A stretch of DNA of 33,736 bases from a virus, in the IMG/VR virus record IMGVR_UViG_3300046804_004810, positions 1 to 33,736 of that record. The stretch is one strand, 5' to 3'. Within the stretch, counting starts at the first letter, position 1. Each line of letters starts with the position of its first letter. Positions 1 through 33,736 of this stretch are shown here, piece after piece. The notes below the pieces were generated by a model, which saw only the letters and a program-made list of their open reading frames with translations, did not search any database and was not told where the DNA came from. The position numbers and the translations under genes are program-made.

Positions 1-519
1 AAGTACTTTTTGCTGCGCTTCCATTTCGGTGCGCATTGCTTGGAATCTTGTCCATAGATCTTTAAGATCAGCTGGTACATGATAAATCATCTGCTCACGT
101 AGCTCAACTTCCATTTGTTCTAAACGTGTGCGAATCAACACTCTTTGTAAAGCTCTTCTGCTTAGAGAGACGTCGCCAGCATACAACTCTTTTGATTTTC
201 TTTCCTCTTCCCAGAACAATTCCTCGATCTGGTCAAATGCATCGAAGAATGCACCTAATTGGTCGCCGATCGTTGCTATGATGTCGTTTGGATCGTGTTT
301 GGAGATTTCTATGACACGGTTTCTTTCCGCTTCATATTGCTCCTTCATCTCCTTGGTAACTTTCTTACCTTCGGTCGATTTACGGAACTGTTGATCCAGG
401 TCTTTGAGCACCTCTTTGACGTCGCCAGCCGCGCCCTTTACATCTTTGTATAATTGGCAACCTTTCTTAATAGCGGCGACAGCACCATTTGCAAGTGCAA
501 GGAGGGTTAGTGGATCCAT
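1..519 (-). CDS. Coiled-coil phage protein, leftward, truncated by window edge
   Basis: The reverse strand is open from ATG at 519 to base 1, giving 173 codons with no stop, so the C-terminus lies outside the window. The product starts MDPLTLLALANGAVAAIKKG. A small hydrophobic/glycine N-terminal patch is followed by highly charged helix (many E, K, Q, R), suggesting a coiled coil. Similar proteins are, from memory, common in aquatic T4-like phages as virion or hypothetical proteins; no function is known to me. It is the only leftward gene in the window. It has no clear Shine-Dalgarno sequence. A late-type ATAAATAC motif sits 11 bases before the start codon, so it is probably a late gene with a very short leader. 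Confidence 0.85.
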   Translation of the reverse strand, partial: MDPLTLLALANGAVAAIKKGCQLYKDVKGAAGDVKEVLKDLDQQFRKSTEGKKVTKEMKEQYEAERNRVIEISKHDPNDIIATIGDQLGAFFDAFDQIEELFWEEERKSKELYAGDVSLSRRALQRVLIRTRLEQMEVELREQMIYHVPADLKDLWTRFQAMRTEMEAQQKVL

Positions 520-530
520 GTTGTTTTTGT

Positions 531-541
531 TGGTATTTATT
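531..541 (-). promoter_or_regulatory. T4-like late promoter, leftward
   Basis: On the reverse strand the sequence reads AATAAATACCA, matching the ATAAATAC core shared by the other late-type motifs in this window (T4 late consensus TATAAATA). It would start RNA about 6-8 bases before the leftward gene at 519. It lies back to back with the rightward early promoter at 543-572. Confidence 0.5.
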
Positions 542-542
542 G

Positions 543-572
543 TTGACCTGGTCTGGCTGTCCGAGTTATAAT
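543..572 (+). promoter_or_regulatory. Sigma70-type early promoter
   Basis: TTGACC (543-548), an 18-base spacer, then a perfect TATAAT (567-572). The start codon of the deaminase gene is 6 bases after the -10 box, where transcription itself should begin. The -35 lies in a TGTTGAC context shared with the promoters at 1674 and 2888. Confidence 0.75.
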
Positions 573-578
573 TGTAGT

Positions 579-1013
579 ATGAATAATACTTGGCACACCC
601 GTTTTTTCGAATTAGCTCAACACGTAGCTAAATGGTCCAAAGATCCATCTAAGCAAGTTGGATCTGTAATCGTCAATGATCGCAAACAAGTTCTTAGTTT
701 GGGGTACAATGGCTTCCCTCGTGGAATCGATGATGATTCTTCAAGACTACACAACCGTGCTACTAAACGATTGTTTGTATGTCACGCTGAAAGGAATGCG
801 CTAGATAACGCGTTTACAAGCGTAGAAGGCGCCACCTTATATGCTACCATGCATCCATGCAATGAGTGCGCGAAATCGATTATACAACGTGGTATTACGA
901 CTGTAATTACTCACAATTACGACAGCAATGATACTGAGACTTTAGCAGCATATCACTTTGATGTAGCACAAGATATGTTCAAGGAAGCTGGCATAGAACT
1001 CCTATTGTTATGA
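579..1013 (+). CDS. Deoxycytidylate (dCMP) deaminase
   Basis: A 144-residue zinc-dependent deaminase that would convert dCMP to dUMP, feeding thymidylate synthesis for phage DNA. The zinc and catalytic signature is complete: H69-A-E71, then P93-C94-N-E-C97. Upstream residues N44-G45-F46-P47-R48-G49 match the substrate-side loop of ComEB/dCMP deaminases. An in-frame upstream ATG at 489 would add 30 residues with no family resemblance and would lie before the promoter, so I chose the ATG at 579. That ATG has no Shine-Dalgarno sequence and lies 6 bases after a consensus -10, so the mRNA is probably leaderless. It is shorter than T4 Cd (193 residues) but normal for the ComE type. Confidence 0.9.
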   Translation: MNNTWHTRFFELAQHVAKWSKDPSKQVGSVIVNDRKQVLSLGYNGFPRGIDDDSSRLHNRATKRLFVCHAERNALDNAFTSVEGATLYATMHPCNECAKSIIQRGITTVITHNYDSNDTETLAAYHFDVAQDMFKEAGIELLLL

Positions 1014-1021
1014 TTCAAAAT

Positions 1022-1057
1022 ATCAATTAGATTTTTCGATTGATGCAAATATATAAT
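1022..1057 (+). promoter_or_regulatory. Possible promoter with inverted repeat ahead of rubrerythrin-like gene
   Basis: The 74-base gap holds an inverted repeat, ATCAAT (1022-1027) and ATTGAT (1039-1044), followed by TATAAT at 1052-1057. No good -35 lies at the right distance, so the promoter is uncertain. The inverted repeat could be an operator or a weak hairpin; it has no T-tract and is not a convincing terminator. Confidence 0.25.
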
Positions 1058-1087
1058 AATGCCACTGATTGAAAAAAAGGAGTTGAA

Positions 1088-1534
1088 ATGTCAGTAACAA
1101 TTAAAAATTTGGAGAGCGCGTTGGCCGGCGAGTCGATGGCTCATATTAAATATCGGTACTTTGCTAAACTTGCACGTGCTGAGGGGTTTGAAGAGGTCGC
1201 GAAGCACTTTGAACATACAGCCGACCAAGAAATCCTACACGCGTGGGGGCATTTGGAGTTGCTGATTGGTAAACCAGATACGCGCAAGTGTTTAGAGCTT
1301 GCTATTGAAGGTGAGACGCACGAATTCACTACGATGTATCCTACTTTTAAGGAGCAAGCTGCTCAAGAAGGGCATCATGCTGTTGCGGAATTCCAAGATC
1401 AAATCAACGAGTCAGAGGAACATGCGGAGCAGTTTAAGAAAGTATTAGCGCTGGCTGAGAAACGATTTGCTGCTTTGGCAAAAGTGGAAAAACGCCATGC
1501 TGAAGCATATCAACAAAAATTAGGAGCACTGTAA
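1088..1534 (+). CDS. Rubrerythrin-type diiron (ferritin-like) protein
   Basis: A 148-residue four-helix ferritin-like protein of the rubrerythrin family. These use a diiron centre to reduce hydrogen peroxide, with electrons from rubredoxin. Visible iron ligands are the helix-1 glutamate in LAGESMAHIKY, an E-x-x-H in DQEILH, the second-half GETHEF, and ESEEHAEQF. All expected Glu/His positions appear present. Classic rubrerythrins (about 190 residues) carry a rubredoxin domain at the C-terminus. Here the chain ends in a charged helix, and rubredoxin is the next, translationally coupled gene. A strong AAGGAG precedes the ATG. Family assignment is firm; peroxidase activity is inferred. Confidence 0.85.
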   Translation: MSVTIKNLESALAGESMAHIKYRYFAKLARAEGFEEVAKHFEHTADQEILHAWGHLELLIGKPDTRKCLELAIEGETHEFTTMYPTFKEQAAQEGHHAVAEFQDQINESEEHAEQFKKVLALAEKRFAALAKVEKRHAEAYQQKLGAL

Positions 1535-1665
1535 TGTCTGAAAGAATTTATGTTTGTGTAGTGTGTGGCCATCAACTTTCTGAAGCTGATTGGTTGAGTT
1601 TGCCAGACGAAGTCAATTGCCCAGAATGCGGAGTCTCGAAAAACGACTACGTTTTAATGGAATAA
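1534..1665 (+). CDS. Small rubredoxin, coupled to the diiron protein
   Basis: A 43-residue protein with two zinc-ribbon-like knuckles, C8-V-V-C11-G-H and C29-P-E-C32-G. These are the four iron ligands of rubredoxin, and the spacing matches a short rubredoxin lacking part of the usual central loop (typical length 52-54). The N-terminal IYVC and C-terminal KNDYVLME also fit. Its ATG overlaps the stop codon of the diiron gene (TAATG), so the pair should be co-translated. The likely role is electron donor to the rubrerythrin-type partner. A plain zinc ribbon cannot be fully excluded, but the partner gene favours rubredoxin. Confidence 0.8.
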   Translation: MSERIYVCVVCGHQLSEADWLSLPDEVNCPECGVSKNDYVLME

Positions 1666-1673
1666 TTTAGCTG

Positions 1674-1711
1674 TTGACTCTATAATGCCGGTTGTGGTAT
1701 TATAAATACTT
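1674..1711 (+). promoter_or_regulatory. Overlapping early (sigma70) and late (T4-like) promoters
   Basis: TTGACT (1674-1679), an 18-base spacer and TATTAT (1698-1703) form a sigma70-type promoter. TATAAATACTT (1701-1711), the best late-type motif in the window, overlaps its -10 box. Both would start RNA near 1711-1717, so the downstream phasin-like and Hsp20 genes could be read early and late. Confidence 0.65.
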
Positions 1712-1778
1712 CCATCTCAGGGATGGGAACTAGGCTGGTATCCTAGTAAAAACTACCCTTAATGCCTTCGGGATTAAG
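1712..1778 (+). promoter_or_regulatory. Hairpin-rich 5' leader of the phasin-like gene
   Basis: About 100 bases separate the promoter from the gene at 1812. Three consecutive hairpins can be drawn. CCATC (1712-1716) pairs with GATGG (1722-1726). ACTAGG (1729-1734) pairs with CCTAGT (1742-1747). CTTAAT-G-CC (1758-1766) pairs with GGATTAAG (1771-1778) around a stable TTCG tetraloop, with one bulged G. There is no T-run, so these are not terminators; they may stabilise the mRNA or regulate translation. A further short AAGG/CCTT stem (1800-1811) could cover the AAGGAG ribosome site. Confidence 0.45.
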
Positions 1779-1811
1779 ATTTAATTAACTCGCTTATTTA
1801 AGGAGAACCTT

Positions 1812-2036
1812 ATGTTGACATTTATCAACAATGGTATCGACGCCGTCGAGACCGCCAAAAAAACTTTCGTTAAGACCTTTGTCCCTAACGCAGAGTTTCA
1901 AAAACCCCTCAATTCTTTTGTCGAAGCCCAGGCTAAGTTTGCTCGTGAGTACGCATCCAGCGTAAACGACTTTGCAACTACCGTTGGTCTAGCAGCTTTC
2001 TCTGCTGACTTGAAAAAAGCTTTTGCAACTAAGTAA
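1812..2036 (+). CDS. Small phasin-like helical protein
   Basis: A 74-residue, all-helix amphipathic protein preceded by AAGGAG. The stretch FVEAQAKFAREYASSVNDFA resembles the helical core of phasins, small proteins that coat polyhydroxyalkanoate granules. The protein is shorter than bacterial phasins (typically 100-190 residues) and could be only the minimal helical unit. It sits directly before an Hsp20 gene (13-base gap) behind a dual promoter and structured leader, so it should be strongly expressed. Phasin identity is tentative; it could equally be a small structural or chaperone-like helix protein. Confidence 0.6.
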   Translation: MLTFINNGIDAVETAKKTFVKTFVPNAEFQKPLNSFVEAQAKFAREYASSVNDFATTVGLAAFSADLKKAFATK

Positions 2037-2049
2037 TTAGGAGGTTACC

Positions 2050-2538
2050 ATGACTTTAACTACATTCCCTACTTTCACAAAAGAGTTTGATAAATTCTTT
2101 GTTGGTTTTGACGATCAGTTCAATCGCCTTGCAAAAATGCACGACGATATAACCAAAAACATTCCTAACTATCCTCCATACAACATTAAGAAGACTGGCG
2201 ATAATACTTACGTCGTCGAATTGGCTGTTGCAGGTTTTGCCAAGCAAGACATTGAGATCGAACTTGCTGACGGTAAGATGGTTATCAAAGGCAATGTTGA
2301 GAGCGAAGAAGGCAACGACAACTTCCTTTTCAAAGGAATTGCTGCTCGTAACTTTACTCGCACATTCGCTCTTGAAGATCAAATCGAAGTAAAAGATGCT
2401 GAAATGATCAATGGTATGTTGAAAGTGTTCTTGGAAAGAATTATTCCAGAGCACAAGAAGCCAAAGAAAATTGAAGTCAAGGAACCTAGCACAACAAAAG
2501 CTAGCAAGAAACAACTTTTGGTAGAGTCCAAACAGTAA
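2050..2538 (+). CDS. Small heat-shock protein, Hsp20/IbpA type
   Basis: A 162-residue holdase chaperone that would keep unfolded host or phage proteins soluble. The alpha-crystallin domain spans about residues 38-135. It starts with the IbpA-like NYPPYNIKKTGDNTY and contains VVELAVAGF and FLFKGIAARNFTRTFAL. It ends with the beta-strand NGMLKVFLERIIPE, whose I-x-P-like turn is typical. The lysine-rich C-terminal tail (about 30 residues) is longer than in IbpA. The start is fixed by a strong AGGAGGT. Hsp20 genes are known in T4-like phages, where a role in head or tail assembly has been proposed. A terminator follows immediately. Confidence 0.93.
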   Translation: MTLTTFPTFTKEFDKFFVGFDDQFNRLAKMHDDITKNIPNYPPYNIKKTGDNTYVVELAVAGFAKQDIEIELADGKMVIKGNVESEEGNDNFLFKGIAARNFTRTFALEDQIEVKDAEMINGMLKVFLERIIPEHKKPKKIEVKEPSTTKASKKQLLVESKQ

Positions 2539-2544
2539 GCCTTT

Positions 2545-2581
2545 AAGCCGAGGGCCACAAGCCTTCGGCTTTTATTTTGTT
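2545..2581 (+). terminator. Intrinsic terminator after hsp20
   Basis: A 10-bp stem AAGCCGAGGG (2545-2554) / CCTTCGGCTT (2562-2571), with one G-T wobble and a 7-base loop, is followed by the T-rich tail TTATTTTGTT. It starts 6 bases after the hsp20 stop codon and is the clearest Rho-independent terminator in the window. Confidence 0.85.
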
Positions 2582-2603
2582 CAAAAAACATATGGGTAGA
2601 AAC

Positions 2604-2786
2604 ATGCATAACGAATTAGAAGCTCTTGGCGGAGTTGAAACGCCAGCGTATGGATTTTGGGAATGGGTAAAGAAGACCTTTACTCTGAGCTACCAAAACG
2701 AGATTGAAAATTACTTTAAAGATTGTGTCGACCACGCCGATGTAGAGCGTGTAATGCGTAATCTAAAAACACGAGGTATGCTATGA
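2604..2786 (+). CDS. Small DUF3563-like protein
   Basis: A 60-residue protein starting MHNELEALGG. Its C-terminal half, EIENYFKDCVDHADVERVMR, resembles the DUF3563 family of small proteins found mainly in betaproteobacteria, where a hydrophilic helix with 'D-x-A/Y-D-L/V-E-R-x-M/L-R' is conserved. Function is unknown. The start is uncertain: ATG at 2592 and TTG at 2577 are in frame, but none has a good ribosome site, and 2577 lies within the terminator tail. Expression probably depends on read-through of the terminator just upstream or on an unseen promoter. Its stop overlaps the next start (ATGA). Confidence 0.6.
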   Translation: MHNELEALGGVETPAYGFWEWVKKTFTLSYQNEIENYFKDCVDHADVERVMRNLKTRGML

Positions 2787-2884
2787 AGTCGTTGTTTACG
2801 AAAATTGGTAATTGGATGATTAGCGTAGCCGAGGCGCGTGCACGCCATCTCGGTAAGTACCCTCACCTAAAACAGTGGTATTGA
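2783..2884 (+). CDS. 33-residue basic peptide
   Basis: A tiny gene in ATGA overlap with the preceding one, encoding MKSLFTKIGNWMISVAEARA followed by a basic and aromatic tail ending in QWY. It is predicted as a single amphipathic, positively charged helix. The four-base overlap and its position immediately before a promoter (-35 four bases after its stop) support it being real. No function can be assigned. Confidence 0.5.
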   Translation: MKSLFTKIGNWMISVAEARARHLGKYPHLKQWY

Positions 2885-2887
2885 TTG

Positions 2888-2916
2888 TTGACTAAAATAA
2901 CGACTGCGTGTATCAT
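2888..2916 (+). promoter_or_regulatory. Sigma70-type early promoter of the replication operon
   Basis: TTGACT (2888-2893), a 17-base spacer and TATCAT (2911-2916). The ATG of the radical SAM gene is 6 bases after the -10, the same geometry as at 543-579. It is the last early promoter seen before the long operon that runs to about 13448. Confidence 0.65.
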
Positions 2917-2922
2917 ATACGC

Positions 2923-4368
2923 ATGAGTTATAACGTCATATTATTAACAGATACATCACATCAGTATCAGTGGACACGGGGGCATGGAGCCCACCAGCTA
3001 GCAAGTCATTTGCGGGCTAATGGTTACACGTGCCTCGTTATAGATTTCAGTAGTGCTCTTACATTAGAGCAATGGACGAGCATATGCCGTATCGTTATTG
3101 ACTCAACGACGCGGATGATTGGCTTTTCCACCACATGGTGGCCATATAGAGTTGACGGGATGTCTTTTTCAGATCTCCCTACAAATACAATCAAACAACA
3201 AACACATTTACGAGCTGGGACGCTGGTAGGCGATTTTGTAGCTGGGAATTCAGAGCCATGGCTCCAGGTTGTTAGAGATATTAATCCGAAAGTTAAATTC
3301 TTAGCAGGTGGCCCTAAGATTGACTTTTACAACGACGTTGCATTCGATCACATTGTGGTAGGGTTCGGTGAAACCCAGCTTGTTGATTACTTACGAGATA
3401 CAAAACGTATATGGCCAAAGGTCATAAGTCATGATGTTAATGCTGAAAGCAATGCATGGAGTTTTATAAACAGTAAAGTCCAATATACTCAGCTCGATCA
3501 AATACAACCAGAAGAAACACTCACGATAGAGATTGCAAGAGGATGTAGGTTCAAGTGCTCTTTTTGTTCATATCCTTTGATTGGTCGTAAGGATGTTGCA
3601 TCTTCCTCAAAATGTGAAGATGTGTTATATGAAGAGCTGCTGGAAAATTACACAAAGTGGGGAACGACAAGCTACTTCATAGGCGATGATACTTTCAACG
3701 ACTCAACCCACAAACTCGAGTTGTTGCGCAGAGTAGTCAATAAACTTCCTTTCAAACCTTCATTCAGTGCGTACACACGAGCTGACATGATTGCTTCAAA
3801 TCTCGATCAAGTCCATTTATTGAAAGAGATTGGTTTGAGGTCTACGTTTATGGGCATTGAGTCTCTTCATCCAACAGCATCAAGAGTGATTGGTAAGGGG
3901 ATGAGTGAAGAAAAGCGCATACAAGCACTACAATACGCTAAAAAAGTTTGGGGAGACCAAGTTTATATTAAGGCTGGGTATATTGTAGGTTTGCCTGGAG
4001 AGAGCTCTTCTTTTGTGCGGTCAGTGACTGAGTGGTTTATTTCAGAGGATAGTCCCATAGATGCTGTCAATATGAACCCGCTGCGCATTTTGCCGCCAGG
4101 ACCATATCCAAATATGACAAGAAGCGATATGGATAAAAATTATAGCAAGTATGGATACTCGTTTCCTTTTCCGGATAGGATGGTAGAGTGGACGAAGGAT
4201 GATGGAACAGATATAAGCTCATTCACACAAGCCGGCCAGCTATCGAATGAAATGAATAATTTACTAGAGCTGCACAGGAAAAAGATAATTACAGACGATC
4301 GGTTTGGTTTTCCTGATCCACAAAAATACTTTAAAAATATAATACAAATGATGCTGTCGGCGGACTAA
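2923..4368 (+). CDS. Radical SAM protein with N-terminal B12-binding-like domain
   Basis: A 481-residue protein. The radical SAM [4Fe-4S] motif is C208-R-F-K-C212-S-F-C215, in the context IARGCRFKCSFCSYP. The N-terminal about 170 residues look like a cobalamin-binding-type Rossmann fold (VILLTD, GYTCLVIDF, FLAGGPKID, VVGFGET), but I see no DxHxxG cobalamin motif, so B12 may not be bound. FMGIESLHPTASRVIGKGM and IKAGYIVGLPGE match the central barrel strands of this class. The substrate is unknown; relatives include methyltransferases and methylthiotransferases. The start at 2923 was chosen over ATG 2908, which lies upstream of the -10 box. The product is probably translated from a leaderless mRNA. 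Confidence 0.88.
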   Translation: MSYNVILLTDTSHQYQWTRGHGAHQLASHLRANGYTCLVIDFSSALTLEQWTSICRIVIDSTTRMIGFSTTWWPYRVDGMSFSDLPTNTIKQQTHLRAGTLVGDFVAGNSEPWLQVVRDINPKVKFLAGGPKIDFYNDVAFDHIVVGFGETQLVDYLRDTKRIWPKVISHDVNAESNAWSFINSKVQYTQLDQIQPEETLTIEIARGCRFKCSFCSYPLIGRKDVASSSKCEDVLYEELLENYTKWGTTSYFIGDDTFNDSTHKLELLRRVVNKLPFKPSFSAYTRADMIASNLDQVHLLKEIGLRSTFMGIESLHPTASRVIGKGMSEEKRIQALQYAKKVWGDQVYIKAGYIVGLPGESSSFVRSVTEWFISEDSPIDAVNMNPLRILPPGPYPNMTRSDMDKNYSKYGYSFPFPDRMVEWTKDDGTDISSFTQAGQLSNEMNNLLELHRKKIITDDRFGFPDPQKYFKNIIQMMLSAD

Positions 4369-4393
4369 GTACTTTCGTACAAAGGAGGATAGT

Positions 4394-4612
4394 ATGCCCA
4401 GATTCCAACAAACTAACTACTTTATTCTCAACAACAGAGAAGCAGAAATTGGGAAATACGAAGACGAGTTGCCTTTTGTGGTATATTATTACCAATATGG
4501 TATACCTGTTGCCAAAACAACCCATAATGATGTAAAATCGGCTGCCAATCTGGCAAACCTTTTTATTATGGAGAAAATCGATGGACAAGAGCTGGACCGT
4601 AACTCTTATTGA
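4394..4612 (+). CDS. Small hypothetical protein, 72 residues
   Basis: It is preceded by a strong AAGGAGGA seven bases before ATG, so the gene is well supported. The product is soluble and mixed alpha/beta, with the pattern YFILNNREAEIGKYEDE and then FVVYYYQYGIPVAKTTHND. I do not recognise a family. A weak 4-bp GTAC/GTAC hairpin lies just before its ribosome site. Its last 32 bases overlap the next gene in another frame. Confidence 0.75.
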   Translation: MPRFQQTNYFILNNREAEIGKYEDELPFVVYYYQYGIPVAKTTHNDVKSAANLANLFIMEKIDGQELDRNSY

Positions 4613-5027
4613 AGACCCCGACACATTAGACTTAATCTTGCCTCTCAATGATGAAATACTCGAGCATACTGGCCTTGAGGTTGGAGACACTGTAGAGTGG
4701 ATCGATAATAAAAACGGATCTTTCTCACTCAGAAAGAAGCAGGAAATGGAATGGGTGCTTGTGGAATGCGTATCCCAATTCCGCGAACGATATATGGTCC
4801 AAGTGCCAGTTGGTAAAGCTGAGTGGGCACTTGATACAGTTACGCTGAATGAAGCGAAAGAATTCTCACAGGAACATCTCGGGGAAACGATTGTTTCACA
4901 TCGAGTAGTCACTGAACGAGAAGCACTTGACTTGTGTGACAAAGACAACGGATATTGCAAGTCGTGGGATGATCAAAAGAAAATTGAAGTATTCTTCACC
5001 AAAGACGGAGAAAAGGTAGAGCTATAA
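4581..5027 (+). CDS. AbrB/MazE-like N-terminal domain protein
   Basis: A 148-residue protein. Residues about 1-53 (WTVTLIEDPDTLDLILPLND, then LEVGDTVEWIDN and FSLRKK) match the swapped-hairpin AbrB-like fold in which 'G-D-x-V/L-x-W' is typical. Such small proteins recur in T4-like phages of aquatic bacteria; they may bind DNA, but this is not shown. The remaining about 95 residues have a beta-rich half (WVLVECVSQFRERYMVQVP) and an acidic tail, with no family I recognise. It overlaps the preceding gene by 32 bases and has its own GGAG site. Its stop overlaps the next start (TAATG). Confidence 0.75.
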   Translation: MDKSWTVTLIEDPDTLDLILPLNDEILEHTGLEVGDTVEWIDNKNGSFSLRKKQEMEWVLVECVSQFRERYMVQVPVGKAEWALDTVTLNEAKEFSQEHLGETIVSHRVVTEREALDLCDKDNGYCKSWDDQKKIEVFFTKDGEKVEL

Positions 5028-5698
5028 TGAAGGTTTATATTGGTCCTTATAGAGATTGGATTGGTCCTTATCAAATTGCAGAAAAGATTTTGTTCTGGAT
5101 GGATAAGGATAAAGACGACCGCGTTCATAATTTTGGAACCTGGCTTGCTGGCGGCGATGAAGGTGATAGCCTGCTGATGAAATTCTGCAATTGGGTTGAG
5201 AAGCACAAGAAACGTAAGGTACAGGTTCGAATCGATAATTACGATACATGGTCAATGGATCACACACTTGCCTTGATGGTCCTTCCTATGCTTAAGCAAC
5301 TACAAGCCACCAAGCACGGAGCTCCTTTCGTTGATGATGAGGATGTTCCAGAAGAATTGAGATCCACGAGTGCACCTCCCAAAGAAAATGAATGGGACAC
5401 TGATGCTAACCATTTCAAGCGTTGGGATTGGGTATTGGATGAAATGATCCAAGCATTTGAATGCAAGTGCAATGATGGTTGGGATGATGTTTACTGGACT
5501 GGCGAATGGGGGGATACTATCTGGGAAGATACTGGAGAAGAAATCCACAACCCAATTACCGACAAAGTCGAAAAGACTTTCACAATGAAACACACAGGGA
5601 ACCGCACGTGCAACTGGGAAGCACTGGAAGCACATGGCAAACGTAACACGAATGGTTTCCGTTTGTTCGGCAAATACTACGAAGCACTTTGGGATTAA
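5027..5698 (+). CDS. Conserved T4-like phage protein, Trp/Asp-rich
   Basis: A 223-residue protein rich in W, D and Y, starting MKVYIGPYRDWIGPYQIAEK. From memory it belongs to a family frequent in cyanophage and other aquatic T4-like genomes near the polymerase gene; its function is unknown. Many exposed tryptophans (DTWSMDH, WDDVYWTGEWGD) and acidic residues suggest a binding protein rather than an enzyme with a clear motif. It starts in TAATG overlap with the AbrB-like gene and ends directly against the polymerase start with no gap, so translation is coupled. Confidence 0.75.
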   Translation: MKVYIGPYRDWIGPYQIAEKILFWMDKDKDDRVHNFGTWLAGGDEGDSLLMKFCNWVEKHKKRKVQVRIDNYDTWSMDHTLALMVLPMLKQLQATKHGAPFVDDEDVPEELRSTSAPPKENEWDTDANHFKRWDWVLDEMIQAFECKCNDGWDDVYWTGEWGDTIWEDTGEEIHNPITDKVEKTFTMKHTGNRTCNWEALEAHGKRNTNGFRLFGKYYEALWD

Positions 5699-8215
5699 AT
5701 GAATTTTTATACGAACGTCCACTTATACCGTAACGAAATCTTACTCCGCGGCTATGAAAATGGTAGTCGTATCAAGCGGTCCATTGAATACCAACCATAC
5801 CTGTTTGAACCTAACAAAGTATATGAAGCGAAGGGCGTTGATACGCCTTTTCGCACTTTAAAGGGTCAGAAGGTATACAAGCGTGAGTTTGATAACATAT
5901 ACGAAGCGCGAGATTACATTAAGAAGTTCGAAGGTATACCAGGCAAACCTATCTTCGGAATGACGACGTTCCAATACGCATTCATCAACGACAACTATCC
6001 CAACGACATTGACTACGACCCAAAAGCAATCTCTGTAGTCACACTTGATATTGAGACATCGACTGAAGGTGGATTCCCTGACATCACAACAGCAAACCGA
6101 ATGGTCACTGCTATCACTGTTCGTAAGAACGGTCAGTCGCTTGTGCTTGGCATGCATCCGTATAAGGTATCGAGCGATAGTGTCAAATACTTTCAGTGTA
6201 AGGATGAGACGGATCTCCTTACAAAGTTTCTTGCCATATGGCAATCGGAACAATATGCACCTGATGTTCTGACTGGTTGGAACGTTGAGTTCTTCGATAT
6301 TCCGTACCTCGTTAACCGTATTCGTCGGATCATGGGCGAAAGTGCTGCGAAACGCTTGTCGCCGTGGGGCATTCTTGAGGAACGTAAACTCGAGATTATG
6401 GGAAGAGAAAATACAGTATATGTGCCGGTCGGTATCACGATTATTGACTACATGCAGGCTTATAAGAAGTTCTCATTCTCACAACAAGAATCATTTAAGC
6501 TAGACCATATTGCATTTATTGAACTCGGTGAACGTAAGTTGGATTACTCCGAATACGAATCGATGCACGACTTCTATGTAAAAGACTTTCAGAAGTATAT
6601 CGATTACAACATTCGCGACGTTGAGCTTGTAGACAAGTTAGAAGACAAACTGAAATTCCTCGAACAGATTTTTGCTATTGCATATGATGGTAAAGTGAAC
6701 TTGATTGACGCATTTACTTCAGTGCGCATGTGGGACATTATCATCCACAACTACTTGCTGAAGAAAGGTATTGTCGTTCCCATTACAGATAAGCAAGATA
6801 AAGATGGACAGATTGTAGGAGCGTATGTTAAGGATCCTCAAGTTGGCCGGCATGACTGGGTTGTGTCGTTCGACCTTAACAGTCTGTACCCTCACTTGAT
6901 TATGCAATATAATATTTCACCTGAGACGATTGTAGGTCAATTGCCAGGCACTTCTATTGAGTCTATTCTCGATGGAGCATTGAACGACGAAGATATCCGT
7001 TCATCGATGGAACGAGACAATGTCGCCGTCGCAGCTTCTGGATTCAAATTTAGTCGCGACCAGCAAGGATTCCTGCCAGCGTTGATGTTTAATATGTACA
7101 ACGACCGGGTCAAGTACAAGAAGCAGATGATTGCTGCCAAGCAACAATACGAGAAGACCCCAACGTATGAGTTGGAGAAGGAAATTGCTCGTTGTCATAA
7201 CATGCAGCTTGCTAAGAAGATTCAATTGAACTCCGCTTATGGTGCTCTTTCGAATGTATACTTCCGTTGGTTCGATACAAACCTAGCGGAATCAATTACA
7301 ATGTCCGGTCAGCTATCAATTCGTTGGATGGAACGACGTATCAATCAGTACCTCAATAAGGTGCTCAAGACAAACGATATGGATTATGTCATTGCTTGCG
7401 ATACCGATTCAATGTATTTGAACCTTGCTGAATTTGTACGCCAGACTGCTGGCGATAAGACAGTAGAAGAGACGGTCACGTACCTCGACAAGGTATGTGA
7501 GCAAGTATTCGAGCCCTTCATTGACAAGTCATATCAACAATTAGCTGACTACGTCAACGCTTTCGATCAGAAAATGAAAATGAAGCGCGAAGCGATTGCC
7601 AATAAAGGAATATGGACAGCTAAGAAACGTTACATCCTCAATGTGTACAATAACGAAGGTGTTCAATATGCAGAACCGAAGTTGAAGTTGTCGGGCATTG
7701 AGGCTGTTCGTTCATCGACACCAAGCGCTTGTCGTGACAACATTAAACAGGCACTCAAGGTTATTATGTCTGGTACCGAATCGGACCTACAATCCTTTAT
7801 TGAGAAGTTCCGTAACGAATTTAAAACACTTCCGTTTGAAGACATTGCCTTTCCGCGTAGTGTGAGAGGTCTCAAAGAGTATGCTGATAACAGTACAATC
7901 TTCAGAAAGTCGACGCCAATCCACGTACGTGGGGCGTTGATATATAATCACATACTGAAAAATAAAGGTCTAACTGAAAGACTTCAAGAGATTGGCGAAG
8001 GCGAGAAGATCAAGTTTTGTTATTTGTTGTTGCCTAACTCTGCTCAATCTAATATAATATCTGCGCCTGGCACTCTTCCTAAGGAATTTGAACTTGCCAA
8101 GTACATTGATTACAATAAGCAATTTGAGAAATCATTCCTCGAACCACTAACAACAATTCTCGACGCCATTGGTTGGCAGTCGGAGAAGAGATCTACACTC
8201 GACGCATTTTTTTAG
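5699..8215 (+). CDS. 43: DNA polymerase, family B (T4 gp43 type)
   Basis: An 838-residue replicative polymerase with 3'-5' proofreading. Exonuclease motifs: Exo I D117-I-E119, Exo II N195 to D200 (WNVEFFD), Exo III Y303-N-I-R-D307. Polymerase motifs: A D392-L-N-S-L-Y-P398, B K507 region KKIQLNSAYG (506-515), C D568-T-D-S571, and a KKRY motif (TAKKRYILN) after motif C. The last residues, STLDAFF, resemble a sliding-clamp-binding tail. All catalytic residues are present. It is slightly shorter than T4 gp43 (898 residues), as in other marine T4-likes. Start and stop abut the neighbouring genes, within the early operon read from about 2923. Confidence 0.98.
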   Translation: MNFYTNVHLYRNEILLRGYENGSRIKRSIEYQPYLFEPNKVYEAKGVDTPFRTLKGQKVYKREFDNIYEARDYIKKFEGIPGKPIFGMTTFQYAFINDNYPNDIDYDPKAISVVTLDIETSTEGGFPDITTANRMVTAITVRKNGQSLVLGMHPYKVSSDSVKYFQCKDETDLLTKFLAIWQSEQYAPDVLTGWNVEFFDIPYLVNRIRRIMGESAAKRLSPWGILEERKLEIMGRENTVYVPVGITIIDYMQAYKKFSFSQQESFKLDHIAFIELGERKLDYSEYESMHDFYVKDFQKYIDYNIRDVELVDKLEDKLKFLEQIFAIAYDGKVNLIDAFTSVRMWDIIIHNYLLKKGIVVPITDKQDKDGQIVGAYVKDPQVGRHDWVVSFDLNSLYPHLIMQYNISPETIVGQLPGTSIESILDGALNDEDIRSSMERDNVAVAASGFKFSRDQQGFLPALMFNMYNDRVKYKKQMIAAKQQYEKTPTYELEKEIARCHNMQLAKKIQLNSAYGALSNVYFRWFDTNLAESITMSGQLSIRWMERRINQYLNKVLKTNDMDYVIACDTDSMYLNLAEFVRQTAGDKTVEETVTYLDKVCEQVFEPFIDKSYQQLADYVNAFDQKMKMKREAIANKGIWTAKKRYILNVYNNEGVQYAEPKLKLSGIEAVRSSTPSACRDNIKQALKVIMSGTESDLQSFIEKFRNEFKTLPFEDIAFPRSVRGLKEYADNSTIFRKSTPIHVRGALIYNHILKNKGLTERLQEIGEGEKIKFCYLLLPNSAQSNIISAPGTLPKEFELAKYIDYNKQFEKSFLEPLTTILDAIGWQSEKRSTLDAFF

Positions 8216-8222
8216 GACACAT

Positions 8223-8504
8223 ATGGCTACTACGGATTTTGATTTTGGGTTCTCTGCTGTCAGCGAAGAAGAGCTGAAGGCTATGGAGCGTCAGCTCCAG
8301 CAGCAAGTAAATGAAAAGCATGCAGAATTACAAACTGTATCAAAAACTTATGAAGAGAAACTGAACGCATTGTATACAATGATTATGCCTCTTCTGAGAA
8401 ACCTTGCTAAGGATGATGATACCAAAGAATATATCCACTGGCCCGGACGTCAAGAGAAAATGAAAGCATTCATTAAAAAAGTGGAAACATTAGTCAATGG
8501 TTAA
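8223..8504 (+). CDS. Small coiled-coil protein after the polymerase
   Basis: A 93-residue protein beginning MATTDFDFGFSAVSEEELKA. A long helix (about residues 18-60) is rich in E, Q and L and likely forms a coiled coil. It has an AGGA site before ATG 8223; the upstream in-frame ATG at 8169 lies inside the polymerase gene and adds unrelated sequence. Homologues with the same FDFGF start are, from memory, common in T4-like aquatic phages; function unknown. It overlaps the next gene by 8 bases. Confidence 0.8.
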   Translation: MATTDFDFGFSAVSEEELKAMERQLQQQVNEKHAELQTVSKTYEEKLNALYTMIMPLLRNLAKDDDTKEYIHWPGRQEKMKAFIKKVETLVNG

Positions 8505-9408
8505 TTATATTGCATTACTGGTTGCGTTAGTGCTTTCTGCCGTCGCTGCCTATTATTCAATCATAGGATTAACGACAATCTTTGCGTCGGCGTTTATTCC
8601 TATTGTTATTATGGGGTCTTCACTCGAGGCTGCAAAGGTTGTTGCAGTGTCGTGGGTGTATAGGAATTGGAACACTGCTCCTATCCTGATCAAATATTAT
8701 TTGATTTCAGCTATATGTGTGTTGATGCTAATCACGAGCATGGGCACGTTTGGTTACTTGTCTAAAGCTCACATGGACCAAGCTGTACCTACAGGGTCAG
8801 CACAAGACAAACTCAGTATTATTGATGAGAAGATCAGAATTGCAAAGGAGAATGTCGATGCCAATCGCAAAGCACTTAAACAGCTCGATGAGAGCGTGGA
8901 CCAGGTTATGGGTCGAAGTACAGATGAAAAGGGTGCCGATAAAGCTGTCAACCTTCGACGTTCGCAACAGAAAGAAAGAACTCGTCTTTTCAGTGAAATT
9001 GAAGCCGAGCAGAAAAAACTTAGTGTGCTTAGCGAAGAACGGATTCCTCTCGCTAATGACCTCAGGAAGATAACGTCCGAAGTTGGTCCAATCAAATACA
9101 TTGCTGAGCTAATGTATGACCAAGCCTCTGATGATATTTTAGATAAAGCTGTACGTTGGGTAATTATTTTAATTGTTATTGTTTTTGATCCATTAGCAAT
9201 TGTTTTGTTGATTGCAGCCAACCACGGTATATTTGGCACCAAAGAAGAAGCACCACCTCAGTTTACAAGACCAATTGAAAAAGAGATTTCAAGTTTATCA
9301 CCCAAACCAAAGAATCCCAGTTGGATCAAAAGGACTTCGGAGTTGATCCAAAAGCGTAAAAAAGGTATCATAGAGATTGACAAGAACACTGTTATGAAAA
9401 TGAAGTGA
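8497..9408 (+). CDS. Membrane protein with central coiled coil
   Basis: A 303-residue protein. Three hydrophobic segments lie near the N-terminus (about residues 4-24, 27-47 and 66-87) and one near the C-terminus (about 221-245). Between them is a roughly 110-residue charged coiled coil (KLSIIDEKIRIAKENVDANR onward). The topology suggests anchoring in the inner membrane with a helical rod. It lies in the replication operon, so a role in membrane attachment of replication or in early host takeover is possible but not shown. It overlaps the preceding gene by 8 bases. Similar proteins occur in other aquatic T4-like phages without assigned function. Confidence 0.8.
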   Translation: MVNYIALLVALVLSAVAAYYSIIGLTTIFASAFIPIVIMGSSLEAAKVVAVSWVYRNWNTAPILIKYYLISAICVLMLITSMGTFGYLSKAHMDQAVPTGSAQDKLSIIDEKIRIAKENVDANRKALKQLDESVDQVMGRSTDEKGADKAVNLRRSQQKERTRLFSEIEAEQKKLSVLSEERIPLANDLRKITSEVGPIKYIAELMYDQASDDILDKAVRWVIILIVIVFDPLAIVLLIAANHGIFGTKEEAPPQFTRPIEKEISSLSPKPKNPSWIKRTSELIQKRKKGIIEIDKNTVMKMK

Positions 9409-9415
9409 GGATAAT

Positions 9416-9598
9416 ATGGAAGATTTCGAAACACATCCACGCGGCACATTTGATGAAATTAAAGCCTCTCGTGCATTAGCGTCTGCTATTGAAGAAGAGC
9501 TTCAGTCGCATAATTGTGAGTTACCTGTTAAAGTCATACAAGCCTATAATAAGCTGTATGGCCAATATATTAGACAAATGGAAATGGAGCAGCAATGA
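9416..9598 (+). CDS. 60-residue protein upstream of uvsX
   Basis: A small acidic helical protein, [20 protein letters not shown] onward, with GAGGAT placed well before the ATG. Its stop overlaps the uvsX start (ATGA), so it should be co-translated with UvsX. The position fits small accessory genes in T4-like genomes. It has no recognisable domain. Confidence 0.75.
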
Positions 9599-10614
9599 GT
9601 TTTTTTAAAGATTTAGTGGAGAGCATAAAAGATGAAGATACTTCTTTGGCCAGTGACGGCGTTGGTAGTGCTGAGTTTGGGGGGTTTATTGATACTGGCA
9701 GCTACATGCTCAATGCTGTTCTCAGCGGTAGCATCTACGGCGGCGTCCCTGATAATAAAGTTACTGCTTTTGCAGGAGAGTCCGCTACTGGTAAAACTTA
9801 CTTCGTTCTTGGGGTCGTCAGGGCTTTCCTCGACAAACACCGAGACGGAGGAGTTGTCTACTATGACACCGAAGCAGCAGTCACGAAACAAATGATGGAA
9901 GACCGCGGTATTGATACATCACGTGTCATCATTGCGGAACCTGATACAATTCAAAAGTTTAAAACTCATGCGCTTAAGATGATAGATGCGTATGAAAAGC
10001 AACCAGAAGACAAACGTCCTCCTATGATGTTCGTCTTAGACAGTCTTGGCTTGTTGTCTACCTCGAAAGAGATGGAGGACAGCTTAGAAGGTAAGGATAC
10101 ACGCGACATGACTAAAGCACAAGTCATTAAAGCCGCGTTCCGTGTTCTTACTTTGAAATTAGCAAAGGTCAAAATACCTATGCTTGTTACTAACCATGTC
10201 TATGAACTAGTAGGATCATATGTACCAACAAAAGAACTCGGTGGCGGAACAGGACTCAAATACGCGGCTAGCACGATTGCTATGCTCTCCAAGCGGAAAG
10301 AAAAAGACGGAACAGACGTCGTCGGCAACATCATCAAAGTCAAGATGTACAAGTCTAGATTATCTAAGGAACACGCACAAGCAGAAGTGTTACTTACTTA
10401 CGAAAAAGGACTCGACAAATACTACGGCTTGATTGATCTAGCTGAGAAGTATGGCATCTTTAAAAAGTCGTCGACTCGGTATGAGCTGCCTGATGGTACA
10501 AAAGTCTTTGGTAAAAACATTAACGAAGACCCAGAAAAATATTACACTCCCGAGGTAATGGCCCGACTTGAAGAGGCAGCCAAGAAAGAGTTTAGTTATG
10601 GTGTCGGAGAGTAA
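9595..10614 (+). CDS. uvsX: UvsX, RecA-like recombinase
   Basis: A 339-residue strand-exchange ATPase for recombination-dependent replication and repair. The Walker A motif is G61-E-S-A-T-G-K-T68, the Walker B strand is MMFVLD (144-149), and [10 protein letters not shown] is the RecA-type strand after Walker [20 protein letters not shown] corresponds to the loop region before LKYAASTI. The length is slightly below T4 UvsX (391 residues), with the C-terminus shorter. It overlaps the 60-residue gene by four bases and the oxygenase-like gene by 17 bases. Confidence 0.96.
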
Positions 10615-11218
10615 TGTTGTATATCACAAAGTCTTCCCTACACTAATCACACAAGCTACGCTCGACTTAGATGTTGAGCGTATGGCTTCCGATATATTGA
10701 AGGTCAGTGAAACTCTGGATAGTAATTATTCTGGAGGATACACTTCATACAGGGAGCGAGAAGCCATACACGGTAAGTTCCGCGATGTGTATGGCGTTGA
10801 TAAGGTGTTTCAATCAATCAGAAAGTTGTATGATTGCTGCAACGACGAACAACATTTCATTCCTCCCGCTCCTCCGAAAGTGTATGGTTGGATCAATGTA
10901 ATGACGAAGGGTGGCCACCACCGTAAACACAACCACTACAAGCATTCGTATGGTAGTATGGTGTATTCAGGAACATTCTATATTAGATGGTTGCCTGGCA
11001 TGAGTCAGATAAGATTTTTCTCACCCCTCGAAACCCTTAAAGAAGTAGAACCTGATGTGTTCCCTCCAGGGGATCATTCCGTGTATAATATACCCTCGTT
11101 TACTGTAGACACTCCACCTAATACATTACTAATGTGGCCTTCATGGTTGAATCATGAAGTACCAGAAATGCTCGTTGATGGTCCGAGGATAACATTATCA
11201 TATAACGTTTATTATTGA
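10598..11218 (+). CDS. 2-oxoglutarate/Fe(II) oxygenase-like protein
   Basis: A 206-residue protein of the phage 2OG-Fe(II) oxygenase type. The core is W98-I-N-V-M-T-K-G-G, followed by H108-R-K-H111-N-H113, [11 protein letters not shown], then MWPSWLNHE (H186) and R197-I-T-L-S-Y-N. The cluster of His, the late His and the Arg that would hold 2-oxoglutarate are all visible. The substrate is unknown. I chose ATG 10598 (AAAGAG upstream); GTG at 10601 is also possible. Placed between uvsX and the helicase gene, it is probably expressed early. Confidence 0.85.
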
Positions 11219-11225
11219 GAACCGA

Positions 11226-12614
11226 ATGATAGAAAAAGCAATATTTGCGAATTTAATTTTTAATGAGCAGTACGCCAGAAAAGCATTACCATTCCTAAAG
11301 ACAGAATACTTTCAGTCGCGCACCGATCAAGCGCTGTTTAAAATCATCGACAAGTATGTGCAAGAATACAACAACTTTCCTACGAAGACTGCTCTTGCCG
11401 TCGAGATAAGCGACTATCCAGATCTTAACGACAACGAAGAGCAAGGTCTTCAACAGTTTGTTGATCAACTAGTTGAGGATGCAAGCACAGATCAAGATTG
11501 GTTACTGGATCAAACAGAAAAATTCTGCCAAGATAAGGCAGTGTACAATGCCATTATGAAATCTATTCAGATATTCGATGGCAAAGGTAATACAGACAAA
11601 GGTGCGATTCCAACTCTACTATCTGAAGCACTTGCTGTGTCTTTCGATACACACATTGGCCACGACTTCATTGAAGATGCTGATAGTCGGTATGAGTTCT
11701 ATCACAAAAAAGAACATCGCATTCCTTTTGATCTAGATTACTTTAACCGTATCACGAAGGGTGGGTTACCAAAGAAGACGTTGAATATCGCTCTTGCTGG
11801 TACAGGGGTCGGTAAGTCATTGTTTATGTGTCACTGCGCTGCTGCTAACCTAACCAAAGGCCTTAATGTACTATACATCACGATGGAAATGGCAGAGGAA
11901 AGAATTGCCGAACGTATTGATGCCAACTTATTGAACGTCACGTTAGAAGAGCTTGCCATCTTACCAAAAGATGTGTACCAGAAAAAGATCGATCGGTTGA
12001 AAGAAAATACAAAAGGTAAACTGATTGTCAAAGAATATCCAACATCATCGGCTGGTAGTGGACATTTCAGACATTTGTTGAACGAATTGATCCTAAAGCG
12101 CAATTTCACTCCTTCGATCATATACATTGATTATTTGAACATTTGTACTTCTAGTAGATTGAAGCAAGGAGCGAATGTCAACTCTTACACGTATATCAAA
12201 TCGATTGCTGAAGAGTTACGTGGTCTAGCGGTGGAATTCAACGTTCCTATCGTATCTGCAACACAAACAACGCGTTCTGGATATTCTAGTTCGGACGTTG
12301 GTCTGGAAGATACGAGCGAATCGTTTGGATTACCAGCAACTGCCGACTTTATGTTTGCTTTGATGTCGAATGAAGAGCTGCAAGAAATGAACCAAATGGT
12401 CGTAAAACAGCTTAAAAACCGTTATAACGACCCATCATACATGCGAAAATTCATTATTGGCGTGGATCGCGCAAAAATGAAGCTGTACGATGTTGAGCAA
12501 CACGCACATGAGGAATTGATAGATAATGGGCCTGCTTTTGACAAAACAGACACCGGCGTCCGCCTCAAACAGGAGCGGAAATTCGATCGTAGTGCGTTTG
12601 AAGGGTTCAGTTGA
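11226..12614 (+). CDS. 41: Replicative DNA helicase, T4 gp41 / DnaB type
   Basis: A 462-residue ring helicase that would unwind DNA at the phage fork. The N-terminal helical domain is about residues 1-150. The RecA-type ATPase has Walker A A191-G-T-G-V-G-K-S198, the following-strand motif VLYITMEMAEERIAERIDA, and Walker B IIYIDYLNI (298-306). The downstream PIVSATQTTRSGY carries the DnaB motif H3-like Q, and MRKFIIGVDRAKMKLYDV the C-terminal strands. Length agrees with T4 gp41 (475). No separate primase or helicase loader is seen in the window. Its stop overlaps the start of the 41-residue gene. Confidence 0.96.
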   Translation: MIEKAIFANLIFNEQYARKALPFLKTEYFQSRTDQALFKIIDKYVQEYNNFPTKTALAVEISDYPDLNDNEEQGLQQFVDQLVEDASTDQDWLLDQTEKFCQDKAVYNAIMKSIQIFDGKGNTDKGAIPTLLSEALAVSFDTHIGHDFIEDADSRYEFYHKKEHRIPFDLDYFNRITKGGLPKKTLNIALAGTGVGKSLFMCHCAAANLTKGLNVLYITMEMAEERIAERIDANLLNVTLEELAILPKDVYQKKIDRLKENTKGKLIVKEYPTSSAGSGHFRHLLNELILKRNFTPSIIYIDYLNICTSSRLKQGANVNSYTYIKSIAEELRGLAVEFNVPIVSATQTTRSGYSSSDVGLEDTSESFGLPATADFMFALMSNEELQEMNQMVVKQLKNRYNDPSYMRKFIIGVDRAKMKLYDVEQHAHEELIDNGPAFDKTDTGVRLKQERKFDRSAFEGFS

Positions 12615-12739
12615 TGCGGTTAATCTTATTCTGCGTGGTTTTCCCCATAAATGTTGTTATTTTTACAGTCTGCACTTTCGTTGAGTGGGCAGTTGAGTTG
12701 TTCAATCTACCTAGCGAATTGTGGGACGACCTAAAATGA
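12614..12739 (+). CDS. 41-residue single-span membrane peptide
   Basis: Encodes MRLILFCVVFPINVVIFTVC followed by an amphipathic tail ending in LWDDLK. Residues about 2-22 form a hydrophobic transmembrane segment and the C-terminus is acidic. Its start overlaps the helicase stop (TGATG) and its stop overlaps the next start (ATGA), which strongly supports a real translated gene. An AAGG lies about 10 bases upstream. No function can be assigned; small membrane peptides in early operons may act on host membranes or superinfection. Confidence 0.65.
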   Translation: MRLILFCVVFPINVVIFTVCTFVEWAVELFNLPSELWDDLK

Positions 12740-13236
12740 CAGCAAAAAAGCCGACCAAAAAATTACATATTGAAATCTACGGAAAATGTGATAATCGGCT
12801 TAAAAAGATAGTTCGCGATGCGGCTGAATTCTACCTTTCGATATTGATGCCCCGCCACAAATACAACGCTCTCACTATTCATATACACTTCAAAAATAGA
12901 CGTGGAATGAAAGGAGATGAAGGTACTTGTATGGTGATGGAGTCAAATAGTCGAAACACACCAATCGAGTTTGAGCTCGAGCTCAACCGCGAAAACAATA
13001 CCAAAACTACCCTTTTCAATCTAGCACACGAGCTCGTGCACGTGAAGCAATTTGCTTTACGTGAACTAAATGAAGAGCAAACAACGTGGCACGGTAAACA
13101 CTACGATGATGATAAGATTGATTACTGGGATCTGCCTTGGGAAATAGATGCGTACGGCCGTGAACGCGGGTTATACACTAGATTCGTGCAAAAGTATAAG
13201 CTAGATAGTATTGATGAGGAGTTTCTTTTTGTATAA
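12736..13236 (+). CDS. SprT-like zinc metallopeptidase
   Basis: A 166-residue protein with the zincin motif H98-E-L-V-H102 in the context FNLAHELVHVKQFA, and a downstream PWEIDAYGRE (E136) that could provide the third ligand. SprT-like proteins cleave or bind DNA-associated proteins; phage members are uncharacterised. No C-terminal zinc ribbon is present. I chose ATG 12736, in four-base overlap with the membrane peptide, over GTG 12721. Next to the helicase gene, a role in DNA-protein crosslink removal or replication is possible but inferred. Confidence 0.82.
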   Translation: MTAKKPTKKLHIEIYGKCDNRLKKIVRDAAEFYLSILMPRHKYNALTIHIHFKNRRGMKGDEGTCMVMESNSRNTPIEFELELNRENNTKTTLFNLAHELVHVKQFALRELNEEQTTWHGKHYDDDKIDYWDLPWEIDAYGRERGLYTRFVQKYKLDSIDEEFLFV

Positions 13237-13238
13237 CG

Positions 13239-13448
13239 ATGACCAAAAAACTTGTAACAATAACGCCCGTTCAATTCGGTAACTGGATTGTCCAAGCTAG
13301 TGTGCTGGACAATGATAGCATATGCATCATCGTATACCACAAAAACAATCTACGGTGTTTTGTTCAATTTTTCGAGAACGAAGATAAAGCTAATGTGTTT
13401 GTAAAGTCGATCATTAATTATAACCACAAAGTTTTTACTGATAAATAA
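13239..13448 (+). CDS. Small hypothetical protein, end of early operon
   Basis: A 69-residue mixed alpha/beta protein starting MTKKLVTITPVQFGNWIVQA. It follows the SprT-like gene by 2 bases and shares its direction. It has no recognisable family. Its last codons form part of a late-type promoter motif (13440-13450), so it probably marks the end of the replication operon. Confidence 0.65.
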   Translation: MTKKLVTITPVQFGNWIVQASVLDNDSICIIVYHKNNLRCFVQFFENEDKANVFVKSIINYNHKVFTDK

Positions 13449-13450
13449 AG
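13440..13450 (+). promoter_or_regulatory. T4-like late promoter (weaker match)
   Basis: GATAAATAAAG overlaps the stop of the preceding gene and lies 31 bases before the ATG at 13482. The ATAAATA core matches; the flank differs from the CTT seen at other sites. It marks the switch from replication to virion genes. Confidence 0.5.
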
Positions 13451-13481
13451 AAGAAAACAAACATAACGTGTTTATAATTCA

Positions 13482-14453
13482 ATGAAAACATTCAAAACAT
13501 TTATTCAACTAGACGAAGGTGTGATTCCTTCGGGTGCTGGAACAAAGGGTTGGTCCCATAGTGGTGCCAAATATTTTGATCAGCTTGCGCCAGAAGATAA
13601 GCGCTATACGTTAGCTAATGATGCACATGGTGCCTCAGCAGGTGAAAAGGTCGAAGTTGTTAGTAAGCCTTATGAAGTCGGCGGCAAAATGCATGTCGAT
13701 ATCAAGCACCCATCGACAGGGAAAAAGGTACCGCTTCGCGTCGATAACCTCCACAAGCCAGGTCTAGAAAACAAATCAAATTCCCGCGACAAAGAAGATC
13801 TTGCGTTCAGTCAATTAACGAGCGGCATCGAGGCAGCAAAGAAACAATCTGGTAAGCCATATATGAATATGAAGATTGGTGGCCAAGTTCATAAAATTGT
13901 TGGCGCCCATCAAATTCCAGGTAACCCGAAAGCGGACTTTGCCTTAGTAAACGATAAAGGCGAACACGTCTACCACATCAGCCATAAAGATGGATCGTTG
14001 CCAAAGCATCATCAAGGATATGCAACCAGCCACAAAGATGTCGAGGACACCGACACGTTTAAGAACTTTATAGGTCTTACTCATGCTGCAGTAGGCGACA
14101 ACCCTGACGCGCTTGAGGGACGTACCGTTGCAGCAAAACTCAACAATAAGAATCCCGAACATCAAGAGATTATCAAGCGGTCAGTGTGGGGTAAAGATCA
14201 TGCGTCTGGCAAAACAGGAATTAATAACGTCGACGTTGTACATCAAGGCGTAATGCGAGTAACGCGCGGCGCTGGTGGCAATTATGAAATTCACTCCGAT
14301 AACGAAATGCATCGCGGAGATGAATTTAAACACCAATATCAAATGCATGTGCGTAAAGCAAGCGACAGAACATTGCCTGGTACAAAGATTAAGGGACGGT
14401 TCTTTGTACACGAAGTGGGCGGTAGAACAAACACAGACGAATTGAAACTATGA
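13482..14453 (+). CDS. Late protein with capsid-targeting-like N-terminus; possible nuclease fold
   Basis: A 323-residue protein beginning MKTFKTFIQLDEG. This resembles the T4 internal-head-protein targeting peptide (MKTYQEFIAEA), including a possible gp21 cleavage site L-D-E before G13. The remainder is basic and His-rich. The segment IPGNPKADFALVNDKGEHVY, followed by HISHKDG, has the D-x(n)-x-K layout (D152, K169) of PD-(D/E)xK nucleases, but a serine stands where D/E is expected, so this is only a suggestion. It overlaps the next gene by four bases (ATGA). Relatives are, I believe, present in aquatic T4-like phages as hypothetical proteins. Confidence 0.75.
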   Translation: MKTFKTFIQLDEGVIPSGAGTKGWSHSGAKYFDQLAPEDKRYTLANDAHGASAGEKVEVVSKPYEVGGKMHVDIKHPSTGKKVPLRVDNLHKPGLENKSNSRDKEDLAFSQLTSGIEAAKKQSGKPYMNMKIGGQVHKIVGAHQIPGNPKADFALVNDKGEHVYHISHKDGSLPKHHQGYATSHKDVEDTDTFKNFIGLTHAAVGDNPDALEGRTVAAKLNNKNPEHQEIIKRSVWGKDHASGKTGINNVDVVHQGVMRVTRGAGGNYEIHSDNEMHRGDEFKHQYQMHVRKASDRTLPGTKIKGRFFVHEVGGRTNTDELKL

Positions 14454-15628
14454 TTACACTCACACAACTTATCGTCGAATCGACGGCAAGCGAAGAAAAG
14501 TTAACTCACTTAGAGCACGCCGAAGATCATCCGATTAATGCTGGCGCGCAAGGATACGAACATGCAAAGCGTACACTAACCTCTGTACACAATGCATTGC
14601 TCGGCGGAAAGTCAGATGCTACGCTATCAACAAAGTTTGACGGATCTCCTTCAATTGTGTTTGGTCATAATCCTGAAAACGGAAAGTTTTTTGTTGCTTC
14701 CAAATCAGCATTCAACAAAAAGCCAAAAATTAATTACACAGAGGAAGATGTTGATCAGAATCATGGTCACGCGCCTGGGTTGGCAGAAAAATTAAAAATA
14801 GCTTTAAAGCATTTACCAAAGGTGTCGCCAAAAGAAGGTGTATTCCAAGGAGATGTCATGCATTCCGGTGGAACACAAGGCGATGTGCAGATGCATGACG
14901 GTAAGGCTAGTTTTACACCGAATACAATCACTTACACAACTACAAAACCTGGTGAAGGTGAGCAAGCAGCAAAATCTAAAATAGGTGTTGCTGTACATAC
15001 TGCGTATCACGGTCCTTCTTTTGCTGGGTTGAAAGCAATGTACAATTCAGGAAACGATCTGCTAAACGAACATCCTGACGTACATTTACTTGATACATCT
15101 TATCATCCAGACAAGGCAACGTATAGTGATGCGGACCGTCAGCAGTTCGAGCAACAAATGGAAGGTGCAGCAGAGCACCACAAGCAATTGAAGGGTGCAG
15201 GATACAAAGCACTTGCTTCTCATACGGACAATTTGAAAACTTACATTAACCGTACTGTCCGCGAAAATACATTTCCGAACGTGGAAGGATACAAACAACA
15301 CGTTCAAGAATTGCATGCTAAAGAAGCTGATAAATTGAAAACTGATGCTTCAAAAAACAAAAAGATTCAAGCAGGCAATGATATATCTGCGGACGTCGAC
15401 AAGAACGCTAAGCACTTCGAAGCAGCTTTCAACCTCCACAGACATCTACAAAACGCAAAAGATGCACTAGGACGAGCACTGTCGACGCACTCGGAATACG
15501 ACCATACTATCGGTAGCCAAAAGGTTAAACCAGAGGGATATGTGGCTGTAATTAATAATCGTCCAACAAAAATTGTCGATAGAGCGGAATTTAGTCGATT
15601 GAATTTCGAGAATTCGCGGAATCGGTAA
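14450..15628 (+). CDS. Ligase/nucleotidyltransferase-like late protein (DUF6267-like)
   Basis: A 392-residue protein starting MITLTQLIVES, another capsid-targeting-like peptide with a potential I-V-E cleavage site. S60-T-K62-F-D64-G65-S-P-S-I matches motif I (KxDG) of the covalent nucleotidyltransferases (RNA/DNA ligases, capping enzymes), where lysine is adenylylated. V131-F-Q-G-D-V-M resembles motif III, and KSKIGVAVHTAY may be motif V. The C-terminal about 180 residues are helical (HKQLKGAGYKALASHTDNLK and on). I recall this family as DUF6267 in phages; activity is unproven. It is coupled to the preceding gene and followed by a late promoter. Confidence 0.75.
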   Translation: MITLTQLIVESTASEEKLTHLEHAEDHPINAGAQGYEHAKRTLTSVHNALLGGKSDATLSTKFDGSPSIVFGHNPENGKFFVASKSAFNKKPKINYTEEDVDQNHGHAPGLAEKLKIALKHLPKVSPKEGVFQGDVMHSGGTQGDVQMHDGKASFTPNTITYTTTKPGEGEQAAKSKIGVAVHTAYHGPSFAGLKAMYNSGNDLLNEHPDVHLLDTSYHPDKATYSDADRQQFEQQMEGAAEHHKQLKGAGYKALASHTDNLKTYINRTVRENTFPNVEGYKQHVQELHAKEADKLKTDASKNKKIQAGNDISADVDKNAKHFEAAFNLHRHLQNAKDALGRALSTHSEYDHTIGSQKVKPEGYVAVINNRPTKIVDRAEFSRLNFENSRNR

Positions 15629-15629
15629 G

Positions 15630-15640
15630 TATAAATACTT
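15630..15640 (+). promoter_or_regulatory. T4-like late promoter
   Basis: TATAAATACTT, identical to the site at 1701-1711, lies 36 bases before the ATG at 15677 and one base after the previous stop. With flanking bases it forms the palindrome AAGTATAAATACTT. An inverted repeat, TTGTTAC (15639-15645) and GTAACAA (15667-15673), lies in the leader. Confidence 0.7.
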
Positions 15641-15676
15641 GTTACAGTTAGACTACGGTAAACCTGGTAACAATTA

Positions 15677-17137
15677 ATGACAAATAAACAAGATCCATTT
15701 CAAGATGAAATGACGCTTGGTGACATTGCCTCACTTCGCGGTCAAAAAGAAAAGCAGCCACCAGCCGCTGCTCCTGCTGAGCAAAAACCAGCTCGCAAGC
15801 GCCTATTGCCAATGGCAGACATGCCTGCAGCTCCAGCACCAGATAAAATCATCATAAATCCAAATGTTGGCGAAAAAATCAACGAAAACGCAGAAGAAGG
15901 CGGTCATGCTGTCTTTGCTTTTGGGCGTTTCAATCCTCCTACTGTGGGCCACGAGAAGCTGATACATGCCGTCGAAAAGGTAGCTGACGAGCACGGAGTG
16001 CCAGCAAATATTGTTGCCAGCCACACTCAAAACAAAGATAAAGACCCGCTTCCGCAGGCAAAAAAGGTAGGATATCTGAATAAAATAACTGCTCCAGGTA
16101 CAAATGTAACTGGTTCTTCAAAAGAAGAACCTACTTTTCTTCAGTATGCAGCAAAACTCCATAAACAAGGCGTTCAACATCTACACATGGTAGCGGGTTC
16201 AGATCGCGTCAAAGAATACGAAGAAAAATTGAAAAAATACAACGGGACGCATGAAGGTGCCCTTTTCAATTTTAAAAGCATTACAGTACATTCTGCTGGG
16301 CAAAGAGATCCAGACGCAGAAGGTGTTGAAGGAATGTCGGGTACAAAAATGCGTGCCCACGCGCGCGCCGGTGAAATGGAAGAATTCAAATCTGGATTAC
16401 CGGATGCATTGAAATCGCGTGCCGATGAAATAGCTAAGCATATCCGTAAAGTTGCTGAGTCTACGGAAAATGATATAGAGGATACAATGAAACTAAACGA
16501 ACATACTTTCACCGATAAAGAACGTATTGCACTTCATGAAAAAGCACTTAAAAGTGGAGTGAAATTCGCTGTGCTACGCGAAGTGTATCGTCGCGGCATA
16601 TGGGCTTACAAATACCATACCAATGTTAATCAAACCGCTGAGCAGTATGCTTTTGCTCGTGTCAATTCATTTATTAGTCTTGGTGAAGCTTATCAGATGG
16701 ATAAGGACCTCCGTGATATAGATGAAGCTGTCGATCTTCAAGCTCGTATGAAGCGTAAAGTCACGATGGCAATGTATCGTAAGAAAATCGAACGTGCTCG
16801 CGAGATTGCTTCTAAGCGTTTTGCTAAGAATAAAAACCTACGTGCCCGCTCACTTAAGATTGCTCGCAACACATTGAGAAAACGTCTTGGTGGTGCAAGA
16901 GGTGCTGGTTATTCTAAACTATCCTCAGCACAAAAGATTGCTGTCGATAAATTGCTAGACGGACGTCAAAAGCAAATTAAAGCAATTGCAAATAAAATTA
17001 TTACACGTGTCAAGCGCGATGAAGCCAACCGTATGTCTGGAACAAGAACATCGACCGCTAAAGCTGTTGTCGCAAGTTATGAACCAGCTTCACTTAATAC
17101 GCTGGTTGAAAAATATACCAAGAAAGCAGGTGAGTGA
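15677..17137 (+). CDS. Three-part fusion: adenylyltransferase-like domain plus two basic phage modules
   Basis: A 486-residue protein. After a Pro/Ala-rich leader, residues about 77-260 form a cytidylyltransferase/NMN adenylyltransferase-like fold. VFAFGRFNPPTVGH (79-92) corresponds to the H-x-G-H motif with Thr for the first His, and G219-M-S-G-T-K-M-R226 to the ISxTxxR motif. Residues about 271-350 carry a domain with LREVYRRGIWAY and QYAFARVNSFISLGEAY, resembling a module recurrent in phage head-region proteins. Residues about 355-486 are strongly basic (KIERAREIASKRFAKNKNLR) and likely bind nucleic acid. No good Shine-Dalgarno is seen. The 5' end is served by the late promoter at 15630. 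Confidence 0.8.
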   Translation: MTNKQDPFQDEMTLGDIASLRGQKEKQPPAAAPAEQKPARKRLLPMADMPAAPAPDKIIINPNVGEKINENAEEGGHAVFAFGRFNPPTVGHEKLIHAVEKVADEHGVPANIVASHTQNKDKDPLPQAKKVGYLNKITAPGTNVTGSSKEEPTFLQYAAKLHKQGVQHLHMVAGSDRVKEYEEKLKKYNGTHEGALFNFKSITVHSAGQRDPDAEGVEGMSGTKMRAHARAGEMEEFKSGLPDALKSRADEIAKHIRKVAESTENDIEDTMKLNEHTFTDKERIALHEKALKSGVKFAVLREVYRRGIWAYKYHTNVNQTAEQYAFARVNSFISLGEAYQMDKDLRDIDEAVDLQARMKRKVTMAMYRKKIERAREIASKRFAKNKNLRARSLKIARNTLRKRLGGARGAGYSKLSSAQKIAVDKLLDGRQKQIKAIANKIITRVKRDEANRMSGTRTSTAKAVVASYEPASLNTLVEKYTKKAGE

Positions 17138-17586
17138 TGGACTTAGTTGAACTAATGAACAAGGCATTGGCAGATACTTTTGTGATGTATCTGAAAGCAC
17201 ACTCATTTCACTGGAACGTTGAAGGAGCAGACTTCTATCAGTATCATGGTCTCTTCGATGCGATTTATAGTGAGGTGTATGGTGCTGTAGATCCAATGGC
17301 GGAACACATACGTGCCTTAGATGGATATGCGGCAGGTACAATGGTTCGCTTCCAAGCACTGACCTCAATCAAAGAAACCGTTACTGTGCCACCAGCTCGT
17401 GATATGTTGCATGACCTACAATCTGCTAACGATAAAGTGATGGCGACGATTAAAAATGTCCAGCAACATGCTGAGCGCCAAGGAGAAATCGGCCTTGCAA
17501 ACTTCTTGCAAGATCGCTACGATGCGCACGCTAAACACGCTTGGATGATTCGCTCAACATTAAAGACGAGATCAGCAGATGAATAA
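17137..17586 (+). CDS. Dps-like ferritin
   Basis: A 149-residue protein of the Dps/ferritin family. The ferroxidase ligand set is complete with canonical spacing: H25 (HSFHWNVEG), H37, D52 and E56 (DPMAEHIR). Dps proteins form 12-subunit shells that oxidise and store iron and protect DNA. Length is slightly below bacterial Dps (about 165), with no obvious DNA-binding lysine tail. The ATG at 17137 overlaps the preceding stop (TGATG) and was preferred to GTG 17134. It sits among late head-region genes, so it may act in or on the virion rather than in general stress. It overlaps the next gene by 8 bases. Confidence 0.9.
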   Translation: MDLVELMNKALADTFVMYLKAHSFHWNVEGADFYQYHGLFDAIYSEVYGAVDPMAEHIRALDGYAAGTMVRFQALTSIKETVTVPPARDMLHDLQSANDKVMATIKNVQQHAERQGEIGLANFLQDRYDAHAKHAWMIRSTLKTRSADE

Positions 17587-17893
17587 GTACCGTTCACTGG
17601 AAAATATTATACGCGATGTCTCGGCAGGCAAATTGGTGTCTGAAAAGATGGGCATTATTGCTACTATAAAGAACTTAGGTCGTAATAGTAAGAAGCCTGC
17701 AGAAGGGCCTCTTGCATCCGAACCGCAAGACAAGACAATTGCACCTGAGAAAGCAGATGGACCAAAAGAAACACCAAAAGAGCAACCATCAACATTATCT
17801 GCCGTCCTTACGCCAGGTACACCTGAACATGCTGCGCACGTTGAGTATGCAAAAAGAGCACAACGCAAGCTAAAGATTATCGATAAACCATAA
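17579..17893 (+). CDS. Small Pro/Lys-rich late protein
   Basis: A 104-residue protein starting MNKYRSLENIIRDVSAGKLV. The N-terminal about 40 residues look helical; a central Pro/Glu/Lys-rich linker is probably disordered. The C-terminus, HAAHVEYAKRAQRKLKIIDK, is a basic helix. Proteins with the MNKYRSLE start recur, from memory, in the same place in aquatic T4-like genomes, but their role is unknown. It overlaps the Dps gene by 8 bases. Confidence 0.7.
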   Translation: MNKYRSLENIIRDVSAGKLVSEKMGIIATIKNLGRNSKKPAEGPLASEPQDKTIAPEKADGPKETPKEQPSTLSAVLTPGTPEHAAHVEYAKRAQRKLKIIDKP

Positions 17894-17902
17894 GGAAGAA
17901 AA

Positions 17903-18910
17903 ATGAGTAAATTTATCAACGGATTGAACGGCATAACAGCCGATATGGTAAAAGCAGCTGCGTTAGTTTCTGCAGAATCTGCTAAACAAGCTGCAGAGGC
18001 ACGTAGTGCTGAAAAGGCACAGCTTTCATCAAAGTTTGAAAGCTTCCGTCCTGTTGCGGCTGATAAAATAGAAAAGAGCTCACGTCCAATCGAAAGATTG
18101 TATGCTGGTATGGCTCCTGTTGCACAGACAGAACAGAAAGAGGAAACTCTTGCTGAGCGTGTTGCTGCCATCAAACAACCGCCAAAGGTTGTCGTGAAGG
18201 TAGCCCACGAGCCAGTTCCACACGACTCTTATTTGCTTGAGCCAAAAATCAAGTTAGCACCAAAAATTAAAAGAACAATGGAAGCTGAGTCTGTTGAATT
18301 GACAGACGAAGATAAAGAGTTTCTTGCTAAGCTGAACGGTGACGTTGCAGAAGGAACTGAAGGTACGACTCCGACAACTCCTCGCGAAAAGTCGCTTGCT
18401 GCTAAGGCTGAGCCAAAGAACAAAATTACACACAAGGATGTAATGGTTGCTCGTGGCGTTATAGCTAAAGAAGAAACAGAAGTTGCAGAAGAAAAAGAAG
18501 AAGGTGCAGCTCACGAAAAAGCAGAAAAGAAAAAGCCAAATGCTTTCGATTGGAAGTCTCCTCGTAAAGCTCAAGATGCTCCTAATCGTAAGTCTGGCGA
18601 GACAACATCGACAGGCCATGATGTAAAGAAAATTTCAACTGGTACAGTTTACACTAAGCGGTTTGAAGAAGTTGAACAAATCGAAGAGTTGAAAGACACT
18701 CCGGGACAAGAGCACGTCTGTGCCGTTCATGTTAAACATTCTAAGTTGGGTGAAGGTAAGACATTATTCAGCCAACATGCTGACCCAGCAGAAGATGGAA
18801 CAATTGCTTGGTACGATGTAATGTTCGATGAGGGAATTGTACGAGTAGATACAAAAGATCTCGAAATTCTTGAAGCTATGTCGCACGGCAATCATAAGAA
18901 AAAGAAGTAA
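17903..18910 (+). CDS. Charged late protein with conserved C-terminal HGNHKK domain
   Basis: A 335-residue, highly charged protein (A, E and K in long runs, residues about 20-230), mostly disordered or helical and resembling scaffold or internal head proteins. The C-terminal about 80 residues form an ordered module, DTPGQEHVCAVHVKHSKLGE followed by GTIAWYDVMFDEGIVRVDT, and end in HGNHKKKK. This small module recurs, from memory, in aquatic T4-like phages. A ribosome site AAGGAAG is well placed. No enzymatic motif is visible. It lies between the Dps-type gene and another charged protein. Confidence 0.72.
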   Translation: MSKFINGLNGITADMVKAAALVSAESAKQAAEARSAEKAQLSSKFESFRPVAADKIEKSSRPIERLYAGMAPVAQTEQKEETLAERVAAIKQPPKVVVKVAHEPVPHDSYLLEPKIKLAPKIKRTMEAESVELTDEDKEFLAKLNGDVAEGTEGTTPTTPREKSLAAKAEPKNKITHKDVMVARGVIAKEETEVAEEKEEGAAHEKAEKKKPNAFDWKSPRKAQDAPNRKSGETTSTGHDVKKISTGTVYTKRFEEVEQIEELKDTPGQEHVCAVHVKHSKLGEGKTLFSQHADPAEDGTIAWYDVMFDEGIVRVDTKDLEILEAMSHGNHKKKK

Positions 18911-18911
18911 T

Positions 18912-20057
18912 ATGTCGACAGTTCACAAGCCCGAAACGGTGACTATTAATTCACCTGGACATCACCTACACAACACACAAGCTCGTGTCTTCCACAAGCA
19001 TGATGATGGCCGTGTGAATGTTCAGGTGACGCATAGTCCTAAAAAAGGGCATGTGTCTAATTTCACTCTTAAACAAGGACAATTCGTCAAGGGAGTAGTT
19101 GATTTGGAAGCAGAAAAAAAGAACGTCAAAGAAGACAATCAGCTTGACGAAATAAAAATGTCTGATGATGAGTTTAAGCGTAACTCTGATTTGAATGGTC
19201 CACGTGCTGCTAAGTTATTGAAGCATTCGTGGAGTCAGCATGATGTATCTAAAGAGAAGCAGAAAGCTGGAGATACAGAAGGAGCAGCCAAAGCCGCAGC
19301 GACTGGTTCGCGAGCTCATAAGCTATACCTAAAAGCTACACAGCGTCATCTTAAAAATCCTGCAAACGCAGAAAAGCACGCACGGGCAATGATGTCAGGT
19401 GCAAGCGCATATTATGCTTCTAAGAAGCCTGGCCAGTATACCGGTGATAGCTACGAGCCTCAAGGTGAAATGCTTCCTGAAATGATCGGTGCTAATGCTA
19501 AGGTGATGGGTGTACACGATTACTTCAAAAAGAATGGTGATTACTATAAAACAACAACAGCAACTCAGAAGAAGCCACAGAATGTGACTGTTGCCCCCGT
19601 TGCAAAACAACACCAAAACATTCTCGACCGAATCAAGACAGCTCAAAGAACAGTATCCCAAAAGCTCGCTACGATTAAAAAAATGAATGAAGGCACTTCG
19701 GCTGCAATAAGAATGCAACGCGCATTAGAAAAGATTCGCGCTGAACGTGAAAGATCAGAAAGACGTGGCCAAGAGTTGATGGACAACATTAAAAAACAAC
19801 AGGCCGCTGAAAAGGCTGCGAAGCCTGTACAGGAGCAAGCAATGAAAACGCTATCAACTATTAAAGAGCAGGCAGTTAAATCTGTCCACCCAGACGCTAT
19901 TCATGTTCAACAAGTAAAGGTGAATGGCCAAACGAAATATAAAGTCCATGCTGTCGGTAAGAATTTCTCGCACGGCATAAAAACAGGAGAACATCTATCA
20001 GATACAGAATTAGATGATTTTTCCGAAATGGGCGGTAAAGTTAAGCACGTTAAGTAA
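18912..20057 (+). CDS. Charged, helical late protein
   Basis: A 381-residue basic protein. The N-terminal about 75 residues repeat a theme also seen in the previous gene's C-terminus (short beta strands with HxxKKGHVSNFTLKQGQF). The centre is helical and Lys/Ala-rich, with a coiled-coil-like stretch (IRMQRALEKIRAERERSERR). The last about 70 residues form a compact module ending SDTELDDFSEMGGKVKHVK. The ATG at 18912 was chosen over ATG 18870, which lies inside the preceding gene. An internal ATG at 19842 with AGGAG six bases upstream could make a 71-residue product starting MKTLSTIKEQ. Function unknown; head or scaffold role possible. Confidence 0.72.
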   Translation: MSTVHKPETVTINSPGHHLHNTQARVFHKHDDGRVNVQVTHSPKKGHVSNFTLKQGQFVKGVVDLEAEKKNVKEDNQLDEIKMSDDEFKRNSDLNGPRAAKLLKHSWSQHDVSKEKQKAGDTEGAAKAAATGSRAHKLYLKATQRHLKNPANAEKHARAMMSGASAYYASKKPGQYTGDSYEPQGEMLPEMIGANAKVMGVHDYFKKNGDYYKTTTATQKKPQNVTVAPVAKQHQNILDRIKTAQRTVSQKLATIKKMNEGTSAAIRMQRALEKIRAERERSERRGQELMDNIKKQQAAEKAAKPVQEQAMKTLSTIKEQAVKSVHPDAIHVQQVKVNGQTKYKVHAVGKNFSHGIKTGEHLSDTELDDFSEMGGKVKHVK

Positions 20058-20060
20058 GTT

Positions 20061-20071
20061 CATAAATATAA
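20061..20071 (+). promoter_or_regulatory. T4-like late promoter
   Basis: CATAAATATAA lies 24 bases before the ATG at 20096 and just after the previous stop. The ATAAATA core is intact. A good AAGGAG ribosome site follows. Confidence 0.6.
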
Positions 20072-20095
20072 CAATAACTATCTAAGGAGATTCCT

Positions 20096-20569
20096 ATGCT
20101 TTGGGGAAATAAAGACGCAAAAACTTCTACCGGCACAATTGCTATCGATACAGCTGGCGTTGTGACTGGTACAAGTACACTATTCACTACAGAAGCTCAA
20201 GTGGGTGACTACATTCACGCTAACAATCAAGAGTTTTTGATTATTAGCATTGCTAGCGCTACATCTGCAACAGTTCGTGCTGGTACACTCGGTGGCACAA
20301 TTACAGCAGTCGGTGCAGGTAACACATATGTGTTGAACGAGAAGCCTATTTTCGTTGCAGCAAGTGAAGTTAATGCAGATGCGAACAATGTGTTCGGTGT
20401 TGATACAACAGAAGTTGCTGTCGGCACTACAAAAGTTGCTCACGCTGGATGGGTTCGTCGTACAGTAGGTACAGGCAACCGTTCTGGTCGCGTACAAACA
20501 GAAACATTAGTTGCAATGGGTACCATCGCTAGCGATGCAGCCGACGATACACAATTCGCAGACGCTTAA
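20096..20569 (+). CDS. Conserved virion structural protein
   Basis: A 157-residue protein rich in T, A, V and G with a beta-strand pattern, beginning MLWGNKDAKTSTGTIAIDTA. The theme GTIAIDTAGVVTGTSTLFTTEAQVGD is typical of short 'value/offset' beta-structures found in phage virion proteins. From memory the family is common in aquatic T4-like phages and annotated as structural. It has a strong AAGGAG and its own late promoter, so high expression is likely. The last segment, RSGRVQTETLVAMGTI, is also typical of the family. Confidence 0.78.
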   Translation: MLWGNKDAKTSTGTIAIDTAGVVTGTSTLFTTEAQVGDYIHANNQEFLIISIASATSATVRAGTLGGTITAVGAGNTYVLNEKPIFVAASEVNADANNVFGVDTTEVAVGTTKVAHAGWVRRTVGTGNRSGRVQTETLVAMGTIASDAADDTQFADA

Positions 20570-20579
20570 TCTATAGACC

Positions 20580-21836
20580 ATGACAGATCGCTCTAAAAAA
20601 CTTTCGGAGCTGACGGCATTAACCGTAGCTACGGCAAACGATGCAATGATTGTTGTTGCAAATGTTGCAGGTAATACTGCTACACGAAAACTAACAGTCG
20701 GCAATCTGTTTGCTAACGTTTCCACTCCAACATCTTTTAATGCAAACGTATCTCTTCGCGGAGGTACGTTGTCCGTCAACAATAACGTTGTTATTGCTGC
20801 TAACGGGATGTGGATGGGTTCGGCTATGGTTAGTAATGGATCGAAAGGTGAGAAAGGCGATGTCGGCACAAACGGCATTAAAGGCGACAAAGGCGCTTAT
20901 GGAGCTGATGGTGCTAAAGGTGATAAAGGCGAGCAGGGAATTCCTGGCACCGCCGCAAATAAAGGCGATAAAGGTGAAAAGGGTGACTCGGGTCCGACTG
21001 GTAACCTTGGTCCTAAAGGAGACACTGGTCCTGCAGGCTCCGCTGGTATAACTGGCGATAAGGGTATCAAGGGAGATATTGGTCCTAAGGGGGATGTTGG
21101 TCCTAAAGGTGACAAAGGAGCGCGTGGAGCTTTTGGTGGCGCAGCTTTTGTATTCACATTCTTATCCGACACTGCTAACACAGACCCGGGTATAGGTAAA
21201 GTTAAATTGAACACAGCACAGCCATCAACGGCAACAAAGCTGTTTATTGATCATATAGATCTGAATTTAATTGACGCTACTGATTTTCTTGAGACGGTTG
21301 ACGATTCTACATCTCCGATTAAAGGTCATTTTGAAATTGTAGCAGTCGATGATCCGACAAAGTATTCTATCTTTGCTATAACTGGCACACATTCGAAGTA
21401 CGGTGGAAGTTCTGGTTGGTATGAAATACCAATTACATTCACTTCTGGATCAAACCTTGCGTTTACAAACGACACTGCGGTCTCCCTTACATTCACACGT
21501 ACTGGCGATGTCGGCCCCAAAGGTGATAAAGGTGAAGTAGGAAACATAAGTTCCGGAGGATCGGTTTCTGGAAGTATTGTTCCTACACAAGACAATGTGT
21601 ATACGTTAGGAGATGTGGCAGCTAGATTCAGCGATATCCATAACGTCACGTTGAATTCAAACACAGTCAATGCAAATACCACGATAACAAATAATTTAAG
21701 AATAGCAAATACTAGCAATGCGCCAGCAAGTGCTACGGCTACAGGCACGACCGGTGAAGTGAGAATCGATCAAAACTTCATCTACGTTTGTGTAAATACA
21801 AATACATGGAAGAGGGCTGCTTTAAGTTCGTGGTAA
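20580..21836 (+). CDS. Collagen-like fibre protein
   Basis: A 418-residue trimeric fibre candidate. Residues 1-86 are a beta-rich attachment part (MTDRSKKLSELTALTVATAN). Residues 87-186 are Gly-X-Y repeats (about 33 triplets, many GDK, GPK and GEK), with one break at 124-128 where a glycine is missing. A second short Gly-X-Y block occurs at about 309-321, after an inserted globular domain (188-308). The C-terminus, GTTGEVRIDQNFIYVCVNTN then TWKRAALSSW, matches the end modules of T4-like tail or fibre proteins. It would form a triple-helical shaft. Likely exposed on the virion for host contact. Confidence 0.88.
   Translation: MTDRSKKLSELTALTVATANDAMIVVANVAGNTATRKLTVGNLFANVSTPTSFNANVSLRGGTLSVNNNVVIAANGMWMGSAMVSNGSKGEKGDVGTNGIKGDKGAYGADGAKGDKGEQGIPGTAANKGDKGEKGDSGPTGNLGPKGDTGPAGSAGITGDKGIKGDIGPKGDVGPKGDKGARGAFGGAAFVFTFLSDTANTDPGIGKVKLNTAQPSTATKLFIDHIDLNLIDATDFLETVDDSTSPIKGHFEIVAVDDPTKYSIFAITGTHSKYGGSSGWYEIPITFTSGSNLAFTNDTAVSLTFTRTGDVGPKGDKGEVGNISSGGSVSGSIVPTQDNVYTLGDVAARFSDIHNVTLNSNTVNANTTITNNLRIANTSNAPASATATGTTGEVRIDQNFIYVCVNTNTWKRAALSSW
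20838..21137 (+). repeat. Collagen-like Gly-X-Y coding repeat
   Basis: An approximate 9-base repeat of the type GGTGATAAAGGC, GGTCCTAAAGGA and similar, encoding about 33 Gly-X-Y triplets. The units vary at third positions, so this is protein-level repetition kept by selection rather than a recent DNA expansion. It is a coding repeat, not CRISPR. Confidence 0.85.
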
Positions 21837-21839
21837 AAT

Positions 21840-22235
21840 ATGATTATTGAAAAAGTGGACGAGAGCAATGCTCTATTATATGCTGCAAAACATTATGAAA
21901 ACCCTAACTGTTTTGATACAGTTGAATTTTATGAGGATTTGAATAGGTTTAAGTATATCAAAAGATTATTAAACAAGTATACTGAATCTGGAGATTTGAA
22001 AGAGCGATTGATAATCAATCACTTAACAATTATATACAATGTATTTGGCGCTGAAGCTGGAACGAGGTTATTGTTTTTAAAATTAAGAGACCACTTACAT
22101 TTGATAAAGCCGTTTTTAGTATTGATGGGCACGTGCCCGGAAGTAGTAAAGGCGATAGGAATTGAAGGTAAAGATATTACAACAACAGACATTGAATCGT
22201 CTGCTAACATTGTAGAGATACTGAAAGACATTTAA
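21840..22235 (+). CDS. Conserved T4-like phage protein, 131 residues
   Basis: A helical soluble protein with the run YENPNCFDTVEFYEDLNRFK and then LKERLIINHLTIIYNVFG. This pattern is shared, from memory, with small proteins of T4-like cyanophages and other aquatic phages next to baseplate or tail genes; function unknown. It follows the fibre gene by 3 bases and abuts the next start, so it is in the same late operon. Confidence 0.78.
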   Translation: MIIEKVDESNALLYAAKHYENPNCFDTVEFYEDLNRFKYIKRLLNKYTESGDLKERLIINHLTIIYNVFGAEAGTRLLFLKLRDHLHLIKPFLVLMGTCPEVVKAIGIEGKDITTTDIESSANIVEILKDI

Positions 22236-22703
22236 ATGGCAGGGATCACAGACGCATTCTTAGTATACAGCTTCATGAAGAGGCTCGTACTACCATTCAA
22301 TAAATGGCCTGCTTACAAAGCCGGGGTTATCGATGAGCACGGGAATGTTCTCAAAACACGCAAAAGTCTGACGCAGCAAGAGCTTCGTAGTTGGGGCCGT
22401 TATGATATCATGATCGCCAACCTGAAAAAGCTGATTGCTAAGATTCCAGGTGGTAGTTCGATGATCGGATCTACAGCAGCTGCGGCATTCTTATTCAAAG
22501 AGTGTATGGATTTAAAAGCTGACGATCAATTAATTCTTGAGTCGAGATTTAATAAATACTTTGAGCAAATATTACTTAGTGAAGACGTAGCTGTAAACAA
22601 CGCAAGTAGCGGAAATGTTGCTGCATTAGACAACAATCCTCCTGCTAAAAAAGCAACTTTACCGATGCTCCGTAGAATAATTAAAAAAGAAGGTAGGAAA
22701 TAA
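22236..22703 (+). CDS. Conserved T4-like phage protein, 155 residues
   Basis: A basic helical protein starting MAGITDAFLVYSFMKRLVLP. The sequence NKWPAYKAGVIDEHGNVLKT followed by LRSWGRYDIMIANLKKLIAK is well conserved, from memory, in T4-like aquatic phages, where it accompanies the 131-residue gene; together they may act in virion assembly. A Gly/Ala-rich segment (IPGGSSMIGSTAAAAFLF) could be a helix hairpin. It starts directly at the preceding stop and ends in TAATG overlap with the next gene. No enzymatic motif is seen. Confidence 0.78.
   Translation: MAGITDAFLVYSFMKRLVLPFNKWPAYKAGVIDEHGNVLKTRKSLTQQELRSWGRYDIMIANLKKLIAKIPGGSSMIGSTAAAAFLFKECMDLKADDQLILESRFNKYFEQILLSEDVAVNNASSGNVAALDNNPPAKKATLPMLRRIIKKEGRK
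22551..22561 (+). promoter_or_regulatory. Possible intragenic late promoter
   Basis: AATAAATACTT inside the 155-residue gene matches 10 of 11 bases of the best late motif. It would give a transcript starting about 140 bases before the gene at 22703. It may be a chance match, since the codons read Asn-Lys-Tyr-Phe. Confidence 0.3.
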
Positions 22704-23275
22704 TGTCATTAACAAAAATCGTCGGCGATATTGTCGGCTCACCTTTAAGTCTTGGAGAACTAAGCGTTACTGGTAACGTGACGTTCAGCAATACACGCAT
22801 TTCAGCGAACGGCGGTTACGGCACTAGCGGTCAAGTATTGACGACTGCAGGTAGCGATGCTAACGTTTATTGGGCAAATGCAGGTGGTCTTGGATTGGGT
22901 AGCCGCATTACTGCTGCTAACACGACATCATCGATTGCTAACGGCGCTTCTGGTAGCATTGATTTGCAAGGATACAAAGGGTATGCTGTTTATAAGGTGC
23001 AAACAAGTGGTGCTGCTTGGGTAAGAATTTACGCAAATGCTTCATCAAGAACTGCAGACGCATCTAGAACAGAGGGTACTGATCCTGGTACATCAGCAGG
23101 CGTTATTGCAGAAGTAATCACAACGGCAGCAAACACTATATCGTTTACGCCAGCAGTGATTGGATTCAATGATGAATCGACACCAACTAACACAATTCCT
23201 GTTGCTGTAATGAATAAGACAGGGACAACCGGTACTGTTACAGTAACAATGACTATTGTTCAACTAGAAACTTAA
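22703..23275 (+). CDS. Virion structural or fibre-like protein, 190 residues
   Basis: A beta-rich, Gly/Thr/Ala/Ser-rich protein beginning MSLTKIVGDIVGSPLSLGEL. The N-terminal GELSVTGNVTFSNTRISANG and the 'tip' motif GYGTSGQVLTTAGSDANVYW occur in phage fibre attachment segments. The second half (about residues 72-190) looks like one beta-sandwich domain. It overlaps the preceding gene by one base (TAATG) and has an AGGTAGG site. It probably forms a small exposed head or tail decoration. The exact role is not determined. Confidence 0.75.
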   Translation: MSLTKIVGDIVGSPLSLGELSVTGNVTFSNTRISANGGYGTSGQVLTTAGSDANVYWANAGGLGLGSRITAANTTSSIANGASGSIDLQGYKGYAVYKVQTSGAAWVRIYANASSRTADASRTEGTDPGTSAGVIAEVITTAANTISFTPAVIGFNDESTPTNTIPVAVMNKTGTTGTVTVTMTIVQLET

Positions 23276-23279
23276 GCCG

Positions 23280-25217
23280 ATGCATAATTTACCTATTGCC
23301 CCACTACCAGCGAATGTCAATATTACAATTGAAGAGTTAGAATCTCTTGGTGCGACTGTAGTGCCGCTACAGGAAGCTGAAGTTGTGCCAACGATTGCGC
23401 AACTAGCTGCAAGTCCAAGCTCGCAAGTCTTGCGTGAATATATTGTATCCGTACATAACTTTGAAGATATTGACAGTTTATATGAAGATATGGAGAGTCC
23501 TGGAGGCTCATTATACATTCCAAATAGACGTGTGGAAGTAGCAGCACGCCGTCCGATAAGCAGAAACACACATTATTGGTTGACGGACATAGAAGCTCTT
23601 ATGCTGCAGAGCGATCCGCGCGTATGCTACGTGGGATTGACACCTGAAGAACGACAGATCGTTAAACATGCATTTGGCTCTGTGTCGTACCAACAACAAA
23701 GTTCAAATTTTAGTAAGGCTGGCAGTAACGACGTATCATTTCGTAACTGGGCGTTACTTAGGAATACTAGAGGATCTCACATACCAGGATGGGGATCTGA
23801 AACCGGTCAAACGCCGCAGCAAACAGGCAATATTACTAGGTATGATACAGGCAAGCACGTCGATGTCGTTATATGTGATGCACAATTTGATCCTTCGCAT
23901 CCAGAATATCAATGGAACTCTGATGGCACTGGTGGCACTCGTGTTGTTCAGTATAACTGGTATCAGCTTGACCCCATTGTAAAGGGTACTACTGCAGGCA
24001 CGTCGTACGTGTATAATACGACGTATGGAGCTCACGGCACTCACGTTGCAGGAATAGCATGTGGAAATAGACACGGTTGGGCCCGTGAAGCCAACATCTA
24101 CAATTTCGATCCGTTAGGCACAAATCCAAACGGAACCACTGCAACTTCTTATATCTTTGATTATTTGCAAGCGTTCCACAAAAACAAAACAATTAACCCT
24201 GCAACGGGGAGACGCAACCCAACAGTTGCTAACCATAGCTGGGGGTATAGTACGTACTTGATGGATGTTAATTACATTGATAGTATCAACCGCTTGGGTA
24301 GCGTTGCCGCTGCTCCTAACGCAAACACGTTGACATATCTCGTGTTTTACGGAGAGCAAGTTGGATTTACTTCAGCATATGCTAATGGATTGGCTTTTAC
24401 ATGCTGGCAATCGGCTACTAGAGACACCTCGACTGATATTTCGATTAATGATTGTACAGCAAACGGCGTAATCAACGTATGTTCTGCAGGAAATTCATAT
24501 GGGATGCAGGATGTGCCAGGCGGCACATACTACAACAACTATATCCGCATGAACGCATCGGCACCAAATCGTGGAACGGAGTTTGGGGGAGCGAATACGA
24601 CATTCTATACTAGACGTGGTACATCTCCAGCCGCAGCGGAAAACGTCATATGTGTTGGTAATTTAGGTACGCAGCAGACGGTTGATAACGGTTCTGGTGT
24701 TCAAATATGGGCCAACGGCGCAAGCTATGTTGGCACGAAAGAAGTTAAATCTGCATCAAGCGAAACTGGTCCTAGAGTTGATATATGGGCTCCGGGAGAA
24801 AACATAATGAGTGCAGCGCCAGGTGGTGCTGGCGTCGCAGATGATCGCAACGGTTCATTCGGAATGCAAATCATGACTGGAACGTCAATGGCAGCTCCTC
24901 AGATCACAGGATATGTTGCCTGTATAGCGAGCCAGTACCCAAATATGACGCCTGCCGAAATGAAAGCTTTCATAAAGACACAGGCATCCGATACACCGCT
25001 CGGAAACACGAATATGTGGGGCGGCACGCCATGGGGCAACCCAACCGGTTATCCATTCGACTGGTTGACTGATGTTAGGGGTGGAACAAACAAAGTATTC
25101 TATCTACAAGACATTAAACCAGACGAAGGTGTTGCTAAGCCTTTGATTAAATACAAAACGCGACCAGCATCAGGCGCAGTATATCCACGTCCTAACAGGA
25201 CACACCGTGTGACGTAA
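23280..25217 (+). CDS. Subtilisin-like serine protease in the fibre operon
   Basis: A 645-residue protein with a complete S8 catalytic triad: D200 (VVICDAQFDPSHPEY), H252 (AHGTHVAG) and S536 (GTSMAAP). Oxyanion N405 lies in CSAGNS. Residues 1-150 form an N-terminal part with a possible cleaved or inhibitory segment; a roughly 70-residue tail follows the catalytic domain. No signal peptide is seen, so it is likely carried on the virion. It could mature fibres or digest host surface proteins. It lies between two structural genes in the same late operon. Confidence 0.9.
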   Translation: MHNLPIAPLPANVNITIEELESLGATVVPLQEAEVVPTIAQLAASPSSQVLREYIVSVHNFEDIDSLYEDMESPGGSLYIPNRRVEVAARRPISRNTHYWLTDIEALMLQSDPRVCYVGLTPEERQIVKHAFGSVSYQQQSSNFSKAGSNDVSFRNWALLRNTRGSHIPGWGSETGQTPQQTGNITRYDTGKHVDVVICDAQFDPSHPEYQWNSDGTGGTRVVQYNWYQLDPIVKGTTAGTSYVYNTTYGAHGTHVAGIACGNRHGWAREANIYNFDPLGTNPNGTTATSYIFDYLQAFHKNKTINPATGRRNPTVANHSWGYSTYLMDVNYIDSINRLGSVAAAPNANTLTYLVFYGEQVGFTSAYANGLAFTCWQSATRDTSTDISINDCTANGVINVCSAGNSYGMQDVPGGTYYNNYIRMNASAPNRGTEFGGANTTFYTRRGTSPAAAENVICVGNLGTQQTVDNGSGVQIWANGASYVGTKEVKSASSETGPRVDIWAPGENIMSAAPGGAGVADDRNGSFGMQIMTGTSMAAPQITGYVACIASQYPNMTPAEMKAFIKTQASDTPLGNTNMWGGTPWGNPTGYPFDWLTDVRGGTNKVFYLQDIKPDEGVAKPLIKYKTRPASGAVYPRPNRTHRVT

Positions 25218-25219
25218 CT

Positions 25220-25591
25220 ATGGCCTTAACTAGACTAAAAGCAAATCTAGTCAAGGCCGGTACCATAACGTCGAATAATATTGCAGACGGTACAATTACT
25301 ACTGCGGATTTGTCGCCTGCAATCACTGGCCAAAGTGTTTATACTCCGATTGATATAGCGTATCTTGACGGGCAAAGCGCTTCCAACGGAGAAATCATTA
25401 CGATAACTGGCAGTGGGTTTGTGCCGGGCATGACAGTATTAGTTGCAAATGAGACAGCGTCTATTACCAGCATATTAGACAGCAACACAATCACTTTTAC
25501 GGCACCTGATTTGGGATCGGGAATGTATATGGGGTACATTATACATCCGGATGGAAGATTTACTGTTTTACCTGGTATTGCATACGCTTGA
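25220..25591 (+). CDS. Small TIG/IPT-domain virion protein
   Basis: A 123-residue protein. The N-terminal segment MALTRLKANLVKAGTITSNN then IADGTITTADL matches the start of the giant adhesin that follows. Residues about 44-123 form one IPT/TIG immunoglobulin-like domain (GEIITITGSGFVPGMTVLVA, SNTITFTAPDLGSGMY). It is thus a stand-alone version of the adhesin's first module. It follows the protease gene by 2 bases. It is probably a structural or adaptor protein. Confidence 0.75.
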   Translation: MALTRLKANLVKAGTITSNNIADGTITTADLSPAITGQSVYTPIDIAYLDGQSASNGEIITITGSGFVPGMTVLVANETASITSILDSNTITFTAPDLGSGMYMGYIIHPDGRFTVLPGIAYA

Positions 25592-25600
25592 TAAATACTT
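25590..25600 (+). promoter_or_regulatory. T4-like late promoter
   Basis: GATAAATACTT overlaps the preceding stop codon and lies 26 bases before the adhesin ATG. It matches the motifs at 1701 and 15630 except for the first base. Confidence 0.65.
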
Positions 25601-25626
25601 CTGAGTAATATTATTAGGATCAAAAC

Positions 25627-28600
25627 ATGGCAATTACACGAGTACCAGGCTCGATGGTTGGTGCAAACACCATCACAGGCAACAACATCTTAGACGGCAC
25701 GATCACGACGAGCGATATCGCTGCTGGGATATCTTTTGGTCCTGCAATCACTTCAATTACTTACCCTGACGATGATACAGCTGCGGATACAGCTGGTGGC
25801 CAAACAATTATAATCACCGGTCGTAATTTTCTCACAGGCGCGTACGTTGTAGTTGATGGTGCTCAAGTCGGATCGGTATCGCTTGCTAATAGCACTTCTC
25901 TTTCATTTACAGCTCCAGCAAAAGCTACTGGCAGCTATGTGTTGTTTGTTGTCAACACAGACGGCTCTGCTGCTATTCTTGTTCCTGGTATTCAATACTC
26001 TGGTACACCAACATACACAACAGCTGCTGGCTCGTTACTCAATGTATACGAGTTAAATGCAGTATCGACATCTGTATCAGCAACTGGCGATACACCGTTA
26101 ACATATAGTATTGCATCGGGCACGTTGCCAGCTGGGGTCACTTTATCATCTTCCGGAACGCTATCTGGTACTGCTCCAGCAGATACAGGATCAACAACAT
26201 ATTCTTTTGTCGTTCAAGTGAAGGACGCACAAAACCAAACGACAAATAGAACTTTCAGTATTACTGTCAACACCGATATGGTAACGTGGGTCAACCCAGC
26301 GAATAATATTACATGGACAACAGGCCAATTGCTTGCTAACACGTTTGCGTTAGACGCGGGTGCTAATAGTGCTGCCGGACGAGCTATCACATATACTGCC
26401 AATACTTTACCTGACGGTTTAACGTTGAGTGGAAACACAATCAGTGGTACACCAACAACTGTAGCTAACACTACAACGTTGATTACAGCTACAACAGCAA
26501 CGACCGGTAGAACAGCAACACGTACAATTAACTGGGTTGTTGAACTTGGATCTGATCTATATTGGAAACAAAACTCCTTTGTAATTGATAACGTACCAGC
26601 AATACCGCCATATTACAACGACGCTAGCAACACTGCTAGTGGTACACCTCTGTTGCCGGCTGGTAATAACGTTGTAAGTAAATTCAATCCATACACTCCA
26701 GGATATTACAGTGGTTACTTCGACGGTACCGGTGACTATCTAACTTTCGGTGCAAACCAAGCTAACCTAGCATTTGGTGCTGGCGACTTCACGTTTGAAT
26801 TCTGGTTCAATGCTACTTCAATGCCGGCTGGTGAAATGGATATCTTCGAAGCTCAAACGACAGGAACGTTCAGGATATTAAAACGCGCCACTAGTTCTGG
26901 TTTGAGTTATGATTGGTACGGAGGTACCTCCCAACTAATCATGGCTGATGCAAGTATCACTCTCAACACTTGGCACCATGTGGCAGTTTCAAGAACGTCT
27001 GGAACGATAAACGCTTATTACGATGGCGTTAGAGTATTGAACGTAGCGGACGCTAATACAGGCGTCACACCGACTGCCAACTACGGCGTTGGTGGTAGAG
27101 CCTCTGGCGCAAACTACTTTACTGGTTATATCAGTAACATGAGATTCGTCAAAGGTACTGGCTTGTATACTGGTACATCGATCACTGTACCTACCGCACC
27201 ATTGACAGCTATCACGAACACACAACTATTGTTATGCAACAGTCCGTGGTTTAGAGATATCAGTACAAACAACTTCACTGTAACGCGAAATGGTGATACA
27301 GCTGTAGCTCCTAATCATCCATTCCAAATTAATGATGCTTACGACAGCTATGGCAGTGTGTATTTTGATGGTACCGATGACGTTATTGCTGGGTCAACAC
27401 CGAGCCTTGTTGCTAACTTTACTATTGAGTGTTGGATATACCCAACAACAAACTCAACGCAGGTAACATTCCTTTCGTTTAACTCTGGCTCATTCACTGG
27501 TATCAATATATGGCGAAACACGTCTAACCAATTAGTTGTTGATGATGGTACGAACGCTCAGACGGCGTTCTCTGCAAACACAATACTATACAACACTTGG
27601 AACCATATCGCAGTGGTTCGTAGCAGTACGACAACGACCGGATACATTAATGGTGTGGCTGTTGGAACAAACTCGTTTACACCATCAGCAACAGCAAACG
27701 TTCAGATAGGTAACTATAACGGCACGACAAAGTACTGGTTCACAGGATACATTTCTAACATACGTGTTGTTCCTGGCGTCACTGTGTACACAGGAAACTT
27801 TACTCCAAACACAAGCACACCATTAACTGCAGTATCGAATACGAGCTTGTTAACTTTACAATATGCTGGAACGATGAACGGCGTTGCAACAGATGCAACG
27901 AGAAGAGCTCGACTAATAAGGAACGGCAACACAACTATAACGACAATGAGTCCTTATGGTAAATCGTTCTGTTACTATTTTGACGGCGACGATTACATAC
28001 AGACGCCAGCCAGTTCGTTACTCACACTCACCGGTAATGGTACTGTCATACCACTAACATCTAACCTTGCAATCGATGCGTGGATATTCCAGACGCAGCG
28101 TCATACGAACGCGACTCTGCCGGTATTGATTGGAGACATGAATAACGCTGGCACGACAAACTACTTCTCGTTCGGACCAAGCAGTACTGGATACCTACAA
28201 GTTTATTGGTATGATGGAGCAGGTAAACTTGCAACTGGCAACACATTAATACCGCTTAACACATGGACACATATAGCGTTCCAAAAAGAAGGAACTGCTA
28301 TACGTTTGTATGTGAACGGAACATTACAAACACTGACAGGAACAACAACTTGGACAGCAACGAGCGGTACTGTTGGTTACTTCAATATTGGTTCTTATGG
28401 TGGCGGCGCTGCTACAGGCTTCTACGGCCAAGTCAGTGATATACGTGTAACGAACGGTCTTGTATACTCAAACGCGTCGTTTACCGCTATCAGGACACCA
28501 CTCACGCCGATAGCAAACTCCACAGCAACGACGACGTTAATGGTCGGTAATACACCAAACCATCGGGATACGTCGCCGATGAACCATACGTTGACAATTG

Positions 28601-31206
28601 GCGGCAACTCTTCTATTTCATCTCCAGGTCCGTACACAAATTATACTCAAACGCCTAACAGTTATAGTGTTAACTTCTCAGCTACTGGCACGTATCTTTC
28701 AGGCACAAACGCATCATTCAATATCAGTGCTACGGCCACTGTGTACGCCTTTGAGTGCTGGGTGTTCCCTATAACATCAGGGTACTTCTTTGCAATTGGT
28801 TCTGGTAGTGCATACGGCAACTCGCTGACGGTTGATTGGGGACTTGGCACCGCTAATAAGTTTAGAGTGATGCAAGGAAACGGATCATCCCAATTCGTTA
28901 ATTTTTCAACCACTGGAACTTATCTCCCAGGCCGTTGGTACCATGTTGCTGTAAGTAAAGATAGCAGTGGTGTTCGTAGGTTGTTTATCGATGGAGTGTT
29001 AGATGGTACAGCGACGGACACAACTACAGTAGCAGCTACTGGCACACAGTGGGTAATCAACGGAGCGTATGATAATAACGGTCTTGGTAACAATGGTGGT
29101 AGAATGACGGTGTCGAATGCTCGATTCGTTCTCGGCGAAGCATTGTACACTGCAAACTTTACTCCATCTACTACAGCACTGGCAGTGACAGCAAACACAA
29201 AACTGCTCACCTGCGCATCAACACAATTGATCGATGTCAGCAACACCGTTTCGACATTAACAGTTGCGGGCCGTCCTCGTGTAATGCCTTCAAGTCCGTT
29301 TGGTTTTACAACGAACGGACCGTTCAACTATTCTGCAAACGTAATAGGTGCGTCAATATATTTTGATGGTAGCGGTGATTACTATCAAACGCCTAACACT
29401 ACAGACTATGCAGTAACGACGCAAGACTTTACTGCAGAAGCGTGGATATATCAATTTGGACAAGTCGGTGGCGCAGCACAGAAGCAAGGATTGTTCCGTA
29501 ATTATTGGGCCAACAACACTAGCTGCTGGTACTGGTCAGCTGGAAACGCTGGATACACAGGATCGACTAACTTCTCTGCTGCTCAGCAAAACGACGGTGG
29601 TAACCAAGAAGCGTATGGAGCAACATTTGGTGCTTCGAGCGGCGGAATGTATAGATGGATACATTGTGCGTTAACGCGAAGCGGTGGTTTATATAAGATG
29701 TATTACGACGGTGTGCTGGTAGCTAACACCAATACAACATATGCCTCGACTGTCGATTTAAATGCTGCGGCGCTATCCACTTATCTGCGGATAGGTGATG
29801 GATTCTTCGGATACCAATGCGATCATCGTTTGACGATAGGTAAGGTGGTGTATACTACAGATTTCCTTCCTCCAGTAGCTCCGCTTAGAAACGAATCTAA
29901 CACTCAAATCACTAGAGCGGTCACATTCTTGTCCGATCCTATGGCGCAGGTGATACACGACAAGACTCAAAACCCAGGACAGATTGAAACGTTTGGTGTC
30001 ACAAAGCTCGTACAAAACACAAGTCCATATTATGATGGCACTAGCTGTTATTTCGACGGCACTGGCGACTACATTTCTGTCACTGCAAATACGAGTCTGG
30101 TATTTGGTACAAGTGATTTTACCATCGAAGCGTGGGTCAAGATTCCTTCTCTTGCTGCTGATACGCCATACCTAACGAGCCATCAAACTGGTGGTATGAT
30201 GCAGCTGAAAGTCCTCACAACAGGTCGACTATTCATGGGATGGAACGTTACAGGAACGACGGCGTATGTTAACACTACAGCAACAAGCACGACAATAACT
30301 GCTAACACATGGACACATCTTGCAGTCGTTAGAAACGGTGCAACAATGACAATGTACGTTAACGGCACTGCCGATGCAACAACATATGCTATTGGTGCTG
30401 CCACGAGCATACAGTCGTATAACGGAGCAAAGCCGTGGTATGTTATGGCGGGCTCCGATATTAGCACGTATGGTACTGGTTGGGTATCGAACGTGCGTGT
30501 AGTAAAGCGTGCTCTTTATACAGCTAACTTTACTCCTTCAACTGTCCCTCTCACAGCCGTTGCAAATACGGAATTGCTTGTCTGCCATACATATCGTATT
30601 GTCGACGGCTCTGGTTTGAGGACAATAACAAGAAACGGTGACGTGTCGGTTCGTGCAAACGAGCAACCATTCGCTAACGCTAACGTTGTTGCAAGACGTA
30701 GTATACAGTTCAACGGTAGTACTGATTATGTTGTTGTTGGCAGCAGTAACACAAACATGACTGCAATGAATAGACAGACGGCGTTTGGTACAGGAGACTT
30801 CACTATTGAATTCTGGGTGTATCCACAATCGACGTCTCGGTTAGATTTATATGACCATAACCTTGTTGGTACTCGTTTATTAATATACTGGGATGGTACT
30901 AGCAACTTGATATATTACGCTGGTGCCGCTGCAGCAATTAACGGAGGAACGCTACCGCAGCAACAATGGACTCATGTAGCTGTTGCTCGAAGTAGTGGTA
31001 GTACAAAGATGTTTATGAACGGCGTGCAAGTTGGTAGCACATATGCGGACACGAACAACTACAGCGCAGCTCCTGTTACAATGGGTAAGGATAGCGGCGG
31101 CACAACATACGTTACTGGATTCATGTCTGATATAAGAGTGACAAAAGGATATGCTCGGTACACGACTACATTTACTCCTCCTATTAAACCTTCTCTTCCG
31201 CTATAA
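25627..31206 (+). CDS. Giant multidomain adhesin (TIG, Ig-like, seven LamG repeats)
   Basis: A 1859-residue protein, by far the largest in the window. Residues about 1-35 share the attachment start of the TIG protein; about 40-125 are a TIG domain. About 130-305 are two putative cadherin/Ig-like domains (PLTYSIASGTLPAGVTLSSS; ITYTANTLPDGLTLSGNTIS). Seven concanavalin/LamG-type repeats follow, starting near residues 360, 575, 780, 1010, 1240, 1470 and 1690. Each has YFDGTGDY, F-T-x-E-x-W, W-x-H-x-A and YISNIRVVKG-like strands. Such jelly-roll domains bind sugars, so this is a host-surface adhesin candidate. No signal peptide or transmembrane segment. AGGA precedes the ATG. Confidence 0.9.
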   Translation: MAITRVPGSMVGANTITGNNILDGTITTSDIAAGISFGPAITSITYPDDDTAADTAGGQTIIITGRNFLTGAYVVVDGAQVGSVSLANSTSLSFTAPAKATGSYVLFVVNTDGSAAILVPGIQYSGTPTYTTAAGSLLNVYELNAVSTSVSATGDTPLTYSIASGTLPAGVTLSSSGTLSGTAPADTGSTTYSFVVQVKDAQNQTTNRTFSITVNTDMVTWVNPANNITWTTGQLLANTFALDAGANSAAGRAITYTANTLPDGLTLSGNTISGTPTTVANTTTLITATTATTGRTATRTINWVVELGSDLYWKQNSFVIDNVPAIPPYYNDASNTASGTPLLPAGNNVVSKFNPYTPGYYSGYFDGTGDYLTFGANQANLAFGAGDFTFEFWFNATSMPAGEMDIFEAQTTGTFRILKRATSSGLSYDWYGGTSQLIMADASITLNTWHHVAVSRTSGTINAYYDGVRVLNVADANTGVTPTANYGVGGRASGANYFTGYISNMRFVKGTGLYTGTSITVPTAPLTAITNTQLLLCNSPWFRDISTNNFTVTRNGDTAVAPNHPFQINDAYDSYGSVYFDGTDDVIAGSTPSLVANFTIECWIYPTTNSTQVTFLSFNSGSFTGINIWRNTSNQLVVDDGTNAQTAFSANTILYNTWNHIAVVRSSTTTTGYINGVAVGTNSFTPSATANVQIGNYNGTTKYWFTGYISNIRVVPGVTVYTGNFTPNTSTPLTAVSNTSLLTLQYAGTMNGVATDATRRARLIRNGNTTITTMSPYGKSFCYYFDGDDYIQTPASSLLTLTGNGTVIPLTSNLAIDAWIFQTQRHTNATLPVLIGDMNNAGTTNYFSFGPSSTGYLQVYWYDGAGKLATGNTLIPLNTWTHIAFQKEGTAIRLYVNGTLQTLTGTTTWTATSGTVGYFNIGSYGGGAATGFYGQVSDIRVTNGLVYSNASFTAIRTPLTPIANSTATTTLMVGNTPNHRDTSPMNHTLTIGGNSSISSPGPYTNYTQTPNSYSVNFSATGTYLSGTNASFNISATATVYAFECWVFPITSGYFFAIGSGSAYGNSLTVDWGLGTANKFRVMQGNGSSQFVNFSTTGTYLPGRWYHVAVSKDSSGVRRLFIDGVLDGTATDTTTVAATGTQWVINGAYDNNGLGNNGGRMTVSNARFVLGEALYTANFTPSTTALAVTANTKLLTCASTQLIDVSNTVSTLTVAGRPRVMPSSPFGFTTNGPFNYSANVIGASIYFDGSGDYYQTPNTTDYAVTTQDFTAEAWIYQFGQVGGAAQKQGLFRNYWANNTSCWYWSAGNAGYTGSTNFSAAQQNDGGNQEAYGATFGASSGGMYRWIHCALTRSGGLYKMYYDGVLVANTNTTYASTVDLNAAALSTYLRIGDGFFGYQCDHRLTIGKVVYTTDFLPPVAPLRNESNTQITRAVTFLSDPMAQVIHDKTQNPGQIETFGVTKLVQNTSPYYDGTSCYFDGTGDYISVTANTSLVFGTSDFTIEAWVKIPSLAADTPYLTSHQTGGMMQLKVLTTGRLFMGWNVTGTTAYVNTTATSTTITANTWTHLAVVRNGATMTMYVNGTADATTYAIGAATSIQSYNGAKPWYVMAGSDISTYGTGWVSNVRVVKRALYTANFTPSTVPLTAVANTELLVCHTYRIVDGSGLRTITRNGDVSVRANEQPFANANVVARRSIQFNGSTDYVVVGSSNTNMTAMNRQTAFGTGDFTIEFWVYPQSTSRLDLYDHNLVGTRLLIYWDGTSNLIYYAGAAAAINGGTLPQQQWTHVAVARSSGSTKMFMNGVQVGSTYADTNNYSAAPVTMGKDSGGTTYVTGFMSDIRVTKGYARYTTTFTPPIKPSLPL
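26704..31190 (+). repeat. Seven tandem LamG-type domain repeats (coding)
   Basis: Seven diverged copies of about 205-230 residues (roughly 620-690 bases) each, recognised by YFDG...DY, E-(F/A/C)-W-(I/V/F), T-W-x-H-(V/I/L)-A and SN(I/M/V)RVVKG...YT. DNA identity is low between copies, pointing to old duplications. Confidence 0.8.
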
Positions 31207-31214
31207 GGACGACT

Positions 31215-31667
31215 ATGTGGATAATTAATTTTTTACCTGATTGGTTTTTTTATTTTATCTTGCTTGCAGGAATATTTGGATTAGCGGCAACTTATTTTAT
31301 TCGATTCATTCCAATTCCTGCTGTGTACATCTACAAGACTCCAATACAGTTAGTGGCTGTCGCAGCGATTGTACTGGGCACATTCATGTCTGGTGCAATA
31401 CACAACGAGCAAGTTTGGATTGAACGTGTAAAAGAATTGGAGGAAAAGATTGCGGCTGCGGAAGTTGCATCGAAGCAAGAGAATGTAAAGATCGTTGAAA
31501 AGGTTGTTAAGAAAACTGAATATATCACCAGACGTGGTCAAGACATCGTTCAATACGTCGACCGCGAGGTTGTCAAGTATGATGAAAAGTTTCAGCCAGG
31601 CGGTATTTGTGAAATACCAAAAGAGTTCATAAAAGCTCATAACGACGCTGCGGAGTTGCCAAAATGA
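31215..31667 (+). CDS. Inner-membrane spanin (Rz-like)
   Basis: A 150-residue protein with two hydrophobic segments (about residues 8-30 and 42-62), then a charged coiled coil (VKELEEKIAAAEVASKQENV) and a short periplasmic end. Classic i-spanins have one span; here two are seen. The next gene encodes a lipoprotein that overlaps it by four bases, the arrangement of Rz/Rz1 pairs. i-Spanins link the inner membrane to an outer-membrane lipoprotein and fuse the membranes at lysis. No endolysin or holin is visible in the window. Confidence 0.75.
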   Translation: MWIINFLPDWFFYFILLAGIFGLAATYFIRFIPIPAVYIYKTPIQLVAVAAIVLGTFMSGAIHNEQVWIERVKELEEKIAAAEVASKQENVKIVEKVVKKTEYITRRGQDIVQYVDREVVKYDEKFQPGGICEIPKEFIKAHNDAAELPK

Positions 31668-31948
31668 ATAATTATAAAATTTATCACAAGTTATTGGCGT
31701 TACTGTCTGTTGTAGTGATGGGCGGATGTTCTACTACTGTTCCAGTGACTGCTAAATTTCCTGACGTGCCTGAAAGATTGCTTGTCAGATGTCCCCAGTT
31801 ACAAAAACTAAATGATGACGCTAAGTTAAGCGAGGTATCGAAGACTGTAACTATCAATTATACTACATATTATGAGTGTGCAGTTAAACATGATGGTTTC
31901 GTCGAATGGTATCAAATACAGAAAAACATCTTTAATGGAGTTAAATAA
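31664..31948 (+). CDS. Outer-membrane spanin lipoprotein (Rz1-like)
   Basis: A 94-residue protein with a lipoprotein signal: a positively charged start, hydrophobic LLALLSVVVMG, and the lipobox-like M-G-G-C22 followed by S. Cys22 would be lipidated and anchored in the outer membrane. The mature part contains two further cysteines (RCPQL and YECAVK). It overlaps the i-spanin gene by four bases (ATGA). It is longer than lambda Rz1 (60). This pair is the best evidence for a Gram-negative host. Confidence 0.78.
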   Translation: MNNYKIYHKLLALLSVVVMGGCSTTVPVTAKFPDVPERLLVRCPQLQKLNDDAKLSEVSKTVTINYTTYYECAVKHDGFVEWYQIQKNIFNGVK

Positions 31949-31953
31949 CAATC

Positions 31954-33027
31954 ATGCTACTCAAAAAGCTAGCCCTTGTGCTGCTTTTTGTAATGTTCAC
32001 TGATGGGGTCATTGCACAGACCACTTATGATTCAAAAACGCTTGTAGATACTAACAGCACGTCGACGTCGACGAGCACTGTTAATACTAATAACAATAGT
32101 ACTAGCACAAGCACTAGTACAAACAATTCTAACGTAAACAGCGTATCAACTAATACTAACAATAATGTCAGTACGTCTACTAACGTTAATACAAATAACA
32201 ACGTAAACAGCGGCACTCAAACGTTTAATAATAATAACGTCAATAGTGGCACGATGACATACAACAATAATAATGTCAACAGCGGCACAATGACTTATAA
32301 TAACAATAACGTTAATACGAGCACATCTACCAACGTTAATACTAACAACAACGTTAATACCGGTACTATGACGTACAATAACAATAACGTCAATAGCAGT
32401 ACTTCTACGAATAATAACAACAACGTTAATACGAGTGTTTCTACAAATACTAATATTAACAACGGTAGCACTACGTCTAATAACACAAATACAAACAACA
32501 ACACAAACACATCTACTAGCACGAACGCTAATAGCAATGTGAACCAAAATATCAATTCCGGCGATATGACGAATCGTAATATCAACACGACCGATATTAC
32601 ACAAAGAGTGATTCAACCTCCTCCAACAGCAATTGCTCCAGCTATGATGTCTGGCGGCAATAATGATTTGTGTACTACCGGCACTAGTGGCAGCGTACAG
32701 ACGCAAATCTTTGGTGTTAGTTCAGGCGGTACTGTTAGAGACGAAAATTGTGAGAGATTGAAGCTTTCCAAGACTCTTTATGATATGGGAATGAAGGTAG
32801 CAGCTGTTGCTACGATGTGTCAAGACCGTAGAGTATTTGACGCTATGTTAGCTGCTGGCACACCTTGCCCTTATGAAGGAAAGATTGGTGACGCAGCAAA
32901 GGTAGCTTGGGAATCGAACCCAGACAAAGTCCCGCAAATCGTCAAGGAAAAACAAGATGATACGTATAAGAAGATTGGCATCGGCGCTTTGCTTGGCCTT
33001 GTTGTGCATAAAGCCTTTGGCTTCTAA
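31954..33027 (+). CDS. Secreted Asn/Thr/Ser-repeat protein with Cys-containing C-terminal domain
   Basis: A 357-residue protein. Residues 1-21 are a Sec signal peptide (MLLKKLALVLLFVMFTDGVI, A-Q cut). Residues about 30-208 are an extreme low-complexity tract of N, T, S, V and G with units such as NNNNVNSGTMTY, probably a beta-solenoid or flexible shaft. The C-terminal domain (about 235-340) is ordered and has four cysteines (DLC, ENCERL, TMCQD, TPCPYEGKIG), ending in a hydrophobic GIGALLGLVVHKAFGF. Exported late in infection, near the spanins. Function unknown. The gene has only a distant GGAG site. Confidence 0.78.
   Translation: MLLKKLALVLLFVMFTDGVIAQTTYDSKTLVDTNSTSTSTSTVNTNNNSTSTSTSTNNSNVNSVSTNTNNNVSTSTNVNTNNNVNSGTQTFNNNNVNSGTMTYNNNNVNSGTMTYNNNNVNTSTSTNVNTNNNVNTGTMTYNNNNVNSSTSTNNNNNVNTSVSTNTNINNGSTTSNNTNTNNNTNTSTSTNANSNVNQNINSGDMTNRNINTTDITQRVIQPPPTAIAPAMMSGGNNDLCTTGTSGSVQTQIFGVSSGGTVRDENCERLKLSKTLYDMGMKVAAVATMCQDRRVFDAMLAAGTPCPYEGKIGDAAKVAWESNPDKVPQIVKEKQDDTYKKIGIGALLGLVVHKAFGF
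32050..32585 (+). repeat. AAT/AAC-rich coding repeat
   Basis: A low-complexity tract of AAT, AAC, ACT and AGC codons encoding the Asn/Thr/Ser repeats. The best unit is about 36 bases (AATAATAACGTCAATAGTGG and similar), repeated with synonymous changes. It is not CRISPR: there are no identical repeats with unique spacers. Confidence 0.8.
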
Positions 33028-33736
33028 TGCTCAGCAACCAGGTACGCTAGATCCAACACAAGTATACACAACTGGGAATATCGTCCAGCCAACAACAACG
33101 AGCAGTGGAGGCACGCCATGGGTCAATGGCGTGTATCAGGACACGTTGAATTGCTGGTCGTTTATTGATGTCTTATTTGGAGGGTATTGTGGCCCCAACG
33201 CAATTGTCCGTCCTGGAGGATCGATCAACTTTTCATACGGAACAACAGACCTCCACCAGGCGCAAGCTATTGCAAGCGTATTGCCTAACTCAGGATCGGG
33301 TCTGAGGGTTAATGGATTCAACTTTGGCTTCACGGCAAAGAACGGTAACGGCTGGGATAATGGAGGCGTCGATACATTAAGTGCTTATACTACATTGTAT
33401 GACGCTAGCGGACAGATAGCTAAGAACTATGTCTATGATTTAAATTATAAGTTCAATTGGACTACATTCAATTATAGTGAAAACTTTACTACTCCCTACG
33501 CAACTAAAGACTTGAGCAATGTGCGTTACGGGTTTGTCGGAAAAGATAACAATTATTGGTTGGGACCATACGGGCCTGAGGTAACGAATGTAAACTTTAG
33601 TTTGAAGTATAGTGTCGATCCATGCTCTGTAAATGTGTTGTCGTCGCCAACTTGTCCAGGGTACCTCGAAGCGCTAGCTAAGTTAGCTCCCACAACGACT
33701 GAATCAGCACCCGCGCCTGTATCTGCTTCTGCGATT
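32957..33736 (+). CDS. Secreted Gly/Asn-rich protein, truncated at right edge
   Basis: The frame is open from ATG 32957 to the last base (260 codons, no stop). The start is set by AAGGA eight bases upstream. MIRIRRLASALCLALLCIKP then LASNAQQ is a clear Sec signal peptide with an A-Q cleavage site. The mature part is Gly/Asn/Tyr-rich and beta-like (GSGLRVNGFNFGFTAKNGNG), with cysteine pairs around NCWSFIDVLFGGYC and DPCSVNVLSSPTC. The gene begins 71 bases inside the previous gene in another frame. Similar signal-peptide proteins occur, from memory, in aquatic phages. Function unknown. Confidence 0.82.
   Translation, partial: MIRIRRLASALCLALLCIKPLASNAQQPGTLDPTQVYTTGNIVQPTTTSSGGTPWVNGVYQDTLNCWSFIDVLFGGYCGPNAIVRPGGSINFSYGTTDLHQAQAIASVLPNSGSGLRVNGFNFGFTAKNGNGWDNGGVDTLSAYTTLYDASGQIAKNYVYDLNYKFNWTTFNYSENFTTPYATKDLSNVRYGFVGKDNNYWLGPYGPEVTNVNFSLKYSVDPCSVNVLSSPTCPGYLEALAKLAPTTTESAPAPVSASAI

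Follow-up and report, generated by a model that had tools for sequence, protein, structure and literature searches.

The internal head proteins of bacteriophage T4 reportedly carry a capsid-targeting sequence, in work attributed to Mullaney and Black in 1996, and chloroviruses are said, after Agarkova in 2006, to hold restriction endonucleases packaged in their virions. In T4, the sequence is carried by IPI, IPII, IPIII, and Alt (reviewed in PMC9026906), and mutagenesis of IPIII indicates that targeting acts mainly via residues 4 and 7 and processing via residues 8 and 10, with the protease gp21 recognizing an L/I-x-E motif and cutting after the glutamate (PMC9026906). The packaged chlorovirus enzymes are, as summarized in PMC7019647, thought to destroy host DNA within minutes. 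Here, we describe two adjacent phage genes whose products, P1 and P2, begin with peptides resembling the T4 signal. We consider it quite likely that both are late-expressed cargo enzymes that bear a T4-type capsid-targeting sequence, are cut by gp21, are packed in the head, and are ejected with the DNA. Packaging in the head is well supported by the comparisons below; presence in the virion, cleavage, and ejection we infer.

The window analyzed here is a complete IMG/VR-type virus record of 33,736 bases, a fragment of a T4-like phage that encodes DNA polymerase, UvsX, a gp41-type helicase, and baseplate-wedge-like proteins. The cassette of interest lies on the plus strand and comprises P1 (13482-14453; 323 residues), P2 (14450-15628; 392 residues), and P3 (15677-17137; 486 residues, cytidylyltransferase/NMNAT-like). 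An earlier note on this DNA had started the first two genes at 13482 and 14450 and had called them coupled, and the reading frames bear out both statements: the ORFs have these starts, and the stop of P1 and the start of P2 overlap in ATGA (ctATGAtt), so that the two are translationally coupled. P1 matches phrog_13937, to which no function is assigned, and P2 belongs to DUF6267 (E = 1.2e-94). The N-terminal part of phrog_455 matches P2 and its C-terminal part P3, and in relatives P3 is either fused to DUF6267 or adjoins it. Two relatives have longer ORFs in which DUF6267 runs beyond its usual end (L036 6001-7779 and L019 5986-7446), the former also matching the cytidylyltransferase. Directly 3' of P3 lies a gene for a Dps/ferritin-like protein (17134-17586; phrog_3636, labeled DNA binding protein), and between the genes for the helicase and P1 a SprT-like metallopeptidase-like protein is weakly recognized (12721-13236; E = 0.0017).

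The late promoter that had been proposed for P1 and P2 holds in one respect. A T4-type late-promoter-like site, GATAAATA, whose ATAAATA core occupies 13441-13447 on the plus strand, lies 35 nt upstream of P1, and a similar site, TATAAATA (15630-15637, plus strand), precedes P3. The number of ATAAATA copies in the window is itself at chance level (7 seen versus 8 expected), but their placement is not: four of the six plus-strand copies lie 20-45 nt 5' of a gene start (p = 8e-6), and one well-placed copy precedes a baseplate-wedge-like gene at 25627. This positioning makes late transcription of P1 and P2 plausible.

The N-terminus of P1 reads MKTFKTFIQLDEG and that of P2 MITLTQLIVES. The predicted capsid-targeting propeptides span residues 1-12 of P1 (MKTFKTFIQLDE; 13482-13517), with a predicted cut after E12, and residues 1-10 of P2 (MITLTQLIVE; 14450-14479), with a predicted cut after E10, both on the plus strand. 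The likeness to T4 and the L/I-x-E sites claimed for these peptides are both confirmed: T4 ipII and ipIII indeed begin MKTYQEFIAEA, the hydrophobic residues that T4 IPIII requires at positions 4 and 7 are present in both proteins (F4 and F7, followed by I8, in P1; L4 and L7 in P2), and L10-D11-E12|G in P1 and I8-V9-E10|S in P2 fit the gp21 motif. The cleavage glutamate of P1 stands at position 12 rather than 10; longer spacing also occurs in homologs (FNTFLQLNES in the L019 P2, FNTFLITEG in the L178 P1), and T4 IPI, MKTFKEFTSTTTPVSTITEA, likewise shows a shifted spacing. In the predicted structures the tag is disordered in both proteins (residues 1-13 of P2 and residues 1-26 of P1, the latter with pLDDT <50).

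Because a loose regular expression returned true and chance matches alike in four long relatives, we used instead a scoring matrix trained solely on P1- and P2-family homologs, with the window left out. P1 (10.2) and P2 (10.6) are the two top-scoring ORFs of the window. Scores of at least 10 arise at internal protein positions at a rate of 0.00047, the probability that at least two of 33 genes reach this level is 1e-4, and shuffling of each N-terminus gives p = 0.00085.

Conservation of the N-terminal pattern among homologs had been set beforehand as the test on which the idea could fall, and the pattern is kept in both families. The tag is found in 83 of 123 P2 homologs (for example MITFKNFLTEA, MLTFKTFITES, and MTTFKDFLAEE) and in 31 of 68 P1 homologs (MKSFSTFLSES, MLSFKSFLNEE, and MLTFLNFLTER); P1 as sole query found no relatives in IMG/VR, and its homologs there were reached with an alignment of P1 homologs as query. 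Among 161 nonredundant tagged proteins, in which the glutamate is fixed by the search pattern, the T4 register is present in 131, with Phe at position 4 in 150, Phe or Tyr at position 7 in 156, and Leu or Ile at position 8 in 158. The cultured phage DLP6 likewise has a tagged DUF6267 protein (MMKFTQFLAE|S; KU682439 52316-53551). Some homologs are cleanly tagless and start where the tag would end (MKNTHLEHLED versus MKTFKSYLNEEKNTHMTHIE). By locus, the two tags occur together in 19 cases, on P2 only in 8, on P1 only in none, and on neither in 5, every tagged P1 being accompanied by a tagged P2; the Fisher test (p = 0.006) is only indicative here, since the loci are related.

The tag is also modular. 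Tagged proteins within 5 kb of DUF6267 (144 loci) fall into 17 sequence families when grouped after removal of the first 18 residues, including the P1 family, a DUF6321 protein, an AAA ATPase, a HAD-phosphatase-like family (L023), and one family whose members have the nuclease-like motif PD...EVK (L043). Such a shared N-terminus on unrelated bodies is what the T-even internal proteins show. HAD-phosphatase-like proteins (FDVDDTLFHT) are also encoded near DUF6267 (L023 8501-9127, tagged, and L016 4342-4947); next to a predicted ligase fold, such a neighbor recalls, by analogy, the end-healing and sealing of broken RNA. Homologs of P3 are tagged in many relatives. The notion that P3 of the window is tagged along with P1 and P2 was rejected, as it starts MTNKQDPFQDEM and close relatives have a like untagged start (DPFQDEMTLGDI in P3, EPFGGDISLEDV and DPFDGQMSLEDV in the relatives). 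Given that this start is common to close relatives, P3 may use another signal.

The search for the gp21 gene that the earlier note had suggested succeeded in the four longest relatives, with E values between 1e-35 and 1e-39, but found no match within the window, a 33.7-kb fragment that contains neither gp21 nor gp23. Eight other records of relatives, of 10-118 kb, gave no gp21 match either; as all of these records are fragments and the controls were also silent, the null result is uninformative. At the position homologous to FLTE|A of T4, the gp23 N-termini of the long relatives carry YLTE|A, LLSE|A, LLGE|A, and SLFE|A, and the site in gp23 of cyanophage S-CREM2 is LLTE|A. Judged by these residues, the site that closes the tags is of the same kind as the gp23 maturation site.

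Applied to 550 ORFs of T4, the matrix ranks gp61.1 first and ipIII and ipII second and third, followed by gp2, with Inh and gp24 within the top twenty; IPI and Alt are not recovered. The 54-residue gp61.1 (MKTFKEFIKEDMVAGDSGGNPENISIGTTSGAVVNKGPEQ; L213 18966-19130, minus strand) thus outscores ipII and ipIII, and its residues after the tag resemble the gp23 segment that follows the cleavage site; from its sequence, gp61.1 is possibly an unrecognized small internal protein. The DNA end protector gp2, fourth in this ranking, begins MAIFQIINES (NC_000866 76061-76885, in L214).

Published virion proteomes of cyanophages provide a second independent comparison. For S-CREM2, Table 3 of PMC10665884 lists 52 of 219 genes as detected in the virion by mass spectrometry. 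With annotated starts, four S-CREM2 genes reach a score of 10 or more, as P1 and P2 do in the window, namely ORF154 (cytidylyltransferase; predicted mature N-terminus ADEKQQQ), ORF12 (Cas9-like), ORF14 (kinase), and ORF13, and all four are in that table (hypergeometric p = 0.003). The test is small, and at a cutoff of at least 7 the association is weaker (6 of 11 in the virion; p = 0.024). A rank test over the whole proteome is not significant (p = 0.22), because components of the tail and shell make up most of the virion proteins. Some of the tagged virion-protein loci lie far from the cytidylyltransferase. The authors of PMC10665884 themselves state that enzymes in CsCl preparations may be contaminants. 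In ORF12 (L218 7704-10313), the Cas9-like virion protein, the tag RFASFMAEA lies 18 residues in, which suggests that translation starts internally or that the tag is displaced.

In two further cyanophages, the NMNAT of S-SCSM1 (MKSFLQFLKEA; PMC9602691) and the cytidylyltransferase of S-SZBM1 (MRFRQFIIEA; PMC9146016) are tagged and reported as detected in the virion by mass spectrometry, so that tagged cytidylyltransferases or NMNATs are listed as virion proteins in three cyanophages. The untagged DUF6267 proteins of S-CREM2 (ORF87) and S-SZBM1 (_141) are absent from the published proteome tables. A counterexample is S-SCSM1 ORF30, which is tagged (MKTFKQFMSES) and is not reported among the virion proteins. 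The tagged virion proteins that these sources support by mass spectrometry belong to families other than P1 and DUF6267. Two S-SCSM1 virion proteins in the same slot, ORF89 and ORF90, were considered as P1 and P2 homologs and were ruled out by HMM search. In S-CRM01, the kinase (MISFDQFLSEKK; L223 5685-8150) and the cytidyltransferase (MKLFNQFFKEAE; 8954 onward) are tagged, and PMC10665884 cites a report of a kinase in virions of this phage.

The bodies behind the tags resemble enzymes of nucleic acids. The model of P1 (pLDDT 85.2) contains an SH3-like domain (residues ~39-97) followed by a restriction-endonuclease-like domain (~98-312) that matches HinP1I (Z 6.7). Among viral predicted structures (BFVD), P1 matches CviJI, a type II restriction enzyme of chloroviruses (E = 3.5e-11, TM 0.45), and also a nicking endonuclease; the PADLOC match to REase_II is weak (E = 0.0086), and a Pfam search of the P1 family gave no credible match. 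Invariant across 31 sequences are E105, D152, and S167-x-K169, with Ser167 occupying the usual acidic position of the PD-(D/E)xK motif. P1 is predicted to fold like PD-(D/E)xK restriction enzymes such as CviJI and HinP1I and may act as a nuclease. Among the window proteins scanned, no companion methyltransferase was recognized.

The model of P2 (pLDDT 90.6) gave no match with E ≤ 0.001 in Foldseek alone; in VIA-align, all 50 of the 50 matches listed are RNA, tRNA, or DNA ligases, the best listed having Z 9.5 and an rmsd of 3.6 over 183 aligned residues. The residues invariant across 34 sequences (K62-x-D64-G65, D135, E362-G363, and K374) appear consistent with motifs I, III, IV, and V of covalent nucleotidyltransferases, the motif III position carrying Asp (D135) in this family. 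Neither hhalign of DUF6267 against T4 Rnl1, Rnl2, and gp30 nor a profile search of PDB sequences revealed a ligase signal, and PADLOC returned no match for P2, P3, and two neighbor families. With no match to ligases at the sequence level, the proposed ligase activity rests on the predicted fold, which points to an RNA/DNA-ligase-like nucleotidyltransferase.

We weighed other explanations for the shared peptide. It could be a scaffold-docking and gp21-substrate element of proteins that act solely in assembling the prohead, or that remain in the head, rather than being ejected in active form. T4 offers a precedent for this, as gp21 also cuts gp22, gp67, and gp68 of the core, and IPIII has an effect on the assembly of the head (PMC9026906). 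We nevertheless regard this as unlikely in view of the invariant nucleotidyltransferase motifs of P2 and the nuclease-like set in P1; moreover, the tagged cargo proteins known from elsewhere are enzymes (kinase, SAM hydrolase, and NMNAT), and the P1 and P2 families also occur untagged where the cassette sits among replication genes.

A short amphipathic element that tethers the ligase, nuclease, and cytidylyltransferase to one partner in the infected cell would likewise suit a peptide that is disordered in both predicted models, and whose carriers mostly adjoin one another, with the P1 and P2 tags co-occurring. This appears improbable to us, however, since the tag predicts the virion proteins listed for S-CREM2, including those at loci far from the cytidylyltransferase, since the matrix recovers T4 ipII and ipIII, and since the tag ends in the same L-x-E|A as the gp23 maturation site. 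We give hardly any credence to a chance resemblance in which short hydrophobic N-termini with a glutamate are over-read through the T4 analogy: the motif is short, and in its loose form it matches 0.5-0.8% of random positions, but it is conserved across homologs, across the 17 families, and in independent genomes, and the matrix is rarely satisfied by internal positions.

We thus favor packaging of both proteins as cargo: because the same tag marks enzymes found by mass spectrometry in related virions, P1 and P2 are probably packed and delivered with the DNA. They would be expressed late as precursors whose first 10-12 residues form the capsid-targeting sequence, the hydrophobic residues 4 and 7 would dock each precursor onto the prohead scaffold core, and the shell would assemble around it. 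Cleavage by gp21 after E12 of P1 and E10 of P2 would release the mature enzymes within the head, from which they would be ejected along with the phage DNA. The roles proposed for them derive from predicted fold and invariant residues: P1 would be a PD-(D/E)xK endonuclease that, on entry, attacks DNA of the host or of competitors, as the packaged restriction enzymes are believed to do in chloroviruses, and P2 a ligase or nucleotidyltransferase sealing the ends of nucleic acids in the first minutes of infection.

More tentatively, a general capsid-loading code may operate in many T4-like phages beyond the T-evens and pack a nucleic-acid kit comprising a restriction-type nuclease, ligase, cytidylyltransferase/NMNAT, kinase, SAM hydrolase, HAD phosphatase, and Cas9-like nuclease; we regard this as possible, though doubtful. 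An injected DUF6267 RNA/DNA ligase would then repair breaks made by host defense at entry, and P1 would cut host or rival DNA. An N-terminal code that predicts head proteins would turn the unexplained virion enzymes of marine phages into a testable system. DUF6267 has no assigned function and occurs in at least 468 phage records of the collection searched; for this family, the code would supply a fold prediction, predicted active-site residues, and the place where it acts. Such a code would further suggest that, ahead of any phage gene expression, T4-like phages bring in enzymes of the nuclease and ligase types together with their DNA.

Compared with known ligases, P2 shares its predicted fold and the motifs I (KxDG), IV (EG), and V (K) with T4 Rnl1 and Rnl2 and the Naegleria RNA ligase, but it lacks sequence-level similarity to them and has a long helical insertion (~227-344); no T4 ligase is known to be packaged. 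With the packaged chlorovirus restriction enzymes, P1 has in common the predicted CviJI fold and the idea of a nuclease delivered with the genome, whereas the viruses are unrelated and the packaging route differs. The cyanophage virion enzymes (PMC10665884, PMC9602691, and PMC9146016) are closer, being nonstructural enzymes in virions that bear the same tag, with a cytidylyltransferase that is a cassette neighbor of DUF6267. The available text of these papers reports their presence and names no targeting signal, nor did a limited search of open-access papers find one named. Unlike in the window, cyanophage DUF6267, where recognized, is tagless and undetected in the virions covered by these papers.

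The capsid-targeting sequence as a kind of signal is already known from T4. P1 and P2 share with the T4 internal proteins an N-terminal propeptide of ~10 residues, hydrophobic positions 4 and 7, an L/I-x-E gp21 site, plausibly late expression, a modular tag on unrelated proteins, and variable spacing, as in IPI. They differ in being enzyme-like proteins of 323-392 residues rather than small basic inhibitors and are not homologous to any T4 internal protein. The phages with tagged cargo are Kyanoviridae-like and metagenomic. What appears to be new is the spread of the tag to enzyme cargo in these phages, the likely explanation that it offers for published virion-associated enzymes, and the folds predicted for DUF6267 and P1.

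Follow-up and report, generated by a model that had tools for sequence, protein, structure and literature searches.

The whole stretch of DNA analysed here, referred to as the window, is a virus record of 33,736 nt (33.7 kb; IMGVR_UViG_3300046804_004810) with a T4-like replication block. Its plus strand carries an ATG-initiated open reading frame encoding 392 aa, and its start codon shares an ATGA with the stop codon of the gene upstream (Table 1). The 392-aa product matched Pfam DUF6267 (PF19782; E 1.2e-94, 318 bits against a cut-off of 27), with residues 19-388 aligned to profile positions 2-374 of 376 and the gathering score exceeded, and it also matched phrog_455 (E 2.5e-95). Both DUF6267 and PHROG 455 are families without an assigned function in Pfam and PHROG, respectively. 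The same gene order (UvsX, helicase, unknown gene, DUF6267, cytidylyltransferase), interrupted by insertions, is seen in HTVC008M, P-HM1, S-SM1 and others. Elsewhere in the window we noted a rubrerythrin together with a ferritin/Dps-type protein (1088-1534 and 17134-17586), a collagen-repeat protein that is likely a fibre (20580-21836; PF01391, E 3e-15) and, amid structural-type genes, a subtilase-family protein (23280-25217; Peptidase_S8, E 1.5e-26).

Table 1. Genes and sequence features at the DUF6267 locus of the window.
Feature	Position	Strand	Basis
UvsX	from 9595		PHROG profile match
2OG-Fe oxygenase	from 10568		PHROG profile match
gp41-type helicase	from 11226		PHROG profile match
Upstream gene, phrog_13937, function unassigned	13482..14453	+	relaxed tag form (MKTFKTFIQLDEG)
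DUF6267 protein (PF19782), predicted covalent nucleotidyltransferase, ligase superfamily	14450..15628	+	ORF, Pfam, PHROG, fold
N-terminal tag MITLTQLIVE/S (predicted cut at the slash), T4 IPIII CTS register (hydrophobic 4, 7, 8; E10)	14450..14482	+	sequence, model
H20xxH23xE25D26 signature before motif I	14507..14530	+	39/39 representatives
Motif I, K62-F-D64-G65, predicted adenylylated lysine	14633..14644	+	39/39; 40/40
Motif III-like, Q133-G-D135	14846..14854	+	Q133, D135 39/39; G134 36/39
Helical segment, residues 227-344, between motifs III and IV	15128..15481	+	DSSP of model
Motif IV, E362-G363-Y-V365	15533..15544	+	E, G, V 39/39
Motif V, K374-I-V-D-R378	15569..15583	+	K, R 39/39
Partner, cytidylyltransferase/NMNAT-like (CTP_transf_like), untagged here	15677..17137	+	PF01467 E 1.1e-5; phrog_3041; second half of phrog_455
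Partner motif GRFNPPTVGH	15923-15952	+	sequence
Partner motif GMSGTKMR	16331-16354	+	sequence

DUF6267 relatives were present in 468 of the 50,697 phage records searched, all with less than 60% identity to the window protein. Most of these records are cyanophages (by name Synechococcus, 369; Cyanophage, 61; Prochlorococcus, 24; plus others), and the annotation was mainly 'hypothetical protein' among the matches listed. Among the papers available to a literature search, none names DUF6267, PF19782, phrog_455 or T4-GC 71. Family members were sampled from five scans (four of IMG/VR and one of GTDB contigs) and from annotated records, which yielded 328 segments. The 306 near-full-length segments were clustered at <60% identity into 39 representatives, and 22 partial segments were excluded; addition of S-CREM2 gp87 to the representatives gave a 40-row alignment (A2). 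One sampled piece, from IMGVR_UViG_3300047560_003134 (L001), was 99% identical to that of the window. An untagged DUF6267 gene was also found in a 188-kb contig from the assembly of a cultured bacterium, Nonlabens xiamenensis (L089).

Conservation across the representatives was concentrated in short motifs. H20, H23, E25, D26, K62, D64, G65, P67, Q133 and D135 were invariant (39/39), as were P157, N158, Y162, H183, T184, Y186, E362, G363, V365, K374 and R378, and the catalytic set (K62, D64, G65, Q133, D135, E362, G363 and K374) was invariant in all 40 rows of A2. We take K62-x-D64-G65, Q133-x-D135, E362-G363 and K374, which occur in this order, to be nucleotidyltransferase motifs I, III, IV and V. 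The KxDG motif is not a chance occurrence, because K62, D64, G65, Q133 and D135 are identical in every one of the 39 representatives drawn from the 306 near-full-length sequences. An earlier note on this DNA had read STKFDGSPSI (residues 60-69) as a nucleotidyltransferase signature and FQGDVM (residues 132-137) as a plausible motif III, a reading it would have given up if K62 or D64 varied among homologues. Both stretches lie where the note placed them and K62 and D64 do not vary; motifs IV (E362-G363) and V (K374...R378), missing from that note, are equally invariant. Motif III carries D instead of E and motif V has one lysine; a motif III Glu and a fuller motif V are the usual residues of the superfamily. 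The stretch equivalent to residues 205-345 spans 137-156 residues in 37 of the 39 representatives and 98-102 residues in two short cyanophage forms.

An AlphaFold model of the window protein, built on a 31-sequence alignment, had a pLDDT of 90.3 and a pTM of 0.88, with residues 1-14 disordered (pLDDT below 50). All 50 rows listed by VIA-align for this model, which hold only the chains ranked highest by Foldseek, were RNA or DNA ligases. The best row was the Naegleria gruberi RNA ligase (NgrRnl; Z 9.7, rmsd 3.6, 183 residues, model residues 16-388), and T4 Rnl2 (Z 7.7) and T4 Rnl1 (Z 7.5) were also listed. We also modelled a short cyanophage form that shares 32% identity with the window protein (pLDDT 90.2); again all 50 rows listed were ligases, the Naegleria RNA ligase being best (Z 8.8, rmsd 3.9, 176 residues). 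These best Z values, obtained from predicted models, slightly exceed the range stated as middling. Because the alignment for the second model includes the window protein, the two are not wholly independent. Foldseek against the PDB gave no match at E<=0.001 for either model; in the weaker list ligases led for the second model, and capping enzymes were present in the list for the window protein. The 17 BFVD matches that Foldseek returned at E<=0.001 include no annotated ligase and consist of uncharacterised phage proteins, phage proteins named as cytidyltransferases and one labelled NrdB.

Sequence comparisons did not reach a ligase family. Searches against solved structures gave no match for the window protein or for alignment A1, and the 11 chains matched by A2 (E 0.09 or worse) all aligned with the helical segment. 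Comparison with phage RNA ligases by HHalign was not significant (P 0.049), the sole aligned stretch placing motif I on motif I; the comparison with a DNA ligase, a possible relative, likewise failed (P 0.58), and the values for helicase and cytidylyltransferase were P 0.12 and P 0.39. PF09511 matched 1 of 40 members, below its curated cut-off (E 0.04). Neither PF09414 nor PF01068 matched at DUF6267 in the eight records searched, and three PF01068 matches lay elsewhere in G001, G002 and G003. Separate DNA ligases were present in three related records, one of which also had a separate RNA ligase. With these motifs and this predicted fold, and with the profiles unmatched, the protein would therefore be a ligase-type nucleotidyltransferase outside the known ligase profiles.

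The closest comparison is with NgrRnl, T4 Rnl1 and T4 Rnl2, which resemble DUF6267 in predicted fold and in the order of motifs I, III, IV and V. The residues mutated in NgrRnl according to PDB titles (K170, D172, E227, E312 and K326) occur in the same order as K62, D64, D135, E362 and K374, a correspondence of order only, without superposition. DUF6267 differs from these ligases in its lack of a significant sequence match, the D in motif III, the long helical segment before motif IV, the HxxHxED signature before motif I and the N-terminal tag. NAD+-dependent DNA ligase (LigA) has an N-terminal NMN-binding domain Ia, and DUF6267 has the invariant HxxHxED before motif I, for which a relation to Ia would be conjectural. 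The fold comparison proposed in the earlier note gave a covalent nucleotidyltransferase fold in both models and no unrelated one, and the ligase-like class it suggested is well supported by predicted fold and invariant motifs. On conserved residues and modelled structure, DUF6267 very probably belongs to the covalent nucleotidyltransferases. We regard it as a new family of a known kind of enzyme, with a delivery route that is unusual and unproven.

That route is suggested by the N-terminus. The first ten residues of T4 IPIII suffice for packaging, with targeting dependent on positions 4 and 7 and processing on positions 8 and 10 (PMC9026906, available in part). The N-terminus of the window protein (M1 I2 T3 L4 T5 Q6 L7 I8 V9 E10, then S11) matches this ten-residue register as far as that text describes it. 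The first ten residues of T4 IPII, IPIII and the window protein fall in one register, and in the window protein they are disordered in the model and followed by a site after E10 resembling that of the head protease. The window protein differs from IPII and IPIII in its ligase-like cargo and in that packaging is here a prediction from sequence. Our literature search, over texts partly available, found no paper describing a T4-type capsid-targeting tag in cyanophages.

We searched for the tag with a strict pattern (M..[FL]..[FYL][LI].E), which was present in 23 of the 39 DUF6267 representatives. With Y allowed at position 4 it was again found in 23/39, and among 6295 distinct internal Met contexts it occurred once; relaxed patterns have a background near 0.9% (54/6295). 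Several members (Nonlabens L089, P-HM1, the S-PM2 type and short cyanophage forms) have no tag and begin directly at HLEHxED, so that the tag is modular. In a related 202-kb contig (G001) the tag was found on 1 of 259 called genes, that for DUF6267, and at none of 966 internal ATGs. A scan of T4 found ipII, ipIII, gp61.1 and one unannotated ORF and missed ipI and alt. The DUF6267 of Stenotrophomonas phage DLP6 (L095) is tagged (MMKFTQFLAES). Tagged enzymes also lie near DUF6267 at other loci: an adenylate kinase (L083:6200-6775; PF00406, E 3e-37), an HD_4 hydrolase (L241:2453-2998; E 4e-17), a protein with a weak HAD-type phosphatase match (L042:6167-6769) and a small CTP_transf_like protein below the cut-off (L042:6772-7380).

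Tagged genes were compared with two published virion lists, which cover untagged DUF6267 forms only. The S-CREM2 list has 52 proteins (PMC10665884). The strict tag was found on 5 of 219 S-CREM2 CDS, and four of the five are virion proteins (SAM hydrolase gp6, gp13, kinase gp14 and cytidylyltransferase gp154; the fifth is a CDS of 55 aa), against 48 of the 214 untagged CDS (one-sided Fisher P 0.012; loose pattern, P 0.029). This enrichment was not repeated in S-SZBM1 with the strict pattern, judged by its list of 30 virion proteins (PMC9146016). There, cytidylyltransferase SSZBM1_140 is listed and has a tag shorter by one residue, the strictly tagged small CDS SSZBM1_191 and SSZBM1_192 are absent from the 30 proteins, and other loose matches, such as recombinase SSZBM1_147, look like background. 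SSZBM1_191 and SSZBM1_192 (L350, 122311-123125) adjoin a virion structural gene. The virion cytidylyltransferase of S-SM1 (PMC3037559, available in part) starts MKKFSAFLNEAE and is tagged; the available part of that text does not name DUF6267. The untagged DUF6267 homologues S-CREM2 gp87 and S-SZBM1_141 are absent from the respective lists (PMC10665884, PMC9146016). For these enzymes the data agree with the tag marking virion proteins, the DUF6267 forms compared being untagged.

By eye, about 50 further residues after the tag seem to be common to the virion kinase gp14 of S-CREM2 (L344:10579-12846) and the S-SM1 cytidylyltransferase (L102:23257-24417). S-CREM2 gp12 (L344:7704-10313), annotated as Cas9-like and present in the virion list, has a tag-like RFASFMAEA about 16 residues in and no Pfam match at E<=0.001.

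The gene that follows DUF6267 encodes the cytidylyltransferase/NMNAT-like protein known from cyanophage virions (T4-GC190). Across 284 DUF6267 loci with room, a CTP_transf_like gene was found in 231, within 1.5 kb downstream in 175 and fused in 56 (phrog_455 being the single-polypeptide form); 53 had no partner, 42 further loci were without room, and the rows are not independent. The partner, which belongs to a different nucleotidyltransferase superfamily from DUF6267, is tagged in many phages, and in the window it is untagged whereas DUF6267 is tagged. Published work places it in the virions of S-SM1, S-CREM2 and S-SZBM1, and in all three it is tagged, the S-SZBM1 tag being one residue shorter. 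NMNAT-like virion proteins have been proposed to tune host NAD and may merely be infection leftovers (PMC9602691, PMC10665884, both available in part). Fusions with a scorable N-terminus were untagged in 45 of 47 cases. By the strict pattern, the tag was on DUF6267 only at 74 loci, on the partner only at 77, on both at 15 and on neither at 24; for 29 representative pairs the corresponding counts were 16, 4, 4 and 5. The idea that exactly one of the two proteins is tagged was dropped, these counts not being convincing.

The predicted chemistry leaves room for activities other than end joining. DUF6267 could be a covalent nucleotidyltransferase whose acceptor for AMP or GMP is a protein, a small molecule or, as in capping, an RNA 5' diphosphate, and which acts together with the NMNAT-like partner. 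Capping enzymes have the same fold and are among the weak Foldseek matches, the partner is itself a nucleotidyltransferase fused to DUF6267 at 56 loci, and sequence profiles reached no ligase family; the VIA rows listed, among the chains that Foldseek ranked highest, were nevertheless ligases only, and we consider a non-ligase activity possible but rather unlikely. Ligase activity is the probable function, and the substrate would most likely be RNA. Asp for Glu in motif III and the reduced motif V, set against the usual residues, might instead indicate a protein that kept the fold as a non-catalytic scaffold or as a binder of RNA or DNA ends. A dead enzyme is not expected, because K62, D64, E362 and K374 are retained in 39 of 39 divergent members, and this explanation is very unlikely.

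Whether the protein travels in the virion is a closer matter. It could be produced in the infected cell and act there, unpackaged, its tag-like N-terminus serving otherwise, for example in partner binding. Consistent with this, untagged homologues exist that are not detected in virions (on the S-CREM2 and S-SZBM1 lists), the genes lie shortly after the replication genes uvsX and gp41, and neither protein is tagged in 5 of the 29 representative pairs. Against it stand the match of the tag to the T4 CTS register, the occurrence of the tag on unrelated proteins, including the four S-CREM2 virion proteins among five tagged CDS, and the same-locus partner that recurs as a virion protein. We judge an unpackaged enzyme to be quite conceivable, short of probable, and packaging of the window DUF6267 protein is predicted with slight preference. 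That the targeting-like N-terminus of the earlier note is a T4-like tag is supported by its register, its rarity elsewhere and its presence on virion enzymes detected by mass spectrometry, and further by its absence from DUF6267 homologues not found in virions. Counting against delivery in the head, the tag in G001 is on DUF6267 alone, though one might expect to see it on several head proteins.

The reading we favour as probable is that of a covalent nucleotidyltransferase, likely a ligase that joins ends, which would enter the cell along with the phage genome. The family assignment, conservation, predicted fold, tag statistics and gene linkage come from the analysis itself, and from them we infer chemistry, substrate, packaging and injection. 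Lysyl-AMP would form by attack of K62 on the alpha phosphate of ATP (or NAD+), in a pocket built by D135, E362, K374 and R378. The AMP would then pass to a nucleic-acid 5' end, most likely of RNA, and the end would be sealed, the helical segment (residues 227-344) probably shaping the substrate site. The first ten residues would act as a T4-type capsid-targeting sequence with which the protein enters the prohead, where the prohead protease would cut after E10. The enzyme would be ejected with the DNA and may repair or alter nucleic-acid ends soon after infection begins, working with the NMNAT-like partner. That hosts defend themselves by cleaving RNA and that phages repair RNA is well established (PMC9503650), and the available part of that text does not mention the DUF6267 family. 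Phage enzymes have likewise been proposed to be packaged and injected as polyvalent proteins (Iyer et al. 2017, PMC5512222), in a text whose available part mentions neither DUF6267 nor the tag.

A more far-reaching version, which we hold to be improbable, is a ligase that arrives with the virion, runs on NAD+ and has its own recycler, the tag marking a wider enzyme cargo in aquatic T4-like phages. DUF6267 would take AMP from NAD+, the invariant HxxHxED would hold the NMN half, and the NMNAT-like partner, adjacent or fused, would convert the released NMN back to NAD+. If this were true, tagged partners would be loaded in the head and end repair would precede phage gene expression; the tag cargo would comprise SAM lyase, kinase, adenylate kinase, HAD phosphatase and HD hydrolase. 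For DUF6267 itself, a likely catalytic lysine and a predicted fold are now proposed, and with these its function becomes testable.
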